Origin: Catenuloplanes niger
Lineage (GTDB): Bacteria > Actinomycetota > Actinomycetes > Mycobacteriales > Micromonosporaceae
Length of the DNA stretch: 64,000 bases
Reading direction: 5' to 3'
Assembly (NCBI RefSeq): GCF_031458255.1
Contig: NZ_JAVDYC010000001.1
Coordinates: 7,612,501-7,676,500 of the forward strand
Part shown: positions 1-64,000 of the stretch, piece after piece
How the letters are laid out: each line of letters opens with the position of its first letter
Position numbering within the stretch: position 1 is the stretch's first letter
Notes under the pieces: model-generated
What the model saw: only the letters and a program-made list of their open reading frames with translations
Told to the model about the DNA's origin: nothing
The model's database searches: none
Translations under genes and position numbers: made by a program

Positions 1-728
1 AGGACCCGGCGCTGGAAGGCGCGGGCCGCGGCCGGGTCCGGTGGAGCGCCGTCGCCGGTGCGGGCCGCGACGCACCGGGCGATCAGGTCCGCGTCCGGGT
101 CGCCGTCCGCGATGATCCGGCGGCCCGCCGCGATCTTGTCGAGCCACCCGCCGTGCCGGATGCGGGCCAGCGACCGGCACGCGCCGAGCACGGCGTCGTC
201 CGGGACCGGGCCGGGCAGCGCCAGCCACCAGGCGAGCGCGTCCCGCAGCGGCGCGCGCAGGTCGTGGATCTCCGCGAACGCGTCCGCCGCGGGCTCGCCG
301 AACAGCGCCACGCCGCGCTCGTGCAGGATGCTGCGGTCCAGCGCGTACCAGAACCGGCCGTCCGCGGCCGGGCGCCGGTCCGCGGCGTAGGTGGCCCGGA
401 AGCCCATCCGCGCCCCGGTGTTCAGCTCCAGTTCGAAGCCGGGCTCGGCGGTACCCGACCGGGCGCTGTCCCTGGTGTAGAGCACCAGCTCCAGGCCGCG
501 GGCCGGGCAGGGCAACGCCTCGTGCCGCAGCCGCGCCACCAGCTCGTGCTTCACCGGCTCGGCCGGCGGCGTGACACAGACCAGCGCGACGTCGACGTCG
601 CTGCGGCCCGGCTGGTAGGCGTCCAGCGCGACCGAGCCGGCCGCGTACGCACCGATCAGGCCGTCGCCCAGCACGTCCCGCGCGGCACGCACCAGGTCGT
701 CGAGGTAACGGGCGACGTCGGCATCCAC
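1..728 (-). CDS. AadA-like nucleotidyltransferase, 3' end outside window
   Basis: The protein has the polymerase-beta-type nucleotidyltransferase signature of aminoglycoside adenylyltransferases: G31-S32 followed by PGRSDVDVALV with the metal-binding Asp pair D44 and D46. Family members transfer AMP from ATP to a hydroxyl of a small acceptor such as streptomycin or spectinomycin; the acceptor here is unknown. A GTG start at 728 gives an N-terminus (MDADVARYLDDLV) that matches where AadA proteins begin, and a GAG lies a few bases upstream. At least 242 codons are in the window and the frame is open to base 1, so the C-terminus is missing. It is divergent from the lipoprotein gene at 776. Genomic copies like this are often intrinsic and not acquired resistance genes. 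Confidence 0.8.
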   Translation of the reverse strand, partial: MDADVARYLDDLVRAARDVLGDGLIGAYAAGSVALDAYQPGRSDVDVALVCVTPPAEPVKHELVARLRHEALPCPARGLELVLYTRDSARSGTAEPGFELELNTGARMGFRATYAADRRPAADGRFWYALDRSILHERGVALFGEPAADAFAEIHDLRAPLRDALAWWLALPGPVPDDAVLGACRSLARIRHGGWLDKIAAGRRIIADGDPDADLIARCVAARTGDGAPPDPAAARAFQRRV

Positions 729-775
729 GCCGTCATCTCTACCAGGTCGTTGCGGGCACTCCGTACGGTGTCCGG

Positions 776-1603
776 GTGATCAGGCGTCTTGTTCTCGCGG
801 CCACCCTGCTGGTCCTCGCCGGGTGCGGCGGACCGGAGGCCGGCGGGCGCGGCGACCCGTGGACCGCCGCGGGCGTCGACGCACCGGCGATCGCCGAACG
901 GCAGGAGAACGGCCGGACCGTCGTGGTCGTCGCCGCCACCACGACGCTGCCGCTCCCGGCCGAGAAGAACCGCACCGGATTCGACCGGCGGGCCGCGAAG
1001 ATCGTCTGGCGCAACCACGCGGGCCGGGTCGACGCGATCGACCTGACCACGGACAGCGGCAGTTCCGAGCCGTACCGGCGGACGTGGGAGCGGGCCGCGC
1101 TGGAGGCCGCGTTCGGTCCCCGCCCGGCCGGGCTGGACCTCGGACGCGAGCCCGCGGCCGGTCCGGCGCCCGCGGCCGGGCCGTTCGCGGACCCGCACCC
1201 GGCCACGGCCGGCGCCGCCGCTCAGATCGTCATCGACGTGCTGCACCGCACCGCCCGCGACCACTTCGGCGTGGCTCTCCCGGCGCCGCTGACGCCGGAG
1301 CCCGGCGCCGAGTGCTACGACGCCGGGCTGTTCGGTGACCAGCCGAGCGGCACCGTGCGGAGCGGATATCCGGTCGAGTTCCCGGCCGGCTTCACCACCG
1401 CGGACCCGGAGTCGCTGCTGCCCGGCCTGGCCGGCTACTGGGCGTCGCTGGGCCTGCGGGTGGACACCGGCCGGCTGGACGACGGGCTGGCGGACCTCAC
1501 CGCCACGGTTCCCGGCACCGGCAGCGTCACGGTGACCGTGCGCGACTCCGGTGAGCATCCGATGAACATCCATGGGTACACGGACTGTCTGCCGCCGCGA
1601 TGA
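776..1603 (+). CDS. Secreted lipoprotein of unknown function
   Basis: This is a 275-residue protein with an N-terminal lipoprotein signal: basic MIRR, a hydrophobic stretch and a lipobox LAGC with the modifiable cysteine at residue 17. It should be exported and anchored to the outer face of the membrane. The remainder is soluble, Ala/Gly/Pro-rich around residues 120-145, with a short segment ending near CLPPR; no catalytic motif is recognised. The GTG start at 776 is the only one that keeps the signal peptide intact. It is divergent from the nucleotidyltransferase, with 47 bases between the starts, and stands alone ahead of the isomerase-like gene. Confidence 0.7.
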   Translation: MIRRLVLAATLLVLAGCGGPEAGGRGDPWTAAGVDAPAIAERQENGRTVVVVAATTTLPLPAEKNRTGFDRRAAKIVWRNHAGRVDAIDLTTDSGSSEPYRRTWERAALEAAFGPRPAGLDLGREPAAGPAPAAGPFADPHPATAGAAAQIVIDVLHRTARDHFGVALPAPLTPEPGAECYDAGLFGDQPSGTVRSGYPVEFPAGFTTADPESLLPGLAGYWASLGLRVDTGRLDDGLADLTATVPGTGSVTVTVRDSGEHPMNIHGYTDCLPPR

Positions 1604-1658
1604 TCGGGGCAAGGCATGATGTGTGGGTCATACGAACCAACCGATGGGCAGGATGCAG

Positions 1659-2450
1659 ATGAGCACAGCCGCCGACAGCGTCATCGCCGTGCTGCGGGCC
1701 GGGCATGACAGGCTGACCGCGTTCGTGGGCACGCTGTCCCCGGACGACCTGACCCGGCGCTCGGCCGCCGACGAGTGGACGGTCGCGCAGGTGCTCAGCC
1801 ACCTCGGCAGCGGCGCCGAGATCCACCTGGCCACGGTCGCCGCCGGCCGGGACGGCACGCCGGCGCCCGATTCGGACTTCAACAAGGGCGTCTGGGCGCG
1901 CTGGGACGCGATGGCGCCGGCCGAGCAGGCGGCCGGGTTCGTCGAGTCGAACGGCCGGCTGATCGAGATGTTCGAGGCGCTGGACACCACGCAGCGGGAG
2001 AACGTCCGGGTCGTCTTCGGCTGGCTGCCGGCCCCGGTCGACGTGGCCACCTCGGCGCGGCTGCGGCTCAGCGAGTTCGCGCTGCACGCCTGGGACGTCG
2101 AGGCCGCGCTGGACCCGCGCGCCCGGGTGGGCGCGGACGCGGTGTCGATCCTGATCGGGCACGTCCCGAACATGTTCGGCTTCCTGAGCCGGACCGAGTC
2201 GCTCGGCGGCCGGGAGTACCGGCTCGCGGTCCGGCTGACCGACACCGACCAGGAGTTCGGTCTGCACCTGGGCGACTCGGTGGCGAGGACGGAGACGCCG
2301 GCGGAGCCGGACGGCACGCTCGCACTGCCCGCGGAGAAGCTGATCCGGCTGGTCTACGGCCGGCTCAAGGAGCCGTACGACACGGACGGCGTCTCGGTCA
2401 CCGGGCCGCTGAGCCTGGACGACCTCCGCCGCGTCTTCCCGGGCTTCTGA
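1659..2450 (+). CDS. Maleylpyruvate isomerase family mycothiol-dependent protein
   Basis: The N-terminal half shows the DinB/MDMPI fold signature, a helix with RRSAADEWTVAQVLSHLGSG and a His in the metal-binding pattern, and the C-terminal half resembles the MDMPI_C domain. Such actinobacterial proteins use mycothiol as cofactor or substrate in isomerisation or thiol-transfer reactions; the substrate here cannot be told. Several in-frame starts exist (1623 GTG, 1644, 1653 and 1659 ATG); 1659 is preferred because GGGCAGGA lies just upstream. It runs 2 bases short of the DUF1810 gene, so the two are probably cotranscribed. Confidence 0.75.
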   Translation: MSTAADSVIAVLRAGHDRLTAFVGTLSPDDLTRRSAADEWTVAQVLSHLGSGAEIHLATVAAGRDGTPAPDSDFNKGVWARWDAMAPAEQAAGFVESNGRLIEMFEALDTTQRENVRVVFGWLPAPVDVATSARLRLSEFALHAWDVEAALDPRARVGADAVSILIGHVPNMFGFLSRTESLGGREYRLAVRLTDTDQEFGLHLGDSVARTETPAEPDGTLALPAEKLIRLVYGRLKEPYDTDGVSVTGPLSLDDLRRVFPGF

Positions 2451-2452
2451 CC

Positions 2453-2869
2453 GTGGCGGACCTGCACCGGTTCGTGGACGCCCAGGAGGGCGTCCACGAA
2501 CGCGCCCTGTCCGAACTGACCGCGGGGGACAAGCGCAGCCACTGGATGTGGTTCGTCTTCCCGCAACTGGCCGGCCTCGGCCGCAGCGACACGGCCCGGC
2601 GGTACGCGCTCGCCTCGCTCGACGAGGCCCGTGACTACCTGGCCCACCCGGTCCTCGGCGCGCGCCTGCGGGAGTGCACGCGCGCGGTGCTCGCGGTCCG
2701 GGACCGCACGGCGGAGCAGATCCTCGGCGGCGTCGACGCGCAGAAGCTCCGCTCGTCGATGACGCTGTTCGCGCTCGCCGCCCCGGACGAGACGCTCTTC
2801 CGCGAGGTCCTGGACCGCTACTACGACGGCGCGCCGGACCCGCTCACCGAGGAGCTGCTCACCCGATGA
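2453..2869 (+). CDS. DUF1810 family protein
   Basis: This 138-residue protein matches DUF1810 over its whole length: DLHRFVDAQ at the start, then SHWMWFVFPQLAGLG, and an RSSMTLFALAAP segment with a C-terminal VLDRYYDG. The family is mostly alpha-helical and of uncharacterised function. The GTG start at 2453 lies 2 bases after the preceding stop. Its own stop overlaps the ATG of the ATP-grasp gene (ATGA), so translation is likely coupled. No regulatory signal of its own was seen. Confidence 0.8.
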   Translation: MADLHRFVDAQEGVHERALSELTAGDKRSHWMWFVFPQLAGLGRSDTARRYALASLDEARDYLAHPVLGARLRECTRAVLAVRDRTAEQILGGVDAQKLRSSMTLFALAAPDETLFREVLDRYYDGAPDPLTEELLTR

Positions 2870-3705
2870 TCGTGATCGTGCCGGCCGACCCGATGCGGCC
2901 GCGCCGGCCCGACGAGCACTTCGCGGCCGAGGCCGCGGCCGCGCGGGAGGCCGGGGCCGAGGTCGCGGTGGTCGACCACGACGCACTGGCGGCCGGCGGG
3001 GACGCGGACCGGGCGGTGGCCCGGGTCCCGGCCGGCCCGGACGTGGTCTACCGCGGCTGGATGCTGCCGGCCGAGGGCTACGCGGCGATGGCGGACGCGC
3101 TGGCCCGGCGCGGTGCCACGCCGCGGACCAGCGCGGCGGACTACCGGCGCGCCCACGAACTGCCCGGATGGTACGACGCGCTGCGCACGGTCACGCCCGA
3201 GTCGGTCTGGACGCGCGGTGACCACCGGGCCGCCTTCGACCAGGCCCGCGAGCTGCTGAAGGACGGGCCCGCGGTGCTCCGGGACTACACGAAGAGCGCG
3301 AAGCACCACTGGCACGAGGCCGCGTACGTGCCCCGGCTGGCCGACGCGGACGCGGCCTGGCGGGTCGCGTCCCGGCTCCGGGAGCTGCGCGGCGACGACT
3401 TCACCGGCGGGTTCGTGCTGCGCCGCTTCGAGCCGCTGACCGCGCCCGAGGTCCGGACCTGGTGGATCGCGGGCGAGGCGCGCCTGGTCGGGCCGCATCC
3501 GGACACGCCGGAGGACGTCGGCACGCCGGACCTCACCGCGGTCACGCCGCTGGTCGCGCGGCTCGGCCTGCCGTTCGTCACGGTGGACCTGGCGCGCCGG
3601 GAGGACGGCGAGTGGCGGGTGGTCGAGCTGGGCGACGGGCAGGTCAGCGACCGGCCGAGCGCGGTACCGGCGGCGGCGCTGATGGCGGCGCTGCTCGCCG
3701 GGTGA
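2866..3705 (+). CDS. ATP-grasp domain protein
   Basis: This 279-residue protein has an N-terminal alpha/beta segment (MIVIVPADP) followed by an ATP-grasp-like half with LKDGPAVLRDYTKSAKHHW (ATP-binding lysines), GGFVLRRFEPL and a C-terminal FVTVDLARRE...VVELGDGQVS that resembles the metal- and ATP-binding end of the fold. ATP-grasp enzymes join a carboxylate to a nucleophile through an acyl-phosphate. The ATG at 2866 overlaps the DUF1810 stop by 4 bases. The substrate is unknown; similar short ATP-grasp proteins are common in Streptomyces and relatives. Confidence 0.7.
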   Translation: MIVIVPADPMRPRRPDEHFAAEAAAAREAGAEVAVVDHDALAAGGDADRAVARVPAGPDVVYRGWMLPAEGYAAMADALARRGATPRTSAADYRRAHELPGWYDALRTVTPESVWTRGDHRAAFDQARELLKDGPAVLRDYTKSAKHHWHEAAYVPRLADADAAWRVASRLRELRGDDFTGGFVLRRFEPLTAPEVRTWWIAGEARLVGPHPDTPEDVGTPDLTAVTPLVARLGLPFVTVDLARREDGEWRVVELGDGQVSDRPSAVPAAALMAALLAG

Positions 3706-3711
3706 AGCGGT

Positions 3712-3747
3712 CCGGCCGGCCGCCCGGGCCCCACCCGAGCCGGCCGG
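3712..3747. terminator. Bidirectional hairpin between convergent genes
   Basis: A 9-bp inverted repeat CCGGCCGGC / GCCGGCCGG with an 18-nt loop sits between the convergent ends of the ATP-grasp gene and the discoidin gene. There is no T-run, as usual in high-GC genomes. Confidence 0.45.
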
Positions 3748-3753
3748 CCACGC

Positions 3754-4770
3754 TCAGCGGACGCGCAGCTCCAGCACCGAGTAGCCGTACTGGCCGTTGC
3801 GTGCCGTGGCGTACAGCCGGACATATCGGGCGACCGCGGGCTCGCGCACGGTGACCGTACCGCCGCTGCCGCTGGTCGTCCGGTAGAGCACGGTCCAGGT
3901 CCGGCCGTCCGTCGACGCCTCGACGCGGTAGGCGGTCGCGTACGCGTGCTCCCAGACGACCTCCACCTCGCTCACCGCCCACGCCTCGCCCAGGTCCACG
4001 GTCAGCCACCCCGGGTCGGTGAACGCGCTGCTCCAGCGGGTGCCCAGGTCGCCGTCGACCGCGTTCGACGCCTTCCACGGGTCGCCCTCCACGCCGGAGA
4101 CCTCGACACCGCGGCGCAGCGCCAGGTTCGCGCCGCTCGGATTGGCGCGCCCGGCCGGGCGTGGTGGCGTCTTCTTCACCGACGGCGGCTCCGGCCGCGC
4201 GCCGGACGCGCTCGGGCCCGGGCTCGCCGACCCGGTCGCGGCGGGCGTCGCGGACGGGGACGCGGACGGGGGCGCGGAGGTCGCGGCCGGTGCCGGCGAG
4301 CCCGGCCCGGCGTCCGGCGGCGCCGCCACCTCCACCGTGGTCACCGGCACCACCACGCCGACCCGGTCGGCGAGCGGTGCGGCCCGCGCCGCGAGGAACA
4401 CCGCCGCCGACGCGGCCACGGCCAGCACGACCAGCGCGGCACCGACCAGCAGCGGCGTCCGGCGACGGCCCTCCGGCACGGGCGCGGCACCGGCCTCGCC
4501 GGCACCCCCGGCCGCGGCACCCCCGGCCGCGGCACCCCCGGCCGCGGCACCCCCGGCCGCGGCACCCCCGGCCCCGGCACGCCCGGCCCCGGCGCTCAGC
4601 GCTCCGGCGTTCGGCGCCCCGGTGGCCGGCGCGTGCTGGTCCGGTGCCGGCGCCGGTGTGTGCGGTCCGTCCGGAACGTCCGCCACCCGGCGCGGGAACA
4701 TCGTGCGCAGCGCGTGCGCCCGGTCGGCCGCGTAACCGGCCCGGTCCGCGTCGTCAGGTGGAACGGTCAC
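3754..4770 (-). CDS. Membrane-anchored protein with C-terminal discoidin (F5/8 type C) domain
   Basis: This 338-residue protein has a cytoplasmic Pro/Ala/Gly-rich N-terminus (residues 1-100), one membrane helix at about 106-129, an extracellular Pro/Ser/Ala linker (150-210) and a discoidin/CBM32-like domain at about 214-338. The domain shows NLALRRGVEVSG, NAVDGDLGTRWSSA and WLTVDLGEAWAVSEVEVVWE, the usual sugar-binding jelly-roll signature. It probably displays a carbohydrate- or surface-binding module. The GTG start at 4770 follows GGAGG by 8 bases. Residues about 68-92 are AAAGG pentapeptide repeats encoded by a 15-bp tandem repeat. No enzyme domain is present. Confidence 0.8.
   Translation of the reverse strand: MTVPPDDADRAGYAADRAHALRTMFPRRVADVPDGPHTPAPAPDQHAPATGAPNAGALSAGAGRAGAGGAAAGGAAAGGAAAGGAAAGGAGEAGAAPVPEGRRRTPLLVGAALVVLAVAASAAVFLAARAAPLADRVGVVVPVTTVEVAAPPDAGPGSPAPAATSAPPSASPSATPAATGSASPGPSASGARPEPPSVKKTPPRPAGRANPSGANLALRRGVEVSGVEGDPWKASNAVDGDLGTRWSSAFTDPGWLTVDLGEAWAVSEVEVVWEHAYATAYRVEASTDGRTWTVLYRTTSGSGGTVTVREPAVARYVRLYATARNGQYGYSVLELRVR
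4501..4575. repeat. 15-bp tandem repeat inside the discoidin gene
   Basis: Four perfect copies of GGCACCCCCGGCCGC (4501-4560) and a degenerate fifth encode AAAGG repeats in the cytoplasmic segment. The 15-bp unit keeps frame. Confidence 0.9.
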
Positions 4771-5010
4771 GTCGTCGTGCCTCCGCGGTGTGGTAATTGT
4801 CGGTTGCGTAGGGATCAGCGCCGTCTTGACGCGTTCTGTCACCGGCCGGCCGGTGCCCCGGCGCGGGTCACCGCGACGGTAGGGACATCGGGCGTCCGCC
4901 GGACAGCCCAACCGCTGTCCACGGGTGTTCATCCGCACGCCCACCCCTTCCGGACCGCACCCGGCGCCGAGTGGCAGATTCTTCCCAGCCTCGCCGGGTA
5001 AGAAGCCGGG

Positions 5011-5760
5011 ATGGACGTGAAGACCTGGTGGGCACGCAGGATCGACCGGCACGACTGGCTCGGCCTGCGGTTGACGCTCGCGGCCCTGGCCGCCGCACTG
5101 ATCCTCATCCCGTTCTCGGTGATCGCGATGCTGGTGGTGTCGCGCTGGGAGCCGCTGCGCGCACTCGACCAGCGGGTGGCGGAGGCGCTCTACACGTTCG
5201 CGCGGGCCCGGCCCGGCTGGGTCGACGCGGTGCAGACCTGGACCGACGTGTTCGCGCCGACGCCGCTGCGGATCACCGTGGTGCTGCTCGCGGTGCTGCT
5301 CTGGTGGCGTGGCTCGCGCCGGGTCGCGCTCTGGGCGGTCACCACGATCGCGGCCGGTGGCGCGCTCGGCCTGCTGCTGAAGCTGCTGTTCGGCCGGGAC
5401 CGTCCGGCGTTCCTGGACCCGGTGTCGTCCGCGCCCGGCTACTCGTTCCCGTCCGGGCACGCGATGACCGCCGCGCTCGCCTCCGCCGTGCTGCTGCTGA
5501 TGCTGCTCCCGCTGACCGACCGCCTGCCGTACCGCCGCCTGGTCCGCGCCGCGATGTGGGCCGCCGCGCTCGCGGTCGCGCTCGGCACCGGCCTCAGCCG
5601 GGTCGCGCTCGGCGTGCACTGGACGAGCGACGTGCTCGGCGGCTGGATCGCGGGCATCGCCGTGGTCGCCGCCACCGCAGCCGCCTTCGAGACCTGGCGC
5701 GGCGCCGCCCACCGCCCGATCACCGAGGGCCTCCGCGAGGCCCAGCCCGCCACCCACTGA
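5011..5760 (+). CDS. PAP2 superfamily phosphatase, membrane protein
   Basis: This 249-residue multispanning protein has all three motifs of the PAP2/acid phosphatase superfamily: KLLFGRDRP (about 124-132), SFPSGH (145-150, acid-base His150) and SRVALGVHWTSD (about 196-207, nucleophile His). These enzymes remove phosphate from lipid phosphates such as phosphatidic acid, diacylglycerol pyrophosphate or undecaprenyl pyrophosphate at the outer membrane face. Five to six hydrophobic helices are visible. The ATG at 5011 is the natural start of the first helix. A second PAP2 gene follows after about 110 bases in the same direction. Confidence 0.85.
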   Translation: MDVKTWWARRIDRHDWLGLRLTLAALAAALILIPFSVIAMLVVSRWEPLRALDQRVAEALYTFARARPGWVDAVQTWTDVFAPTPLRITVVLLAVLLWWRGSRRVALWAVTTIAAGGALGLLLKLLFGRDRPAFLDPVSSAPGYSFPSGHAMTAALASAVLLLMLLPLTDRLPYRRLVRAAMWAAALAVALGTGLSRVALGVHWTSDVLGGWIAGIAVVAATAAAFETWRGAAHRPITEGLREAQPATH

Positions 5761-5869
5761 ACGGCGCGGCACGGTGGGACGCGGTCCGGTCCGGGCCGCG
5801 GCGGACCGGGCGGTCGCCGGGTGGCCGGACGCCGGATGAGCCTGGTTTGACGCGGCGTGATGTCCGGGT

Positions 5870-6601
5870 ATGGATCCGGCCATGTCACTCGCCGGAACCT
5901 GGGCCGTGGTGCGGCAGGCCGCCGCACGGCTGGTGCTGCCCCTCGTACTCCTCTATGCCGTCATGGTCGGTCTGGGCATGCTGATCACCCGGGTGGTCGA
6001 CGACGTCTGGCCGCTGACCGTGGAGGACGACCTCAACCGTCAGCTGGTGACGGAGCGGGGCGGGACCTCGGACGCGATCTCGAAGGTGTTCAGCACGCTG
6101 GCCGACACGCACGTCGTCATCGGGATCACCGCGGTCATCGCGCTCGCCCTCTACGTGACGTCGCGCAACTGGCGGGAGCCGGCGTTCCTGATCGGTGCGG
6201 TCGCCGCGCAGTCCATCATCTTCGTGCTGACCACGCTGATGATCGACCGGGAACGCCCGGCCGTGGAGCACATGGACGTGTCGCCGCCGACCTCCAGCTT
6301 CCCGAGCGGTCACACGTCGGCCGCGATCGCGCTCTACGTCGGGGTGGGGCTGGTGATGGCGGCCCGGTGCACGACGCGGCGCGGTCGCTGGACGTGGCTG
6401 GCGCTGCTCGTCTCGATACCGATCGGCGTGGCACTGACCCGGATGTACCGCGGCATGCACCACCCGAGCGACGTGGTCGGTTCGCTGGTCAACGCGACCA
6501 CGGTGCTGTTCATCATGGCGCGCGGTTTCCTGGACCGCACCGTCCACTGGGGGCGGGAGAAGGTGGGCGCGGTCCGAGAGGCGGTCGCGGCCCGGACCTG
6601 A
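5870..6601 (+). CDS. PAP2 superfamily phosphatase, second copy
   Basis: This 243-residue membrane protein carries PAP2 motifs LMIDRERP (about 123-130), SFPSGHTSAA (143-152) and TRMYRGMHHPSD (about 194-205). It is clearly diverged from its upstream neighbour and not a recent duplicate. Helices flank a long extracytoplasmic loop at about 45-75. Expected role: lipid phosphate or lipid pyrophosphate hydrolysis. The start may be 5870 or 5882 (MSLAG); neither has a strong ribosome site. Confidence 0.82.
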   Translation: MDPAMSLAGTWAVVRQAAARLVLPLVLLYAVMVGLGMLITRVVDDVWPLTVEDDLNRQLVTERGGTSDAISKVFSTLADTHVVIGITAVIALALYVTSRNWREPAFLIGAVAAQSIIFVLTTLMIDRERPAVEHMDVSPPTSSFPSGHTSAAIALYVGVGLVMAARCTTRRGRWTWLALLVSIPIGVALTRMYRGMHHPSDVVGSLVNATTVLFIMARGFLDRTVHWGREKVGAVREAVAART

Positions 6602-6730
6602 CCGGGCTCTCGAGGTCGTCGGCGGGGTGCACATCACGTGCGCCCCGCCTATTTTCGTTGTTCGATGGATCGAGGGTGCTGACCGGGCGCGGCGATCGTA
6701 CTAGCGTGACACCTGAACGGCGGTTTATAT

Positions 6731-6745
6731 TGCACTGTGAGTGCA
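6731..6745. promoter_or_regulatory. Putative regulon operator, site A
   Basis: TGCACT-GTG-AGTGCA is a perfect 6-bp inverted repeat with a 3-bp spacer, just downstream of a TATATT -10-like element (6726-6731) and about 25 bases before the SDR start. The same 6-3-6 architecture occurs at 14111 and 20223, each before an operon of the same catabolic island. A TetR regulator (candidate: 26711) is the likely ligand. Confidence 0.6.
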
Positions 6746-6769
6746 CAAACTGCGGAGGGTGGGGCACCG

Positions 6770-7528
6770 ATGGCGGAGCAGCAGCGGGTGGCGATCGTGA
6801 CCGGGGCGGCGCGCGGGATCGGGGCGGCCACCGCCCTCCGGCTCGCCGCGGACGGGTTCGCGGTCGCGGTCCTGGACCTGGCCGAGGCGGACGCGAAGGG
6901 CACCGCGGACGCGATCGTGGCGGCCGGCGGGCGCGCGCTCGCGGTCGGCGCGGACGTGGCAGACGCCGCGCAGGTCACCGCGGCCGTCGACCGGGTCGCG
7001 GCCGAGCTCGGCCCGCCGCTCGCGCTGGTCAACAACGCCGGCGTGATCCGGGACAACCTGCTGTTCAAGATGACCGAGGCGGACTGGGACACGGTGCTCG
7101 GCGTGCACCTGCGCGGCGCGTTCCTGATGACCCGGGCCGTGCAGGCGCACATGACGGCCGCGAAGTGGGGCCGGATCGTCAACCTGTCCAGCACGTCCGC
7201 GCTCGGCAACCGCGGCCAGGTGAACTACGCGGCCGCGAAGGCGGGCATGCAGGGCTTCACGAAGACGCTCGCGCTGGAGCTCGGCCCGTTCGGCGTGACC
7301 GCGAACGCGGTCGCGCCCGGCTTCATCGTCACGGACATGACCGCGGCGACCGCGGCCCGGGTCAAGGTGCCGTTCGACGTCTACCAGGAGAAGGCCGCGG
7401 AGCAGATCCCGGTACGGCGGGTGGGCCGTCCGGAGGACGTCGCGCACACCATCTCGTTCCTCGTCTCCGACGGCGCCGGCTTCGTCTCCGGCCAGGTCGT
7501 CTACGTGGCGGGCGGCCCGCGTGACTGA
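6770..7528 (+). CDS. SDR family oxidoreductase (FabG-like)
   Basis: This classical short-chain dehydrogenase of 252 residues has the Rossmann glycine motif TGAARGIGAAT near the N-terminus, NNAG at about 88, the catalytic Ser in NLSSTSA, YAAAKAG (Tyr and Lys of the catalytic tetrad) and a C-terminal SGQVVYVAGG. It should oxidise or reduce a hydroxyl/keto group with NAD(P). A GTG at 6737 is also in frame but lies inside the putative operator; the ATG at 6770, with GGAGGGTGGGG upstream, is chosen. It overlaps the downstream acyl-CoA dehydrogenase by 8 bases, so it belongs to a three-gene beta-oxidation-type operon. Confidence 0.85.
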   Translation: MAEQQRVAIVTGAARGIGAATALRLAADGFAVAVLDLAEADAKGTADAIVAAGGRALAVGADVADAAQVTAAVDRVAAELGPPLALVNNAGVIRDNLLFKMTEADWDTVLGVHLRGAFLMTRAVQAHMTAAKWGRIVNLSSTSALGNRGQVNYAAAKAGMQGFTKTLALELGPFGVTANAVAPGFIVTDMTAATAARVKVPFDVYQEKAAEQIPVRRVGRPEDVAHTISFLVSDGAGFVSGQVVYVAGGPRD

Positions 7529-8681
7529 CGTCCGGGAGCTGGCGCGGGCCTTCCGCGCGTCGGTGCCCACGGACGACCCGGTGGAGTTCCTGCGGGCCCG
7601 GTTCGACGCCGGGCTCGCCTGGGTGCACTACCCGGCCGGGCTCGGCGGGCTCGGCCTGCCCCGCGAGCAGCAGGCGATCGTGGACGAGGAGCTGGCCGGC
7701 ACGCCGTCCAACGACCCGCGCCGGATCGGCATCGGGCTCGGCATGGCCGCGCCCACCGTCCTCCGGCACGGCACTCCCGAGCAGCGGCGGCGCTTCCTGC
7801 GTCCGCTGTGGACCGGCGAGGAGCTGTGGTGTCAGCTGTTCAGCGAGCCGGGCGCCGGGTCCGACCTGGCCGGGCTGGCCACCCGCGCGGTCCGGGACGG
7901 CGACGGCTGGCGGGTCACCGGGCAGAAGGTCTGGACCTCGATGGCGCACCGCGCCCGCTGGGCGATCCTGCTCGCCCGCACCGACCCGGACCTGCCCAAG
8001 CACCGGGGCCTGACGTATTTCGTCTGCGACATGACCGCGCCCGGCGTGGACGTGCGGCCGCTGCGGCAGCTCACCGGCGAGGCGGAGTTCAACGAGGTGT
8101 TCCTGACCGACGTGTTCCTCCCGGACGACCTGCGGCTCGGCGCGGTCGGCGAGGGCTGGGCGGTCGCCCGGACCACGCTGATGAACGAGCGCGTCTCCAT
8201 CGGCGGCGGGTCGCTGCCGCGCGGCGGTGGCCTGATCGGCATGCTCACCTCGCTCTGGACCGACCGGCCGGACGTGCGCACCGCCGCGGCGCACGACGAG
8301 ATGATGCGGCTCTGGGTGGCGGCCGAGGCGGCACGGCTGACCGGCGTCCGCGCGCGGCAGCAGCTCGCGGCCGGCGACCCCGGCCCGGAGGGTTCCGCGG
8401 TCAAGCTCGCGTTCGCCGAGCTGGCGCAGCGGATCACCGGCCTGGAACTGGAGCTGCGCGGCGCCGAGGGACTGCGGCACGACGACTGGACCATGCGGCA
8501 CGGCGAGGCGGTCGACTTCGAGGGGCGGTCACCGACGTACCGGTGGCTGCGCGCGAAGGGCACGTCGATCGAGGGCGGCACGTCCGAGATCCTCCGCAAC
8601 ATCATCGCGGAGCGGGTGCTGGGCCTGCCGGCCGAGCCGCGCACCGACACCACCGTCCCGTGGCGGGAGCTGCCCCGATGA
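7521..8681 (+). CDS. Acyl-CoA dehydrogenase, catalytic-type subunit
   Basis: This 386-residue flavoprotein has the family landmarks: LWCQLFSEPGAGSDLAGL (substrate and FAD contact), GQKVWTSMA, and a C-terminal SIEGGTSEILRNIIAERVLG. The Glu in IEGGT sits where medium-chain dehydrogenases hold the catalytic base. It introduces a C2=C3 double bond into an acyl-CoA. The GTG start overlaps the SDR stop; its end overlaps the next dehydrogenase (ATGA). The next gene lacks the Glu, which suggests the two form one heteromeric enzyme, as known for the actinobacterial steroid side-chain FadE pairs. Confidence 0.87.
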   Translation: MTDVRELARAFRASVPTDDPVEFLRARFDAGLAWVHYPAGLGGLGLPREQQAIVDEELAGTPSNDPRRIGIGLGMAAPTVLRHGTPEQRRRFLRPLWTGEELWCQLFSEPGAGSDLAGLATRAVRDGDGWRVTGQKVWTSMAHRARWAILLARTDPDLPKHRGLTYFVCDMTAPGVDVRPLRQLTGEAEFNEVFLTDVFLPDDLRLGAVGEGWAVARTTLMNERVSIGGGSLPRGGGLIGMLTSLWTDRPDVRTAAAHDEMMRLWVAAEAARLTGVRARQQLAAGDPGPEGSAVKLAFAELAQRITGLELELRGAEGLRHDDWTMRHGEAVDFEGRSPTYRWLRAKGTSIEGGTSEILRNIIAERVLGLPAEPRTDTTVPWRELPR

Positions 8682-9736
8682 ACCTGCTGTACAGCCAGGA
8701 CGAGGAGGCGCTGCGCGACTCGCTGCGCGACCTGCTCCGCACGCGGGCCGGCTCGCCGGACGACGGCTTCGACGCGGAGGTGTGGCGGCTGCTCACGGTG
8801 GAGCTGGGCGTGACCGGGCTGGTGATCCCGGAGAAGCTCGGCGGTGCGGGCGCGAGCCTGCGCGAGGCCGCGCTGGTGATGGAGGAGCTGGGCCGGTTCC
8901 TGACGCCGGTGCCCTACCTCGGCTGCGCGGTCATGGCGGTGACCGCGCTGCGGGTCGCGGGCGACACGGCGATCCTGCCCCGGATCGCGGACGGGTCGGT
9001 GTGCGCGGCGCTGGCGGTGCCGTTCGCCGGTCCGGCCGGCGACGTGCGGGTCACCGACGGGACGCTGACCGGGCGCCTGGAGTCGGTCGCGGACGCGCTG
9101 GCCGCGGACGTGCTGCTGGTGCCGGCCGGCGGCGACCTCTACGAGGTGGCGGCGGACGGGCCGGGCGTCACCCGTACCCCCGTGGTGTCCCTGGACGTCA
9201 CCCGGCCACTCGTGGACGTGGCGCTGTCCGCGGCACCCGGGCGCCGGATCGGCCCGGCGCGGCCGGCGCTGGGCGCCGCGCGCACGGCCGGGGCCGCGCT
9301 GCTGGCGTCGGAGCAGCTCGGCGTGGCCGAGTGGTGCCTCGACACGACCGTGGAGTACGCGCGGACGCGGATCCAGTTCGGCCGGCCGATCGGCTCGTTC
9401 CAGGCGATCAAGCACCGGCTGGCCGACGTCTGGGTGTCGGTGACGCAGTCCCGCGCGGTGGCCCGGTTCGCGGCCGGCGCGGTGTCCGGTGCGGATCCGG
9501 ACGGTGCCGAGCCACGGCTGGCGGCCGCGCTGGCGCAGGCGCACTGCGGTCCGGTGGCGGTGCGGGCGGCGGAGGAGTGCGTGCAGTTGCACGGCGGGAT
9601 CGGCTTCACCTGGGAACACCCGGCGCACCTCTACCTGAAGCGGGCCAAGACCACGTCGATCGCGCTCGGCACCGCCGCCGCGCACCGCCGGCAGCTCGCC
9701 GGGCTGCTCGGCCTCACGCCCGCCGGGACGCCGTGA
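8678..9736 (+). CDS. Acyl-CoA dehydrogenase, partner subunit without the usual base
   Basis: This 352-residue acyl-CoA dehydrogenase fold has an N-terminal helical domain (MNLLYSQDEEALRDSLRDLL), a shortened middle beta domain and a C-terminal helical domain with ARTRIQFGRPIGSFQAIKHRLAD and CVQLHGGIGFTWEHPAHLYLKRA. The YEG/IEGGT segment that carries the catalytic Glu is replaced by KTTSIALG, so it is probably a structural or cofactor-contributing partner of the dehydrogenase encoded just upstream. ATGA overlap enforces coupling. Its 3' end overlaps the convergent methyltransferase by 23 bases. Confidence 0.85.
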   Translation: MNLLYSQDEEALRDSLRDLLRTRAGSPDDGFDAEVWRLLTVELGVTGLVIPEKLGGAGASLREAALVMEELGRFLTPVPYLGCAVMAVTALRVAGDTAILPRIADGSVCAALAVPFAGPAGDVRVTDGTLTGRLESVADALAADVLLVPAGGDLYEVAADGPGVTRTPVVSLDVTRPLVDVALSAAPGRRIGPARPALGAARTAGAALLASEQLGVAEWCLDTTVEYARTRIQFGRPIGSFQAIKHRLADVWVSVTQSRAVARFAAGAVSGADPDGAEPRLAAALAQAHCGPVAVRAAEECVQLHGGIGFTWEHPAHLYLKRAKTTSIALGTAAAHRRQLAGLLGLTPAGTP

Positions 9737-10496
9737 CCACCAGCGTGGTGACCCGCACGGTGAACGCGCCGTCGATCGCCGCGCCCATCCGGTCCAGCAG
9801 CGGGCGGAGTCGTCCCGGCGGCAGGCGGGTGTAGAAGCCCTGGGTGGGCACCATGTCCAGCCACTCCTCGCGGGTGTAGCGGCGCTCCGACCCGAACCGC
9901 CACTCCGCCGGCTCGGTGAAGGCGCCCGCCGCCCGGATCCCGTCCGCGGCCGTCGCGCCCATCGCGGAGTAGGCCGCGGCCGCGTCCGGCGGCAGGCGCG
10001 GCAGCTCGGGCAGCACCTCCGCGTTGATCTGCGCGAACGTCTCGGCGACCGCGGGTTCCGGCTGCATCGCGTTCCAGAACACCGCGAGCCGGCCGCCGGG
10101 GCGCAGCACCTCGGCCGCGCGGCGTGCGCCGGCGACCGGGTCGACCCAGTGCCAGGTCTGACCGGCGATGACCAGATCGACGGTCCGGCCGTGCGGCTCC
10201 CACGCCTCGAACGTCGACTCGTCCACCTCGATCCCGCCCCGTCGGGCCAGCGCGGCCATCCGCGGGTCCGGCTCCACGCCGTGCACGCGGCAGCCGGCCC
10301 GGCGGAACGGGCGCGCGGAGATGCCGGTGCCGCAGCCGACGTCCAGCACGTCGATCCGCTGCCCCGGGGTGGCCTCGACGATGGCGCGCACCATCTCGGC
10401 GGGGTAGCCGGGTCGGGTGCGGTCGTAGCGCTCGGCATCGACGCCGAACGACTCCGCGACCTGGCGCTGCTCGTGTGTCCTCGGGTTAGTGGGCAT
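9714..10496 (-). CDS. Class I SAM-dependent methyltransferase
   Basis: This 260-residue protein has the class I methyltransferase core: VLDVGCGTGISARPF (motif I), HGVEPDPRM (acidic loop end), AGQTWHWVDP and LRPGGRLAVFWN (post-III). It is of the UbiE/YcgJ type; substrate unknown. It is transcribed divergently from the TetR gene at 10549, and a long inverted repeat covers its start codon, so its expression is very likely repressed by that TetR. It does not obviously belong to the surrounding acyl-CoA pathway. Confidence 0.82.
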   Translation of the reverse strand: MPTNPRTHEQRQVAESFGVDAERYDRTRPGYPAEMVRAIVEATPGQRIDVLDVGCGTGISARPFRRAGCRVHGVEPDPRMAALARRGGIEVDESTFEAWEPHGRTVDLVIAGQTWHWVDPVAGARRAAEVLRPGGRLAVFWNAMQPEPAVAETFAQINAEVLPELPRLPPDAAAAYSAMGATAADGIRAAGAFTEPAEWRFGSERRYTREEWLDMVPTQGFYTRLPPGRLRPLLDRMGAAIDGAFTVRVTTLVVTASRRA

Positions 10497-10525
10497 TCGC
10501 CCACTCTAGTGGGCGAGTGCCCATT
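10488..10525. promoter_or_regulatory. Long operator between methyltransferase and TetR genes
   Basis: Two 18-nt arms, AGTGGGCATTCGCCCACT and AGTGGGCGAGTGCCCATT, form an inverted repeat with 16/18 complementary positions around a CT spacer. Each arm is itself nearly palindromic (GGGC...GCCC), so two dimers could bind side by side. It overlaps the ATG of the methyltransferase and lies just before the TetR promoter, the expected place for a divergent autoregulated operator. Confidence 0.75.
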
Positions 10526-10548
10526 AGGCGAGCCGGTACTGTCGTGGT

Positions 10549-11136
10549 GTGCCGACCGGTGTGGCGATTCGTGACGTGCGCGAGCACCTGTTCGCCGCCG
10601 CCGAGCGGATCCTGGTCCGGGACGGCGCCGCGGCGCTGACCAGCCGTGCCGTCACCGCCGAGGCCGGCGTCGCCAAGGGCGTGCTGCACCGGCACTTCGC
10701 GGACTTCGACGGCTTCCTCGCCGACCTGATCGGCGACCGCATCGCCGGGCTGGCCCCGCGGTCCGCCGCGCTCCGCGAGTCCGCCGGCACCGGCACCGTG
10801 GTGGGCAACCTGGCCGGCGCGATCACCGAGCTCTTCACCTCCGTCGCGGTCGGGCTGATCAGCCTGATGATCTTCCGCGACGACCTCCGGGCCCGGCTCC
10901 GCACCGAACACCCCGGCGGCGTCCCGCTGCTGGCCGACGCGACCGCGATGATCGCGTCCTACCTCACGCTGGAACGCGACGCCGGCCGGCTGGCCCCGGA
11001 CGCGGACCCGCAGATGCTCGCGTACACGCTGATCGGCTCCGGTCATCTGCTTTCCGCCGGGCGCCGTGACTCCCCGCCGGACGAGGCCGAGGTCTCCCGC
11101 ATGATCACCTCGGTCGTCGCCCCGGCGCTGCGCTGA
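10549..11136 (+). CDS. TetR family transcriptional regulator
   Basis: This 195-residue regulator has an N-terminal TetR helix-turn-helix: VREHLFAAAERILVRDG, then LTSRAVTAEAGVAKGVLHRHFADFDGF with the recognition helix at about residues 37-56. The C-terminal ligand domain is Ala/Leu-rich. The GTG start lies 6 bases after a TACTGT -10-like element (10537-10542) and has no ribosome site, so the message may be leaderless. It is divergent from the methyltransferase, with the operator at 10488-10525 between them; it probably controls that pair and not the whole catabolic island. Confidence 0.85.
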   Translation: MPTGVAIRDVREHLFAAAERILVRDGAAALTSRAVTAEAGVAKGVLHRHFADFDGFLADLIGDRIAGLAPRSAALRESAGTGTVVGNLAGAITELFTSVAVGLISLMIFRDDLRARLRTEHPGGVPLLADATAMIASYLTLERDAGRLAPDADPQMLAYTLIGSGHLLSAGRRDSPPDEAEVSRMITSVVAPALR

Positions 11137-11281
11137 CGCCCGCACCCGGGGGATCGGCGCAGCCTGGGATCGGCGGGCCGTGGTAGCCGTCCGTGGCTCC
11201 GGCCAAGGTGGAGGGACCCGAGCCGGGCGGACGTCGTCGCCGGCCGGGGTGTCCTGTCCGGCGTGCGACCCGGGAGAGCGT

Positions 11282-11884
11282 ATGGATTCGCGAGATGTGT
11301 CGGGTGTGTCCCGGCGAGGGGTGCTGGGCGGTGGTGCCGCCCTCGCGGCGGTGCCGTTGCTGGGCGCGGGGGCGGCCCCCGCGGCGGCGGCGCCGGATCA
11401 CGGGCCGGCCGGCGACCCGGTCGTGACGGTACGGGTGGAGGTCAACGGCGAGCCGCGGGCGATCGAGGTGGACCCGCGGGTGACGTTGCTCGACACGCTG
11501 CGTGACCGGCTGGGGCTGACCGGCACGAAGAAGGGCTGCGACCGCGGTCAGTGCGGCGCGTGCACCGTGCACGTGGACGGCCGACGGGTGCTGTCCTGCC
11601 TGACGCTGGCCGCGGTCACCGACGGGTGCGCCGTCACCACGATCGAGGGCCTGGCGCAGGGCGAGAAGCTGCACCCGATGCAGCAGGCGTTCGTGGAGCG
11701 GGACGGCCTGCAGTGCGGCTTCTGCACGTCCGGCCAGATCATGTCGGCGGTCGGGATGGTCCGGGAGGGGCGGCCGAGAACCGACGACGAGATCCGGGAG
11801 CGGATGTCCGGCAACATCTGCCGGTGCAGCGCGTACCCGTCCATCGTGGCGGCGATCAAGGACGCGCAGCAGGTGATGCGCTGA
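11282..11884 (+). CDS. Tat-exported [2Fe-2S] subunit of a xanthine-oxidase-family enzyme (PaoA-like)
   Basis: This 200-residue protein starts with a Tat signal (SRRGVLGGGAALAAVPLLGAG). It continues with a plant-type ferredoxin domain (GCDRGQCGACTVHVDGRRVLSC) and a four-helix domain holding the second cluster (LQCGFCTSGQIMSAV and NICRCSAYPSIV). It is the small electron-transfer subunit of a molybdenum hydroxylase. Export through Tat and the gene order match PaoA of the E. coli periplasmic aldehyde oxidoreductase PaoABC. The ATG at 11282 follows GGGAGAGC. It overlaps the FAD-subunit gene by 3 bases. No molybdopterin-subunit gene is in the operon. Confidence 0.88.
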   Translation: MDSRDVSGVSRRGVLGGGAALAAVPLLGAGAAPAAAAPDHGPAGDPVVTVRVEVNGEPRAIEVDPRVTLLDTLRDRLGLTGTKKGCDRGQCGACTVHVDGRRVLSCLTLAAVTDGCAVTTIEGLAQGEKLHPMQQAFVERDGLQCGFCTSGQIMSAVGMVREGRPRTDDEIRERMSGNICRCSAYPSIVAAIKDAQQVMR

Positions 11885-12867
11885 TGCGAGGGTTCACGTA
11901 CTCCCGGCCCACGTCGGTGCGCGACGCGGTGGCCGGGGCCGGGCCGGGCACCGCGTTCCTGGCCGGCGGCACGACGCTGGTCGACCTGATGAAGCTCGAG
12001 GTGATGAGCCCGGGCGAGGTGCGCGACATCAACCGGCTGCCGCTGCGGGGCATCACGCTGGACGCGGACGGGCTGCACCTCGGCGCGCTGGAGCGGATGA
12101 GCGACGTCGCCGCGCACCGCACGGTCCGCACGGACTACCCGGTGATCGCGGAGGCGCTGGAGCTGAGCGCGTCCGGACAGCTGCGCAACATGGCCAGCAT
12201 CGGCGGCAACCTGTTGCAGCGCACCCGGTGCGGGTACTTCCGGGACGTCGCGTCGCCGTGCAACAAGCGGGAACCGGGCAGCGGCTGCGCGGCGCTGACC
12301 GGCGTGAACCGCGGCCACGCGATCCTCGGCACCAGCGAGTCGTGCATCGCCACGCACCCGAGCGATCTGGCGGTGGCGCTGGTCGCGCTCGGCGCGAGCG
12401 TGCGTCTGACGTCGGCGCGCGGGACACGGACGGTACCGCTGGACGCGTTCTACCCGCTGCCCGGCGGCACACCGCACGTCGAGAACGCGCTCACGCCCGG
12501 GGAACTCGTCACCGGCGTGACCGTGCCGCGGTCGCGCTGGGCGGCGCACTCCACCTACCTCAAGATCAGGGACCGGCAGTCGTACGAGTTCGCGCTCGCC
12601 TCCGCGGCCGTCGCGCTCGAGGTGCGCCGCGGCACGATCGTGCAGGCCCGGGTCGCGGTCGGCGGCGTGGCGACCCGGCCGTGGCGGCTGACCGCGGTGG
12701 AGACGGCACTGGCCGGCCGGCGCGCCACGGACGAGGTCTTCGAGGCGGCGGTGGCGCGGGCGGCGGACGGCGCGCAGCCGCGCGAGCACAACGGTTTCAA
12801 GCCCGCACTGCTCCGGCGTACGGTCGTCCGCGCGCTCACCGTGCTGCGCGAGCGCGGCCATGCTTGA
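11884..12867 (+). CDS. FAD-binding subunit of a xanthine-oxidase-family enzyme (PaoB-like)
   Basis: This 327-residue protein has the FAD-binding PCMH fold (FLAGGTTLVDLMKL, then NMASIGGNLLQRTRC) and a CO-dehydrogenase-flavoprotein C-terminal domain. Between them, RCGYFRD...PCNKREPGSGCAAL holds extra cysteines as in PaoB and 4-hydroxybenzoyl-CoA reductase beta subunits, where they bind a [4Fe-4S] cluster. It should pass electrons from the 2Fe-2S subunit to an acceptor. Start ATG overlaps the previous stop; its end overlaps the XdhC-like gene by 8 bases, leaving no room for the molybdopterin subunit. Confidence 0.88.
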   Translation: MRGFTYSRPTSVRDAVAGAGPGTAFLAGGTTLVDLMKLEVMSPGEVRDINRLPLRGITLDADGLHLGALERMSDVAAHRTVRTDYPVIAEALELSASGQLRNMASIGGNLLQRTRCGYFRDVASPCNKREPGSGCAALTGVNRGHAILGTSESCIATHPSDLAVALVALGASVRLTSARGTRTVPLDAFYPLPGGTPHVENALTPGELVTGVTVPRSRWAAHSTYLKIRDRQSYEFALASAAVALEVRRGTIVQARVAVGGVATRPWRLTAVETALAGRRATDEVFEAAVARAADGAQPREHNGFKPALLRRTVVRALTVLRERGHA

Positions 12868-13897
12868 GCTGGCACCGGCGCTGGCCGGATCCACCGAGCC
12901 GTTCGTGGCCGCCACGGTGGTGAGCGTGCGGGGCAGCGCGCCCCGGCAGCCGGGCGCGTCGCTGGTGGTGACCGCGGACGGGACGATGCTCGGCAACGTC
13001 TCCGGCGGCTGCGTCGACGCCGAGGTCTACCAGGCCTGCCAGGAGATGCTGGCCGGCGACGGCACGCCCCGGCTGATGCGGTTCGGCTACAGCGACGCCG
13101 ACGGGCTCGGCGCCGGCCTCACCTGCGGCGGCACGATCGAGTTGCTCCTGCGCCGCTACGACCTCGGTGCGGAGCCGGACCTGGCGGCCGCGCTGGCCGC
13201 CGCCGCCCGCGACGAGCCGGTCGCGGTGTCCACCGTGGTGCGCGGCCCGGACGTGGGCCGGGTGATTGTGGCCGGGGTGGTCGCGGACGCGGCGGACGAA
13301 TCCGGCACGCTGGTGGAGCGGCACGAGCCCGCGCCCCGGATGCTGATCTTCGGTGCGATCGACCACGCGGCGGCGCTCGCTCAGGCCGGCACGTTCCTCG
13401 GCTACCGGGTGACGGTCTGCGACGCACGGGCCACGTTCGCCACGGCGGCGCGGTTCCCGCACGCGGCCGAGGTGGTCGTCGACTGGCCGCACCGATACCT
13501 GGCCGGCCAGCGGGTGGACGCGCGGACGGCGATCTGCGTGCTCACCCACGATCCACGGTTCGACGTGCCGCTGCTGACCGCGGCGCTGCGGTTGCCGGTC
13601 GCGTACGTCGGGGCGATGGGTTCCCGGCGCACCCACACCGACCGGCTGGCGCGGTTGCGCGCGGCCGGGCTGACCGACGCGGAACTGGACCGGCTGCACT
13701 CGCCGATCGGGCTCGACATCGGCGCCCGGACGTCACCGGAGATCGCGCTGTCGATCGCGGCGGAGATCGTCGCGCAGCGGCGCGGCGGTGCCGGCCTGCC
13801 GCTGCGCGGCGGTGCCGGCCTGCCGCTGCGCGGCGGCGTCCCCGTTCACCGGCTCGATCACGGGGTCGGCATCTTCGACGGGCAGGGGACACGGTGA
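12860..13897 (+). CDS. XdhC/PaoD-like molybdenum cofactor insertion protein
   Basis: This 345-residue XdhC/CoxI family protein has an N-terminal domain with VRGSAPRQPGASLVV and GNVSGGCVDAEVY, and a C-terminal Rossmann domain with AYVGAMGSRRTHTDR and SPIGLDIGARTSPEIALSIAAEIVA. Homologues bind Moco, protect it during sulfuration and insert it into a molybdenum hydroxylase apoprotein. The C-terminus carries two copies of RGGAGLPL (24-bp direct repeat 13781-13828) and a short tail. It is the third gene of a PaoA-PaoB-PaoD-like operon in which the enzyme it should serve is absent. Confidence 0.85.
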   Translation: MLELAPALAGSTEPFVAATVVSVRGSAPRQPGASLVVTADGTMLGNVSGGCVDAEVYQACQEMLAGDGTPRLMRFGYSDADGLGAGLTCGGTIELLLRRYDLGAEPDLAAALAAAARDEPVAVSTVVRGPDVGRVIVAGVVADAADESGTLVERHEPAPRMLIFGAIDHAAALAQAGTFLGYRVTVCDARATFATAARFPHAAEVVVDWPHRYLAGQRVDARTAICVLTHDPRFDVPLLTAALRLPVAYVGAMGSRRTHTDRLARLRAAGLTDAELDRLHSPIGLDIGARTSPEIALSIAAEIVAQRRGGAGLPLRGGAGLPLRGGVPVHRLDHGVGIFDGQGTR

Positions 13898-14088
13898 CCG
13901 TCACCCGCCGGTCCGCATCGCGGCGTCCGGCGCGATGACGACGCCGCCGGCGGCCGGCGGGGCCGGGGCGACCACGGCCACGCGATGTCCGGGCGCCGGC
14001 GGCACCGTTCCGGACGGAACCGATCACATTGGACGAAGTGCTGGTGGACGGCGCGGGATATTGATGATTCCGTGTTGTGTCAGAGGTA

Positions 14089-14125
14089 TTGACGCGGCGT
14101 TGCAGGAATATACACTCCCAGTGTA
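14089..14125 (+). promoter_or_regulatory. Promoter with operator site C before the ABC importer operon
   Basis: TTGACG (14089-14094), 16 bases, then TACACT (14111-14116) is a plausible sigma-70-type promoter. The -10 is the left arm of a perfect inverted repeat TACACT-CCC-AGTGTA (14111-14125), with the same 6-3-6 layout as the sites at 6731 and 20223. About 60 bases of leader follow before the livG-like start. Confidence 0.55.
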
Positions 14126-14188
14126 ATTACCTCGGCCGGCCCGTCGCACGGGCGACGACCGCTCGGCGAGGTGCTGGGCGAGGTGACC

Positions 14189-15334
14189 ATGGGCGCACCA
14201 CCGCACAACGCACCATCCGACGGGGCACCATCCGACAGGGCACCATCCGACGGGACGCCATCCGGGCAGGCACCGGTGTCACCGGGGCTCGAGCTCGCCG
14301 GCATCGGCGTGCGGTTCGGCGGGCTCACCGCGCTGGACGACGTCTCGCTGACCGTCCCGCCCGGCCGGATCGTCGGCGTGATCGGGCCGAACGGCGCGGG
14401 CAAGACCACGGTGTTCAACGTGATCTGCGGCTTCGTGGCGCCGCACACCGGCACGCTGTCGCTCGGCGGCCGGCCGCTGCGCCCGAAACCGCACCGGCTC
14501 GCCCGGGCCGGGATCGCCCGCACGCTGCAGGGCGTCGGCCTGTTCGCCGGGCTCACGCTCGCGGAGAACGTGATGACCGGCGCCCGGGCCCGGGCCGGGT
14601 TCGTCTCGTCGCTGCTCGGCGCGCCGTGGGCCGCGCGGGACGAGCGGCGGCTGCGGACCGAGGCGCTCGCGCTGCTGGACAGCCTGGACATCGCGCGGCA
14701 CGCGGACGCGCTGCCCGCCACCCTGCCGTACGCGATTCAGAAGAAGGCCGGGCTGGCCCGCGCGCTCGCCGCCCGCCCGCGCCTGCTGCTGCTCGACGAG
14801 CCGGCCGGCGGCCTCGGCGCGGAGGAGATCGACGAGCTGGCCGCGCTGATCCGGGACCTGCCGTCGAGCGCGGGCACGGCCGTGCTGCTGGTCGAGCACC
14901 ACATGGACCTGGTGATGTCCGTCTGCGACGAGATCGTCGTGCTCGACTTCGGCCGGGTCGTCGCGACCGGCACGCCGGACCGGGTGCGCGGCGAGCCCGC
15001 GGTCGCCGCCGCCTACCTCGGCACCGAGGCGATCACCCCGGACGGCGCGGCCCTCGCTCCCCGCGACACCCGGCTCGCGGCCACCGGACCGGCCGACGCC
15101 GCGGCCGGCGGCGCGACGACTCGTGACGCCACGGCCGGCAGCGCCACGGCCGGCAGCGCCACGGCCGGCAGCGCCACGGCCGGCGGCACCACGGCTGGTG
15201 ACGCTACGACCGGCGGCGCGTTGGTCGACGGCGCGACGGCCGACGGTGCCGCGGCTGGTGGTGCCGCGGCCGGTGGGCGGCCGCCCGATCCGCCGCCGGG
15301 CGGGTCCGGTGACGGCGTGGTGGCGATCCGATGA
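14189..15334 (+). CDS. Branched-chain-type ABC importer ATPase (LivG-like) with low-complexity extensions
   Basis: This 381-residue ATPase has Walker A GPNGAGKTT, a degenerate signature region LPYAIQKKAGLARALA, Walker B RLLLLDEPAGGL and an H-loop LLVEHHMDL. With the next four genes it forms a complete hydrophobic amino acid type importer. It is longer than usual: about 30 residues of PSDGA-like repeats precede the domain and about 95 residues of Ala/Gly/Thr repeats follow it, both encoded by 15-bp tandem repeats. The ATG at 14189 with GAGG 5 bases upstream is preferred to the GTG at 14171. ATGA overlap with the next gene. Confidence 0.88.
   Translation: MGAPPHNAPSDGAPSDRAPSDGTPSGQAPVSPGLELAGIGVRFGGLTALDDVSLTVPPGRIVGVIGPNGAGKTTVFNVICGFVAPHTGTLSLGGRPLRPKPHRLARAGIARTLQGVGLFAGLTLAENVMTGARARAGFVSSLLGAPWAARDERRLRTEALALLDSLDIARHADALPATLPYAIQKKAGLARALAARPRLLLLDEPAGGLGAEEIDELAALIRDLPSSAGTAVLLVEHHMDLVMSVCDEIVVLDFGRVVATGTPDRVRGEPAVAAAYLGTEAITPDGAALAPRDTRLAATGPADAAAGGATTRDATAGSATAGSATAGSATAGGTTAGDATTGGALVDGATADGAAAGGAAAGGRPPDPPPGGSGDGVVAIR
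14211..14270. repeat. 15-bp tandem repeat, 5' part of the livG-like gene
   Basis: Four units of CACCATCCGACGGGG with few changes encode the N-terminal PSDGA/PSDRA repeats ahead of the ATPase domain. Confidence 0.85.
15128..15187. repeat. 15-bp tandem repeat, 3' part of the livG-like gene
   Basis: Three exact units of GCCACGGCCGGCAGC and a fourth near-exact one encode ATAGS repeats in the C-terminal extension. Confidence 0.88.
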
Positions 15335-16095
15335 CCGCCACCGCCGATCCGGCGCCGGGCCCCCGGCACGCGGCCCCCGAGGAACCACTGCTCCGGATCT
15401 CACACCTCACCGCCGGGTACGGTGCCGCCCCCGTGCTGCACGACGTGACGCTCGCCGTGCCGCCCGGCGCGATCGTGGCCGTGCTCGGCGCGAACGGGGC
15501 CGGCAAGACCACGCTGCTGCGTACCGTGTCGGGGTTGTTGCGTCCGTCCGCCGGCAGCGTGCGACTGTCCGGCGTGGACCTGGCGCGGGTCCCGGTCGAG
15601 CACCGGGTCCGGCGCGGCATGGCGCACGTGCCGGAGGGCCGCGGCGTGGTCGCGGAGCTGACCGTGGACGAGAACCTGCGGCTCGGTGGCCTGTGGCGAT
15701 CCGACCGCCGGGACGCCCGCCGCGCGCTCGACGAGGTCTACGCGCTGTTCGACCCGCTCGCCCGGCGGCGCGGGCACGCCGGGCACCAGCTGTCCGGCGG
15801 CGAACGGCAGATGCTGGCGATCGGCCGCGCGCTGGTCGCCCGCCCCCGCCTGCTGCTGCTCGACGAGCCGTCGCTCGGCCTCGCGCCCCGGGTCACCGCG
15901 CAGCTCATGGGCCTGCTGGCGAGCCTGCGCGACGACACCGGGCTGGCCGTGCTGCTGGTCGAACAGAACGTGCGCAGCGCGCTCTCGGTCGCCGACCGGG
16001 GCGTGGTCATGTCACTCGGCCGGGTGGTGCGCGACGCGGACGCCGCGGACCTGCGCGACGACGACGCCCTCCGGCACGCCTACCTGGGGTTCTAG
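15331..16095 (+). CDS. Branched-chain-type ABC importer ATPase (LivF-like)
   Basis: This 254-residue ATPase has Walker A GANGAGKTT, signature LSGGERQMLAIGRAL, Walker B RLLLLDEPSLGL and the LivF-type VPEGRGVVAELTVDENL segment. It pairs with the LivG-like ATPase to power uptake. The first 25 residues before LLRISHLTAGYG are a short Pro/Ala-rich extension. ATGA overlap with livG; the permease gene begins 1 base after its stop. Confidence 0.9.
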   Translation: MTATADPAPGPRHAAPEEPLLRISHLTAGYGAAPVLHDVTLAVPPGAIVAVLGANGAGKTTLLRTVSGLLRPSAGSVRLSGVDLARVPVEHRVRRGMAHVPEGRGVVAELTVDENLRLGGLWRSDRRDARRALDEVYALFDPLARRRGHAGHQLSGGERQMLAIGRALVARPRLLLLDEPSLGLAPRVTAQLMGLLASLRDDTGLAVLLVEQNVRSALSVADRGVVMSLGRVVRDADAADLRDDDALRHAYLGF

Positions 16096-16096
16096 C

Positions 16097-16963
16097 ATGG
16101 AACGACTCGCCTTCCTCACCGTGGACGGGCTGACCCGTGGCGCGGTCTACGCCGCGATGGCGCTCGCGCTGGTGCTCATCTGGCGCGGCGCCCGAATCGT
16201 CAACTTCGCCCAGGGCGCGATGGCCGTGGCGGCCGCGTACGTCGCGCACAGCGTCACGGCCGCCACCGGCTCGTTCTGGCTCGGCTTCCTCGCCGCGCCG
16301 GTCGCCGGGCTCGCGCTCGGCTGGCTGGCGGAACGCCTGGTGATGCGCCACGTCGGGCACGACCGGCCGCTGAACGCGGTGATCGTCGCGCTCGGCCTGG
16401 TCCTGCTGATCACCGCGGTGCTCGGCATCGTCTACGGCAACGAGTTCCGGCCGGCGCCGCCCGCGTTCGACCGGACGGCCGGGTTCGCGCTGCTCTCGCC
16501 GTACGACATCTTCGTGTTCCTGTCCGTGGCCGTCACGGTCGGTGCGCTGGCCCTGCTGTTCACCCGCAGCAAGGTCGGCCTGCGACTGCGGGCGTCCGCG
16601 TTCGCGCCGGAGGTGTCCCGGCTGCTCGGCGTGAACGTCGGCGGCATGCTGCTGCTCGGCTGGGTGCTCGCGGCCGGCGTCGGCGCGCTCGCCGGGATGC
16701 TGATCATCCCGACCGAGTTCGGCCTGCACCCGAACGCGATGGACCGCTCGTTCGTGGTCGCGTTCACCGCGGCCGTGGTCGGCGGCCTGGACAGCCCGGC
16801 CGGCGCGGTGATCGGCGGGCTCGCGGTCGGCCTGGTGCTGTCGTTCGTCGGCGGCTACCTCGGCGACCAGGTCACACCGCTGGCGATCATCGTGCTGCTG
16901 CTGGCCGTGCTGCTGATCCGCCCGGCCGGCCTGTTCGCCAAGCCCGCGGCGAGGCGGATATGA
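16097..16963 (+). CDS. Branched-chain-type ABC importer permease (LivH-like)
   Basis: This 288-residue membrane protein has about eight hydrophobic helices and the LivH hallmarks RIVNFAQGAMAVAAAY near the N-terminus and VVAFTAAVVGGLDSPAGAVIGG near the C-terminus (coupling region). It forms the translocation path with the LivM-like subunit. It begins right after the LivF-like stop and overlaps the next permease by 4 bases. Confidence 0.9.
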   Translation: MERLAFLTVDGLTRGAVYAAMALALVLIWRGARIVNFAQGAMAVAAAYVAHSVTAATGSFWLGFLAAPVAGLALGWLAERLVMRHVGHDRPLNAVIVALGLVLLITAVLGIVYGNEFRPAPPAFDRTAGFALLSPYDIFVFLSVAVTVGALALLFTRSKVGLRLRASAFAPEVSRLLGVNVGGMLLLGWVLAAGVGALAGMLIIPTEFGLHPNAMDRSFVVAFTAAVVGGLDSPAGAVIGGLAVGLVLSFVGGYLGDQVTPLAIIVLLLAVLLIRPAGLFAKPAARRI

Positions 16964-17943
16964 GGCGGTACATCGCGACGATCGGCGCGGCGGCGATCCT
17001 GCTCCCGCTGACCTACGTCCTTCCCGCGTTCCAGAACTACCAGCTCGCCACGGTCGCGGCCTACCTGTGCGCGACCGCCGGGCTGACCGTCCTCACCGGA
17101 CAGAACGGGCAGCTGTCGCTCGGCCACGGCGCGCTGATGGCCACCGGGGCGTACACGGTCGCGCTCATGCAGAACGCGATCGGCAACCTGCCGCTGTCCC
17201 TGGCCGCCGGCGTCGTGGTCACCACGGTCGCGGGCGCGGTCATCGGGCTCGCCGCGGCCCGGCTCCGCGGCCCGTACCTGGCCGGCGTCACGCTCGCGGT
17301 CGCGGTCGTGGTGCCCGGCCTGACCACCATGTTCGACGACGTGCTCGGCGGCGACCAGGGGCTCACGTTCTACCTGGCCCCGCCGCCGTTCGGCTACGAC
17401 TTCCCGTTCGAGCGCTGGCAGGCCTGGATCGCGCTGGCCGCGGCGCTGCTCACCATGCTGCTGCTCGGCAACCTCGCCGGGAGCCGGTACGGCCGCGAGT
17501 TCCGCGCGGTCCGCGACGACGAGATCGCCGCCCAGCTCTCCGGCATCCATCTGGCCCGCACGCAGATCCTCGCGTTCGTGGTCAGCGCCGCCGCGGCCGG
17601 GCTCGGCGGGGGAGTCCTCGCGGTCCTCGCCCAGAGCGTGTCGCCCGGCGCGTTCTCGCTCACGCTGTCGCTGTTCCTGGTGATGGCGATCGTGGTCGGC
17701 GGGCTCGGCAGTCTGGCCGGCGCGGTCTGGGGCGCGATCCTCCTGGTCGCGCTGCCGGACCTGACCGCGCGCGCCACCGATGTGTTCGCGCTGCCGGCCG
17801 CGTTCGCGCAACGGCTGGAGGGAAACCTGCCGCTCGCGATCTTCGGCGGCACGCTGATCGTCGTGATGATCATGGCGCCGGGCGGCATCCACGGGCTGGT
17901 GACGCACCAGCTCACTCAACGGATCGGGAAACGAGGTCGATAA
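16960..17943 (+). CDS. Branched-chain-type ABC importer permease (LivM-like)
   Basis: This 327-residue multispanning protein has LivM features: TGQNGQLSLGHGALMATGAY, the coupling loop FRAVRDDEIAAQLSGIHLARTQILAFVVSAAAAGLGG and VVGGLGSLAGAVWGA. It pairs with the LivH-like permease. The stop TAA overlaps the ATG of the substrate-binding lipoprotein gene by one base, so all five transporter genes are translationally linked. Confidence 0.9.
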   Translation: MRRYIATIGAAAILLPLTYVLPAFQNYQLATVAAYLCATAGLTVLTGQNGQLSLGHGALMATGAYTVALMQNAIGNLPLSLAAGVVVTTVAGAVIGLAAARLRGPYLAGVTLAVAVVVPGLTTMFDDVLGGDQGLTFYLAPPPFGYDFPFERWQAWIALAAALLTMLLLGNLAGSRYGREFRAVRDDEIAAQLSGIHLARTQILAFVVSAAAAGLGGGVLAVLAQSVSPGAFSLTLSLFLVMAIVVGGLGSLAGAVWGAILLVALPDLTARATDVFALPAAFAQRLEGNLPLAIFGGTLIVVMIMAPGGIHGLVTHQLTQRIGKRGR

Positions 17944-19205
17944 TGCGCAGGACAGTGCTGACGCTCGCCGCCGTGCTCGTGGTCGCGGGCTGCTCGTCCG
18001 AACCCGGTTCCGGTGGCGGCGCGTCCGTGCCGGGCGTCACCGACACCGAGATCGTCATCGGTACGCACATGCCGCTCACCGGCCCGGCCAGCGCCGGGTA
18101 CTCCCAGATCGCGCCCGCCACCAAGGCCTACTTCGACTTCGTCAACGCGGCCGGCGGCGTCAACGGGCGGAAGATCACGCTCAAGGTCAAGGACGACGGC
18201 TACAACCCCGCCAACACCCAGCAGGTGGTACGCGAACTGGTGCTCCAGGACAAGGTCTTCGCGATCCTGAACGGGCTCGGCACGCCCACCCACACCGGCG
18301 TGCTCGACTTCCTCAACAGCCAGCGGGTGCCGGACCTCTTCGTCGCGTCCGGCAGCCGCAGCTGGGACCAGCCCGGGAAGTATCCGGGCACGTTCGGCTT
18401 CAACCCGGACTACACGGTCGAAGGCAAGATCCTCGGCTCGTACGTGCAGCAGAACCTGCCCGGCAAGAAGACCTGCTTCCTCGGCCAGGACGACGACTTC
18501 GGCCGGGACAGCCTGGCCGGCGTGACCGGCGTGCTCGGCGACGCGGGCGTGGCGGTGAAGCAGACCTACACCACCAGCGTCACCAACGTCGGCCCGCAGG
18601 TCGACGCGTTCCGGTCCAACGCCTGCGAGGTCGTCGTCCTGGCGACCGTCCCCGGCTTCACCGCACTCACCATCGGCACCGCGGCCCGGCAGGGCTTCAC
18701 ACCACAGTGGATCGTGTCGAACGTCGGCGGCGACTACAACACGCTGGCCAAGTCGCTCGGCGACGCCGCACCGCTGCTGGAGGGCCTGCTCGGCGCGAAC
18801 TACCTGCCGGCCGCGTCCGCGGCGTCCGACCCGTGGGTCCAGCTGTTCCAGAGGATCAACACCCAGTACAACGCGGGCGCGCCGTTCGACGGCAACACCG
18901 TCTACGGCATGTCCGTCGGCTACCTCTTCGTCCAGGTGCTGCAGGCGGCCGGCCGGGAGCTGACCCGCGAGTCCCTGATCGACGCGGTCGAGAAGGGCGG
19001 CTACACCGGCCCGGGACTGGGCCCGCTCCGCTTCTCCGCCGACGACCACTCCGGCTACGGCGGCCTCCGGATGACCAGGGTGACCGACAAGGTCCAGGAC
19101 TACTTCGGCCCGACCTACGAGACCGACTCGGAGGGCGGCCCGGTCACCGAGTACACGCTCACACCCCCGGCCCCACCGGCCAACGGCATTCCACCGGCGG
19201 CATAG
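17943..19205 (+). CDS. ABC importer substrate-binding lipoprotein (LivK/Peripla_BP_6 type)
   Basis: This 420-residue lipoprotein has a lipobox VAGC with Cys17. It then shows the type I periplasmic-binding fold: TEIVIGTHMPLTGPASAGY, YFDFVNAAGGVNGRKI, and a long TVYGMSVGYLFVQVLQAAGRELTRESL segment. Proteins of this class bind branched-chain amino acids, amides, aromatic acids or short carboxylates. Given the acyl-CoA genes around it, an organic acid is a reasonable guess, not shown. It is the last gene of the importer operon; a strong hairpin follows at 19209. Confidence 0.9.
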   Translation: MRRTVLTLAAVLVVAGCSSEPGSGGGASVPGVTDTEIVIGTHMPLTGPASAGYSQIAPATKAYFDFVNAAGGVNGRKITLKVKDDGYNPANTQQVVRELVLQDKVFAILNGLGTPTHTGVLDFLNSQRVPDLFVASGSRSWDQPGKYPGTFGFNPDYTVEGKILGSYVQQNLPGKKTCFLGQDDDFGRDSLAGVTGVLGDAGVAVKQTYTTSVTNVGPQVDAFRSNACEVVVLATVPGFTALTIGTAARQGFTPQWIVSNVGGDYNTLAKSLGDAAPLLEGLLGANYLPAASAASDPWVQLFQRINTQYNAGAPFDGNTVYGMSVGYLFVQVLQAAGRELTRESLIDAVEKGGYTGPGLGPLRFSADDHSGYGGLRMTRVTDKVQDYFGPTYETDSEGGPVTEYTLTPPAPPANGIPPAA

Positions 19206-19208
19206 CCC

Positions 19209-19236
19209 ATGAGGCCGGGCCCCGGCCCGGCCTCAT
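19209..19236 (+). terminator. Hairpin terminator of the importer operon
   Basis: A perfect 12-bp stem ATGAGGCCGGGC / GCCCGGCCTCAT with a CCCG loop begins 3 bases after the last stop codon. Confidence 0.75.
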
Positions 19237-19398
19237 CCCGCGGTTCTCCTGCTTCGGACCCGGCTCGGTTCCGGCCGCTCCGGCGGGCGCGAGGCGTCAC
19301 CCGGCCGAGCGGGCGACGCCTCGCCCGGCACGTCCGACATTTCGCGATACCGTGCCCCAGGCTGTGGTGATGGCGATTCCGGCGAGCGAGTGGCCCAG

Positions 19399-19483
19399 CC
19401 CTGAGTGATCAATCAGGTGTGCGAAAGGTAGATCAAACAGCGAAGATGACCTCTCTTTTGCACACCTGATTGATCGCTCAGGG
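19399..19483. repeat. 69-nt GATC-bounded hairpin element, copy 1
   Basis: The core element spans 19407-19475. Its arms GATCAATCAGGTGTGC and GCACACCTGATTGATC pair perfectly, continue as GAAAG/CTTTT-type pairing, and enclose a loop with TCAAACAGCGAAG. Outside the GATC ends CCCTGAG and CTCAGGG extend the stem, so the whole inverted repeat is 85 nt. Copy 2 at 53514-53582 has the same length, the same ends and the same loop core but a different, equally paired stem. The remaining intergenic sequence (19237-19398 and 19484-19634) shows no gene. Confidence 0.8.
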
Positions 19484-19634
19484 ATGGAGGTCCGGCTTGC
19501 CGCGGTCGTGGCGCGTCGCCGGTGGCGGTTGTGGCAGGGCTGGTGGCCGGCGCCGGTCGGGTGTGGCGGGTGGCGGACGGGGCCGCCTGGTGGGGCGGCC
19601 GGGTGGTGGCGTGTGGAGTGCGGGGCGGGCCGGG

Positions 19635-20090
19635 TCAGGGGTAGATGCGGGAGAGTGTCTGTGCGACGCAGACCGGCTTCGTGCCGCCCTCGCGTTCGAT
19701 CGTGACCTCCGCCGCGATCTGCAGGGCGCCGTTCGCGACCGGTGTGACCGTGAGCAGTTGCACCCCGGCGCGGACCCGGGACCCCGCCGGCAGTGGCGCC
19801 GGGAAGCGGACCCGGTCGAGCCCGTAGTTGATGCCCATCCGCACCCCGTCCACCCGGTAGACCTGCCAGGACAGTGCCGGGATCAGGGACAGCGTCAGGT
19901 ATCCGTGCGCGATCGTGGTGCCGAACGGGCCGGTGGCGGCGCGGGCCGGGTCGACGTGGATCCACTGGTCGTCGCCGGTGGCCTCGGCGAAGGTGGAGAT
20001 CCGGGACTGGTCGACCTCGGTCCACTCGCTGTGGCCGAGGTGTTCGCCGGCGGCGGCCGCGAGCGCGCCGGGGGAATCGAAGACTCTCAT
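19635..20090 (-). CDS. MaoC family (R)-specific enoyl-CoA hydratase
   Basis: This 151-residue single hot-dog-domain protein has the MaoC active-site signature FAEATGDDQWIHVDPARA followed by GPFGTTIAHGYLTLSL, holding the catalytic Asp/His dyad. Such enzymes hydrate trans-2-enoyl-CoA to (R)-3-hydroxyacyl-CoA. The ATG at 20090 has AGGAGG 9 bases upstream. It is divergent from the six-gene SDR-to-ligase operon and shares the 163-bp promoter region with operator site B, so joint regulation is likely. It would supply the hydratase step missing from that operon. Confidence 0.87.
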   Translation of the reverse strand: MRVFDSPGALAAAAGEHLGHSEWTEVDQSRISTFAEATGDDQWIHVDPARAATGPFGTTIAHGYLTLSLIPALSWQVYRVDGVRMGINYGLDRVRFPAPLPAGSRVRAGVQLLTVTPVANGALQIAAEVTIEREGGTKPVCVAQTLSRIYP

Positions 20091-20191
20091 CGTGGAGTAC
20101 CTCCTGAAGCCGTGACATCGGCGACGTTACCCGGGCAGAATCCATCCAAGGAACGGTTAAGTTTATGCACCGGCAATGTAAAAATCCATCG

Positions 20192-20237
20192 TTGACCGCC
20201 GAGACGCGACCGTCCTAGTATTTGCATCGGCGGTGCA
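20192..20237 (+). promoter_or_regulatory. Promoter with operator site B before the six-gene catabolic operon
   Basis: TTGACC (20192-20197), 18 bases, then TAGTAT (20216-20221) form a good sigma-70-type promoter. TGCATC-GGC-GGTGCA (20223-20237) is an inverted repeat with one mismatch, sitting at the expected transcription start. It matches the 6-3-6 sites at 6731 and 14111. GGAGG (20245-20249) then precedes the GTG start of the SDR gene. Confidence 0.65.
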
Positions 20238-20253
20238 CAAATCTGGAGGTGCA

Positions 20254-21015
20254 GTGACCGACGACAGCACAGGCCTGAGCGGCCGGACCGCGGTCGTGAC
20301 CGGCGCGTCCCGGGGCATCGGCCTCGGCATCGCCCGCCGCCTGATCGACGACGGCGCCAACGTGGTGATCACCGCCCGCAAGGAGGACGCGCTCGCCGAG
20401 GCCGTGGCGCAACTCGGCGAGCGGGCCCGGGGCGTCGCCGGCAAGGCGGACGACGACGACCACCGCGCGGCCGCGATCGCCACCGCGGTCGAGGCGTTCG
20501 GAAAGGTCGACATCCTGGTCAACAACGCGGGCATCAACCCGGTCGCCGGCGCGCTCGCCGACCTGGACCTCGGCGCGGCCCGCAAGATCCTCGAGGTGAA
20601 CCTGATCGGCGCGCTCGGCTGGACGCAGCGCGCGATCAAGGACGGCGGCATGACGACCGGCTCCGTGGTCAACATCTGCTCGGTCGCCGGGATCACGCCG
20701 TCGCCGGGCATCGCGTTCTACGGCGTCAGCAAGGCCGCGCTCAGCCACCTGACCGCGTGCCTCGCGGTCGAGCTCGGCCCCGGGATCCGGGTCAACGCGG
20801 TCGCGCCCGCGGTGGTCAAGACCCGGTTCGCGACCCCGCTCTACCAGGGGCGGGAGGAGGAGGTCGCGTCCACGTACCCGTTGCGCAGACTCGGCGTGCC
20901 GGAGGACGTGGCCGGTGCGGTCGCGTTCCTCGTCTCCGACGCGGCCGGGTGGATCACCGGGCAGACGCTGGTGCTGGACGGCGGCCTCACGCTCACCGGG
21001 CGGGTCGGCGCATGA
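20254..21015 (+). CDS. SDR family oxidoreductase (FabG-like)
   Basis: This 253-residue classical SDR has TGASRGIGLGIA, NNAGINP, the catalytic Ser in NICSVAGI, YGVSKAA (Tyr, Lys) and the C-terminal TGQTLVLDGGLTL. It is first in a six-gene operon and probably interconverts a hydroxyacyl and ketoacyl intermediate. The GTG at 20254 is chosen because GGAGG lies 4 bases upstream; an in-frame GTG at 20233 falls inside the operator. Its stop is overlapped by the next ATG. Confidence 0.86.
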   Translation: MTDDSTGLSGRTAVVTGASRGIGLGIARRLIDDGANVVITARKEDALAEAVAQLGERARGVAGKADDDDHRAAAIATAVEAFGKVDILVNNAGINPVAGALADLDLGAARKILEVNLIGALGWTQRAIKDGGMTTGSVVNICSVAGITPSPGIAFYGVSKAALSHLTACLAVELGPGIRVNAVAPAVVKTRFATPLYQGREEEVASTYPLRRLGVPEDVAGAVAFLVSDAAGWITGQTLVLDGGLTLTGRVGA

Positions 21016-21980
21016 GGGCCTGGCAGGTGCGCGAGCTGGGCGGCATGACGCTGCACCACGAGGTGGACGTGCCCACCCCGGGCCAGGAACAGGCCCTGCT
21101 GCGGGTACGGGCCTGCGCGCTCAACTTCCCGGACGCGCTGCTGGTCCAGGGGCGTTACCAGGAGCACCCGCCGCTGCCGTTCACGCCCGGCATCGAGCTG
21201 TGCGGCGAGGTCGTCGACCCCGGCGGCACCGGTCTACGGCCCGGCGACCGGGTGATCGGCGGTGCCGCGCTGCCGCACGGCGCGCTCGCCGACTACGCCA
21301 CGGCCGACGCGCGCTTCCTCTATCCGGCACCGCCCGGCCTGGACGACGAGAGGGCCGCCGCGTTCTTCGTGGCGTACCAGACCGGCTGGGTCGGCCTGCA
21401 CACCCGCGCACAGTTGCGCCCGGGCGAGACGCTGCTGGTGCACGCGGCGGCCGGTGGCGTCGGCTCGGCCGCGATCCAGCTCGGCAAGGCCGCGGGCGCC
21501 CGGGTGGTCGGCGTGACCGGCGGCCCGGAGAAGGCCCGGATCGCCCGCGAGCTCGGCGCGGACGCGGTGGTGGACCGGCACACCGACGACCTGGTCGGCG
21601 CGCTGAAGGAAGCGTGCGGCCCACGCGGCGCCGACGTGATCTACGACCCGGTCGGCGGTGCCGCGTTCGCCGCGTCCACGAAGGTCGTCGCGTTCGAGGG
21701 CCGGATCGTGGTGGTCGGCTTCGCGTCCGGTGACATCCCGCGGGCCGCGACGAACCACGCGCTGGTCAAGAACTACAGCGTGGTCGGCCTGCACTGGGGC
21801 CTCTACCGCAGCCGCCGTCCCGAGGTCGTGCACGAGGCCGCGGCCGCGCTCGCGGAGCTGGCCGCGAAGGGCGCGATCGACCCGTACGTGTCCCGCACGC
21901 TCCCGCTGGACCGGGCCGACGAGGGACTGGCCGCGCTCGCCCGCGGCGAGACCACCGGACGGGTGGTGATCGTGCCATGA
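21012..21980 (+). CDS. NADPH:quinone oxidoreductase-like MDR enzyme
   Basis: This 322-residue member of the medium-chain dehydrogenase/reductase superfamily, quinone oxidoreductase branch, has an N-terminal GroES-like domain (PFTPGIELCGEVVDPG), the NADPH-binding HAAAGGVGSAAIQLGKAAG, then RELGADAVVD and GRIVVVGFASG. Zinc ligands of alcohol dehydrogenases are absent. It may reduce an enone or enoyl-CoA intermediate. ATGA overlaps on both sides tie it into the operon. Confidence 0.86.
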   Translation: MRAWQVRELGGMTLHHEVDVPTPGQEQALLRVRACALNFPDALLVQGRYQEHPPLPFTPGIELCGEVVDPGGTGLRPGDRVIGGAALPHGALADYATADARFLYPAPPGLDDERAAAFFVAYQTGWVGLHTRAQLRPGETLLVHAAAGGVGSAAIQLGKAAGARVVGVTGGPEKARIARELGADAVVDRHTDDLVGALKEACGPRGADVIYDPVGGAAFAASTKVVAFEGRIVVVGFASGDIPRAATNHALVKNYSVVGLHWGLYRSRRPEVVHEAAAALAELAAKGAIDPYVSRTLPLDRADEGLAALARGETTGRVVIVP

Positions 21981-22789
21981 CCGGCCTGGAACTGCGGAAC
22001 GCGGTCGTGGTGATCACCGGCGCCGGTTCCGGGATCGGTGCGGCGATGGCCCGCCGGTTCGCGGCGGACGGCGCCACCGTCGTGGTCAACGACCTCGACC
22101 CGGTGGCGGCGCACCACGTCGCGCACGAGGTCGGCGGGCGGGCGTTCGCCGGTGACGCGTCCGACGCGGACTTCGCGGAGCGGCTCGTCTCGTTCGCCTG
22201 GGGCTCGCTCGGCCGGCTGGACCTGTTCTGCGCCAACGCGGGCGTGCCCACGGCCGGCACCGAGGCCGCGCCGGCGGCGGATTGGGACCGCGCCTGGCGG
22301 GTGAACGTGCTGGCCCACGTGCACGCGGCGAAGGCCGCGCTTCCCCGGTGGCTCGACCGGGGAAGCGGGCGGTTCCTGGTGACCGCGTCCGCGGCCGGGC
22401 TGCTCACCATGCTCGGCTCCGCGCCGTACTCGGTGACGAAGCACGCGGCGATCGGGTTCGCGGAGTGGCTGCGCGCCACGTACGCGCACCGGGGCATCGT
22501 CGTCCAGGCGCTCTGCCCGCAGGGGGTGCGCACGCCGATGCTCTCCGGCACCGGCCCGCTCGGCGCGATGCTGCTCGGCCGCGACGCGATCGGCGCGGAC
22601 GAGGTCGCGGACCGGGTCCGGGAGGCGCTGTCCGACGACCGGTTCCTGATCCTGCCGCACCCGGAGGTGGCGGACTTCTACGCGCGCCGCGCCGCCGACC
22701 CGGACCGCTGGCTCGGCGCGATGAACCGCCTGCAGCAGAAGGCGGAACATCCGGTCCCGAAACCGCGGGAGGCGCCGTGGCCCGCGTGA
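21977..22789 (+). CDS. SDR family oxidoreductase
   Basis: This 270-residue SDR has TGAGSGIGAAMA, NDLD (cofactor end-of-strand), CANAGVP, the catalytic Ser in TASAAGL and YSVTKHA. Its C-terminus, with FLILPHPEVADFYARRAADPDRWLGAMNRLQQK, resembles SDRs encoded beside ACAD10/11-type genes. It probably oxidises the hydroxyl of a CoA-bound intermediate or reduces an oxo group before phosphorylation. ATGA overlap upstream; the next gene's GTG lies within its last codons. Confidence 0.84.
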   Translation: MTGLELRNAVVVITGAGSGIGAAMARRFAADGATVVVNDLDPVAAHHVAHEVGGRAFAGDASDADFAERLVSFAWGSLGRLDLFCANAGVPTAGTEAAPAADWDRAWRVNVLAHVHAAKAALPRWLDRGSGRFLVTASAAGLLTMLGSAPYSVTKHAAIGFAEWLRATYAHRGIVVQALCPQGVRTPMLSGTGPLGAMLLGRDAIGADEVADRVREALSDDRFLILPHPEVADFYARRAADPDRWLGAMNRLQQKAEHPVPKPREAPWPA

Positions 22790-23820
22790 CGGACAGCCCG
22801 CCCGGCCTGGACCTGGACGCGCTCCGCAAGCACCTCGACGACGCGGTGCCCGGCCTGGTGACCGGCCCGCTGGACGGCGCGGTGATCGCCGGCGGGCGGT
22901 CCAACCTGACCTACACGGTCACGGACGGCGTCACCACCTGGGTGGTCCGGCGGCCGCCGCTCGGGCACGTGCTCGCGACCGCGCACGACATGGGGCGCGA
23001 GCACCGGGTGATGGCCGCGCTGCACGGCACGGCCGTGCCCGTACCCGCGATGGTGCACCTCTGCCTCGACGCCGACGTGATCGGTGCGCCGTTCTACGTG
23101 ATGGAGCACGTGCGCGGCGCCGTGCTGCGCGACCCGGAGTCGCTGGCCGCGCTCGGCCCGGAGCGGGTGCGGGCGCTCGCGTTCCGGCTGATGGACACGC
23201 TCGCCGACCTGCACGCGGTCGACCCGGCCGCGGTGGGGCTGCACGACTTCGGCCGGCCGGACGGGTTCAACGCGCGGCAGGTGTCCCGGTGGCGGCGCCA
23301 GCTCGACGGCTCCCGCAGCCGCGACCTGCCCGGCATCGACGCGCTGGCCGGCCGGCTCGCCGCGACCGCGCCGGAGGTGTCCGCCGCGAGCATCGTGCAC
23401 GGCGACTTCCGGCTGGACAACACGCTGGTCGACACCGCGCACGGCGACCGGGTCGCGGCCGTGCTCGACTGGGAGATGTCCACGCTCGGCGACCCGCTCG
23501 CCGACCTCGGGCTGCACGTGCTCTACCTGGGCACGCCGATGCCGGCCGCGCGCGGCTCGCACGACCCGGTCACCACCGTCCCCGGGCACCCCACCACCGA
23601 GCAGCTGATCACGCGGTACGCCGAGCGGTCCGGCCGGGACTGCACGGGTCTGGGCTGGTACACCGCGATGTCCGCGTTCAAGCTCGCGGTGATCCTCGAG
23701 GGCGTCCACTACCGCTACACGCAGGGCAAGACCGTCGGCGCGGGCTTCGACACGATCGGCGCGCGCGTGCAGCCGCTGGTCGACCGGGGCCTGGCGGCGC
23801 TACCGCGAGAGCAGGGGTGA
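22777..23820 (+). CDS. ACAD10/11-type acyl-CoA hydroxyl kinase (APH phosphotransferase family)
   Basis: This 347-residue kinase-fold protein of the aminoglycoside-phosphotransferase superfamily has GGRSNLTYTV (nucleotide loop), the catalytic VHGDFRLDNTLVD (Brenner motif with Asp and Asn) and the metal site VLDWEMSTLGDPLADLG. FYVMEHVRG and HYRYTQG match the branch that forms the N-terminal half of human ACAD10/ACAD11 and includes LvaA of the Pseudomonas levulinate pathway, which phosphorylates the 4-hydroxyl of a hydroxyacyl-CoA. GTG 22777 has GGGAGG just upstream. The ACAD10/11-type dehydrogenase gene follows after 2 bases. Confidence 0.85.
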   Translation: MARVTDSPPGLDLDALRKHLDDAVPGLVTGPLDGAVIAGGRSNLTYTVTDGVTTWVVRRPPLGHVLATAHDMGREHRVMAALHGTAVPVPAMVHLCLDADVIGAPFYVMEHVRGAVLRDPESLAALGPERVRALAFRLMDTLADLHAVDPAAVGLHDFGRPDGFNARQVSRWRRQLDGSRSRDLPGIDALAGRLAATAPEVSAASIVHGDFRLDNTLVDTAHGDRVAAVLDWEMSTLGDPLADLGLHVLYLGTPMPAARGSHDPVTTVPGHPTTEQLITRYAERSGRDCTGLGWYTAMSAFKLAVILEGVHYRYTQGKTVGAGFDTIGARVQPLVDRGLAALPREQG

Positions 23821-23822
23821 TC

Positions 23823-25025
23823 ATGGACTTCGCGTTCGACGAGACCACGACGGACTACCACGCGCGGCTCAGCGACTTCCTGGACACGCACGTCCATCCG
23901 GCCGAGGCCGCGTACGAGGCGCATCCGGCCGGCGACTGGAGCCCGCCACCGATCCTGGCGGAGTTGCAGGCCGAGGCCCGGTCGCGCGGCCTGTGGAACC
24001 TGTTCCTGCCCGGCGAGCACGGCGCCGGCCTGACGAACCTGCAGTACGCGCCGCTCGCCGAGCTGACCGGCCGCAGCCCCGCGCTCGCGCCGGCCGCGCT
24101 CAACTGCGCCGCGCCGGACACCGGCAACATGGAGCTGCTCGCCGAGTTCGGCACGCCCGCGCAGCGCAAGGAGTGGCTGGAACCGCTGCTGGACGGCCGG
24201 ATCCGGTCCGCGTTCGCGATGACCGAGCCGGACGTCGCCTCGTCCGACGCCACGAACATCACCACCAGCATCGTGCGGGACGGCGACGAGTACGTGATCA
24301 ACGGCCGGAAGTGGTTCATCACCGGCGCGATGAATCCGGCCTGCGCGATCCTGATCGTGATGGGCAAGACCGACCCGTCCGCGGAGCGGCATCGCCAGCA
24401 GAGCCAGATCCTGGTCCCGCGGGACACCCCGGGCGTGCAGATCGTGCGCGGCATGCGGACGTTCGGCTACGACGACGGTACGCACGGCGGGCACGCTGAG
24501 ATCATCTTCGACGGGGTACGCGTACCGGCGGAGAATCTGATCGGCGCCGAAGGCGACGGTTTCGCGATCTCCCAGGCGCGCCTCGGCCCCGGCCGGATCC
24601 ACCACTGCATGCGGCTGATCGGCATGGCCGAGCGCGCGATCGAGCTGATGTGCCGGCGCGTGACGTCCCGGGTCGCGTTCGGCCGGCCGCTCGCGGACCA
24701 GGGCGTGGTCCAGGACTGGATCGCCGAGGCGCGCGTCCGGATCGAGCAGCTGCGGCTGCTGGTGTTCAAGACCGCCTGGCTGATGGACACCGTGGGCAAC
24801 CGCGGCGCGCACACCGAGATCCAGGCCATCAAGATCGCCGCACCGTCCACGGTGGAATGGATCCTGGACAAGGCGGTGCAGGCGCACGGCGCCGGCGGCG
24901 TCAGCCAGGACACGCCGCTCGCCCAGCTCTGGGTCGCGGCCCGCACGCTGCGACTCGCGGACGGTCCCGACGAGGTGCACCGCCGTGGCCTGGCCCGGCG
25001 CGAACTGGCGAGGTGGACGGCATGA
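23823..25025 (+). CDS. ACAD10/11-type acyl-CoA dehydrogenase (LvaC-like)
   Basis: This 400-residue flavoprotein has AFAMTEPDVASSDATNI (substrate/FAD contact), GRKWFITGAMNP, a middle domain with MRTFGYDDGTHGGHAEI, and the C-terminal HGAGGVSQDTPLAQLW...LRLADGPDEVHRR. DGPDEVH in place of the usual YEG is typical of the ACAD10/ACAD11 branch. In the levulinate pathway and in mammals such proteins act on the 4-phosphoacyl-CoA made by the partner kinase and yield a 2-enoyl-CoA. Gene order kinase-dehydrogenase mirrors the fused human proteins. ATG overlap couples it to the ligase. Confidence 0.87.
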   Translation: MDFAFDETTTDYHARLSDFLDTHVHPAEAAYEAHPAGDWSPPPILAELQAEARSRGLWNLFLPGEHGAGLTNLQYAPLAELTGRSPALAPAALNCAAPDTGNMELLAEFGTPAQRKEWLEPLLDGRIRSAFAMTEPDVASSDATNITTSIVRDGDEYVINGRKWFITGAMNPACAILIVMGKTDPSAERHRQQSQILVPRDTPGVQIVRGMRTFGYDDGTHGGHAEIIFDGVRVPAENLIGAEGDGFAISQARLGPGRIHHCMRLIGMAERAIELMCRRVTSRVAFGRPLADQGVVQDWIAEARVRIEQLRLLVFKTAWLMDTVGNRGAHTEIQAIKIAAPSTVEWILDKAVQAHGAGGVSQDTPLAQLWVAARTLRLADGPDEVHRRGLARRELARWTA

Positions 25026-26482
25026 ACCTGGCCCGGCTGTTCGAGTCCGCGCACGCCCGGCACGGCGACCACCCGGCGATCCACGCGGCCGGCCGCTGGC
25101 ACTCGTCCGGCGAGCTGTTCGACCGCGCCGTGCGGTTCAGCGCCGGCCTGCGCGAGCTCGGCGTGAAGCCCGGCGACCGGGTGGTGGTGTTCATGGCCAA
25201 CTGCCCCGAGGTGGTGATCAGCTATCACGCGATCTGGCGCGCCGGCGCGGTCGTCACGCCGATCGTGTTCCTGGTGACGCCGGCCGAGCTGCGCCACATG
25301 ATCGACGACTCCGGCGCGGTCGCGGTGATCACCACGGCCGAGTTGCTGCCGAAGGTGTCGGCCGCGGTGGCCGGCCTGGACATCCCGGTCGTCGTGGACT
25401 TCGCGCCGCACGAGGAGCAGGACGGCCCGCTGATCGACCGGGGCGCCGACGAACTCGCCGCGCTGCTCTACACCGGCGGGACCACCGGGCGCAGCAAGGG
25501 TGTGGCGCTCACCCACGCGAACATCGACGCGGCCTCGGCGGCGTCCCGCGCGGTCAGCTTCGTGCCCGGGATCTCCCGGTCGGTGACCGCGCTGCCGATG
25601 TCGCACTCCTACGGCATGCTGGTCACGGTCGGCACCCAGCAGATCCCGGAGCCGGAGTCGACCGTGCTGCTGCGGTTCTTCGACGCGCCCGCGTGGCTGC
25701 GCGCGGCCGCGGAGTTCCGGGTGCAGCAGGCCGCGGTCGTACCGTCGATGATCTCGATGTTGCTGGCCGAGCCGCTGGAGAACGTCGACCTGTCGTCGCT
25801 GCGCTACCTGTTCTCCGGAGCGGCGCCGCTGCCCCGCGCGGTCGCGGACGAGTTCCGGCGGCGGGTGCCGTCCGTGCAGATCCTGGAGGGGTACGGATGC
25901 ACGGAGACGGCCGGGATCCTGACGTCCACGCCGCCGGGCCGGGCCCGTCCCGGGACCGTGGGCGTGCCGGTGCCGGGCGTGTCGCTGCGGCTGGTCGACT
26001 TCGACGACTCGCCGGTGCCGCCCGGCGAGCCCGGCGAGATCGTGGCGTCCGGCCCGAACGTGATGGCCGCCTACTGGGACGGCACCCGCGACTTCACGCC
26101 GGACGGCTGGCTCCGCACCGGCGACGTCGGGACGTTCGACGACGACGGGTACCTGTCCATCATCGACCGCAAGAAGGACGTGATCATCAGGGGTGGCTAC
26201 AACGTGTATCCGCGCGACGTGGAGGAGGCGCTGATCCGGCACCCCGCGGTCACCGGGTGCGCCGTCGTCGGCCGGCCGGACAACCGGCTCGGCGAGGAGG
26301 TGGTCGCCATGGTCACCGTCTCGTCCCCGGTGACCGCCGACGACCTGGTGGAATACGCCAAGACCGTGCTGTCCGCGACCAAGTACCCCAGGGAGATCCG
26401 CATCGTCGACGCGATCCCGCTGACCTCGGTCGGTAAAGTGGACCGGAAGCGTCTCCGCGCGGGGATCTCCGCACCGTCCTGA
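25022..26482 (+). CDS. AMP-dependent acyl-CoA synthetase/ligase
   Basis: This 486-residue ANL-superfamily ligase has the P-loop YTGGTTGRSKGV (150-161), GYGCTETAG (A5), DGWLRTGDVG (A7), DRKKDVIIRGGYNVYPRDVE (A8 hinge) and SVGKVDRKRL with the A10 lysine. It activates a carboxylic acid as an acyl-AMP and passes it to CoA, the entry step for the acid imported or processed by this cluster. ATGA overlap with the dehydrogenase gene; it is the last gene of the operon. Confidence 0.9.
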   Translation: MNLARLFESAHARHGDHPAIHAAGRWHSSGELFDRAVRFSAGLRELGVKPGDRVVVFMANCPEVVISYHAIWRAGAVVTPIVFLVTPAELRHMIDDSGAVAVITTAELLPKVSAAVAGLDIPVVVDFAPHEEQDGPLIDRGADELAALLYTGGTTGRSKGVALTHANIDAASAASRAVSFVPGISRSVTALPMSHSYGMLVTVGTQQIPEPESTVLLRFFDAPAWLRAAAEFRVQQAAVVPSMISMLLAEPLENVDLSSLRYLFSGAAPLPRAVADEFRRRVPSVQILEGYGCTETAGILTSTPPGRARPGTVGVPVPGVSLRLVDFDDSPVPPGEPGEIVASGPNVMAAYWDGTRDFTPDGWLRTGDVGTFDDDGYLSIIDRKKDVIIRGGYNVYPRDVEEALIRHPAVTGCAVVGRPDNRLGEEVVAMVTVSSPVTADDLVEYAKTVLSATKYPREIRIVDAIPLTSVGKVDRKRLRAGISAPS

Positions 26483-26518
26483 TGCCGGGCGGCGCCGGGC
26501 CCGGCCGAAGGAGATCGA

Positions 26519-26540
26519 CGACCGGTCCTGGGGCCGGTCG
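26519..26540 (+). terminator. Possible terminator after the ligase gene
   Basis: A 7-bp stem CGACCGG / CCGGTCG with an 8-nt loop, 36 bases after the stop codon. It is short, and the flanking sequence is uniformly GC-rich. Confidence 0.3.
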
Positions 26541-26710
26541 GGCGGTGGCGGGTCCAGGCCCCGCGTCCCGCGCCCCGGGACCGGCCGTTGCGGTCCGCCC
26601 CCGCCGACCGGACCGTCGCGCCCGCCGATGTGCGCGGCGGCCCCGCAAGCCCGGCGCGCCCGCGCCGGGAGACCTCCGGTGCCCGGCGCCGGCGACAGAA
26701 TCGGTGGGAC

Positions 26711-27358
26711 ATGGCTGACTCGCACACGGCCCTGGCCGGCGGTGGAAATTCCACTCCTGGCAGAGTCGACGGCCGCACCGCCCGGGCCGAGCGCACCCGC
26801 CGCGCCATCGTCGAGGCCCACTACGCGCTGATCTCCGAGGGTGACCTCAAACCCACCGGCGAACGCATCGCCGAGCGCGCCGGCGTCTCCCTCCGCGCAC
26901 TCTGGACCAACTTCAAGGACCTGGAGACGCTGTTCGCCGCCACCGACGCGCTCCTGGTCTCCCGCCAGGAGGCCGCCTGGACCGAGATCAGCCCCACGCT
27001 GCCGTTCACCACCCGGGTCGACGAGTTCTGCCGCCAGCGGGCCCGCATGCTGGAGATCGTCGCGCCGCTCGCCCGCGCCGCCACGATCAAACAGCCGTTC
27101 TCCGCCCAGCTCCGGGACAACCGCAAACGGCACATCGCCCGGGTCCGCACCGAACTCGAGGCGCTGTTCGCCCACGAACTCGCCGCCGCCGGCCCCGGCC
27201 GCACCCAGCTCCTCGACGCGCTCAGCGTCACCACCACCTGGGCCGGCTGGTCCCTGCTCCGCGACGAACTCGGCCTCTCCACCGACGAGGCCCGCGCCAC
27301 CATGTCCCGTACCGTCACCGCGCTGCTGATCACGGCCATGGCCACGCTCCCGCAGTAA
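26711..27358 (+). CDS. TetR family transcriptional regulator, candidate regulator of the catabolic island
   Basis: This 215-residue regulator has a TetR DNA-binding domain (ERTRRAIVEAHYALISEGDLKPTGERIAERAGVSLRALWTNFKDLETLF) with recognition helix SLRALWTNF. The ligand domain ends in WAGWSLLRDELGLSTDEAR, as in regulators of acyl-CoA pathways. It lies 228 bases after the ligase gene on the same strand. The three 6-3-6 operators upstream of the island's operons have no other evident regulator, so it is the first candidate to bind them. No such site is seen before its own start, so autoregulation is not indicated. Confidence 0.85.
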   Translation: MADSHTALAGGGNSTPGRVDGRTARAERTRRAIVEAHYALISEGDLKPTGERIAERAGVSLRALWTNFKDLETLFAATDALLVSRQEAAWTEISPTLPFTTRVDEFCRQRARMLEIVAPLARAATIKQPFSAQLRDNRKRHIARVRTELEALFAHELAAAGPGRTQLLDALSVTTTWAGWSLLRDELGLSTDEARATMSRTVTALLITAMATLPQ

Positions 27359-27429
27359 CGGCCGGCCCCGGCCGGCCCGGGTGCGGCCAGCCCCGGTCCC
27401 GGTCGCATAGCACGGGTTCCGCACGATCT

Positions 27430-27459
27430 CATGACATTGATGTCTGGACATGCGTCATG
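27430..27459. promoter_or_regulatory. Nested inverted repeat upstream of the RHS gene
   Basis: CATGAC (27430-27435) and GTCATG (27454-27459) enclose a second palindrome ATGTC-TG-GACAT (27440-27451). It lies 172 bases before the RHS start and may be an operator. Nothing else is recognised in 27359-27630. Confidence 0.4.
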
Positions 27460-27630
27460 TCGAAACCGATGCCGTCCCGCCCCACCCGGCGACCATCCAT
27501 ATGACACGGTCGACTCGCTCGAACACCGGGCGTGACGGGGGTCAACGGGGTTCTCCCGGCCGCGGGCCGCACCTGGCCCGCGGCCCCTCGCCGTGCCCTT
27601 CGCAGCTACGGGGACCACGGGAGGAAGTAC

Positions 27631-30600
27631 GTGAGACAGAGACGATTCGCGCCGGCGGTGGCCGGCGTCATGCTGATGACGTCGGTCGTGGTGGCGCCGC
27701 AGGGCCCCGCGACGGCCGCGGCGCGACCCGACACCGGCGCCGAGCGGACCCGGCCGGCCCAGCAGGCGTCGCCCGGCGCCGGCGGTCCGGTCGCGCTCAG
27801 CACCTCGGCCACCGAGGTCGCGATGGCGGCCGGGCCGATATCCGTGCCCAAGGGCACCGGGCCCGGCCGCAACGCCACGTTGACCTCGTTCGCGCTGACC
27901 GACCGGGTGACGCTCGACGTCAACGTCGGCTCCGGCAACCTGCTGGTGCGCACCACCGACCTGACACTGCCCGGCATCGCGGAGAACGAGCTGCTCGGCT
28001 CCGTGCACAACAGCCTGTTCCTCGGCTCGGACCTGCACACCGGCTCGCTCGGGCCGGGCTGGCGCACCCGGACCGGCGTGGACGTGCGGCTGATCGAGGC
28101 GGACGACGACTCGGTCACCTACGTCGCCTCGGACGGCGTGGTGGGCCGGTTCACCAGCACCGGGTCGGGCTACACCGCGCCCGGCGAGTTCAAGGCGACA
28201 CTGGCCGCGGACGGCACCGGCTGGCGGCTGACCGAGCACGAGACCGGCCGCGAGCTGTACTTCACCGCGGCCGGGCTGCTGGACCGGGTGCTGGACCGCA
28301 ACGACAACGTCACCGACTACACCTACGACGGCTCCGGCCGGCTCACCGCGGTCCGGTCCGCCCGGGGCTCGGCGGCCGCGCGTGAGGTGCAGGTCAGTTA
28401 CGCGAACGGCCGCATCGCGAAGATCGCGCAGACGGTCGACGGTGTGCAGGCCCGGCGGGTGGAGTACAACTACACCGCGGCCGGTGACCTGGCCGAGATC
28501 TGCTCCGGCACCGAGCGGGACGTGCGCTTCGAGTACGACACCCAGCACCGGATCACGAAGATCATCAGCGGCGTCTGGTGGAACGAGCCCGGCGCGATCA
28601 CCACGCTCACGTACGACTCCGCGCACCGGGTCACCTCGGTCAGCCGGCTCTACGGCACGACGGCCACCGAGGCGGCGGTCACCCGGTTCGCCTACCCGTC
28701 GGCGAGCCAGACGCTGGTGGCGGACGCGAACACCGACCTGAGTCAGGCGGTCGCCGCGGTACCGCACACCACGTACACGCTCAACGGCGAGAAGCGCGTC
28801 ACCCGGGCCGTCGACGCGGCCGGGAAGGTCCGCGAGCGCACCTACAACGTCCACCAGGACGTGCAGCGGTCCACCGACGCGCTCGGCAACGAGTCGGTCA
28901 ACACGTTCGGCGCCAACGGCGGGCAGTCGCTGACCGAGTCGGCCACCGCGACCGGCGCGTCCGTGCAGTTCTCCTACGCGAACGCGGCCACGCCGACCAA
29001 CCCGACCGGCGCCTACCAGCCGTCGTCGTCACAGGACGCGCAGGGCAACACGAGCACCCACGTCTACAACGGTGCCGGGAACCGGCTGTCCACCGCGGAC
29101 GCGCTCGCCGCCGAGGCGAAGGTCGAGTACAACGCGGACGGCACGGTGGCGAAGACGATCGACCCGGGCAACGGCACGAACGGCACGGTCTACACCTACA
29201 ACGCCGACAAGCAGCTGATCCGCGCCACGCCGCCGACCGGGAACTCGCTCGGCGTGCGGGACTACACCTACGACCGGTTCGGGCGGCTGCGCACCGCGAC
29301 CGACGGGGCCGGGCGGACCACCACCTACGAGTACGACCTGGACGACCGGGTGACGAAGGTGTCGTACTCGGACGGCAGCACCGCGGTCTCCTACACCTAC
29401 GACGGCGCGGGCAACGTCTACGCCCGGCAGGACGCCGACGGCTACCAGAACTTCTGGTACGACCGGCTCAACCGGCTCGTCGAGCGCGGTGCCACGCTCT
29501 GGTACGCCTACGACGCGGTCGGCAACCTGATCCAGCTCTCCGACCGGCGCGGCGACACCTTCTACACGTACGACGTGCGCAACCTGCTCACCGCGATGCA
29601 GGCCGGTGACGGCCGCTACACGTTCGGCTACGACGACGAGGGCCGGCGTACGTACACCCGGCTGAGCGTCGCGCAGGCCGGGCCGCAGTACGTCGCCGAG
29701 ACCCGCAACGCCTACGACCGGTCCGGCCGGCTGGCCCGGACCACCACCACCCGCTGGCAGCGCGTGAACGGCACCGACACCGCGTCGGTCGTCCACGACG
29801 TCTCCTACTGCTACGCCAAGCGGTCCGGCACGTCCGCCTGCTCCACCGCGGCCGGCGACGACACCGGGCTGCGGCAGTGGCAGACCGACCACCACCGTGG
29901 CGGCGCGGTCACGGTCCACTCGTTCGACGGCTCCAACCGGCTGACCAGGTCCACGAACATCAACGGCCGGACGTACGACTACGGGTACGACGCCAACGGC
30001 AACCGGCAGACCGAGAAGGTCGACGGCGTGACCGTCCAGTCGCTGAGCTTCAACTCGGCCAACCAGGTCACCACCGGCGGCTTCGGCTACGACGGGGCCG
30101 GCAACCAGACCGACGGCGGCGCCGCGCAGTCCGCCACCTACAACGCCGGCGGCCAGACCCGCGCGGTGGCCGGTAGCACCCTGCACTACGCCGGGCCCGA
30201 CCAGGTCGAACTCTCCTACACGCAGGGCCCGTCCGCGAAGGACCTCTGGTGGGGCCTGAAGGACCGCAACGGCCAGTCGGTGCTGCAGTTCTACCAGTCC
30301 CACGACGGGCAGTGGCGGCACATCGAGCGGGACGGGGACGGCAACGCGCTCGGCCACCGAACCGCCGACCACCACTACTTCTACGTCCTCGACGGGCTCG
30401 GCTCGGTGGTCGGGCTGATCGACGACACCGGCGCGTTGGCCGGCAGCCGCACCTACGACCCGTACGGCAAGGTCATCGCGACGGCCGGCGGCGAGACCGG
30501 CCACACCGTCCTGGGGTACGCCGCGGGACTGGTGCACGGCGACCTGACCAAGTTCGGCAAGCGCTGGTACGACGCCGGTACCGGCCGGTTCACCCAGCAG

Positions 30601-30885
30601 GACAGCCTCAACCTGATCGGTGACCCCGCCCAGGGCAACCGGTACGCCTACGCCGGCTGCAACCCGGTCAACTACGTCGACCCGACCGGGCAGGCGGTGT
30701 GCAGCCTGGTCATCCAGACCCTGGTGTACGGTCTGGGCGCCGCCGCGTTCGCCGCGATCGCCGCGGCCGGTGGCGGCGTGATCCTGGGCGTGGCGATCTC
30801 GGCGTCGACCGCCGGCGGGATCGCCGCCGGTCTGACCGGTGCCGGGGTCACGGCAGGATTCCTGTCGAGCATCTTCTGCGACTGA
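27631..30885 (+). CDS. Secreted RHS/YD-repeat protein with hydrophobic C-terminal tail
   Basis: This 1084-residue protein begins with a Sec-type signal peptide (VRQRRF, hydrophobic core, cleavage near ATAAA at about 31). A beta-sandwich-like segment (residues about 60-200) and some twenty YD repeats of the form YDxxGRLxxxxx follow. The RHS core ends with YDPYGKVIA, GKRWYDAGTGRFTQQDSLN and NPVNYVDPTGQ. After DPTGQ a 63-residue tail is Gly/Ala-rich and strongly hydrophobic, ending IFCD; it is not a known nuclease or deaminase. Such proteins form a shell around a C-terminal effector. GTG 27631 follows GGGAGGA. A two-TM gene follows within 20 bases. Confidence 0.88.
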   Translation: MRQRRFAPAVAGVMLMTSVVVAPQGPATAAARPDTGAERTRPAQQASPGAGGPVALSTSATEVAMAAGPISVPKGTGPGRNATLTSFALTDRVTLDVNVGSGNLLVRTTDLTLPGIAENELLGSVHNSLFLGSDLHTGSLGPGWRTRTGVDVRLIEADDDSVTYVASDGVVGRFTSTGSGYTAPGEFKATLAADGTGWRLTEHETGRELYFTAAGLLDRVLDRNDNVTDYTYDGSGRLTAVRSARGSAAAREVQVSYANGRIAKIAQTVDGVQARRVEYNYTAAGDLAEICSGTERDVRFEYDTQHRITKIISGVWWNEPGAITTLTYDSAHRVTSVSRLYGTTATEAAVTRFAYPSASQTLVADANTDLSQAVAAVPHTTYTLNGEKRVTRAVDAAGKVRERTYNVHQDVQRSTDALGNESVNTFGANGGQSLTESATATGASVQFSYANAATPTNPTGAYQPSSSQDAQGNTSTHVYNGAGNRLSTADALAAEAKVEYNADGTVAKTIDPGNGTNGTVYTYNADKQLIRATPPTGNSLGVRDYTYDRFGRLRTATDGAGRTTTYEYDLDDRVTKVSYSDGSTAVSYTYDGAGNVYARQDADGYQNFWYDRLNRLVERGATLWYAYDAVGNLIQLSDRRGDTFYTYDVRNLLTAMQAGDGRYTFGYDDEGRRTYTRLSVAQAGPQYVAETRNAYDRSGRLARTTTTRWQRVNGTDTASVVHDVSYCYAKRSGTSACSTAAGDDTGLRQWQTDHHRGGAVTVHSFDGSNRLTRSTNINGRTYDYGYDANGNRQTEKVDGVTVQSLSFNSANQVTTGGFGYDGAGNQTDGGAAQSATYNAGGQTRAVAGSTLHYAGPDQVELSYTQGPSAKDLWWGLKDRNGQSVLQFYQSHDGQWRHIERDGDGNALGHRTADHHYFYVLDGLGSVVGLIDDTGALAGSRTYDPYGKVIATAGGETGHTVLGYAAGLVHGDLTKFGKRWYDAGTGRFTQQDSLNLIGDPAQGNRYAYAGCNPVNYVDPTGQAVCSLVIQTLVYGLGAAAFAAIAAAGGGVILGVAISASTAGGIAAGLTGAGVTAGFLSSIFCD

Positions 30886-30904
30886 GCCGACCGGGAGCGT
30901 ACGC

Positions 30905-31072
30905 ATGAGAACCCTGTTGATCATCGGTGCCGTTCTCGGCGCCGTCGCCCTCGTCCTGCTGCTCGCCGCGCTGCGGGCGAAGGACCCGGCCGGTCGCCGC
31001 CGGCTGAACGTCATCGCGTTGGCCGTACTGCTGGTCAGCCTCGTGGTCAACGTCGTGGCCGCACTGAGCTGA
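30905..31072 (+). CDS. Two-TM small membrane protein, candidate immunity partner of the RHS tail
   Basis: This 55-residue protein has two hydrophobic helices (about 3-22 and 36-54) joined by a positively charged loop RAKDPAGRRR. It starts 19 bases after the RHS stop with GGGAG upstream and ends just before a strong terminator, so it is cotranscribed with the RHS gene. Small multi-TM proteins in this position commonly protect against membrane-active effectors; that role is inferred from position and topology only. Confidence 0.7.
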   Translation: MRTLLIIGAVLGAVALVLLLAALRAKDPAGRRRLNVIALAVLLVSLVVNVVAALS

Positions 31073-31079
31073 CGACACC

Positions 31080-31108
31080 GTGGGGCGGGCCCGCCGGGTC
31101 CGCCCCAC
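31080..31108 (+). terminator. Hairpin terminator after the RHS/two-TM pair
   Basis: A perfect 9-bp stem GTGGGGCGG / CCGCCCCAC with an 11-nt loop begins 7 bases after the stop codon. Confidence 0.65.
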
Positions 31109-31242
31109 CGGGCGCCACCGGCCGCGAGGACCGGCGGAGGGCTGATCACTCCGGCGGGTGAAGCGGTTCCGTTGTGGCGCGCGGACTTCCCGTACCCGTG
31201 AGGATCTGGGCTGTCGGCTTTGATCTTCGGTTTGGGGGCGGA

Positions 31243-31524
31243 ATGTCACGAACGATGCGGGTGCTGCTGGTGGCGGCGCTGGTGGGACCCGGGCTCGCGC
31301 TGAGCGCGGGGACCGCGACGGCGGCGCCGAAGAAGCCGCCGGTTTACCGGAACTGCGCCGCGATGAACGCGGACCACCCGCACGGCGTCGCGAAGTACGG
31401 CGCGATCGACAGGGTGCGCGGCAAGACCAAGCCGGTCACCAAGTTCAAGGTCATCACCGCGATCTACCTGGCCAACACCCACCTCGACCGCGACCGCGAC
31501 GGCGTCGCCTGCGAGAAGCGCTGA
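31243..31524 (+). CDS. Secreted excalibur calcium-binding domain protein
   Basis: This 93-residue protein has a signal peptide (MSRTMRVLLVAALVGPGLAL, cleavage after TATAA) and a C-terminal excalibur domain: YRNCAAMNADHPHGVAKYG and the Ca-binding-like DRDRDGVACEKR ending. These domains occur on extracellular actinobacterial proteins; function is unclear. ATG 31243 is preceded by GGGGGCGGA. A long perfect palindrome follows and terminates both this gene and the convergent operon. Confidence 0.85.
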   Translation: MSRTMRVLLVAALVGPGLALSAGTATAAPKKPPVYRNCAAMNADHPHGVAKYGAIDRVRGKTKPVTKFKVITAIYLANTHLDRDRDGVACEKR

Positions 31525-31528
31525 CCGT

Positions 31529-31560
31529 ACGGCCGGGGCACCGATCGGTGCCCCGGCCGT
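31529..31560. terminator. Perfect 32-nt palindromic terminator
   Basis: ACGGCCGGGGCACCGA followed directly by its reverse complement, between convergent genes ending at 31524 and 31589. It is a strong bidirectional terminator. Confidence 0.8.
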
Positions 31561-31588
31561 GCAGGCGGCAATCGTCCCCGGCGGTCCG

Positions 31589-32353
31589 CTACGGAGCGAG
31601 TCCCTCCTCTCGCCGGATCTGTGCGACCATCTCCTCGAAACGCGCCCGCTCGAAGTCGTCGATATCGCCCGGTTCGGTCATCAGATCGTTCAGCATGTCG
31701 GTGACGGCTTTCCGGTCCGCGATCAGCCGGGCCATGACCGTGGACAGCTGATCGTCGGTCAGCTCTGTGGCACCGGAGACCAGCGGTTTATCGATCATGC
31801 CGGCCAGCACGTCGAGCCAGACCTGGACACGTGTCTTGAGCAGTGCGGCGCGTTGCACCTCCAGATCGTGGCGGTACTGCTGCTCGATCTGCCGCTCCAG
31901 GAACGGCTGGATCTGGTCGCGGACCCGGGCGTCGAGCAGTACGCGGACCCGGGGACGGCAGCGGATCTCGGCGTCACGCCGGTCGAAGCGCCAGTCACGG
32001 AGACCGAGCGCCTCGTTCAGCGCGGTCTCGAACGGCAGCGCGTCGTGCGGTGGATGCTTCCGCGCCAGCCCGGCGGCCAACTCGGTCAGCTCCCGCCGGG
32101 CGATCGCAGTCAGGTGCGGCAGCCAGCTCCGGAGGACCGGGCGTTCCACTCCGTGCGCCGTCCACGTGTACGAGGGACGGACAAGGAAGTCGAACACCTG
32201 GCCGTGCGCGGCCACGATGATCGGCTCGGTGGACTCCTGCCGCTCGGTGATCCGTCCCGGCTCCGGCTCGGGGACCGGGTCGGGGCCGCGAACCGCAGCC
32301 ACGATCGCGCGCCAGAGCCTGGTGCGGAACGGCACGTGGGTTTCCGTCGTCAT
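31589..32353 (-). CDS. Unknown protein, third gene of the cyclase-like/NTPase operon
   Basis: This 254-residue soluble protein is not recognised. Residues about 40-150 look like a mixed alpha/beta domain (PIIVAAHGQVFDFLVRPSYTW, then RCRPRVRVLLDARVRDQ), with faint similarity in layout to band-7/SPFH proteins. Residues 150-250 are charged helices that may coil (LERQIEQQYRHDLEVQRAALLKTR). It starts 15 bases after the NTPase gene with GGAG 8 bases upstream, and is the last gene of the operon. Its constant company with the NTPase suggests an effector or adaptor, not tested here. Confidence 0.6.
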   Translation of the reverse strand: MTTETHVPFRTRLWRAIVAAVRGPDPVPEPEPGRITERQESTEPIIVAAHGQVFDFLVRPSYTWTAHGVERPVLRSWLPHLTAIARRELTELAAGLARKHPPHDALPFETALNEALGLRDWRFDRRDAEIRCRPRVRVLLDARVRDQIQPFLERQIEQQYRHDLEVQRAALLKTRVQVWLDVLAGMIDKPLVSGATELTDDQLSTVMARLIADRKAVTDMLNDLMTEPGDIDDFERARFEEMVAQIRREEGLAP

Positions 32354-32368
32354 GGTCGGCTCCTCGGG

Positions 32369-34558
32369 TCAGACGGTGTCGAGCCAGTCCGGCAGGCGGC
32401 CGGCGTTCGCGAAGATTCGCGGCAGGTAGAAGCAGAGGCGTTGGTACAGGGCAGGTGTGACGGCCAGCCTGCGGAGCAGTTCGAGCATCGATGCGCGGAG
32501 GGCCGGTGCCGCGTCGGCCCGGTGCATCCATTCGCCGAACAGATCCCAGGCCCGCGACGACTCCGGTCTGCCCTTCGGCGGCCGTTCCCGGGACAGCAGC
32601 GCCGACCGCCAGAGCGCGGCGACGTGCCGTGGGTCGACGTCGCCGCTGTTCAGCCGGGCCAGCATCTCGGGGCTGATGCCGTCGGACGCGGGGCGCTCCG
32701 CGAGCGCGAGCCACGCGCGTACCGCGTGCCGCCCAGCCGGCACGACCGTCCGCCACCGGCTCAGCTCGGCGACGATCGCACCGGCCGCGGCCGGCTGGTA
32801 GAGCTGATAGATCGCTTCCGCGATCACCTGGTTGTGCCGCTGCATCCGGTCCTTCGCGATCCGCCGCAGATCGGCCAGTTCCCAGCCGAGGTGCGGCTGG
32901 TGCATGCCGCCGGCGTACACGAGGACCGCGGTGTCGCGCTGACGGTTGGTGCCGTTATGGACCCATTCGCGCACCTTCTCGCGGACCTGCGTGCCCACCT
33001 CGCCGCCACGATCCGCCACCGCGGTCGCGAGGGCGGCCGCCTCGCGCACGGACGGCCGGGGCGACTGCGCCCAGCCGTCGATCAGCTCCTCGTACACCTG
33101 CTCGAACTCGTGGTGCGCGAGCAGCCCGGCGATCTCCGCGCTCGCCCGCCGCGCGGTCGCGTCACCGTCCTGGGCCAGCCTGCCCAGCCAGCGCAGCAAC
33201 GCCGACCGGCTGTTGTCGAACTCGTGCCACGCCACGCTGAGGATCGCCCCACGCATGGCCGAATTGCGCAGGTGCACCCGCCGGGATGCGCCCGGATCAC
33301 CGCTGCGTCCGTCGTTCCAGTCCTGCCGCAGCACGTCACCGAGCAACTCGTCCACCGGGTGCTCGAGCGCCGGACGCCCCAGGTCAGGCCGTCGAGCCTC
33401 CTCGTCGATCAGGCCGAGGAGCAGGCCGGTGGCGTTCAGGACGTAGCGGAGCGGCTGGTGCAGGAAAACGGCATAGGCGATGCGGAAGGCCCGTTCGTAC
33501 TGCCCGATCCGTTGGTGACGCAGACGGTCCGCGGCCTCCCCGGGCAGCAGAATGGAGATCGCCCGGCTTCGTAGTTGCGGTGGCGTGGTCGCCAGCGACC
33601 GCTGCATGGCTTGCTCGTCGGTGGGCAGGTGACGCGCCACGGTCGCTGCGATCGCGACGATGTCGGCGGGCCGGTACTGATCGGCGAGCGCCTTCCGCAG
33701 GTTCGACATCCCCAGGCAGTCGCGGACGTACCTGCTGCGGCAGCCGTCCGCCCCGCAGGCGTCCCGGCACTCGGCGCCGTCGACCCGGCGCAGCAGGTGG
33801 CAGAGATGCCGCTCGAACACGTCCGCCGGGTCCGGCCGCTCGTGCCGTACCTCGGCCCCCGCCTCCGTGGCCCGGTGGGCATTCAGATCGCGGATCAGCA
33901 CCAGACTCGCCTTGCGCTGCCGAAAACGTTCTTCCAGGAGGCGCGCGAGTCGTGCACCGTCCCCGCCTGGCAGTCGCAGGATGTGCCCGGCGCCCTCGAC
34001 CGGCACGGTCTTGTCGGCACAGAGGCTCTCCGGATCGACCCTCGCCGGCAGGAAGATCTCCCGGATGCTGTCCTCGCCGTGGCGCCGTGCCAGCAGGACC
34101 CGGGCCGTCGTGAAACGGCCGGTGCCCGGAGCTCCGGTCAGGCAGACCACGTGGCGCTGCCCGAGGAGTTCGTCGAGGTCCCGGTCGGACGGCGCGGGCG
34201 CGTAGACCCGCTGCAGGTCGTCGAGGCCGGTGATCAGACCGGCCTGTGGTCCCGGCTTGTCGTCCGTACCGATGTAGATCTGGGCATTGGCCGCCGAACT
34301 GTGGTCCCCGATGACGGTGGCACCGGTCGACGTGACCGAGTAGTAGAGCTCCTCGTCCACGTTCGGGCCGACCCGGAACGAGTTACGGGTGAACCCTTCG
34401 CGGACGATCCCGTCCTGCTCTTCCTTGCCGCTCCCGCTCGGCCGCGGCTCACCGCTGGTCCCGGGCCCGCCGGTGCCCGCCTGTGCGCCGCCCGCGGCAC
34501 TGTTCCCGGGTTCGGGCGCCTGTTCCGATTTCGTCCGGGCGGCGTCGTCATCGGTCAT
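32369..34558 (-). CDS. P-loop NTPase with helical-repeat C-terminus (STAND-like)
   Basis: This 729-residue protein has a low-complexity N-terminus (1-50), a short beta motif STGATVIGDHSSAANAQIYIG (78-97), a P-loop domain with GAPGTGRFTT (142-151; Arg in the lysine position) and a Walker-B-like LVLIRDL (219-225). A Cys-rich patch (CRDACGADGC, 264-273) and a long all-helical C-terminus resembling TPR/HEAT repeats follow. The layout is that of actinobacterial STAND-type switches. ATG 34558 lies inside the 3' end of the cyclase-like gene (11-base overlap), so the two are coupled. The substituted P-loop lysine leaves ATPase activity uncertain. Confidence 0.75.
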   Translation of the reverse strand: MTDDDAARTKSEQAPEPGNSAAGGAQAGTGGPGTSGEPRPSGSGKEEQDGIVREGFTRNSFRVGPNVDEELYYSVTSTGATVIGDHSSAANAQIYIGTDDKPGPQAGLITGLDDLQRVYAPAPSDRDLDELLGQRHVVCLTGAPGTGRFTTARVLLARRHGEDSIREIFLPARVDPESLCADKTVPVEGAGHILRLPGGDGARLARLLEERFRQRKASLVLIRDLNAHRATEAGAEVRHERPDPADVFERHLCHLLRRVDGAECRDACGADGCRSRYVRDCLGMSNLRKALADQYRPADIVAIAATVARHLPTDEQAMQRSLATTPPQLRSRAISILLPGEAADRLRHQRIGQYERAFRIAYAVFLHQPLRYVLNATGLLLGLIDEEARRPDLGRPALEHPVDELLGDVLRQDWNDGRSGDPGASRRVHLRNSAMRGAILSVAWHEFDNSRSALLRWLGRLAQDGDATARRASAEIAGLLAHHEFEQVYEELIDGWAQSPRPSVREAAALATAVADRGGEVGTQVREKVREWVHNGTNRQRDTAVLVYAGGMHQPHLGWELADLRRIAKDRMQRHNQVIAEAIYQLYQPAAAGAIVAELSRWRTVVPAGRHAVRAWLALAERPASDGISPEMLARLNSGDVDPRHVAALWRSALLSRERPPKGRPESSRAWDLFGEWMHRADAAPALRASMLELLRRLAVTPALYQRLCFYLPRIFANAGRLPDWLDTV

Positions 34559-35300
34559 CGAATCTGCCCGTCTGACGGTTCGACACGGTGTTGCCGTCAC
34601 CCAGCGCAAGCGCGCCGCTGTTATGGATGTGGCGGTACCCGTCCGGGGACGACCGGCCGGCGGGCCGATCGTCCCCGGCGGTCCGGTCCGGTCGCGGGCC
34701 GGGAAGCGTGGCGTCCTCGTCCGGGACATGGATCCAGGCGGGCTCGGTGAAGCCCTTCCCGGGAACGTCCGCCACCACTCGAGCGAACCGATCCGGCCGT
34801 GCGTCGTGGTAGTGGCGGACGATGTCCTCGAACAGCCGGTCCGAGATGATCAGTACGACGTTCGCATGTGGGAACCGCCGCAGCGCGGCCCTGGCGGGTT
34901 CCGCATCCCGAAGACGGCAGACGGTGACGGCGGCGGCTCCGGCGGCCCCGGTCGCACCGTCGAGGTGGACGATGCCCTCGTGCATGGCGAGCCGCAACCG
35001 CACCCGGGCCTCCTCCGTCAAGCCCCGGTTGTGCTCACGGAGCAGCCGGTCGAGCGTGGCGGTGAGCCGGGTGACGATCCGGATCTCGTTGGTGCCCTCG
35101 GGCAGGACGGCCAGTTCACCGTCGCCCTGCGGCTGGGTCCACCAGGCGGAGCGATCGAAACCCAGGTCGTCGGCGGCCGAGGCCAGGATCTTCTGCAGGT
35201 CAGCCTGCGCGCGGAACTGTAGGACGTTGTCCCGTCGGCTGTAGTTCTCCATGTCGACGGCGACCAGAAGTCGTCGGACGGGCAGATCGTACGTGGACAC
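34548..35300 (-). CDS. Nucleotidyl-cyclase-like protein
   Basis: This 250-residue protein has a class III cyclase-like fold: LLVAVDMENYSRRD (first metal Asp), WWTQPQGDGELAVLP (second Asp) and RLRLAMHEGIVHLDGATG...VTVCRLRDAEPARAAL. The Asn usually found in VNxAxRL is Thr here, so cyclase activity may be lost. A Pro/Arg-rich linker then leads to HIHNSGALALGDGNTVSNRQTG, a GDxxxxxN motif echoing one in the downstream NTPase. GTG 35300 follows GGGGAG. Such proteins head actinobacterial NTPase operons and may sense or signal with nucleotides. Confidence 0.72.
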   Translation of the reverse strand: MSTYDLPVRRLLVAVDMENYSRRDNVLQFRAQADLQKILASAADDLGFDRSAWWTQPQGDGELAVLPEGTNEIRIVTRLTATLDRLLREHNRGLTEEARVRLRLAMHEGIVHLDGATGAAGAAAVTVCRLRDAEPARAALRRFPHANVVLIISDRLFEDIVRHYHDARPDRFARVVADVPGKGFTEPAWIHVPDEDATLPGPRPDRTAGDDRPAGRSSPDGYRHIHNSGALALGDGNTVSNRQTGRFDDR

Positions 35301-35366
35301 GCTGCGCACTCCCCTCAGGCGGCGGTGCCCGATGTGACGGACAAGCCATCCTGAACGGCGGTGCGA

Positions 35367-35398
35367 GCGGAGATGTCCTAAAAGTAGGGCATCTCCGC
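35367..35398 (-). terminator. Hairpin terminator after the alpha/beta hydrolase gene
   Basis: GCGGAGATGTCCTA and TAGGGCATCTCCGC form a 14-bp stem with one G-T type mismatch around AAAG, 48 bases beyond the hydrolase stop codon. Confidence 0.6.
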
Positions 35399-35445
35399 GG
35401 TTGAGGCGGTGGTGCCGGCGGAACGGCACCACCGCGAACCGGAAC

Positions 35446-36261
35446 TCATGGGGCGATCGCCCGGCCGGCCGGATGCGTACGGTGTGCACCGCCGGGTGCC
35501 GTGAGGAAGTCCACGACGGACGCTGCGAACGTGGGGTCGCGGACCGCGCCGAGGTGGTCGCCCGGGACCTGGTGGAACCGGGCGCGCGGGATGGCGGCGG
35601 CGAGCACCTCCGGGCGGGCCGCGAACGGGTCGTCCCGTCCGGTCAGGACCAGCGTCTCCGCGGTGATCTCGCGAAGCGGGATCGGGGCGTGGTGGGCGGC
35701 GGTGATCTGGGCGGCCAGCGCGCGGCGGTCCGCGCCGGCCGCGTCCGCCAGCGTGCGGAACGCCAGCGCCGGTGAGGTGGCGACCGTGGCCGGGTTGTCG
35801 GCCAGCAGCACCGCGATCACCTCGCTCCGGGGCAGCACGCCGGAGTCGACGCCGCCCTGCTCGGCCAGGCTGGCGGCCACGCCGCCGATCACCAGGCGGC
35901 GGACCCGGCGGTCGGTGACGGCGGTGATCGCGGCGACCACGCCACCCATCGAGTAGCCGACCAGGTCGGCCTCGGCCGCGCCGAGCCGGTCGAGCAGCGC
36001 GGTCAGGTCCCGGGCCATGGTCGCCTCGCCGTACCGCGCGGGGTCCGTGGGTTTGTCCGAGGCGCCGTGGCCGCGTGCGTCCGGCGCGACCACGTGCCGG
36101 CCGGCCGACGCCAGGGCGTCGACGATCCCGGGCAGGACCCAGTTGGTACGCGCGTCGACCGCGAAACCGTGGTGGAGGATCACCGGCGGGGCCGCGGTCG
36201 GCCGTCCCCACTCCTGATAGCTGATCCGTACGCCGTCGAAGGAGGTGAATCTCTGCGCCAT
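35446..36261 (-). CDS. Alpha/beta hydrolase
   Basis: This 271-residue hydrolase has the oxyanion segment ILHHGFAVDART, the nucleophile elbow GYSMGG (Ser104), the acid in TGRDDPF and the catalytic His in VPGDHLGAV. It resembles esterases and haloperoxidase-like hydrolases; the substrate is unknown. The ATG at 36261 places the first strand correctly; a longer form from 36297 would intrude into the promoter of the divergent LuxR gene. It is a single-gene unit with a hairpin downstream. Confidence 0.82.
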   Translation of the reverse strand: MAQRFTSFDGVRISYQEWGRPTAAPPVILHHGFAVDARTNWVLPGIVDALASAGRHVVAPDARGHGASDKPTDPARYGEATMARDLTALLDRLGAAEADLVGYSMGGVVAAITAVTDRRVRRLVIGGVAASLAEQGGVDSGVLPRSEVIAVLLADNPATVATSPALAFRTLADAAGADRRALAAQITAAHHAPIPLREITAETLVLTGRDDPFAARPEVLAAAIPRARFHQVPGDHLGAVRDPTFAASVVDFLTAPGGAHRTHPAGRAIAP

Positions 36262-36352
36262 GGCCCCAGTATCAGCACCGTGAGTGTGTTTTGTCATCGG
36301 TGGAATCGCCCGGGCCTTCCCAACCGCGTTACTTCTGCGTAACACTGTCCCG

Positions 36353-38188
36353 ATGGATGATGCATTGTCGGTGCAGATATCCAGGGTGGGCCGCCCCGAT
36401 CTGCGCGACGCGCTGGCGTCACTCGTATCGTCGGTCATCGATCGCACGGGCGGTGACCCGGCGGCGGTGCGCGCGCTCGCGGCCGCCCTCGTCCCGAAGC
36501 CGGCCGCTCGCGTCCCGGCGGCACCGCTCCCGCCGGCCCGTCCCGCCTCCGGCCCCGCCGCGGGGGACTCCGCCGGCGCGGACCCGGTCGGTGCGGGTCT
36601 GCCCGGCGCGGACCCGGCCGGTGTGGGGCCGGGTGGCGCGGGCTCGGACGGTGCGAGGCCGGCGGAGGCGGGGTCGGCGGAGGTGCGGGAGATATGGGCC
36701 GTCGATCCCGACGTGGCGCTGTCCGGCCTGCTGGCGGCCGCGGACTCGCTGGCCGGGCCGGCACGGGCGGACGCGCTGGTCCGCGCGGGGGAGGCGATCT
36801 GCTTCCTCGGCGATCACTTCCGGTATGCGGAGGTGGTGCGCCGCGCGGCGGGTGGCCGGGCCGAGGGGGTCTCGCCGGCGCTGCTGGCGCAGATCGACGG
36901 GTTCGGCGCGCTGTTCGAGGGACGCTATCCGGACGCTGTGGTGGCGCTACGCCGGGTCGTTACGTTCGCCGAGGGCGTGGACGGCGGCCGGGTGGGGGTG
37001 ACCGAGCTGTTGCGAGGCAGTGCGGCGGCGCTCGTGTGCGGTGACGACGACGCGGCGCTGCGGTTCGCGGCCCGCGCGGAGGCGATCGCGACAGCCGGCG
37101 GCGACATCGCCGCCGTACCCCGGGCCCTGGAGCTGAAGGGCACGGCGGAGCTCTGGCGCGGCGCCCATGACGCGGCGGTGAGCACGGCACTGGCCGGTGC
37201 CCGCGCGGCGACGGACGCGGGCCGCCCGGCCGACGCGGACAACCACCTCGCCATGCTCGCGCTGCTGGCCGCGCTGCGCGGCGACCGGGCGGCGTGCCGA
37301 TGGCGCCTCGCCCAGGCCGGCACGGTGCACGTCCGGCCGGCGCGCCCCGGTGCTGCGTGGCCGGGTGCGGCTGGATTGGGTGCGGCTGGGCCGGGTGCGG
37401 CTGGGTTGGGTGCGGCCGGGTTGGGTGGGGAGCGGTCCGGGGCGGGGTGGACCGGGGCGGGGCACGGGCGGCCGCGTGCGCTGGCGCGGTGGGCGCTCGG
37501 TGTGCTGGATCTGCTGGCCGGGCGTCCGCACGAGGCGGCGGCGCGGCTCGGTGGGATCGCGGATCCGCGGACCGGCCGCGGCCACGTGCTGGTCGCCGTG
37601 ATGGCCGCGCCGGACCTGGTGGAGGCGGCCGTGCTGGCCGGCGATCCGGGTGCGGCGCGGGCGGCGCTGACCGCGTTCGACCGGTGGGCGGCCAGCACCG
37701 GCGAGCCGCTGCGCCGGGCGCTCGCGGCGCGCTGTCACGCGTTGCTGGCCCGGCGGGGCAGCGCGGAGGCGGAGGCGCACTTCCGCGAGGCGCTGCGGTT
37801 GCACCTGGCCGGGGAGAGCGAGTTCCAGCGGGCGCGTACCCAGCTGCTGTTCGGTCGTGATCTGCGCCGCCGGCGGCGGCCCGGCCAGGCGCGCGAGCAG
37901 ATCGGCGCCGCGCTCGACGCGTTCGTGCGGTGCGGTGCCCGGCCGTGGGCCGAGCAGGCCCGCGCCGAGCTGCGGGTGTGCGGCGGCGCCGCCCGGCCGG
38001 CCGGGGCGACCGTGCCGCTGACCGCGCAGCAGTTGCAGATCGCCCGCCTGGTCGCGGCCGGCGCGACGAACCGGGAGGTGGCCGCGCGGCTGTTCCTCAG
38101 CACCCGCACCGTCGATCACCACATGCGCAACATCTTCCATCGGCTCGGCATCAGCTCGCGCGTGGCGCTGGCCAAGATGATCACGTGA
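36353..38188 (+). CDS. LuxR family regulator with TPR-like body, lacking an ATPase domain
   Basis: This 611-residue protein ends in a LuxR/GerE helix-turn-helix (LTAQQLQIARLVAAGATNREVAARLFLSTRTVDHHMRNIFHRLGIS). The central 400 residues are Ala-rich helices in pairs, like the TPR part of large MalT/LAL-type activators. The N-terminal AAA-type nucleotide-binding domain of that family is missing; residues 60-105 are Pro/Gly/Ala-rich. A 15-bp tandem repeat (37351-37425) expands GAAGLGAAGPG in the middle. It is divergent from the hydrolase gene at 36261, which may be a target. Confidence 0.78.
   Translation: MDDALSVQISRVGRPDLRDALASLVSSVIDRTGGDPAAVRALAAALVPKPAARVPAAPLPPARPASGPAAGDSAGADPVGAGLPGADPAGVGPGGAGSDGARPAEAGSAEVREIWAVDPDVALSGLLAAADSLAGPARADALVRAGEAICFLGDHFRYAEVVRRAAGGRAEGVSPALLAQIDGFGALFEGRYPDAVVALRRVVTFAEGVDGGRVGVTELLRGSAAALVCGDDDAALRFAARAEAIATAGGDIAAVPRALELKGTAELWRGAHDAAVSTALAGARAATDAGRPADADNHLAMLALLAALRGDRAACRWRLAQAGTVHVRPARPGAAWPGAAGLGAAGPGAAGLGAAGLGGERSGAGWTGAGHGRPRALARWALGVLDLLAGRPHEAAARLGGIADPRTGRGHVLVAVMAAPDLVEAAVLAGDPGAARAALTAFDRWAASTGEPLRRALAARCHALLARRGSAEAEAHFREALRLHLAGESEFQRARTQLLFGRDLRRRRRPGQAREQIGAALDAFVRCGARPWAEQARAELRVCGGAARPAGATVPLTAQQLQIARLVAAGATNREVAARLFLSTRTVDHHMRNIFHRLGISSRVALAKMIT
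37351..37425. repeat. 15-bp tandem repeat inside the LuxR gene
   Basis: Five units close to TGCGGCTGGGTTGGG encode AAGLG/AAGPG repeats; all changes keep frame. Confidence 0.85.
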
Positions 38189-38227
38189 CGCCGGCAAAGC
38201 GATTTGCCGCGGTGGCAAGCTGGCGGC

Positions 38228-38812
38228 ATGGACGACGACCTCGGCAGGACGCTCGACGCGGTCGGCCCGCGCCTGCGTGCGCTGCGCAAACAGCGGGAGA
38301 CCACGCTCGCCGCGCTCTCCGCCGCCACCGGCATCTCGGTCAGCACGCTGTCCCGCCTGGAGTCCGGTGACCGCCGCCCCACGCTCGAACAGTTGCTGCC
38401 GCTCGCCCGCGCCCACGGTGTGACGCTCGACGACCTGGTCGGCGCGCCGCAGACCGGTGACCCGCGCATCCACCTCCGTCCCGCCACCATGAACGGGATG
38501 ACCGTCATCCCGCTGACGAAGCGCGCCGGCGGCATCCAGGCCTTCAAGATGGTCATCGGTCCCGGTGACGGCCGGCGCGCCCCCGAACTGCAGACGCACG
38601 AGGGCTACGAGTGGCTGTACGTCCTCAACGGCCGGCTCCGCACCGTCCTCGGCGACCACGACCTGATCCTGGAGCCGGGTGAGGCCGCGGAGTTCGACAC
38701 CCGGGTCCCGCACTGGTTCGGCGCCGCCGACACCGAACCCGTCGAGTTCCTCAGTCTCTTCGGCACCCAGGGCGAGCGCGCGCACCTCCGCGCCCGCCCG
38801 CGATCCCACTGA
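38228..38812 (+). CDS. XRE family regulator with C-terminal cupin domain
   Basis: This 194-residue protein has an N-terminal XRE helix-turn-helix (LRALRKQRETTLAALSAATGISVSTLSRLESGDRRPTLEQLL, about 16-60) and a C-terminal cupin (HEGYEWLYVLNGRLRTVLGDHDLILEPGEAAEFDTRVPHWF). This arrangement is typical of ligand-sensing repressors of small metabolic operons. The ATG at 38228 begins 39 bases after the LuxR stop. No obvious operator was seen upstream. Confidence 0.85.
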   Translation: MDDDLGRTLDAVGPRLRALRKQRETTLAALSAATGISVSTLSRLESGDRRPTLEQLLPLARAHGVTLDDLVGAPQTGDPRIHLRPATMNGMTVIPLTKRAGGIQAFKMVIGPGDGRRAPELQTHEGYEWLYVLNGRLRTVLGDHDLILEPGEAAEFDTRVPHWFGAADTEPVEFLSLFGTQGERAHLRARPRSH

Positions 38813-38889
38813 CCGTTTCGGCTCAGTGTCCTCGCGGCGCGACCGAACGCGGTGGGTGAGTGGCGTGTCCGGCGAGGGGCGGGGGCGGG

Positions 38890-39427
38890 ATGAGGCGGTG
38901 GGGTCTGCGAGGCATCCTGGCGGCGGCCGGTGCCGCCGTGGTGCTGGGTGCGGTGACGGCTCCGCCGGCGCCCGGCACGGCCACGCCCCGCAGCGGCGGA
39001 TCCGACAGCGGCGGATCTGACGGAAGCTGATCCGACGGCGGACGAGTGCGAGCCCGGCGGTTTACCCAGGTTCGGTGCGCTGGTTCATCTCGGCGATCAC
39101 GGACGGCCGGGCCCGGGCGTCGCGGGGCCGGGGTCGGTGGAGGCGGCCGAGGGCCTGCGCCGGCTGCCCGCGGCGCCGCCGAAGGCCGGGGTGACCTGGG
39201 CCGAGCCGGGGCCGCGGGTCGACGAGATCGACGCCGAGGGCTGGGCGCGGATCCGAAGGGCTCTTCCCACCTCCACGGTCGTCTGCGACTTCATCGGCGA
39301 GTCGCGGGTCGTCGTGGTGGTCCGGCACGGCCGGGCCGAGTCGGCCTCCTGAGACCTGCTGCCGAAGGCCCGCGGTGGCTGGCTGACGAACGGCCTGGAC
39401 GTCGACGGCGTCACCGTGGGGCGCTGA
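38890..39427 (+). pseudogene. Decayed gene for a small secreted protein
   Basis: An ATG at 38890, right behind GGGGGCGGG, opens a clean signal peptide (MRRWGLRGILAAAGAAVVLG) but stops at codon 47 after SGGSDSGG repeats. From about 38990 the next frame stays open (ADECEPGGLPRFGALVHLGDHG ... VDEIDAEGWARIRRALP) to a TGA at 39350, and beyond it continues in frame (DLLPKARGGWLTNGLDVDGV) to a stop at 39427. One frameshift in the GGATCCGAC-type repeat and one nonsense change explain the picture. The product is not recognised. Alternatively only the 46-residue peptide is real. Confidence 0.4.
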
Positions 39428-39490
39428 GGAGCGACCGGCGCCGGGTCACGGCATGCTTCCCGGCGGCCCGGCGGCCCGGCGACCGGCGCG

Positions 39491-39630
39491 GGTGGTGGGT
39501 CGGCCGCCGGGTGCGGGTCGTGGGTCGGCGGCCGGGTGTGGGTGGTGGGTCGGCGGCCGGGTGCTGGCTGGCGGCCGGGTGCGGGTGGTGGGTCAGCGGC
39601 CGGGTGCGCGTGGTGGGCCGGCCGCGGGCG
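39491..39630. repeat. G-rich imperfect tandem repeat at the 3' end of an MFS gene
   Basis: About six degenerate units of GGTGGTGGGTCGGCGGCCGG, 17-27 nt each, lie across and beyond the stop codon of the convergent MFS gene. Runs of GG/GGG could form quadruplex structures on the + strand. 39428-39490 holds nothing recognisable. Confidence 0.65.
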
Positions 39631-40825
39631 GGGGATCGCCGGGACCGACGCGGTGGTGGGGGACGAAACGCCAGAGCGTGGTGACCGCGGCGACGCCGAC
39701 GGCGGCCATCGTCAGGACCGCGGCGGGCAGCGAGAACGCCGCGATGATCCCGCTGATCAGCAGCGGGCCGCCGCCGTTGCCGAGGTCGGCGCAGAGGCGC
39801 CAGGCGCCGAGGAACTGGGCGCGGCCGGCGGCGGGGGAGGCGTCGGCGCCGAGCGTCATGACGACGCCGGCGGAGAGGCCGTTGCCGAGGCCCATCAGCA
39901 CGCCGACCATGGTCAGCGAGATCGGGCCGGAGGCGAGCGGGAGCAGCGCGTGCGCGACCGCGAGGACCGACATGGACGGCAGCGCGACGGCGCGGCGGCC
40001 GAACCGGTCCATGATGGCGCCGCCGGGGTAGAAGAGCAACATGTCGACGCCGCCGGAGATGCCGAAGATGACCGCGAGCGCGGTGGGGGACAGGCCGAGG
40101 TGGGTGCCCCACAGCGGGATCACGGTCTGCCGGGACACGCGCATCACGGAGATCATCAGGGCGCCCGCGCCGACCGTGCCGAGCACCCGGCGGTGTTCCC
40201 GGACGACGTCCCGGAGGCGGGTCGGCGGGGTGGACCCGCGCCGGTCGTGGGCGATCGGGGGCAGCGTCATCAGCAGCGAGCCGGCCAGCAGCGCGCAGAT
40301 CACGTAGACCCAGTACGCGCCGGCCGTACCCAGGAAGACCATCACGGCGGCGGACGCGAACGGGCCGGCGAACGCGCCTATCCGGCTGACGCCGCCGAGG
40401 GTGGAGAGCGCGCGGGCGCGCATCTCGACCGGGACCGCCTCCGCCATGTACGCCTGGCGGGCGACGCCCCACAGCGCGGCGGCCAGGCCGATCACGAACA
40501 CGGCCGCGCCGAGCGCCCAGACCGCGGGTGCGGCGATCGCGACCAGGAGCGCGGGTACGAGAAGTACGGTGGCGAGGAGCATGGCGGCGCGTTCACCGAA
40601 CCGGGTGATCAGGGAGCCGGACGGCAGCGCGCCGGCCACCTGCCCGAGCCCGATCAGGCCGACCATCAGCCCGCCGACGCTCAGGGACGCGCCGAGTTCC
40701 ACCGCGCTGACCGCGACGACGGGCAGGATGGAGGCGTGCCCGATCGAGTAGACGGTGGCCGGGAGGTAGACCGTGAGCCCGAGTTGCCGGAGCGAGAATC
40801 CGGTGCTGTCCTCAAGATCACCCAT
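39593..40825 (-). CDS. MFS transporter
   Basis: This 410-residue protein has twelve predicted helices and MFS landmarks: the loop motif SLITRFGERAA between helices 2 and 3, and the repeated GAIMDRFGRRAVAL in the second half. It resembles drug or sugar efflux permeases of the YfcJ/AraJ type; substrate unknown. The C-terminus (GPGDPPPAAGPPRAPGR) is encoded by the start of the G-rich tandem repeat region. It is a single-gene unit, divergent from zwf. Confidence 0.82.
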   Translation of the reverse strand: MGDLEDSTGFSLRQLGLTVYLPATVYSIGHASILPVVAVSAVELGASLSVGGLMVGLIGLGQVAGALPSGSLITRFGERAAMLLATVLLVPALLVAIAAPAVWALGAAVFVIGLAAALWGVARQAYMAEAVPVEMRARALSTLGGVSRIGAFAGPFASAAVMVFLGTAGAYWVYVICALLAGSLLMTLPPIAHDRRGSTPPTRLRDVVREHRRVLGTVGAGALMISVMRVSRQTVIPLWGTHLGLSPTALAVIFGISGGVDMLLFYPGGAIMDRFGRRAVALPSMSVLAVAHALLPLASGPISLTMVGVLMGLGNGLSAGVVMTLGADASPAAGRAQFLGAWRLCADLGNGGGPLLISGIIAAFSLPAAVLTMAAVGVAAVTTLWRFVPHHRVGPGDPPPAAGPPRAPGR

Positions 40826-40998
40826 GTATGTAACCTATCCGGCTCCCGCGATCCGGTCTCTTTGGGAAGACTTGAACCGGATCCGCCCCGGCGCACGTGA
40901 CAGTGGGGGTGTCTGTCAGTGATCATGCCCGGCCCGGTCCGGCGAGAAACCGGACCGACAGAATGTTCGTGTGTTCCGTGTCAACCGTGGAGGTCTTG

Positions 40999-42501
40999 AT
41001 GACTGACGAACTGCCGGCCCCGGAAACCGCTTTCCCCGAGGATCACCGCCGTGCCCCCGCCGGCGTCCTGGTGATCTTCGGTGCGTCCGGTGACCTGACC
41101 GCCCGCAAGCTCGGCCCCGCGGTCGAGAACCTGGCGCGCCACAAGCGGCTGCCGGCGCAGTTCGCGGTGGTCGGCGTGGCCCGCTCGCAGATGTCCGACG
41201 AGGATTTCCGCACCCGGATGACCGGCGGGCAGTCGGTGTTCCCGGACCTCAACGACGGCTTCCGGTACGTCGCCGGTGGTTACGACGACCCGGACACGTA
41301 CCGTCGGCTCCGGGAACTGCTGGACCAGCTGGACGTGGAGCGCGGCACGGCCGGCAACCGCGCGTTCTACCTGGCCACGCCGCCGGAGGCGTTCCCGCAC
41401 GTGGTGAACGGGCTCAAGGACGCGGGCCTGAACGAGCCGCGGCCGGGCGCGTTCTCCCGCATCATGATCGAGAAGCCGTACGGGCACGACCTGGAGTCGG
41501 CCCGCGAGCTCGACGGCACCGTGCACAGCGCGTTCGACGAGTCCCAGGTCTTCCGGATCGACCACTACCTGGGCAAGGACACGGTCCAGAACCTGCTGGC
41601 GCTGCGCTTCGCCAACGCGATCTTCGAGCCGATCTGGAACCGCACCTGGGTCGACCACGTGCAGATCACCGTGGCGGAGACGCTCGGCGTCGGCACCCGC
41701 GGCAGCTTCTACGAGACGGCCGGCGCGACCCGTGACATCCTGCAGAACCACGTGCTCCAGGTGCTCGCGCTCGCGCTGATGGAGCCGCCGTCCTCGTTCG
41801 AGGCGGAGAACGTGCGCAACGAGAAGGTCAAGCTGCTGCAGGCGATCCGGCTGCCCACGAACCGGGACATCTCCCGGATCGCGGTGCGCGGCCAGTACAC
41901 CCGGGGCGGCACCGAGCAGGACCTGATGCCCGGCTACCGGGACGAGAAGGGCGTCAACCCGCTCAGCCGTACGGAGACGTTCGCCGCGCTGCGCCTGGAC
42001 GTCGACAACTGGCGGTGGGCCGGCGTGCCGTTCTACATCCGCACCGGCAAGCGCCTGCCGAAGCGCGTCACCGAGGTCATGCTCCAGTTCCAGCGGCCGC
42101 CGCACCTGCCGATCCCGGTCGGCCAGGCCAAGGACCTCGCCCCGGACGCGCTGATCCTGCGCATCCAGCCGGACGAGGGCATCACGCTCCGCTTCGGCGC
42201 CAAGGTGCCGGGCCACGACTTCCGGGTCCGGTCCGCGACCATGGACTTCTCCTACGGCAGCTCGTTCCGCGAGGAGTCGCCGGAGGCGTACGAGCGGCTG
42301 CTGCTCGACGCGCTCAAGGGCGACCCGACGCTGTTCATCCGCTCGGACGAGGTCGAGCAGTGCTGGCGGATCGTCGACCCGATCCTGCAGACGTGGGCCG
42401 CGGACCGCACGCCGGTCCCGCTCTACGAGGCGGCGTCCTGGGGCCCGGCCGAGGCCGACCGGCTGCTCGAGCGCGACGGCCGGGCCTGGCACAACAGCTG
42501 A
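40999..42501 (+). CDS. zwf: Glucose-6-phosphate dehydrogenase
   Basis: This 500-residue enzyme oxidises glucose 6-phosphate to 6-phosphogluconolactone with NADP, opening the pentose phosphate pathway. It has the nucleotide-binding GASGDLTARKL (28-38), the substrate motif RIDHYLGKD (186-194) with the catalytic His, and MIEKPYG. ATG 40999 has GGAGG 5 bases upstream. It is not clustered with tal, opcA or pgl, unlike the main actinobacterial zwf, so it may be a second isoform. A hairpin terminator follows directly. Confidence 0.93.
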   Translation: MTDELPAPETAFPEDHRRAPAGVLVIFGASGDLTARKLGPAVENLARHKRLPAQFAVVGVARSQMSDEDFRTRMTGGQSVFPDLNDGFRYVAGGYDDPDTYRRLRELLDQLDVERGTAGNRAFYLATPPEAFPHVVNGLKDAGLNEPRPGAFSRIMIEKPYGHDLESARELDGTVHSAFDESQVFRIDHYLGKDTVQNLLALRFANAIFEPIWNRTWVDHVQITVAETLGVGTRGSFYETAGATRDILQNHVLQVLALALMEPPSSFEAENVRNEKVKLLQAIRLPTNRDISRIAVRGQYTRGGTEQDLMPGYRDEKGVNPLSRTETFAALRLDVDNWRWAGVPFYIRTGKRLPKRVTEVMLQFQRPPHLPIPVGQAKDLAPDALILRIQPDEGITLRFGAKVPGHDFRVRSATMDFSYGSSFREESPEAYERLLLDALKGDPTLFIRSDEVEQCWRIVDPILQTWAADRTPVPLYEAASWGPAEADRLLERDGRAWHNS

Positions 42502-42509
42502 TGTCCGAC

Positions 42510-42542
42510 AGGGGCGCACCCGCTCGCCGGGGGTGCGCCTCT
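42510..42542 (+). terminator. Hairpin terminator after zwf
   Basis: AGGGGCGCACCC pairs with GGGTGCGCCTCT (12 bp with one G-T) around a 9-nt loop, starting 8 bases after the zwf stop. Confidence 0.7.
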
Positions 42543-42560
42543 ATGGACGGACATGGTTCT

Positions 42561-43079
42561 ATGTGGGCCATGTTCGACACGCTGCGCACCAACCCGATAT
42601 TCCTCGACTTCGCCGAGCGCGCCGGCTGGTCCGCGGGGCAGGTCTTCTTCGCCACGCTGCTGGCCGGCGGCACCGCCACCTCGGTCGCGGATCTGCCGTG
42701 GACCTACGCGATCACCGTCTCGCTCAGCGCCGCGCTCGCGTCCGTGCTGCTCACCGCGTTGCAGTACCTCGGCAGGGCGACCAATCTGTCGTTCTGGCCG
42801 GACGTGTTCGTCCGCCTCGCCAAGACGTTCCTCTCCTCGCTGCTCGCCTCGATCACCGCGGCCGGCGTCTTCAACGTGGTCGAGTTCGACTGGACGACCG
42901 CGCTCAACGTTGCAGTGGTGACCACGATCGCGGCGCTCGGTAAGAGCCTGCTCGCCCGGGAGAAGCCCGCGGCCGACGTCCCGGCCGGCGGCACCGAGTC
43001 GGCCGGCGTCCCGGCCCGGGTCACCAGCCCCTCTACGCTCTCGCCCGAGGTCTACCGCAGGGCCGTCGCCCGGAGGTGA
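42561..43079 (+). CDS. Membrane protein with duplicated holin-like fold
   Basis: This 172-residue protein is built of two similar halves: FAERAGWSAGQVFFATLLAGG...DLPWTYAITVSLSAALASVLLTALQ, and FVRLAKTFLSSLLASITAAG...EFDWTTALNVAVVTTIAALGKSLLA. Each half resembles the r1t-type holin common in actinophages (ERAxKTFxQ ... xDWxxALxVAxLAALxS). A polar tail of about 40 residues follows. The start could also be 42543 or 42570. No lysin or other phage genes are nearby, so this is probably a domesticated or cellular membrane protein. Confidence 0.65.
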   Translation: MWAMFDTLRTNPIFLDFAERAGWSAGQVFFATLLAGGTATSVADLPWTYAITVSLSAALASVLLTALQYLGRATNLSFWPDVFVRLAKTFLSSLLASITAAGVFNVVEFDWTTALNVAVVTTIAALGKSLLAREKPAADVPAGGTESAGVPARVTSPSTLSPEVYRRAVARR

Positions 43080-43169
43080 CGCCGCTCCCACCGGGAACGA
43101 TTCCCTTCGTACCGTGGCCGCACTTCCCGGATCATGAGGGGCTGACGATCCAGGAAGAGTGGGTGGGGC

Positions 43170-44408
43170 ATGACCGGGCTGTCGCGTCGCGGGGAGGCGG
43201 TGGCGACGGTGGCGCTGGCCGCCATCGCGTTCATCATCGTCACCGGCGAGACGCTGCCGATCGGGTTGATCGCGGAGATGTCGGACGATCTCGGCGTCAC
43301 CGAGAGCCGGGTCGGGCTCACCGTCAGCGCGTACGCGCTGATCGCGGCCCTGTCCGCGATCCCGCTCACCCGGTGGTCCGCGCGCTTCGACCGGCGGCAC
43401 GTGCTGCTCGCCAGCGCGGCCGTGTTCGGCGTCGGTCACCTGCTCGCGGCCGCCGCGCCGGACGTGCTGGTGCTCGCGCTCGGCCGCGGGCTGGCCGCGC
43501 TGGGCCACGGCGTCTACTTCGCGGTGGCCGCGCCCGCCGCGATGCGCCTCGCCCGCCCGGAGGTGCGCGGCCGGGCCGGCGCGCGCGTGATGGTCGGTGG
43601 CTCGGTCGCGCTGGTGATCGGCACGCCGCTGGCCACGCTGCTCGGCCAGGCGACGAACTGGCGGATCGCGATGCTGGCCGTCGGCGTGGTCGCGGTCGGG
43701 CTCGGCGTGCTGGTCGCGTGGCTGATGCCGATGCTGCCCGGCGCGTCCGTGCGCGGTGCCGGCGCGAGCGTGCTGTCCACCGTGCGCCTCCCGGGCGTAC
43801 TCGCGATCCAGGGGGTCGTGCTCTTCGCGGTCACCGGCCAGTTCACGCTGTACACGTTCATCGCGCCCTACGTCGAGCAGCGGTTCGGCGTGACCGGCAC
43901 CGGGCTGTCGCTCCTGCTGCTGGCCTACGGTGCGGCCGCGGTGGTCGGCAGCACGCTCGCCGGCCGCGTCGCCGACGTCACCCCCGTCCCGGGGGTACGG
44001 GCGGCAGCCGCCACGTACACGGTCGCGCTCGCCGTCCTGTGGATCGCCGGCACGGTGCACGCCGGCGTCGCGGGCCTGCCGATGGTGGTGCTCTGGGGCG
44101 GCGCGTTCTCCGTGCTGAACGTGTGCGTCGCGCTCGCCGTGCTGCGCCGCGCGCCCGGCCCGCGCGCCGAGACCGCGAACGCGTTCACCGGCATCGTCTT
44201 CCAGGTCGGCATCGTCGCCGGCTCCGCGCTCGGCGCGGTGGCCAACGACGCCGGCCTGCTCGCCGCCGTCCCGCTGTTCACCGCCGCGGCCGGCGTGCTG
44301 GTCCTGGGCATCACGTTGCTCCGCGGCCAGGCGTTCGCGCCGGCCGCGGTCGAGCCGATCGAACAGCTGCGACCGGCCGGGGTAGGGGTAGACCTACCCC
44401 GGGTGTAG
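43170..44408 (+). CDS. MFS efflux transporter (AraJ/Cmx type)
   Basis: This 412-residue transporter has twelve helices: TGETLPIGLIAEMSDDLGVTESRVGLTVSAYAL in helix 1-2, RWSARFDRRHVLLASA in the helix 2-3 loop, and helix 4-5 with ALGRGLAALGHGVYF. It fits the DHA1 family that includes AraJ-type sugar exporters and chloramphenicol exporters. The ATG at 43170 follows GTGGGG. Its last codons contain GGGGTAG-AC-CTACCCC, close to the promoter region of the two-component genes. Confidence 0.83.
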   Translation: MTGLSRRGEAVATVALAAIAFIIVTGETLPIGLIAEMSDDLGVTESRVGLTVSAYALIAALSAIPLTRWSARFDRRHVLLASAAVFGVGHLLAAAAPDVLVLALGRGLAALGHGVYFAVAAPAAMRLARPEVRGRAGARVMVGGSVALVIGTPLATLLGQATNWRIAMLAVGVVAVGLGVLVAWLMPMLPGASVRGAGASVLSTVRLPGVLAIQGVVLFAVTGQFTLYTFIAPYVEQRFGVTGTGLSLLLLAYGAAAVVGSTLAGRVADVTPVPGVRAAAATYTVALAVLWIAGTVHAGVAGLPMVVLWGGAFSVLNVCVALAVLRRAPGPRAETANAFTGIVFQVGIVAGSALGAVANDAGLLAAVPLFTAAAGVLVLGITLLRGQAFAPAAVEPIEQLRPAGVGVDLPRV

Positions 44409-44456
44409 GCGTACGGCGGTGGTCCGCCGCGGCGCGGTTGCATAGCGTCTCCGGTC

Positions 44457-45788
44457 ATGGACGACACCGCGCTGACCGCGCTGAGACGCCGGAACTACCT
44501 GCTCACCCCGTGGCCGTGGCGGTCGCTGCTGTACGTGGCGAGCACGCCGGTGGTCGCGCTGCTGGGGTGGCCGCTCGCGTTGCCGGTGGTGCCGCTGGTC
44601 GCGCTGCTCGTGTCGCTGACCCGGGACAGCACGGTCGAGACCGGCACCGCGATGGTCATCACCGGCGTCAGCGTCGCGTGCTGGGCCGTGCTCGCACCGC
44701 TGCTGGCGGTGCCGCTCGCCGCGCTGGAACGGCACCGGCTGCGACTGGTCCGGCCGGAGCCGACCCGCGGCGGGCACCGCGTGCCGCCGTCGACCGGGCC
44801 GTGGTCGTGGCTGGTCACCCGCTACACCGAGGCCGCGACGTGGCGCGCGGTCGCCTACGGGACGCTGCTCACCGCCGCCGCGCCGGTCTTCTACCTGTTC
44901 GCGCTCGGCTGGGTGATGTTCGCGGTCGCGTTGCTGCTCGCGCCGTTCCTGGTGTCCGAGAACGACGTGATGCACCTGGTGTTCGTGGAGGTCAGCACGC
45001 CGGCCGAGGCCTGGCCGTGGACGCCGCTCGGGCTCGCCCTGGTGGTGACCACGCCGTACGTGGTCGGCCTGACCGCGTGGGTGCACGGGCTGGTCGCGGC
45101 CGCGCTGCTGCACGAGCCGGCGGCCAGCGCCCGGCTGCACACCGAGCTGGTCGAGGTGTCCCGGTCCCGGGCGCGGCTGGTCGACGGGTTCGAGGCGGAA
45201 CGGCGGCGGATCGAGCGTGACCTGCACGACGGCGCGCAGCAGCGGCTGGTCGGGCTCACGCTCCAGCTCGGGCTCGCGAAGCTGGACGTGCCGGACGACT
45301 CACCGGCCGCGGCCACGGTCGCGAAGGCGCACGAGGAGGCGAAGGCACTGATGGCCGAGCTGCGTGACCTGATCGCCGGCATCCACCCCCAGGTGCTCAC
45401 CGACCTGGGCCTGCCCGCGGCGCTGCGCGAACTGGCGGACCGGACCGCGCTGCCCGTCACCGTGCGCAGCGACCTGGGCGAGCGGCCGGCCGCGCACGTG
45501 GAGAGCACCGCCTACTTCGTGGTCGCGGAGGCGCTGACGAACGCGGTCCGGCACGGCCACGCGAGCCAGGCGTGGGTCCGGGCGTACCGGGAGAAGGGGC
45601 AGCTGATCGTCGAGGTGACCGACGACGGGCGGGGCGGCGCACGCCCGGACCGCGGCACCGGCCTGACCGGGCTGGCCGACCGCGCCGCGACGGCCGGCGG
45701 CCGCATGCTGCTCTCCAGCCCGGCCGGTGGCCCGACCGTGGTCCGCATCGAGCTGCCCTGGGTCCGCGCCACGGAGCGTGCGGCATGA
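44457..45788 (+). CDS. NarL-type sensor histidine kinase
   Basis: This 443-residue kinase has an N-terminal membrane domain of about five to six helices (residues 20-220). A HisKA_3 dimerisation segment ERRRIERDLHDGAQQRL with phospho-acceptor His257 follows, and then a HATPase domain (ALTNAVRHGHAS N-box, VTDDGRGG G1, GTGLTGLADRA G2). It autophosphorylates and passes phosphate to the response regulator gene that overlaps it by 4 bases. The sensed signal is unknown. Confidence 0.9.
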   Translation: MDDTALTALRRRNYLLTPWPWRSLLYVASTPVVALLGWPLALPVVPLVALLVSLTRDSTVETGTAMVITGVSVACWAVLAPLLAVPLAALERHRLRLVRPEPTRGGHRVPPSTGPWSWLVTRYTEAATWRAVAYGTLLTAAAPVFYLFALGWVMFAVALLLAPFLVSENDVMHLVFVEVSTPAEAWPWTPLGLALVVTTPYVVGLTAWVHGLVAAALLHEPAASARLHTELVEVSRSRARLVDGFEAERRRIERDLHDGAQQRLVGLTLQLGLAKLDVPDDSPAAATVAKAHEEAKALMAELRDLIAGIHPQVLTDLGLPAALRELADRTALPVTVRSDLGERPAAHVESTAYFVVAEALTNAVRHGHASQAWVRAYREKGQLIVEVTDDGRGGARPDRGTGLTGLADRAATAGGRMLLSSPAGGPTVVRIELPWVRATERAA

Positions 45789-46447
45789 CGCGGGTGGTGC
45801 TGGCCGAGGACGGGGTGCTGCTCCGGGAGGGGCTGGCCGGGCTGCTGGACCGGTTCGGGCTGCCGGTGGTCGCGGCCGTCGGCGACGCGACCGCGCTGGT
45901 CGAGGCCGTCCGGGAGCACACGCCGGACCTGGTGGTGACGGACATCCGCATGCCGCCGACGCTGACCGACGACGGGCTGCGCGCGGCGCTGGAGCTGCGC
46001 CGCGCCCGTCCCGGGCTACCGGTCGTGGCGCTCAGCCAGTACGTGGAGCGCTCCTACGCCGCCGCGTTGCTCGACTCGGACGGCGGCCGGGGCGTCGGCT
46101 ACCTGCTCAAGGACCGGGTGGCGGACGTGGAGGAGTTCGTCGAGGTGCTGCGCGGCGTGGCGGCCGGCGGCACGATCATCGACCCGACCGTGGTCCGCCA
46201 GCTGCTGCAGCGCCCGCCCGAGGACCCGGTGGCCCGCCTGTCCGCCCGCGAGCGCGAGGTGCTCTCGTCGATGGCGACCGGCCTGTCGAACGCGGCGATC
46301 GCGCGGGCGCTGTTCGTCTCCGAGGCCGCGGTCGGCAAGCACGTCGGGAACATCCTGGCGAAGCTGGGCCTGCCGCCGGACGACGACTCCAACCGCCGGG
46401 TGCTCGCGGTGCTGGCGTATCTGCGCGGATCGAATCGACAGCCTTGA
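45785..46447 (+). CDS. NarL/LuxR-type response regulator
   Basis: This 220-residue response regulator has an N-terminal receiver (acidic ED at 8-9, acceptor Asp53 in VTDIRMPP, Lys in YLLKDRV) and a C-terminal LuxR helix-turn-helix (LSAREREVLSSMATGLSNAAIARALFVSEAAVGKHVGNILAKLGL). It is the partner of the upstream kinase (ATGA overlap). Targets are unknown; the inverted repeat GGGGTAGACCTACCCC-like at 44385-44400 before the pair could be an autoregulatory site. Confidence 0.9.
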   Translation: MTRVVLAEDGVLLREGLAGLLDRFGLPVVAAVGDATALVEAVREHTPDLVVTDIRMPPTLTDDGLRAALELRRARPGLPVVALSQYVERSYAAALLDSDGGRGVGYLLKDRVADVEEFVEVLRGVAAGGTIIDPTVVRQLLQRPPEDPVARLSAREREVLSSMATGLSNAAIARALFVSEAAVGKHVGNILAKLGLPPDDDSNRRVLAVLAYLRGSNRQP

Positions 46448-46456
46448 CTTGCGCCG

Positions 46457-46470
46457 TGTGAGCGCTAACA
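46457..46470. promoter_or_regulatory. LacI-type operator upstream of the GH43-AbfB gene
   Basis: TGTGAGCGCTAACA is a near-perfect palindrome centred on AGCGCT, the shape of LacI-family sites. It lies just after TTGACT (46444-46449) and covers the -10 region. The same sequence, AGTGAGCGCTAACA, occurs on the minus strand before the arabinanase operon at 57406-57419. Confidence 0.7.
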
Positions 46471-46542
46471 CTGTCTCCCGATGCCTCGCCGACACATCGA
46501 TGCAACACGCCGGACACGAGCGTGTGCGCCTTGGAGGCTGCT

Positions 46543-47871
46543 GTGAGACGTACCGTCGCTGGATTGTTGATTGTGGTCTGTGCTCTGTTCGGGTGGTCCG
46601 TCCCCGCGTCCGCGGCCGCGCCGCCGCCCGGATCGTGGACGCGGTACACGATGACCGCGTTCACGAACAGCAGCGAGTCGAACATGTACGTGTACGAGTC
46701 GCCGGACGCGACCGGGTTCCGGCTGCTGCGCGGCCCGGCCTTCACGCCGCCGACCGGGCTGATCCGCGACCCCAGCATCATCCGGCACACCGACGGCAGG
46801 TACTGGGTCGTCTACACCACCAACTGGACCGGCAACACGATCGGCCTCGCCACCAGCACCGACCGTCTCAACTGGACGTTCGTGCGGAACGTGACGATCC
46901 CGCTGACCGTGCAGAACACCTGGGCGCCGGAGTTCTTCATCGACTCGAACGGCAGCGTGAACGTGATCGTCTCGCTCTCCACGAACGGGGCGGACTTCAA
47001 GCCGTACAAGCTGACCGCCACGAACGCCGCGCTCAGCGCGTGGTCGGCGCCGCAGGTGCTCAGCGGCATCGGGCCGAACCACATCGACACGTACGTCGTC
47101 AAGGTCGGCTCCACCTACCACGCGTTCACCAAGAACGAGACGACCAAGTTCATCGAGTACGCGACCGCGTCCTCGCTGACCGGGCCGTACACGATCTCCC
47201 GCACCGGGAACTGGGCCGGCTGGGGCGGACCGCGCGAGGGCCAGGCGCTGGTGCCGCTGGACAACGGCGGCTGGCGGATCTACTACGACGGCTACACGGT
47301 CGGGCAGTACTACTTCAGCGACTCCTACGACGGGTTCGCCTCGTGGAGCACGCCGCAGACGCTGCCCGGGCTGTCCGGGTTCGCCCGGCACTTCACGGTG
47401 CTGAAGGAGGTCGTGTCCGGCGGCGCGTCGCTGCCCGTCTCCGCGCCGCGGTCGCTGCAGTCGGTCAACTACCCCGACCGGTACGTACGGCACCGCGATC
47501 ACCTCGGCTACGTGGAGCCGGTCACGTCCTCGTCGGCGGCCTCGGTCAAGCAGGACGCCACGTTCACGATCGTGCCGGGGCTGGCGGACGCGAACTGCTC
47601 CTCGTTCCGCGCGGCGAACGGGTCCTACCTGCGGCACTGGGACTACCGGCTGCGGCTGGACCCGTCCGACGGGTCGGCGACGTTCGCGAAGGACGCCACC
47701 TACTGCGCCCGACCCGGCTCGGTCACCGGGTCGGTGTCGCTGGAGTCGTACAACTATCCCGGCCGGTACATCCGGCACTACAACTACGAGCTGCGGGTCG
47801 AGCTCTACCAGGACTCGGCCACGTTCCGCGCGGACAGCTCATTCCGGGCGGTGACCGCCTGGGCCGCTTAG
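46543..47871 (+). CDS. Secreted GH43-like glycosidase with AbfB (CBM42) domain
   Basis: This 442-residue protein has a signal peptide (VRRTVAGLLIVVCALFGWSV, cleavage after ASA). A five-bladed beta-propeller follows, with LIRDPSIIRHTDGRYWVVYTT (candidate base Asp76), NTWAPEFFID and REGQALVPL. The C-terminal domain (about 295-442) is AbfB-like with three repeats of the type SVNYPDRYVRHRDH / NGSYLRHWDYRL / SYNYPGRYIRHYNYEL, an arabinofuranose-binding module. It probably acts on arabinoxylan or arabinan. GTG 46543 has GGAGG 5 bases upstream. The operator at 46457 links it with the GH43 operon near 56 kb. Confidence 0.87.
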   Translation: MRRTVAGLLIVVCALFGWSVPASAAAPPPGSWTRYTMTAFTNSSESNMYVYESPDATGFRLLRGPAFTPPTGLIRDPSIIRHTDGRYWVVYTTNWTGNTIGLATSTDRLNWTFVRNVTIPLTVQNTWAPEFFIDSNGSVNVIVSLSTNGADFKPYKLTATNAALSAWSAPQVLSGIGPNHIDTYVVKVGSTYHAFTKNETTKFIEYATASSLTGPYTISRTGNWAGWGGPREGQALVPLDNGGWRIYYDGYTVGQYYFSDSYDGFASWSTPQTLPGLSGFARHFTVLKEVVSGGASLPVSAPRSLQSVNYPDRYVRHRDHLGYVEPVTSSSAASVKQDATFTIVPGLADANCSSFRAANGSYLRHWDYRLRLDPSDGSATFAKDATYCARPGSVTGSVSLESYNYPGRYIRHYNYELRVELYQDSATFRADSSFRAVTAWAA

Positions 47872-48309
47872 CGTCCGCTCGATACGCGCGGCGAGCTCCC
47901 CGTGGGCTCGCCGCGCCTGCGCGAAGGCGTAGGCGAACAGCGGCGTGGGCGCGGTGAGCGTGACGTGGCAGTCGATGCGGGTGCGGCCGTCCGGCCCGTG
48001 CTCCCGGGTGACCGTGGTGCGGTTGCGGACCGTGACGCCGGGGGACTGGCGGGCGACCGTGTCCAGCGCGGTGCCGGTCTCGCTCAGGACGTCGGCCCGG
48101 TACCTGATCCGGAACCGCAGCGGGCCCCAGCGCATCGCGTCCGTGATCGTGTAGCTGCGGATCGCGCCGGGCCGGGGCGGCCGATCGTGGTGCACCGCGA
48201 CGATCAGCGGGTGCAGCTCCCCCTGCCGGGTCAGGTCGGCGAGCAGCGCCATCGCCTCGCCGGGTGTGCAGCTCGGCCGCGCCGTGTAATGGAACTCGCC
48301 CGTCCGCAC
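47839..48309 (-). CDS. SRPBCC family protein
   Basis: This 156-residue START/SRPBCC-like fold has beta strands GEFHYTARPSC, SYTITDAMRWGPLRFRIRYRADVL and TRIDCHVTLTAP, and a C-terminal helix FAYAFAQARRAHGELAARIERTL. Family members bind hydrophobic ligands or act as cyclases; no specific role can be given. The GTG start at 48309 gives a complete first strand. It converges with the GH43-AbfB gene and the coding ends overlap by 33 bases. Confidence 0.7.
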   Translation of the reverse strand: MRTGEFHYTARPSCTPGEAMALLADLTRQGELHPLIVAVHHDRPPRPGAIRSYTITDAMRWGPLRFRIRYRADVLSETGTALDTVARQSPGVTVRNRTTVTREHGPDGRTRIDCHVTLTAPTPLFAYAFAQARRAHGELAARIERTLSGPGGHRPE

Positions 48310-48406
48310 ACCCCGATCCTAACGCCATGATCGAGGCGTCCCGCACGTCGTCGCGGCGACGTACGGGAGGCCTCGACCAGGTGCTGGATCCGGCGGCCGT
48401 TCCTCC

Positions 48407-48473
48407 GGTTCCGCGGTCTTTCGGGTTCGCGGTCTTCCGGGTTCGCGGTCTTCTCGGTTCCGCGGTCTTCTCG
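48407..48473. repeat. 16-17 bp intergenic tandem repeat
   Basis: Four units of GGTTCGCGGTCTTCCG/TC with small changes lie between the SRPBCC gene start and the 3' end of the CBS gene. The run is unusually T-rich for this window. No gene is seen in 48310-48489. Confidence 0.75.
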
Positions 48474-48489
48474 GTGGAGCTTCTCGGTG

Positions 48490-48912
48490 TCAGCGGCCGT
48501 TCTGGGAGAGCGCCTCGAGCAGGTCGCCGACCGGGCGGTCGGACATCGCGCGGGCCACGTCGGCCAGCGCGATGATGCCGACCAGGCTGGTGCCGTCGAT
48601 CACCGGCAGCCGGCGCACCTGGTGCTGCGACATCGTGCGCAGGATCTCCCGGGCGTCGTCGTCCGCGCCGATCGTGATCGCCTCTCCCTGCGCGAGCGTG
48701 CCCGCGGTGATCGAGTTCGGGTCCTTGCCCTTGCCGAGCACCTTCACCACGATGTCGCGGTCCGTGATCACACCCTTGATCTTGTTGTCCACGCCGCAGA
48801 TCGGCAGCGACCCGACATCCAGGTCCGCCATCTTCTTCGCCGCGGCCGACAGGTACTCGTTCTCGCCGACGCAGGTCACGTCAGTCGTCATGATCTCGCG
48901 AGCCGTCGTCAT
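48490..48912 (-). CDS. Tandem CBS-domain protein
   Basis: This 140-residue protein consists of two CBS motifs: MTTDVTCVGENEYLSAAAKKMADLDVGSLPI...GVITDRDIV and ITIGADDDAREILRTMSQHQVRRLPVIDG...LVGIIALADVA. Paired CBS motifs bind adenine nucleotides. Stand-alone copies of this kind are dormancy- or stress-related in mycobacteria and relatives. The start at 48912 follows GGAGG by 11 bases. A single-gene unit. Confidence 0.85.
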   Translation of the reverse strand: MTTAREIMTTDVTCVGENEYLSAAAKKMADLDVGSLPICGVDNKIKGVITDRDIVVKVLGKGKDPNSITAGTLAQGEAITIGADDDAREILRTMSQHQVRRLPVIDGTSLVGIIALADVARAMSDRPVGDLLEALSQNGR

Positions 48913-49088
48913 GATCAGCCACACCTCCGGGTTCGACGCACTTGCCTCCTTGATACCGCGTCCAGGGTGCGAATCCGCTGTAATCAGCTCAGAACGTGCC
49001 CTCCGCGGGCTCCCGGCCCGGTGGCCGGAACGCTGCCCGCGTCGGGCGTCCCGCGTCGCCCGGGCCGTGCGTGCGGTGGGCCGGTCGC

Positions 49089-50153
49089 TCAGCGGGCCGA
49101 TCCGCGCAGCGCGTCGTCGATCAGGGCGAGCTGGCGGGTCAGGCTCTCCGGCGTCAGGTCGGGACGGCCGCCGGGGTGACCGAGCGTGGAACTGGCGGCA
49201 GCGACCGCGTGCTTCGCGGCCGACGCCGGATCGTCACCGCGCAGCAGCGCCGCCACCAGGCCCGCGACCAGGGAGTCCCCGGCCCCGGTGGTATCGACCT
49301 TCGCGGTCTGCACGCCGGGGATGACGACGTGCCCGTCCGCGCCCCATGGGGACCGGGCCGACCAGGCGAAGAGGTTGGCGCCGCCCTCCAGCGCGAGCAC
49401 GGCCAGCCACGGCCCACGCCGGTGGATCTCCCGGGCCGCCCGGAGGCCGCGCTCCTCGGTCCCGACGGCCTCGCCCACCAGCAGTCCCGCCTCCTGCTCG
49501 TCCGCCCGGATCACGTCGGCCCAGCCCAGGAGCGCGTCATCCCCCGGCGCTCCGTCCAGCACCACGATCGGGCCGCTCGCCGTCCCCCCGGTGCCGGTCG
49601 CCGCGCCGTCGGTGCCGCGTGCCGCCCCGTCGGTGCCGCGTGCCGCCCCGTCGGTGCCGCGTGCCGCCCCGTCGGTGCCGCGTGCCGCGCGTTCGGTGCC
49701 GCGTGCCGCGCGGGCGGCGGCGAGGAGTGCCTCCGGTGGCTGCTGGAGTTGCAGGACGACGGCGTCCGCGGTCGCCAGCCGGTGCGCCGCGGCCCGCACG
49801 TCGTCCGGGCTGAGCAGCGACTCCTCCGGCAGGTGCTGGACGTACCGCCACTCGCCCTCCGCGTCGAGCAGTTCCACGATCAACGCGGACCGGCCCCGGA
49901 CCGACACGGACGACACGTCGATACCGTCCGTGCGGGCCTGGTCCAGCAGCCGCTCGCCGGTCTCGTCGGCCCCGGCCACCCCGAGCAGCCCGACCGGCAC
50001 GCCGAGCTGGGCGAGCGCCACCGCCTGGTTCGCGCCCTTCCCGCCGAGCATCTCCCGCCGCGCGCCCGCGTCGGCCGCCTCCCCGGCCGCGGGCACCGCC
50101 GACACCGTCAACACAAGATCACGGGTGATCTGCCCGGCCACCATCACCGTCAT
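49089..50153 (-). CDS. PfkB family sugar kinase (ribokinase-like) with internal repeat insertion
   Basis: This 354-residue kinase has GGKGANQAVALAQLG (substrate-binding), GQITRDL at the start and the catalytic DTTGAGDSLVAG (Asp293). It should phosphorylate a pentose such as ribose on the C5 hydroxyl. Between strand/helix elements EALLAAARAA and PIVVLDGAPGD, residues about 150-192 are RGTDGAA heptads encoded by a 21-bp tandem repeat, absent from typical ribokinases. The ATG at 50153 removes an unlikely 14-residue N-terminal tail. No ribose transporter is adjacent. Confidence 0.85.
   Translation of the reverse strand: MTVMVAGQITRDLVLTVSAVPAAGEAADAGARREMLGGKGANQAVALAQLGVPVGLLGVAGADETGERLLDQARTDGIDVSSVSVRGRSALIVELLDAEGEWRYVQHLPEESLLSPDDVRAAAHRLATADAVVLQLQQPPEALLAAARAARGTERAARGTDGAARGTDGAARGTDGAARGTDGAATGTGGTASGPIVVLDGAPGDDALLGWADVIRADEQEAGLLVGEAVGTEERGLRAAREIHRRGPWLAVLALEGGANLFAWSARSPWGADGHVVIPGVQTAKVDTTGAGDSLVAGLVAALLRGDDPASAAKHAVAAASSTLGHPGGRPDLTPESLTRQLALIDDALRGSAR
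49608..49712. repeat. 21-bp tandem repeat inside the ribokinase-like gene
   Basis: Five units of 21 bp, starting GTCGGTGCCGCGTGCCGC, the first three identical. The length keeps frame and gives RGTDGAA-type heptads. Confidence 0.9.
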
Positions 50154-50195
50154 GACGTGGGCATACCCGCCAATGCCCCGGTGAATCACCGGCAC

Positions 50196-50737
50196 GTCCG
50201 GCCCCGGCAGCTCTCCCCTTGCCCGGCGGAGAGCAAGCCGCGCGCACCGCCCGCGTCATCAACCGCTCGCGTCATCCGGCACGCACGGTCCGCTCGGCAT
50301 TCCGCGTGAGAGACGATTGCGCCCAGGGCTGCGCGCGGCGTCGCCAGATCCGTCCAGCGGCCGATCGCGACCGCGATCGACGAACGGCCGGGTGGCGTGC
50401 CCGGCTGCGTGGCGTGGCTGGTGGCGGCGCTTGGCGGGTGCGGCGGATTGCTGGTTGCGGCGCTTCGCGGGGCTCGGTGGGCGTCGATTCGCGGGCGTGG
50501 CCGGCGGCCGTTCGTGGATGCGTGGCGGGGCGGGCTCGCGCAGGCGTGGCGGGTTCGGAGGCGGAAGGTCGCGGGCGTGGCGGGTCGCCGGGTGAGCGGG
50601 AGTGGGTTCGGCGGCCGGCCGGCGGTTGCGGTGAGTCGCGGGTGCGGCGGGTCGTGCGGTAGGGATGGCGTGGCGGTGCGCTCGTTGCCCGGCGGATCGC
50701 GTGTCGCGCGCGTGCGGCACGGCCGGGCGGCCGGGTG
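50196..50737. other. Gene-free G-rich region
   Basis: No frame here has a convincing start, ribosome site and domain. From 50390 the + strand is strongly G-rich with scattered GCGTGGC and GGGCGTGGC motifs, giving open but low-complexity frames on both strands. It separates the ribokinase-like gene from the XRE gene. Confidence 0.55.
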
Positions 50738-51022
50738 CTATGCCGCGAGGTCGTCGCTGCTCGTGCCCTCGGTGCGCGGACGGGGTGCCGACGCGGCCGA
50801 GACCGTGTCCAGGGAGAGGCCGAGCGCGGCCGCCAGGGCCGCGACCGTGAAGAAGGCCGGCGTCGGAATGCGGCCCGTCTCGATTTTGCGGAGCGTCTCC
50901 GGGGAGATGCCGGCCGCGGACGCGACCTCGACGATGCTGCGCGCGCCGCGGGCGTCGCGCAGTGCGCGGCCCAGTCGCTCGCCGCGTTCCCGCTCTTCCT
51001 CGCTCAACGGCACCCTCACCAT
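50738..51022 (-). CDS. XRE family helix-turn-helix regulator
   Basis: This 94-residue protein has a single XRE domain: ERLGRALRDARGARSIVEVASAAGISPETLRKIETGRIPTPAFFTVAALAAALGLSL. The short tail is polar. The ATG at 51022 is divergent from the methionine aminopeptidase-like gene, and the 66-bp gap contains a palindrome ATACCGGTAT overlapping the promoters. It probably represses itself and the aminopeptidase gene. Confidence 0.85.
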   Translation of the reverse strand: MVRVPLSEEERERGERLGRALRDARGARSIVEVASAAGISPETLRKIETGRIPTPAFFTVAALAAALGLSLDTVSAASAPRPRTEGTSSDDLAA

Positions 51023-51035
51023 GGTCCTGATAGTA

Positions 51036-51048
51036 ATACCGGTATAGT
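51036..51048. promoter_or_regulatory. Palindromic operator and -10 between XRE and map-like genes
   Basis: ATACCGGTAT (51036-51045) is a perfect palindrome. TATAGT (51043-51048), a -10 for the map-like gene, overlaps its right side. The AT content is high for this window. Confidence 0.55.
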
Positions 51049-51088
51049 TATCGACCGGCAGCCACGGCCAGCACGGCAAGGAGTCGGC

Positions 51089-51856
51089 ATGATCGAGCTG
51101 AAGTCGCCCTCGGAGATCGCGGCGCTCCGCGAGGCCGGCCGCATCGTCGCGCGGGCGCTCGCCGCGGTCCGGGCGCACGCGGCCGTCGGTGTCAGCCTCC
51201 TCGAGCTCGACGACGTCGCGGCCAAGGTCATAGCGGACGCGGGGGCCCGGCCGTCCTTCCTGGGTTACCACCCGCCGGGGGCACCCCGGCCGTATCCGGC
51301 TGTCATCTGCGCCAGCGTCAACGACGCGATCGTGCACGGCATCCCCACCGGCGCGCGGCTCGCCGACGGCGACCTGGTCAGCATCGACTGCGGCGCCCAC
51401 CTGGACGGCTGGTGCGGTGGCTCCGCGATCAGCTTCACGGTCGGCGAGCCGCGCCCGGCCGATCTCGCGCTGGTCGACGCGGCCGAGCGCGCACTCGCCG
51501 CCGGCATCGACGCGGCCCGGCCCGGCGCCCGGATCGGCGACATCGGCCACGCGGTCGGTACCGTCGCCCGCGCCGCCGGGTTCGGCATCATGGCACGTCA
51601 CGGCGGTCACGGTGTCGGCCGGCTGATGCACGAGCCGCCGTCCGTCCCCAACGAGGGCCGCCCCGGCCACGGCACACGCATCGAGGCCGGCCTGGTCATC
51701 GCGATCGAGCCGATGCTCATCGCGTCCGGCCGTGACGCCTACCGCACCGACCCCGACGGCTGGACGCTGCGCACCCACGACGGTTCCCGCGCCGCCCACA
51801 CCGAACACACCGTTGCCGTCACCCCCACCGGCCCGATCATCCTGACCGCCCCCTGA
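51089..51856 (+). CDS. Type I methionine aminopeptidase paralogue with a missing metal ligand
   Basis: This 255-residue pita-bread-fold protein has NDAIVHGIP (His83), SIDCGAHLDGW (Asp100), GHGVGRLMHEPP (His174, His181), IAIEPML (Glu207) and TEHTVAVT (last Glu). In E. coli MAP the second metal Asp lies in HGD; here the matching positions are CGG (109-111), so one of five metal ligands is lost. It may be a weak enzyme or have another role. ATG 51089 follows AAGGAG. It is divergent from an XRE regulator, not in the ribosomal-protein context of the essential map gene. Confidence 0.82.
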   Translation: MIELKSPSEIAALREAGRIVARALAAVRAHAAVGVSLLELDDVAAKVIADAGARPSFLGYHPPGAPRPYPAVICASVNDAIVHGIPTGARLADGDLVSIDCGAHLDGWCGGSAISFTVGEPRPADLALVDAAERALAAGIDAARPGARIGDIGHAVGTVARAAGFGIMARHGGHGVGRLMHEPPSVPNEGRPGHGTRIEAGLVIAIEPMLIASGRDAYRTDPDGWTLRTHDGSRAAHTEHTVAVTPTGPIILTAP

Positions 51857-52073
51857 CCATCGCGATCCCCGCGTCCCCCGGGACCGCGGCGCGTCTCCCG
51901 CCCGCCTCTTCCGCACCCCAAATCCCGCCACGGTACGGAACACTCCGTCATCGGCCCGCACCAGTGCATCGACTCAGCGGCCGCCGTCCCGTCCGGCGTC
52001 CCCCGCCGCGCACGCGCTCACCCGCAGGCTCCGCACGGGTCGGACCCCCGCCGACGCGACGAGATATCAAGCG

Positions 52074-52081
52074 CGCGCGGC
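52074..52081. repeat. Target site duplication, left copy
   Basis: CGCGCGGC directly precedes the left end of the insertion sequence and is repeated exactly at 53488-53495. Confidence 0.85.
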
Positions 52082-52110
52082 GGGACTGTGCCACGAGGGG
52101 TGTTTCCGGC
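52082..52110. repeat. IS256-family left terminal inverted repeat
   Basis: GGGACTGTGCCACGAGGGGT and the following TGTTTCCGGC-type end pair with the right end at 23/29 positions. Confidence 0.85.
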
Positions 52111-52155
52111 CCGACACGCCGGGCTGAAGTCCTGGCGGGATGGGCACCGTGAGTG

Positions 52156-53451
52156 ATGACATCGAACGTTGTGAGTCCACGGAAGAAGATCGAGGGTGAC
52201 GGGCGGCAGCTGTCGCCGGAGCAGGCCGCTGCGGCGGCGATGGTGGCCGAGGCGAAGGCGCGCGGGCTGGAACTGACCGGTCCGAACGGCCTGTTGAAGC
52301 TGTTCACCAAGAATGTCCTCGAGACCGCGTTGAACGAGGAGATGACTGAACACCTCGGTCATGCGAAGAACCAGGCATCGCCGGAGCGTGAGTCGACAAA
52401 TGTGCGCAACGGCAGCCGCGGCAAGACGGTGATCTCGGATGCGGCCGGTGAGGTGCGTATCGACGTGCCGCGAGATCGGGAAGGGACGTTCGAGCCGCAG
52501 ATCGTGAAGAAACGGCAACGGCGCCTGACCGAGGTCGACGAGATCGTGTTGTCGTTGTATGCGAAGGGAATGACGACCGGGGAGATCTCCGCGCATTTTG
52601 CGGAGATCTACGGTGCGTCGGTGTCGAAAGAGACGATCTCGCGGATCACCGATAAAGTCGTGGCGGAGATGACGGAATGGTCGACCCGGCCACTCGATGC
52701 CGTTTACGTGGCCGTGTTCATCGACGCCATCGTCGTCAAGGTCCGTGACGGCCAGGTCGCCAACCGGCCGGTCTACGCGGCCATCGGGGTCACCGTGGAC
52801 GGCCACAAAGACGTCCTGGGGTTGTGGTCCGGCTCCGGTGGCGAGGGCGCCAAGTTCTGGATGAGTGTCCTGGTGGATCTGAAGAACCGTGGCGTGCGGG
52901 ATGTGTTCTTCGTCGTCTGCGACGGGCTGAAAGGGCTGCCGGACACCGTCGAGGCGGTGTGGCCGCAAGCGATCGTCCAGACCTGCATCATTCATCTGAT
53001 CCGGAACACTTTTCGTCTGACCTCCCGGGCGGATGCCGACGCGATCAAACGCGACATCAAACCGATTTACACGGCGGTCAACGCCGACGCCGCGCTCGCC
53101 GCTCTGGACGACCTCGAGGAGAAATGGGGGAGTAAATACCGGGCGATGATCCGGTTGTGGCGTAACGCGTGGGATGAGTTCATCCCGTTCCTCGATTACG
53201 ACGTCGAGATCAGGAAGGTGATCTGTTCGACGAACGCGATCGAATCATTGAACGCCCGCTACCGTCGTGCTGTTCGCGCACGCGGGCATTTCCCCAGCGA
53301 GCAGGCCGCGTTGAAATGCCTGTATCTTGTGACCCGCAGCCTGGACCCGACCGGGGCCGGCCGCGCACGATGGACGATCCGCTGGAAGCCCGTGCTGAAC
53401 GCCTTCGCCATCACCTTCGGTGACCGCTGGCCGGCCGCCGAAACCTACTGA
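52156..53451 (+). CDS. IS256-family transposase
   Basis: This 431-residue Mutator-type transposase has the DDE triad: Asp190 (VAVFIDAIVVKV), Asp256 (VVCDGLKGLP, with the family CDGLKGLP signature) and Glu363 (CSTNAIESLNARYRR). An N-terminal region with LTGPNGLLKLFTKNVLETALNEEM binds the ends. It is intact, with no frameshift. The ATG at 52156 directly follows an in-frame GTG at 52153. Codon use is less GC-biased than in the neighbours, consistent with transfer. Confidence 0.95.
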   Translation: MTSNVVSPRKKIEGDGRQLSPEQAAAAAMVAEAKARGLELTGPNGLLKLFTKNVLETALNEEMTEHLGHAKNQASPERESTNVRNGSRGKTVISDAAGEVRIDVPRDREGTFEPQIVKKRQRRLTEVDEIVLSLYAKGMTTGEISAHFAEIYGASVSKETISRITDKVVAEMTEWSTRPLDAVYVAVFIDAIVVKVRDGQVANRPVYAAIGVTVDGHKDVLGLWSGSGGEGAKFWMSVLVDLKNRGVRDVFFVVCDGLKGLPDTVEAVWPQAIVQTCIIHLIRNTFRLTSRADADAIKRDIKPIYTAVNADAALAALDDLEEKWGSKYRAMIRLWRNAWDEFIPFLDYDVEIRKVICSTNAIESLNARYRRAVRARGHFPSEQAALKCLYLVTRSLDPTGAGRARWTIRWKPVLNAFAITFGDRWPAAETY

Positions 53452-53458
53452 CCGAAGA

Positions 53459-53487
53459 GCCGGAAACACCGATCTTGGTACGGACCC
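53459..53487. repeat. IS256-family right terminal inverted repeat
   Basis: Begins GCCGGAAACACCGATC and ends at the right-hand target duplication; complements the left end at 23/29 positions. Confidence 0.85.
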
Positions 53488-53495
53488 CGCGCGGC
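53488..53495. repeat. Target site duplication, right copy
   Basis: CGCGCGGC, identical to 52074-52081. Confidence 0.85.
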
Positions 53496-53507
53496 ACCCG
53501 CCCGGCT

Positions 53508-53592
53508 CCCGCGGATCATTGACCGATGCGAAAAGGAGGTCAACAGCGAGGTTCGGCAGCCTTTTCGCATCGGTCAATGATCGGCTCGCGGG
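53508..53592. repeat. 69-nt GATC-bounded hairpin element, copy 2
   Basis: The core spans 53514-53582. Arms GATCATTGACCGATGCGAAA and the matching TTTCGCATCGGTCAATGATC pair perfectly (23 bp in all, to AAAAGG/CCTTTT) around a loop with GGTCAACAGCGAGG. CCCGCG and CGCGGG extend the stem outside the GATC ends. Same length, ends and loop core as the element at 19407-19475, with a different stem sequence. 53593-53713 holds no gene. Confidence 0.82.
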
Positions 53593-53713
53593 CCAACCCC
53601 GCGCCGATACCGCGGGAGCGTGCGGCCGGTGAGACGCCGGGAGCGGGCGGAGGAAGTGTGATCTTCGGGTTCTAGGCTGGCCGGAGCTGTCCGGGCTGTC
53701 TGGAGGGGGCCGC

Positions 53714-55270
53714 GTGCTGGACCTGCGGATCGAGAACGGGACGATCGTCACGATGGATCCGGCGCGGCCGGTGGTGCGGGCGCTCGGCGTGTGGCGCGGG
53801 CGGGTGTTCGCGAGCGGCGGCGACGCGGCCGGGATGCCGGCGCGCGAGGTGCTGGATCTGCGTGGTGCGACGGTGGTGCCGGGGTTCGTCGACGCGCACA
53901 CGCATCTGGCGTGGACCGGGCTGAAGGCGCGGGCGGCGAGCGTGGCGCCGTCGAACGACGTGGCCGCGATGCTGCGGGTGATCGCGGAGGCGGCGCGCCG
54001 GGTGCCGGTGGGCGGCTGGGTGGACGTCGGCGGATACGACCAGCGGCCGCTGGGCCGGCACCTGACGGCGGCGGAGCTGGACGCGGTCAGTGCCGGCCGC
54101 CGGGTGTTCGTGACGCACGAATCGGGGCACGCGTGCCTGGTCAACAGCGCGGTGCTGGCGATGCTGCCGGCCGGGGTGCGGCACGAGGACGGCCTGCTCA
54201 CCGAGGGCGACATGGCGGTGGTGCGGCGGCTGCGCTGGCCGTACTCCGTGGCCGAACTGTGCGCGGCGATCGAGCACGCGGGCCGGGAGTGCCGGGCGCA
54301 GGGCGTGACCGCGGTGTGCGAGGCCGGGATCGCGGGCGGGCTGGTCGGGCACTCGCCGGTGGAGCTGGCGGCCTACCAGACGGCGCGGGAGCTCGGGCGG
54401 CTGCCGGTGCGGGCGCGGCTGATGGTGGCGGCGGACGTGCCGCACGCGGTGGCGGCGCACCCGGACGACGACGTTCCACAAGCCTTGGACCTGGGGGTAC
54501 GGACCGGGCTGGGCGACGAGTGGCTGTCCGTCGGCGCGCTGAAGGTGTTCACCGACGGTGGCATGATGGCCCGGACCGCCGCGTTGACCGAGAACTACGC
54601 CGGTCTGGACCACGCCGGCCAGCTCGCCGGTGACCCGGACGCGCTCACCCGGACGATCGTCGACGGGCACCGGGCCGGCTGGCAGCTGGCCGTGCACGCG
54701 ATCGGGGACCGGGCGGTGGACGTGGCGCTGGACGCGATCGCGGCCGCGCAGGCGGTCAAGCCGGGGCGGCGGCACCGGATCGAGCACGCCGGCCTGGTGC
54801 GGCCGGACCAGCTGGCGCGCTTCCGGGACCTGGACGTGACCGCGGTCGTGCAGCCGAACTTCCTCTGGTATCTCGGTGACGACTACGCCGAGATCATGGG
54901 GCCGTCCCGGGCCGGCTGGCTCTACCGGGGCAATGGGTTCCTCGAGGCCGGCGTGCGGCTGGCGGCCAGTTCGGACCGGCCGGTGACGGACGGTGCGCCG
55001 CTGCGCGCGATCCAGTTCATGGCGGAGCGGCTCACCCGCGGCGGCCGGCTCGTCGGCCCGGCGGAGCGGATGAGCGTGCTGGACGCGCTGCGCGCCTACA
55101 CCGTGGGGGCGGCGGCGGCCTGCGGCTGGGAGGACGAGCTGGGCGCGCTCACCCCGGGGCGGCTGGCCGACTTCGTGGTGCTGGCGGAGAACCCGCTCGA
55201 CGTGCCGGTGTCCCGGATCGCGGAGATCGCGATCCGGGACAGTTGTCTGGGCGGGGTGTCACTCACCTGA
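53714..55270 (+). CDS. Amidohydrolase family 3 protein (YtcJ-like)
   Basis: This 518-residue metal-dependent hydrolase has an N-terminal composite beta domain, VPGFVDAHTHL with metal ligands His62 and His64, HAIGDRAVDVALD, RRHRIEHAGLV and a C-terminal GRLADFVVLAENPLDVP. YtcJ-like members hydrolyse exocyclic amides and N-acyl compounds; substrate unknown. GTG 53714 follows GGAGGGGG. It converges with a GH43 gene whose stop overlaps its end by 12 bases. It is next to the IS but complete. Confidence 0.87.
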   Translation: MLDLRIENGTIVTMDPARPVVRALGVWRGRVFASGGDAAGMPAREVLDLRGATVVPGFVDAHTHLAWTGLKARAASVAPSNDVAAMLRVIAEAARRVPVGGWVDVGGYDQRPLGRHLTAAELDAVSAGRRVFVTHESGHACLVNSAVLAMLPAGVRHEDGLLTEGDMAVVRRLRWPYSVAELCAAIEHAGRECRAQGVTAVCEAGIAGGLVGHSPVELAAYQTARELGRLPVRARLMVAADVPHAVAAHPDDDVPQALDLGVRTGLGDEWLSVGALKVFTDGGMMARTAALTENYAGLDHAGQLAGDPDALTRTIVDGHRAGWQLAVHAIGDRAVDVALDAIAAAQAVKPGRRHRIEHAGLVRPDQLARFRDLDVTAVVQPNFLWYLGDDYAEIMGPSRAGWLYRGNGFLEAGVRLAASSDRPVTDGAPLRAIQFMAERLTRGGRLVGPAERMSVLDALRAYTVGAAAACGWEDELGALTPGRLADFVVLAENPLDVPVSRIAEIAIRDSCLGGVSLT

Positions 55271-56281
55271 CGGGCCGGCCAGGCTGGTGCCGAGCCGGAC
55301 CGGGGTGCCGAAGTTCGGCGTGCCGTCCGCGTTCCAGGTGAACTTCTGCGCCCGGGTGGAACGGTTCATGTCGCAGCCGCCGGACGCGGAACTGTTCGCG
55401 TGGTAGACGAGCCAGTCCTCCGTACCGTCGGGGGACTTGAAGAAGCCGTTGTGGCCGGGCGCGTAGACGCCGTTCGCATCGCTGCGCTGGAACACCGGCG
55501 TCGGCTTCTTCGTCCAGTGCGCCGGGTTGAGCGGGTCGGTGCCGGTGAGCGTGAGCAGCCCGAGCTTGTAGTCCGGGCCCCAGCACGCGGACGCCGAGTA
55601 CACGACCATCACCCGGCCGTTGTGGTAGAGCGGCTCGGGCGCCTCGTTGACCGGCGCGGTCTGCCGTTCCCAGGACAGCGTGGGCGAGCTGAGCCGGACC
55701 CGGGAACCGCTGAGCGTCCACGGGTTCGACAGCCGCTGGATGAAGTTGCTCTGCCCGTAGCTGCCACCGGCCTGGTACGTGCCCATCAGGTAGAGCGTGC
55801 CGTTGACCGTGAGCACGCTCGCGTCGAGTTGCCAGTCGTTGCCGAGATCGGCCTTGAAGCTGTACGGGCCCATCGGGTCGGTCCCGGCACTCTCCAGCAC
55901 GTGCAGCCGCTGCGTCGGGTTGTAGTCGGACACGTTCTGCCCGGCCACGTAGTAGAGATACCACCGGCCGTTGACCAGGTGGAACTCCGGCGCCCACATG
56001 TTGCAGCAGCCGTTCGGCCGGCCGGCCAGGTTGAAGATCACCTGGTCGGGTGCGGCGTTCAGGCCGGCGAGCGTGGTGGCCCGCCGCATCGTGATCGTCG
56101 AGTTCCAGGTCGTGGTGGCCAGGTAGTAGTAGCCGTTGTGGTAGGTCATCCACGGGTCGGGGCCGTTGCGCTTGATCGGATTGGTGAAGGTGGCGGGTGC
56201 CCGCTCCTCGGCGGTCGCCACCGTGCTGCCGGTCAGGACCAGGACCGCCGCGCACACCGCGGCGACGAGGGAACGTCGCAT
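55259..56281 (-). CDS. Secreted GH43 family glycosidase
   Basis: This 340-residue protein has a signal peptide (MRRSLVAAVCAAVLVLTGST, cleavage near ATA) and a GH43 five-blade propeller. NGPDPWMTYHNGYYYL gives the candidate base Asp42, with NMWAPEFHLVNGRWYLYYVAG and NEAPEPLYHNGRVMVVYS (acid Glu region). It resembles alpha-L-arabinofuranosidase-type GH43 enzymes acting on side chains. ATG 56281 follows GAGGAGG. It lies 11 bases after the arabinanase gene, so the two are one operon for arabinan breakdown. Confidence 0.88.
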   Translation of the reverse strand: MRRSLVAAVCAAVLVLTGSTVATAEERAPATFTNPIKRNGPDPWMTYHNGYYYLATTTWNSTITMRRATTLAGLNAAPDQVIFNLAGRPNGCCNMWAPEFHLVNGRWYLYYVAGQNVSDYNPTQRLHVLESAGTDPMGPYSFKADLGNDWQLDASVLTVNGTLYLMGTYQAGGSYGQSNFIQRLSNPWTLSGSRVRLSSPTLSWERQTAPVNEAPEPLYHNGRVMVVYSASACWGPDYKLGLLTLTGTDPLNPAHWTKKPTPVFQRSDANGVYAPGHNGFFKSPDGTEDWLVYHANSSASGGCDMNRSTRAQKFTWNADGTPNFGTPVRLGTSLAGPSGE

Positions 56282-56292
56282 CGTCGTCCTCC

Positions 56293-57324
56293 TCAGTAGA
56301 CGAACGGCCAGCCGGCCGTGTCGTAGCCGATCAGGTTGATCCCGAGCCGGGCTGCGCCACTGCTGGTGTAGTAGTGGTAGACGAGCACCTCGGAGTCGGT
56401 GTCCGCGAACACGGCCTGGTGTCCGGGGCCGATGACGCTGCCGTGCCGGGCCAGCACCTGGGTGCCGCCGCCGCTGGTCATCGCGGTGCCGTTGCGGTCC
56501 ACGAACGGCCCGGTCGGGCTGGTCGACCGGCCGACCATGATCCGGTACGTGCTGTCGGCGCCCCGGCAGCACAGGTCGAACGACACCCACAGGTAGTAGT
56601 AGTTGCCGTGCCGGAACACGACCGGCGCCTCGATCGCGCCGCCGCCGCGCCCGGCCAGGCCGCGGACCGTGCTGTCGGCCCGCTTGCCGGTCGCCGGGTC
56701 CAGCCGGACCGTCTTGATCCCGGACCAGAACGACCCGAAGCTCAGCCACCACGTGCCGCCGGCGTCGACCGTCAGGTTCGGGTCGATCGCGTTGTAGTCG
56801 TTGCCGGTGTTGCTCTCGATCACCAGCCCGTTGTTGGTCCAGCTGCCGGACGCGCCGGTCGTGGACGTGGCCAGGAAGATCGCCGAGCGGTTCGACCCGA
56901 ACGTCGAGGCCGAGTAGTACAGGTAGTACTTCCCGTTCCGGTACGACAGGTCCGGCGCCCACAGGTTGCGGCTGCCCCCGGTGTACGTCGTGGTCCACGA
57001 CGCGCCGTTCGGGAAGACCGTGCCCGCGTTGCGGAACGTGGTCCGGTCGGTCGAGGTCTTGAGCGCGATGTTGTCGCCGGTGTGCGCGAGCAGATAGCCA
57101 CCGGCCGGCGTCTTCACGATCGTCGGGTCGTGCACCCCGACGTCACCGTTGACGACCCCGGGATTCGGGTACGCCGCCGGCGGCACCGTCGGCGTGGCGA
57201 GCACGGCCGGCTGTGGCAGCGGCTCGGCCGCATGCGCGGTGAGCGTGGCGAGGCCACCGGTGAGCAGCGCCGCCGCGGTGGCGGTGGCCAACAGTCCCCG
57301 GCGGGCGATCCGGGACATGGGCAT
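56293..57324 (-). CDS. Secreted GH43 endo-alpha-1,5-L-arabinanase-like enzyme
   Basis: This 343-residue protein has a twin-arginine-like signal (SRIARRGLLATATAAALLTG, cleavage after AHA). The GH43 arabinanase motifs are GVHDPTIVKT (base Asp66), NLWAPDLSYRNGKYYLYYSAS, YNAIDPNLTVD, IEAPVVFRHGNYYYLWVS (acid Glu) and GPGHQAVFAD (His). It should cut the arabinan backbone outside the cell, giving oligomers for the second GH43 enzyme. ATG 57324 has AGAGGGG upstream. Its promoter carries a LacI-type operator at 57406. Confidence 0.9.
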   Translation of the reverse strand: MPMSRIARRGLLATATAAALLTGGLATLTAHAAEPLPQPAVLATPTVPPAAYPNPGVVNGDVGVHDPTIVKTPAGGYLLAHTGDNIALKTSTDRTTFRNAGTVFPNGASWTTTYTGGSRNLWAPDLSYRNGKYYLYYSASTFGSNRSAIFLATSTTGASGSWTNNGLVIESNTGNDYNAIDPNLTVDAGGTWWLSFGSFWSGIKTVRLDPATGKRADSTVRGLAGRGGGAIEAPVVFRHGNYYYLWVSFDLCCRGADSTYRIMVGRSTSPTGPFVDRNGTAMTSGGGTQVLARHGSVIGPGHQAVFADTDSEVLVYHYYTSSGAARLGINLIGYDTAGWPFVY

Positions 57325-57405
57325 GGGTTTCCCCTCTCGGCCCGATCGCGCCCGGCCGGGTGGAGACCAACTGAGGCAATCAGGCTCATCGATGTATATG
57401 CCGCA

Positions 57406-57435
57406 TGTTAGCGCTCACTCGACGCGCGCTGTCAA
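57406..57435 (-). promoter_or_regulatory. Promoter and LacI-type operator of the arabinanase operon
   Basis: On the minus strand TTGACA (57435-57430) is followed by AGTGAGCGCTAACA (57419-57406). The operator covers the region of the expected -10 and matches the site before the GH43-AbfB gene at 46457 in 13 of 14 positions. Confidence 0.7.
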
Positions 57436-57459
57436 GGTCTCCCGCGGGTTGCCGCACCA

Positions 57460-57828
57460 TCAGGCGATGCAGAACTCGTTGCCCTCCGGGTCGCGCATCA
57501 CGAGGTGGCCGAAAACGCCGGCGTAGCGTTGCTCCGCGACCCGGGTGGCGCCGAGCGCGACCAGCTCGTCCGCCCGGCGCCGGATCGTGGCCTCGTCCGT
57601 CGCCGGGCCGGCCGGACGGACGTCGACGTGCACCCGGTTCTTGGCCACCTTGCCCTCCGGCACCCGCAGGAACGAGATCGCCGGGCCGCGGCCCTCGGGA
57701 TCCACGATCGAGGCGCCGTCCGGGTCGTCGTAGCCGGGCTCCGGCAGGTAGCCGAGCGCCGCCGCCCAGAACGCGGCGAGCCGGTGCGGGTCGGTGGCGT
57801 CGAAACAGAGTGTCCAGGGCGTTGCCAT
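57460..57828 (-). CDS. VOC/glyoxalase-like family protein
   Basis: This 122-residue protein of the vicinal-oxygen-chelate fold has LCFDATDPHRLAAFWAAALGY, KNRVHVDVRPAG with a metal-type His, and VMRDPEGNEFCIA at the C-terminus. Members include lyases, dioxygenases and resistance proteins; many small ones are uncharacterised. It lies upstream of the arabinanase operon on the same strand but is separated from it by that operon's promoter. Confidence 0.82.
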   Translation of the reverse strand: MATPWTLCFDATDPHRLAAFWAAALGYLPEPGYDDPDGASIVDPEGRGPAISFLRVPEGKVAKNRVHVDVRPAGPATDEATIRRRADELVALGATRVAEQRYAGVFGHLVMRDPEGNEFCIA

Positions 57829-57935
57829 GCGGCCGACCCTACTGGTCGCGATCGGCCCCGGGCCGCGGTTGGGTCGGTCTCGCCGGTGGGCCGGTACGCG
57901 CGCGAACCCTAATTAATCCATAACAGTCTTCCCCT

Positions 57936-57951
57936 GGACTGTTAACAGTCC
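57936..57951. promoter_or_regulatory. Palindromic operator upstream of the chitinase gene
   Basis: GGACTGTTAACAGTCC is a perfect 16-bp palindrome. A further half-site AACAGTC occurs at 57922-57928. The whole 57910-57960 stretch is AT-rich for this window. Position, 57 bases before the start codon, suits a repressor site. Confidence 0.6.
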
Positions 57952-58007
57952 TAATAATTCCGGTGACGGCGGTCGACCCCCAACCGCCTCGATCATGGGA
58001 GGTGCTC

Positions 58008-59420
58008 ATGAGACGGTCCCGGCTCGCGGCGTTGATAACCACGTCCGCGCTGGTGCTGGCGGGTGCGGCGGTGATGTGGACGGCGGGCCCGGCCGCGGCC
58101 GCGGCGAACACCGCCACCTTCACGAAGACGTCGGACTGGGGTTCCGGGTGGGAGGGCCGGGTCACCGTGACGAACGGTGGCACGTCCGCGCTCACCTCGT
58201 GGACCGTGGCGTTCGACCTGCCGGCGGGGACGTCGGTCAGCTCGGCCTGGGAGGCGGACGTGAGCGCCTCCGGGACCCGATGGACGTTCCGCAACAAGTC
58301 CTACAACGGTACGGTCGCGGGCGGTGCGTCGCTGACGTTCGGCCTGATCGGTGCGGGGCCGGGCAGCCCGTCGAACTGCACGCTCAACGGTGCCGCCTGC
58401 GGCGGTGGTGCGGTCACGCCGCCGCCCACGACGACCTCACCCACGCCGCGGCCGACCACCCCCGCACCCACTACGCCACCGCCGACCACGCCGCCGCCCA
58501 CCACGCCGCCGCCGAACAACGGGGCGCTGCCGAAGCACTTCCTCACCGGGTACTGGCACAACTTCGTCAATCCGGCGGTGGAGCTGCGGCTGCGCGACAC
58601 ACCGGCACAGTACGACCTGGTCGCGGTCTCGTTCGCGGAGGCGACCAGCACGCCGGGCGCGGTCACGTTCGGCGTGGACCCGGAGCTGTCCACCGCGCTC
58701 GGCGGTTACTCGGACGCGGACTTCCGCGCTGACGTCCGTACCCTCCAGGCACGGGGTTCGAAGGTCATCCTGTCGGTCGGCGGCGAGGCCGGCCGGGTGG
58801 CGGTGTCCGACGCGGCGAGCGCGGCCGCGTTCTCGAACACGATGTTCTCGATCATCCAGAGCTACGGGTTCGACGGCGTCGACATCGACCTGGAGAACGG
58901 GCTGAACCCGACCTACATGGCGCAGGCGCTGCGGTCGCTGCACGCCAAGAAGAGCAACCTGATCATCACGATGGCGCCGCAGACGATCGACATGCAGTCG
59001 ACCGGCGGGTCCTACTTCGCGCTGGCGCTGGCGATCAAGGACATCCTGACGGTCGTGCACACCCAGTTCTACAACTCGGGCGCGATGCTCGGCTGTGACC
59101 AGAACGCCGCGTACGCCCAGGGCACGGTCAACTTCATCGTCGCGCTCGCCTGCATCCAGCTGGAGAACGGGCTGCGCCCGGACCAGGTCGCGCTGGGTCT
59201 GCCGGCCGGCCCCGGTGCCGCGGGCGGCGGCGTGGTGTCGCCCGGCGTGGTCAACGCGGCGCTGGACTGCCTGGCCCGCGGCACCAACTGCGGCTCGTTC
59301 AAGCCGCCGCGCACCTACCCGGGCATTCGCGGCGCGATGACCTGGTCCGTCAACTGGGACGTGACGAACGGCAACGGCTTCGCCGGCACCGTGGGCCCGC
59401 ACCTGGACACGCTGCCCTGA
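58008..59420 (+). CDS. Secreted chitinase, CBM2-linker-GH18
   Basis: This 470-residue protein has a signal peptide (1-32), a CBM2-type binding domain (about 33-131, with WGSGWEGRVTVTNGG and TFGLIG), a Pro/Thr linker (137-170) and a GH18 barrel. The barrel contains SVGG (257-259) and the active site FDGVDIDLEN, with DxxDxDxE residues 289-296 and catalytic Glu296. It hydrolyses chitin outside the cell, like Streptomyces family 18 chitinases. ATG 58008 follows GGGAGG. The palindrome at 57936 is the likely control site. Confidence 0.92.
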   Translation: MRRSRLAALITTSALVLAGAAVMWTAGPAAAAANTATFTKTSDWGSGWEGRVTVTNGGTSALTSWTVAFDLPAGTSVSSAWEADVSASGTRWTFRNKSYNGTVAGGASLTFGLIGAGPGSPSNCTLNGAACGGGAVTPPPTTTSPTPRPTTPAPTTPPPTTPPPTTPPPNNGALPKHFLTGYWHNFVNPAVELRLRDTPAQYDLVAVSFAEATSTPGAVTFGVDPELSTALGGYSDADFRADVRTLQARGSKVILSVGGEAGRVAVSDAASAAAFSNTMFSIIQSYGFDGVDIDLENGLNPTYMAQALRSLHAKKSNLIITMAPQTIDMQSTGGSYFALALAIKDILTVVHTQFYNSGAMLGCDQNAAYAQGTVNFIVALACIQLENGLRPDQVALGLPAGPGAAGGGVVSPGVVNAALDCLARGTNCGSFKPPRTYPGIRGAMTWSVNWDVTNGNGFAGTVGPHLDTLP

Positions 59421-59447
59421 CCGCGGCGGAGGCCTGCCCGGCCGGGG

Positions 59448-60731
59448 TCAGACGCCGGACGGGTAGGCCTCCAGCTCGTGGACGTCCGCGTGCAGCGTGT
59501 GCATCGGGCGCACCCCGCTGGTGGTGGCGAACCAGACCAGATGGTCGTAGCGGTCGGCCAGCACGGTCGGCACGTAGTTGCCCCAGGACTCCCGCTCCGG
59601 GCGGTAGACCACGCCGATCGCGCGGTGCGGGACGGTGTCGGTCAGCAGCGCCGGGCGCGCGGCCGGGAAGAGCAGCACCGCCTCGGGCGGGGCGTGCTCC
59701 GTCAGCAGCGCCTCCAGGGAACCGTGGCGGCCGGGCGGGACCGGCAGTTCCTCGGTCGCGCCGCCCCAGGACCGGCCGGCGATCACCGAGCCGGGACCGC
59801 CCGCGATCCCGACCAGCGCCACGTGCTCCGCGCCGAAGCGGTCGCGGGCCAGCCCGCCGATGGTGACCTCGCCGGCCGCGGCCATGTCCGAGCCGCGGGC
59901 GTCGCCGACGTGCGTGTTGTGCGCCCAGACCACGGCCTTCGCGTCCGGGCCGCGGTGGTCGAGGAGGCGGGCCAGCGTGGCGTCCATGTGGCGGTCGCGC
60001 ACGTTCCACGAGTCGGGGCCGCCGCGGACCATCGCCCGGTAGTACGCCTCCGCGCCGGCCACCACCTCCGCGTTCTGCCGCGCGCCGAACCCCGCGTCGA
60101 ACCCCGCGTCGAACGTCGTGTCTCCGGCCAGCCGGCGCAGCAGCGCGACCACCTCGTCCTCGCAGCCGGCGGGCACGAAACGGGTCGCCGTCGCGTACCG
60201 CTGCGGGTCCTCGCCGAACGGCTCGAAGCAGCGGAACGCGGCCCGCGCCTCGTCCAGCGCGTCCGGGGCCGACCGGTGCAGGTAGTCGAGGATCTCGCGC
60301 AGCGACTCCCACAGCGAGTAGAGGTCCAGGCCGTGGAAGCCGACCCGGCCGGCCGGCTCCCGGGACGCGTTGTGCCGGCGCAGCCAGCGGCAGAAGTCGG
60401 CGACCTCGTCGTTGGCCCACATCCAGGTCGGCCAGCGTTCGAAGAGCGCCAGCGCGGCGCGCGGATCGCTGGGCGCGTCGGCCGCGCAGCGCACCGAGCG
60501 GTCGATGCGCGCGCAGTCCGGCCAGTCGCCCTCCACGCCGACGAAGCTGAATCCGTACTCGGTGATCAGGCGTTTGGTGATCTCCGACCGCCATCGGTAG
60601 AACTCGTGCGTGCCGTGCGTCGCCTCGCCGAGCATGACCACGCGCCGGTCACCGATCCGGTCCAGCAGCGCGTCCGTGCCCTCGCGGCCGGTCAGTGCCA
60701 GCCGGGCGACGTCCTCCGCGTAGGTGCCCAT
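59448..60731 (-). CDS. Erythromycin esterase family protein
   Basis: This 427-residue protein matches the EreA/EreB-like superfamily: VVMLGEATHGTHEFYRWRSEITKRL (His39 and Glu43 region), VGVEGDWPDCARID, VGFHGLDLYSLWESL and AVVWAHNTHVGDARGSDM. Characterised members open macrolide lactones, but many environmental relatives do not, so no resistance role is claimed. The ATG at 60731 sets the start; longer frames upstream have no ribosome site. It converges with the chitinase gene, 27 bases apart. Confidence 0.85.
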   Translation of the reverse strand: MGTYAEDVARLALTGREGTDALLDRIGDRRVVMLGEATHGTHEFYRWRSEITKRLITEYGFSFVGVEGDWPDCARIDRSVRCAADAPSDPRAALALFERWPTWMWANDEVADFCRWLRRHNASREPAGRVGFHGLDLYSLWESLREILDYLHRSAPDALDEARAAFRCFEPFGEDPQRYATATRFVPAGCEDEVVALLRRLAGDTTFDAGFDAGFGARQNAEVVAGAEAYYRAMVRGGPDSWNVRDRHMDATLARLLDHRGPDAKAVVWAHNTHVGDARGSDMAAAGEVTIGGLARDRFGAEHVALVGIAGGPGSVIAGRSWGGATEELPVPPGRHGSLEALLTEHAPPEAVLLFPAARPALLTDTVPHRAIGVVYRPERESWGNYVPTVLADRYDHLVWFATTSGVRPMHTLHADVHELEAYPSGV

Positions 60732-60843
60732 GCGAGCGGTTACCCGCCCTCGCGCCTCACTAACCGGGTCGCGGGGCCGGTATCGACGTGGATGGCCGGG
60801 CTGCGGCGAGGCCCAGGTCGATACAGGCCCTAGGCTGATCTCC

Positions 60844-61671
60844 ATGAGATTCGCGGTCAGCTATGGTTCGACGGCCTACGGTGTCGACCCCGACCACCTG
60901 GTCCGGTTCGCGCGGCACGCGGAGGAGCTCGGGTTCGAGGGCATCTACCTGCCCGAACACGTCGCACTCGCGCCGGGGATGACGTTCGGTGAGTACGAGA
61001 TGCCGGTCGACCTGCCCTACGCGGACCCGATCGTGTGTCTCACGTTCGTGGCGGCGGCGACGTCACGGCTGTTGCTCGGCACCGGCGTGCTCCTGCTGCC
61101 GTACCACCACCCGGTCACGCTCGCGAAGCGGCTCGCCACACTGGATCTGCTCGCCAAGGGCCGGCTGCGGCTGCTGACCGTGGGGGTCGGCGCGTTCCCG
61201 CAGGAGGCGGACGCGACCGGCGTCAGCTTCCGGACCCGGGGCCGGCGCGCGGACGAGGCACTCGAGGTGCTGAACCTGCTGTGGACGCGGGACGAGGTGA
61301 GCTACGACGGCGAGTTCTACCGGCTCGACCGGGTCACCAGCCGCCCGCACCCGGCCGGCGGCGCGCTGCCGGTGCACGTCGGCGGCTCGTCGATGGCCGC
61401 GGCGCGCCGGGCCGCGAAGTACGGCGCGGGCTGGTTCGCCGGCGGCATGCTGGGCCCGGCCGACCGGATCGCGCAGCTGGCGGCCGCCCGTTCGTCCGGG
61501 CGGCCGATCGAGTACACGCGCTGGGGTGCGATCTCGCTGACCCCGGAGTCCGCGGCCGGCTTCGCCCGGCAGGGCGTGGACCGCCTGGTGGTCAGCCCGT
61601 CCGGCGCCACCTGGGCGGAACAGCGGGACGAACTGTCCGCGTTCGCCGACCGGCACGGGCTACCCGGATGA
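60844..61671 (+). CDS. LLM class F420-dependent oxidoreductase
   Basis: This 275-residue luciferase-like TIM-barrel protein has FARHAEELGFEGIYLPEHVAL, AATSRLLLGTGVLLLPYHHPVTLAKRLATLDLLAKGRL (family signature), LTVGVGAFPQE and RADEALEVLNLLW. The actinobacterial class uses cofactor F420 for hydride transfer; FMN use cannot be excluded. The ATG at 60844 gives the standard MRFAVS start. Divergent from the esterase-like gene. Confidence 0.87.
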   Translation: MRFAVSYGSTAYGVDPDHLVRFARHAEELGFEGIYLPEHVALAPGMTFGEYEMPVDLPYADPIVCLTFVAAATSRLLLGTGVLLLPYHHPVTLAKRLATLDLLAKGRLRLLTVGVGAFPQEADATGVSFRTRGRRADEALEVLNLLWTRDEVSYDGEFYRLDRVTSRPHPAGGALPVHVGGSSMAAARRAAKYGAGWFAGGMLGPADRIAQLAAARSSGRPIEYTRWGAISLTPESAAGFARQGVDRLVVSPSGATWAEQRDELSAFADRHGLPG

Positions 61672-61765
61672 CCAGCGCCGGCACCGGGCGGCGGCCGGCG
61701 CCGGTGCCGGGTTGGTGGACCCGCGAGGACTGCCGGGGAAACGTGAATCTGCCACACTGTGCCGC

Positions 61766-62215
61766 ATGACGATCTTGGTGCGGCCGGTGCAGGGCACGGA
61801 CGCGGACCGGGTGGCGGAGCTGCTCGACCAGCTCGGCTACCCGGCCGACGGCGCCGCGGTGGCGTCCCGGCTGGACTACTGGGGTGACGAGCCGTCCGCC
61901 GCCGTGTTCGTGGCCGTCGCCGACGACCTGGTGGTCGGCGTGACCGCGGTGCATGTGAGCCCGCTGCTCGAGGTGGACGGGCACTACGCGCGCGTGGTGG
62001 CGCTGGTCGTCGACGCGGACGCGCGGCGCGGCGGGATCGGGCGCGCGCTGATGGCGGCCGTGGAGGCGTACGCGAGCGCGTTCCGGTGCGCGTTCGTGGA
62101 GGTGACCAGCGGCCGGCGGCCGGAGCGCGAGGCGGCCCACCGGTTCTACCGCGGCCTGGGCTTCGAGGATCTGAACGACATCGCGTACCGGTTCCGCAAG
62201 CCGCTACCGCAGTAG
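61766..62215 (+). CDS. GNAT family N-acetyltransferase
   Basis: This 149-residue acetyltransferase has the core ARVVALVVDADARRGGIGRALMAAVEAYA (acetyl-CoA loop RRGGIG) and FYRGLGFEDL (motif B). It transfers an acetyl group from acetyl-CoA to an unknown amine. The ATG at 61766 gives the usual MTILVRPV start. Its last 12 bases overlap the convergent dipeptidase gene. Confidence 0.87.
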   Translation: MTILVRPVQGTDADRVAELLDQLGYPADGAAVASRLDYWGDEPSAAVFVAVADDLVVGVTAVHVSPLLEVDGHYARVVALVVDADARRGGIGRALMAAVEAYASAFRCAFVEVTSGRRPEREAAHRFYRGLGFEDLNDIAYRFRKPLPQ

Positions 62216-63376
62216 CTCCTCCGCGGCCTCCTCGGCGTCCCGCAGCACGCGCAGCACGTTACGGCCGGTGAGCGCGGCCAGCTCGGTCTCCGTCCAGCCA
62301 CGGTCGGCGAGCTCCGCCAGCAGCCGAGGGTACGTGGAGACGTCCTCCAGCCCGGCCGGCAGCGTGTCGGTGCCGTCGAAGTCGCCGCCGAGCCCGACGT
62401 GCTCGACGCCGGCGACCTCACGCGCGTGTTCGACGTGGTCGGCGACCTGCGCGACGGTGGCGCGGGGACGCGGGTTGGCCGCGCACCAGTCGGCGAGGTC
62501 GTCGGCCACGACCCGGTCGGTGAACACCGGTTCCTCGTGCGCGCGCGGCGCCGGTGGCCACGGGACCACGCCGGCCGGGAGCCCGCGCCGGGCCCGCTCC
62601 GCGTCGGCGGCCCGCTCCCAGGCCAGCACCTCCGCGGAGACGAACGGCGGCACGAACGTCACCTGCACCACGCCGCCGTTGTCGCGCAGCCGGTGCAGCA
62701 CCCGGTCCGGCACGTTGCGGCCGTGCTCGGTCAGCGCGCGGCAGGACGAGTGACTGAAGATCACCGGGGCGGTCGCCACGTCCAGCGCCGCGTCCATCGT
62801 GCACTCCGCCACGTGCGCGAGGTCGACCAGCACGCCGATCCGCTGCATCTCACGGACGATCGCGCGCCCCTCGTCGGTCAGCCCGCCGTGCACCGGCGGG
62901 TGCGCCGCGCTGTCCGCCCAGGGTGTGTGGTGGTTGTGGGTCAGCGTGACGTACCGGACGCCGAGCCGGGCCAGGCAGCGCAGCACCGCGGTCGAGGACG
63001 CCAGGCTGTGGCCGCCCTCCACGCCGATCAGCGAGGCGATCCGCCCGGCGGCCATCGCGTCCCGGGTCGCGGCCGCGGTCGCGGTGACCACCAGTTCGTC
63101 CGGGAAGGCCGCGGCCATCCGGTGCACCGCGTCGATCTGCTCCAGCGTGGACACCAGCGCCTCCGGTTCCGGCAGGCTGGACGGCACGTAGACGGACCAG
63201 AACTGGGCACCCACGCCACCGGCGCGCAGCCGTGGCAGGTCGGTGTGCAGCGCGGGCAGGCCGGCGTCGAGGCCCGCCACGGCGTACCCGCGATGGACCC
63301 GCAGCTGCCAGGGGAGATCGTTGTGGCCGTCGACCACCGGGGACTCCCGCAGCACGCGGGTGACGTCGACGCTCAT
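62204..63376 (-). CDS. Membrane dipeptidase (renal dipeptidase family, M19)
   Basis: This 390-residue zinc enzyme has VVDGHNDLPW with ligands His18 and Asp20, SLIGVEGGHSL (bridging Glu), VIFSHSSCRAL (His), RNVPD and VGLGGDFDGTD. The family hydrolyses dipeptides, including D-amino-acid-containing ones. There is no signal peptide. ATG 63376 overlaps the stop of the N-formylglutamate amidohydrolase gene (ATGA), so the pair is cotranscribed and may serve peptide or amino acid catabolism. Confidence 0.9.
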   Translation of the reverse strand: MSVDVTRVLRESPVVDGHNDLPWQLRVHRGYAVAGLDAGLPALHTDLPRLRAGGVGAQFWSVYVPSSLPEPEALVSTLEQIDAVHRMAAAFPDELVVTATAAATRDAMAAGRIASLIGVEGGHSLASSTAVLRCLARLGVRYVTLTHNHHTPWADSAAHPPVHGGLTDEGRAIVREMQRIGVLVDLAHVAECTMDAALDVATAPVIFSHSSCRALTEHGRNVPDRVLHRLRDNGGVVQVTFVPPFVSAEVLAWERAADAERARRGLPAGVVPWPPAPRAHEEPVFTDRVVADDLADWCAANPRPRATVAQVADHVEHAREVAGVEHVGLGGDFDGTDTLPAGLEDVSTYPRLLAELADRGWTETELAALTGRNVLRVLRDAEEAAEELLR

Positions 63377-64000
63377 GCCCGCACCGCGTCCACCAGTGCG
63401 GCGAGCCGCGCGGCGATCTCCCGCAGCCCGTCGTGCGGTGGCCCGCCCGGCTCGGTCATGTACGTGTCGCGGCGGATCTCGACCATCAGCGCGCTCACGG
63501 CGGGCTCCTTCCGGTAGTGCCGCAGCGGCACGTACGTACCGGCGAACGGGGTGTTGATCTCGGTGTTGGGCAGCGTCTCCCGGGCGGCGGCGAGCAGCCA
63601 GGGCGGGGTGTGGAAGTCGTCGACGCCGAGGCAGATCTCCGGCCGCGGGCCGTCCGCGTGCAACTCGTAGGGGAGCGGACGGGACTGGTACGAGTGCACG
63701 TCCAGGACGACGACCCGGCCGAGCGCGGCCAGGCGCCGGTCGACCAGCGCGGTCATGCCGTCCGCGTACGGCCGGTAGTGGGTGTCGAGCAGCCGCGCGT
63801 CGCGCGCCGGGTCGTCGTCGCGCAGCACCTCGCCGTGCGCGGTGCGGGTGTAGACCGCGGCCATCCCGACCCGGGCCATCTCCTCGGTGTCGTCCGGGAA
63901 GCGCTCCGGGTCGACGACCAGGCGGGAGAAGGCGTTCGCGAACGTCCACGGGGTCTTTCGCGCCAGCGCCGCCGCCTGCCGGGCGATCTCGCGGGTGTGC
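63373..64000 (-). CDS. N-formylglutamate amidohydrolase family protein, 5' end outside window
   Basis: The last 209 codons are visible. DTHYRPYADGMTALVDRRLA, VVVLDVHSYQSRPLPYE (metal His) and EICLGVDDFHTP are typical of the N-formylglutamate amidohydrolase (HutG2-like) family, which releases formate and glutamate from N-formylglutamate. The frame is open to the window edge (TREIARQAAALARKTPWTF...), so the true start lies beyond 64000. It is coupled to the dipeptidase gene by ATGA. Confidence 0.87.
   Translation of the reverse strand, partial: HTREIARQAAALARKTPWTFANAFSRLVVDPERFPDDTEEMARVGMAAVYTRTAHGEVLRDDDPARDARLLDTHYRPYADGMTALVDRRLAALGRVVVLDVHSYQSRPLPYELHADGPRPEICLGVDDFHTPPWLLAAARETLPNTEINTPFAGTYVPLRHYRKEPAVSALMVEIRRDTYMTEPGGPPHDGLREIAARLAALVDAVRA

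Follow-up and report, generated by a model that had tools for sequence, protein, structure and literature searches.

A 69-bp palindrome bounded by GATC (H), present twice in the analysed DNA of Catenuloplanes niger, recurs between genes in the host genome and in congeners, and most copies lie a whole number of DNA helical turns from a second, directed motif (M). Judging from sequence comparison, we see about even chances that H forms the centre of a composite extragenic site that binds proteins and in which it is paired with M. The whole-turn spacing suggests a kind of protein-docking site, located at gene ends, that is as yet undescribed, and most likely the sites are nucleoprotein composites close to gene 3' ends. 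Both M and the phasing lie outside the coordinates given in a first-pass annotation of this DNA, which left them out.

The window, i.e. the whole stretch of 64,000 nucleotides analysed, holds just two copies of H according to a covariance search of the host genome (Table 1). They had been annotated as 69-nt hairpins beginning and ending with GATC, and their coordinates, exact length and GATC ends were verified. Folding of the plus strand as single-stranded DNA gave z-scores of -10.6 (copy 1) and -8.5 (copy 2), which none of 200 shuffles equalled. Pairing was also said to continue beyond the GATC ends of both copies. This is strongly the case in type B, represented by copy 1, where 7 of the 8 nearest outer bases pair and the exception is the innermost one, but in copy 2 only 4 of 8 pair in register and the fold shows a bulged outer stem. 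The M site beside copy 1 is the sole M-like site in the window (score above 12); no M was detectable within 260 bp of copy 2. Absence of Rfam matches above the gathering threshold in the 64-kb window agrees with the earlier remark that the element was not recognised as a described family.

Table 1. Features of the window and GATC-bounded palindromes at other loci (window positions, or locus followed by positions within it).
Feature	Position	Strand	Remarks
69-bp palindrome H, copy 1	19407..19475		type B, GATCAATCAGGTGTGC arms; one of 14 host type-B copies
Left outer arm CCTGAGT of copy 1	19400..19406		extends the type-B palindrome outwards
Right outer arm GCTCAGG of copy 1	19476..19482		complements the left outer arm except for the innermost base
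Motif M beside copy 1, degenerate TCCGACATTTCGCGATAC	19333..19350	+	directed at H; its first base is 74 bp away from GATC
69-bp palindrome H, copy 2	53514..53582		type A, GATCATTGACCGATGC arms; one of 20 host type-A copies
49-50 bp palindrome family	L039 2039-2088; L043 2005-2053; L047 1129-1178; L050 957-1006; L062 1896-1945; L077 1342-1391		
62-63 bp palindromes	L059 1211-1273; L060 1846-1908; L105 1349-1410; L110 1093-1155		

The genes next to copy 1 are convergent and match the Pfam families of periplasmic binding proteins and MaoC dehydratases; those next to copy 2 are in tandem and match a Mutator-family transposase and an amidohydrolase. The transposase gene (52153-53451) is part of an IS256/Mutator-type element at positions 52088-53481, whose terminal repeats (GTGCCACGAGGGGTGTTTCCGGCC near 52088, its partner near 53458-53481) match imperfectly. 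The right end of this element is some 32 bp from copy 2, and its insertion may have split copy 2 from a flanking motif. At 31529-31560, the window also contains a GC-rich palindrome of 32 bp (ACGGCCGGGGCACCGATCGGTGCCCCGGCCGT), perfect and with GATC in its middle, which bears no relation to the 69-mers.

A covariance model built from the two window copies retrieved 34 copies of H from the 9.74-Mb host genome (68 hits on both strands, 67 of them spanning 69 nt and one reported as 68), so that H is a multi-copy element and is not confined to the two sites. Twenty copies belong to type A (arms GATCATTGACCGATGCGAAA) and 14 to type B (arms GATCAATCAGGTGAGCRAAA). Type-B copies continue outwards with CCTGAGT/ACTCAGG, whereas no flank position is paired in more than half of the 20 type-A copies. 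A search of the host genome for lone arms, allowing up to 3 mismatches, returned 39 type-A and 27 type-B arms and none for the reversed-pattern controls; all 66 arms begin exactly at the ends of the 34 H copies. The loop sequence TCAA(A)CAGCGA(A/G)G, regarded earlier as a conserved core, is present in both window copies but is not general. It occurs four times in the host genome, twice in the window copies and twice outside any such hairpin. Counted on either strand, the full motif was found in 2 of the 34 host copies, CAGCGA in 3, CGAAG in 16 and AGGTCA in 25, and the full motif was rejected as a defining feature because only these two copies carry it.

Among 101 related genomes, searched with stricter filters at which weak matches are lost, H matched in four, namely the host (G000) and three of its four congeners (G001-G004), while the 96 further relatives gave no match. 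A fuller count of hits on both strands yielded 119 for G002, 82 for G003 and at least 150 for G004 (150 of 272 candidates scored), one place in G004 being 70 nt long; no 69-mer above threshold was found in G001. The search for H by DNA similarity among plasmid records gave no match. The loci analysed below (L005-L119) were selected by the palindrome and comprise 115 copies, 98 of them distinct: all 34 from the host and 81 from congeners, i.e. 19 from G002 (out of about 60), 29 from G003 (out of about 41-47) and 33 from G004 (out of possibly 136), where the totals are both-strand hits or candidates, halved.

The outer stems had been reported to differ between the window copies and yet to remain complementary. 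This was borne out in the 34 host copies, which contain 134 double-changed stem cells versus 67 after shuffling (reached in none of 500 shuffles) and thereby support a structural or symmetry constraint on the arms. The signal was lost once the partners were slid. Much of this host covariation reflects the split between types A and B, and kinship is left in the statistic. Several arm variants occur within G002 alone, where 296 of the 304 cells of pairs 5-20 were paired, versus 233 expected. Outer pairs are exchanged as whole Watson-Crick pairs: among the 98 distinct copies, pair 8-62 reads C-G in 57 copies and G-C in the other 41, and pair 11-59 is T-A in 42, C-G in 30, G-C in 24 and unpaired in 2. 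GATC is near-invariant at the ends of H. Arm mismatches of the G-T type (85) and of the A-C type (103) are nearly equal in number (p=0.21), which does not suggest RNA pairing.

Reading of the flanks revealed CCCGAAATATC about 70 bp from many H copies. The motif M was defined as GCCCGAAATWTCGCCATA, with the weight matrix G-C-C-C-G-A-A-A-T-W-T-C-g-c-n-A-T-A, and is often preceded by GGGCRC-NNN-GYG; one of seven pairs tested in its GGGCRC-NNN-GYGCCC inverted repeat covaries clearly. The flank scan scored only M facing the palindrome. At scores above 14 and within 260 bp, M was found in 161 of 230 flanks and at 107 of the 115 loci, a frequency conditional on the choice of these loci by palindrome, versus 2 of 230 control stretches located 600-860 bp away. 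M stands on both sides of H at 54 of the 107 loci. Five of the 34 host palindromes, including window copy 2, lack a detectable M. The orientation of the motif was examined at 284 distinct M sites on both strands: a strong palindrome (stem threshold 17) was present within 45-260 bp only ahead of M at 187 sites, only behind it at 5, on both sides at 9 and on neither at 83.

The exact core CCCGAAATWTC occurs 39 times in G000, 56 times in G001, 364 times in G002, 56 times in G003 and 165 times in G004, with 0-1 matches to the reversed pattern. A longer form of M was present in 13-149 copies in each of the five genus genomes; of 294 others, 7 contained it, with a single occurrence apiece. Its reversed control gave one match across all 299 genomes.

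In the host, the distances from the first base of M to GATC fall into steps: 40 (two sites), 51, 61-62 (four), 65, 71-74 (twelve), 82-84 (eight), 91-94 (six) and 114 bp. The circular resultant of these distances is greatest (R=0.851, n=35) for a period of 10.5. Distances above 140 bp were omitted from the period statistics (one of 183 bp in the host, one of 245 bp in G001); the limit was 130 bp in the spacer tests and 180 bp in the comparison of dyad and foot. The host spacers themselves are unrelated, their mean pairwise identity being 0.285 versus 0.268 for shuffled sequences, with 2 of 528 pairs above 0.65. Removal of related spacers left R at 0.843 in the host (33 of 35), a value reached in none of 3000 uniform draws, even with the period left free between 8 and 14, and at 0.837 in four genomes (80 of 150). 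AT-rich flank words other than M showed a weak value above zero (R=0.224, n=262), perhaps due to weak M sites. The host locus L010, with a distance of 65 bp, is out of phase.

Unbiased sets were picked by M and comprised 26 partly overlapping loci of G001, 20 loci of G002 and 30 of the 39 exact M sites of the host. Fifteen of these 30 host sites face a strong palindrome (stem threshold 15), in all 15 cases no more than about 2 bp off a multiple of 10.5. The other 15 have no strong palindrome ahead, and one of them (L344) faces a 69-mer below the stem threshold. At the G002 loci (stem threshold 11), 13 of 29 M sites face palindromes, which belong to several families and have their dyads at 31.5-211 bp; none of the 13 dyads departs by more than about 2 bp from a multiple of 10.5.

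Also, the partner of M can be an unrelated palindrome. In G001, M faces the palindrome CTTTGTGAGSCTCAGGCACGT..., which is 57 bp long in all 23 distinct copies. The distances are 45-47 (20 sites), 67, 78 (two), 99 and 118-119 bp (two), with the one of 245 bp left out; they advance in steps of 10.4-10.5 (R=0.94, n=26). A 62-bp palindrome is phased with M (6 sites), but the 63-bp CCTTGC family is not (3 sites, R=0.18). Pooling of the families other than H69 and H57, the CCTTGC family included, at the stem threshold of 17, gave R=0.72 (13 sites, p about 1e-3).

Palindromes of unequal length allow the dyad and the foot of the stem to be distinguished as the phased element. Measured to the dyad, mean phases were 1.4 for H69 (n=152), 0.55 for H57 (n=22), -0.25 for H62 (n=6) and -1.0 for H63 (n=2), and 1.5, 1.5 and 1.0 for three single-site families, one of which is a short GC-rich hairpin. 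Measured to the foot, the family phases spread from -5.0 to 4.05. The resultant of the family phases was 0.86 for the dyad versus 0.16 for the foot; here, families are weighted equally, those other than H69, H57 and H62 contribute one or two M sites apiece, and the analyst chose the position of the foot for each family. Pooled over sites, the values were 0.84 and 0.60, the latter being closer to that of the dyad because H69 dominates. The dyad phase points to protein-bound duplex DNA over an RNA hairpin or an extruded cruciform. Since the geometry of a cruciform would follow the foot and that of bound duplex the dyad, a duplex occupied by a symmetric protein is favoured.

Further repeats were seen in the intergenic DNA of the genus. 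The surroundings of the 57-bp palindromes of G001 (e.g. L181, L184 and L195) often include GATCGTCCACTGTGR or a similar sequence on the M side, with GATC 14-15 bp outside the arm, and GATC 8-10 bp outside the arm on the far side; GATC thus recurs near an unrelated palindrome. One family of GATC-bounded palindromes of 49-50 bp, found in congeners, has the form GATCnnGGCGTCCCC...GGGGACGCC, and those of 62-63 bp fall into at least two unrelated sequence families (GATCCTTGC... and GATCGTTGTTGCGCTC...). G003 also has two larger inverted repeats with GATC at their ends and GATCWTCGGCAGGGCCGCCA as arms, one of 102 bp (L085 894-995) and one of 109 bp (L090 1100-1208). Long non-coding stretches of G004 and G003 hold tandem arrays, with units of 32 bp and 18/54 bp, next to the elements (L074 1653-2111, L083 999-1255). 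Recurrent intergenic units, among them ATGCCACTTAGCCTAAGTTGATCA, with variants, and TTCCCGCTTCCGGCGTG...GCTCCCGCGGGC, were found in several congeners (L069, L074 and L083; e.g. L083 at about 645-680 and 1980-2010). The intergenic DNA of the genus seems to be assembled from several repeat families.

Positions relative to genes were determined with home-made gene calls, for which codon scores were trained on the window. None of the 115 H copies lies wholly within a called gene, and one overlaps a gene end by some bases. Mapping against gene ends, a check proposed in the first-pass annotation, placed the copies mostly downstream of genes: 54 copies have convergent neighbouring genes, 45 tandem ones and 4 divergent ones, with 12 cases undetermined. 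Since a chromosome has roughly as many divergent as convergent gaps, the ratio of 54 to 4 (p=3e-12) is far from chance. An inserting element that keeps clear of promoters would also produce a convergent bias. At L017 (1501-1569; host 6301833-6301901), a type-A element enters the end of the upstream reading frame and contains its stop codon; in the counterpart of this locus in G002, the stretch ends differently. The distance from the gene end to M is mostly above 100 bp. A restriction of M to the side of the gene that reads towards it was a tendency without significance, and a strand polarity of the KOPS type was rejected, M being seen by eye on both strands throughout G001.

The best-surviving alternative, which we regard as unlikely, is a non-autonomous mobile palindrome of the MITE or REP type. 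H would then be a pair of terminal inverted repeats that abut each other and are mobilised in trans by a transposase with the target GATC, and M would mark preferred targets, insertions falling on one helix face beside an M-bound protein. Several observations fit: the sharp end of host type-A copies at GATC with unpaired flanks; identical 69-mers in differing surroundings in G004; GATC at the ends of unrelated palindromes as well (one scan required GATC, another did not); and the stop codon contained in the host copy at L017. One gene gap carries different subfamilies in different species, and the L017 gap has an element in G000 and G003, none being found in G001, G002 and G004. GATC at both ends of H would fit a target-site duplication, but the orthologous gaps compared, L017 among them, differ wholesale, too much for a duplication to be read; no orthologous locus was found in congeners for L022. 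GATC-centred palindromes that might represent empty sites are few, and larger repeated units surround some H copies in G003 and G004. In G004, a reverse-transcriptase domain together with DDE_Tnp_4 and ISL3 transposases lies between a close pair of palindromes (L122 1800-5334), but this pair is of different types, B and A. The pair at L120 encloses no ORF of 120 aa, that at L121 a sortase-domain frame and others, and that at L123 ordinary-looking frames.

The search for a mover of these palindromes also speaks against this scenario. With all host arms assigned to 69-nt copies, neither lone arms nor longer elements with these ends were found in the host (up to 3 mismatches), and a MITE of a resident IS was rejected on this ground. 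The classical mover of extragenic palindromes is the Y1 transposase. The Y1 (RAYT) domain PF01797 was detected in none of the five genus genomes at E 0.001, as compared to 5 of 14 control genomes. The earlier proposal of a REP- or MITE-like element with a dedicated transposase is sensible as to the REP-like class, but neither Y1/RAYT nor a long IS with these ends was detected in the host. The frequent presence of M on both sides of H is a further point against mobility, as is the phase of the dyad, and not of an insertion end, across families of unequal length. Copying may have placed the palindromes; the phasing must reflect selection or a very particular choice of targets.

A structured RNA or bidirectional terminator, in which a transcript hairpin would act at the 3' ends of convergent genes with the small GC-rich inverted repeat of M as part of the signal, is improbable. 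It would account for the very stable hairpins, the covarying stems, the convergent bias and the covarying pair in the inverted repeat before M. However, phasing of M and the dyad at 10.5 bp over distances of up to about 200 bp lacks a reason in RNA, and M mostly lies more than 100 bp from the gene end. No T-tract, i.e. no U-tract in a transcript, was seen by eye after the host H copies, which together with this distance sets them apart from intrinsic terminators. The structured RNA considered in the first-pass annotation is unsupported, because the M spacing follows the DNA helical repeat and G-T is not preferred over A-C in the arms.

Recognition by shape of an extruded cruciform or a single-strand hairpin, by an HUH endonuclease or an integron-like recombinase, appears slightly less probable still. 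Long near-perfect stems kept by compensatory change amid sequence drift, and the several unrelated stems that fill one role, would be expected from it, but the phases of the families are concordant at the dyad and dispersed at the foot, and Y1, the HUH enzyme searched for, was undetected in the genus. Of the protein-binding cruciform envisaged earlier, the protein-binding part is sensible, while the cruciform is disfavoured because the dyad and not the stem foot is in phase. Least probable is that the matching arms are a mutational by-product of template switching during replication, which perfects quasi-palindromes without selection on symmetry: arms more perfect outwards and the presence of both G-T and A-C intermediates agree with it, but the fixed lengths (69 in the host, 57 in 23 of 23 copies in G001), the near-invariant GATC, the association with M and the phasing are left unexplained.

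With its many palindromic copies between genes, H corresponds to REP elements in the broad sense. It shares with REP/RAYT systems the extragenic location, copy numbers of tens to hundreds and stems that differ between species. In contrast to H, which has 69 nt and GATC at both ends, REPs as characterized in the accounts compared are of about 21-37 nt and start with GTAG, TGTAG or a G/TGTGG-like variant. Neither a short palindrome of about 20-40 nt with a GTAG-like foot nor a cognate Y1 was found for H; since the GTAG foot and RAYT were both looked for in vain, H is classed as a repetitive extragenic palindromic element outside REP/RAYT.

In BIME-1 of E. coli, IHF is bound between two REPs (PMC2817692). 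BIME-1/RIB resembles the M-H arrangement in combining multi-copy extragenic palindromes with a second protein site at the 3' ends of transcription units (PMC2817692; Boccard and Prentki 1993). H likewise tends towards gene ends, but the IHF site of BIME-1 is enclosed by two short palindromes (PMC2817692), whereas M, the second site here, flanks a single, long central palindrome. No sequence relation of BIME-1/RIB to M-H was seen, and the passages on BIME-1 do not mention helical phasing of interchangeable palindromes (PMC2817692). BIME-2 elements are intergenic palindromes that are bound and cleaved by gyrase and have been suggested to aid genome organisation (PMC6379681). They share the intergenic palindromic nature of H, with no sequence relation seen to the elements described there (PMC6379681). 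Small non-autonomous MITE-like repeats, some of which contain an IHF site according to the description in PMC2229807, are also comparable. For H, in contrast, no parent transposon with its ends was found in the host, i.e. no longer autonomous element sharing its terminal repeats as is typical of MITEs of DDE transposons, and the spacers between M and the palindrome are unrelated among host copies yet phased.

The main text of the RepRanger survey of REPs contains none of the terms Micromonospor, Actinobacter, GATC, phased and helical, and Actinomycet once (PMC12306157). A literature search, with most subscription journals outside its scope, found no account of a phased M-palindrome element. 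The architecture of palindrome and M was not found in the searched literature; the kind of element, a repetitive extragenic palindromic one, is known.

For the composite site, we propose that a symmetric protein, dimeric or tetrameric, would occupy the palindrome as duplex DNA, and that M would be bound by a shared partner protein located on the same helical face, which would allow the two proteins to touch, with the spacer bent or looped. The wide arm variation within G002 would be intolerable for a single sequence-specific protein and argues against this explanation. Each palindrome family might be bound by a protein of its own or by one that changes fast, M being the docking site common to all. 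With less confidence, we suggest that the assembly may act at transcription-unit 3' ends, above all in gaps between convergent genes. A topological or nucleoid-organising role, in which the sites would be similar to the IHF- or gyrase-binding BIME/RIB of E. coli in role and not in sequence, is also proposed with less confidence, from their location.

The function of extragenic palindromes is mostly open despite their wide occurrence. In the sites reported here, spacer sequence, spacer length and palindrome sequence all vary while the helical phase is kept, which amounts to a natural linker-scanning experiment. The alternative between a selfish repeat and a working site becomes directly testable, and M can serve as bait for its protein. 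We give a little less than an even chance to the broader possibility that a genus-wide M is read with any of several unrelated long palindromes, provided that the dyad is whole helical turns away, and that a conserved docking protein cooperates with rapidly replaced palindrome-binding partners at dozens to hundreds of copies per genome. If true, one half of the code of such a chromosomal system would be conserved throughout the genus, the other half being swapped between species.
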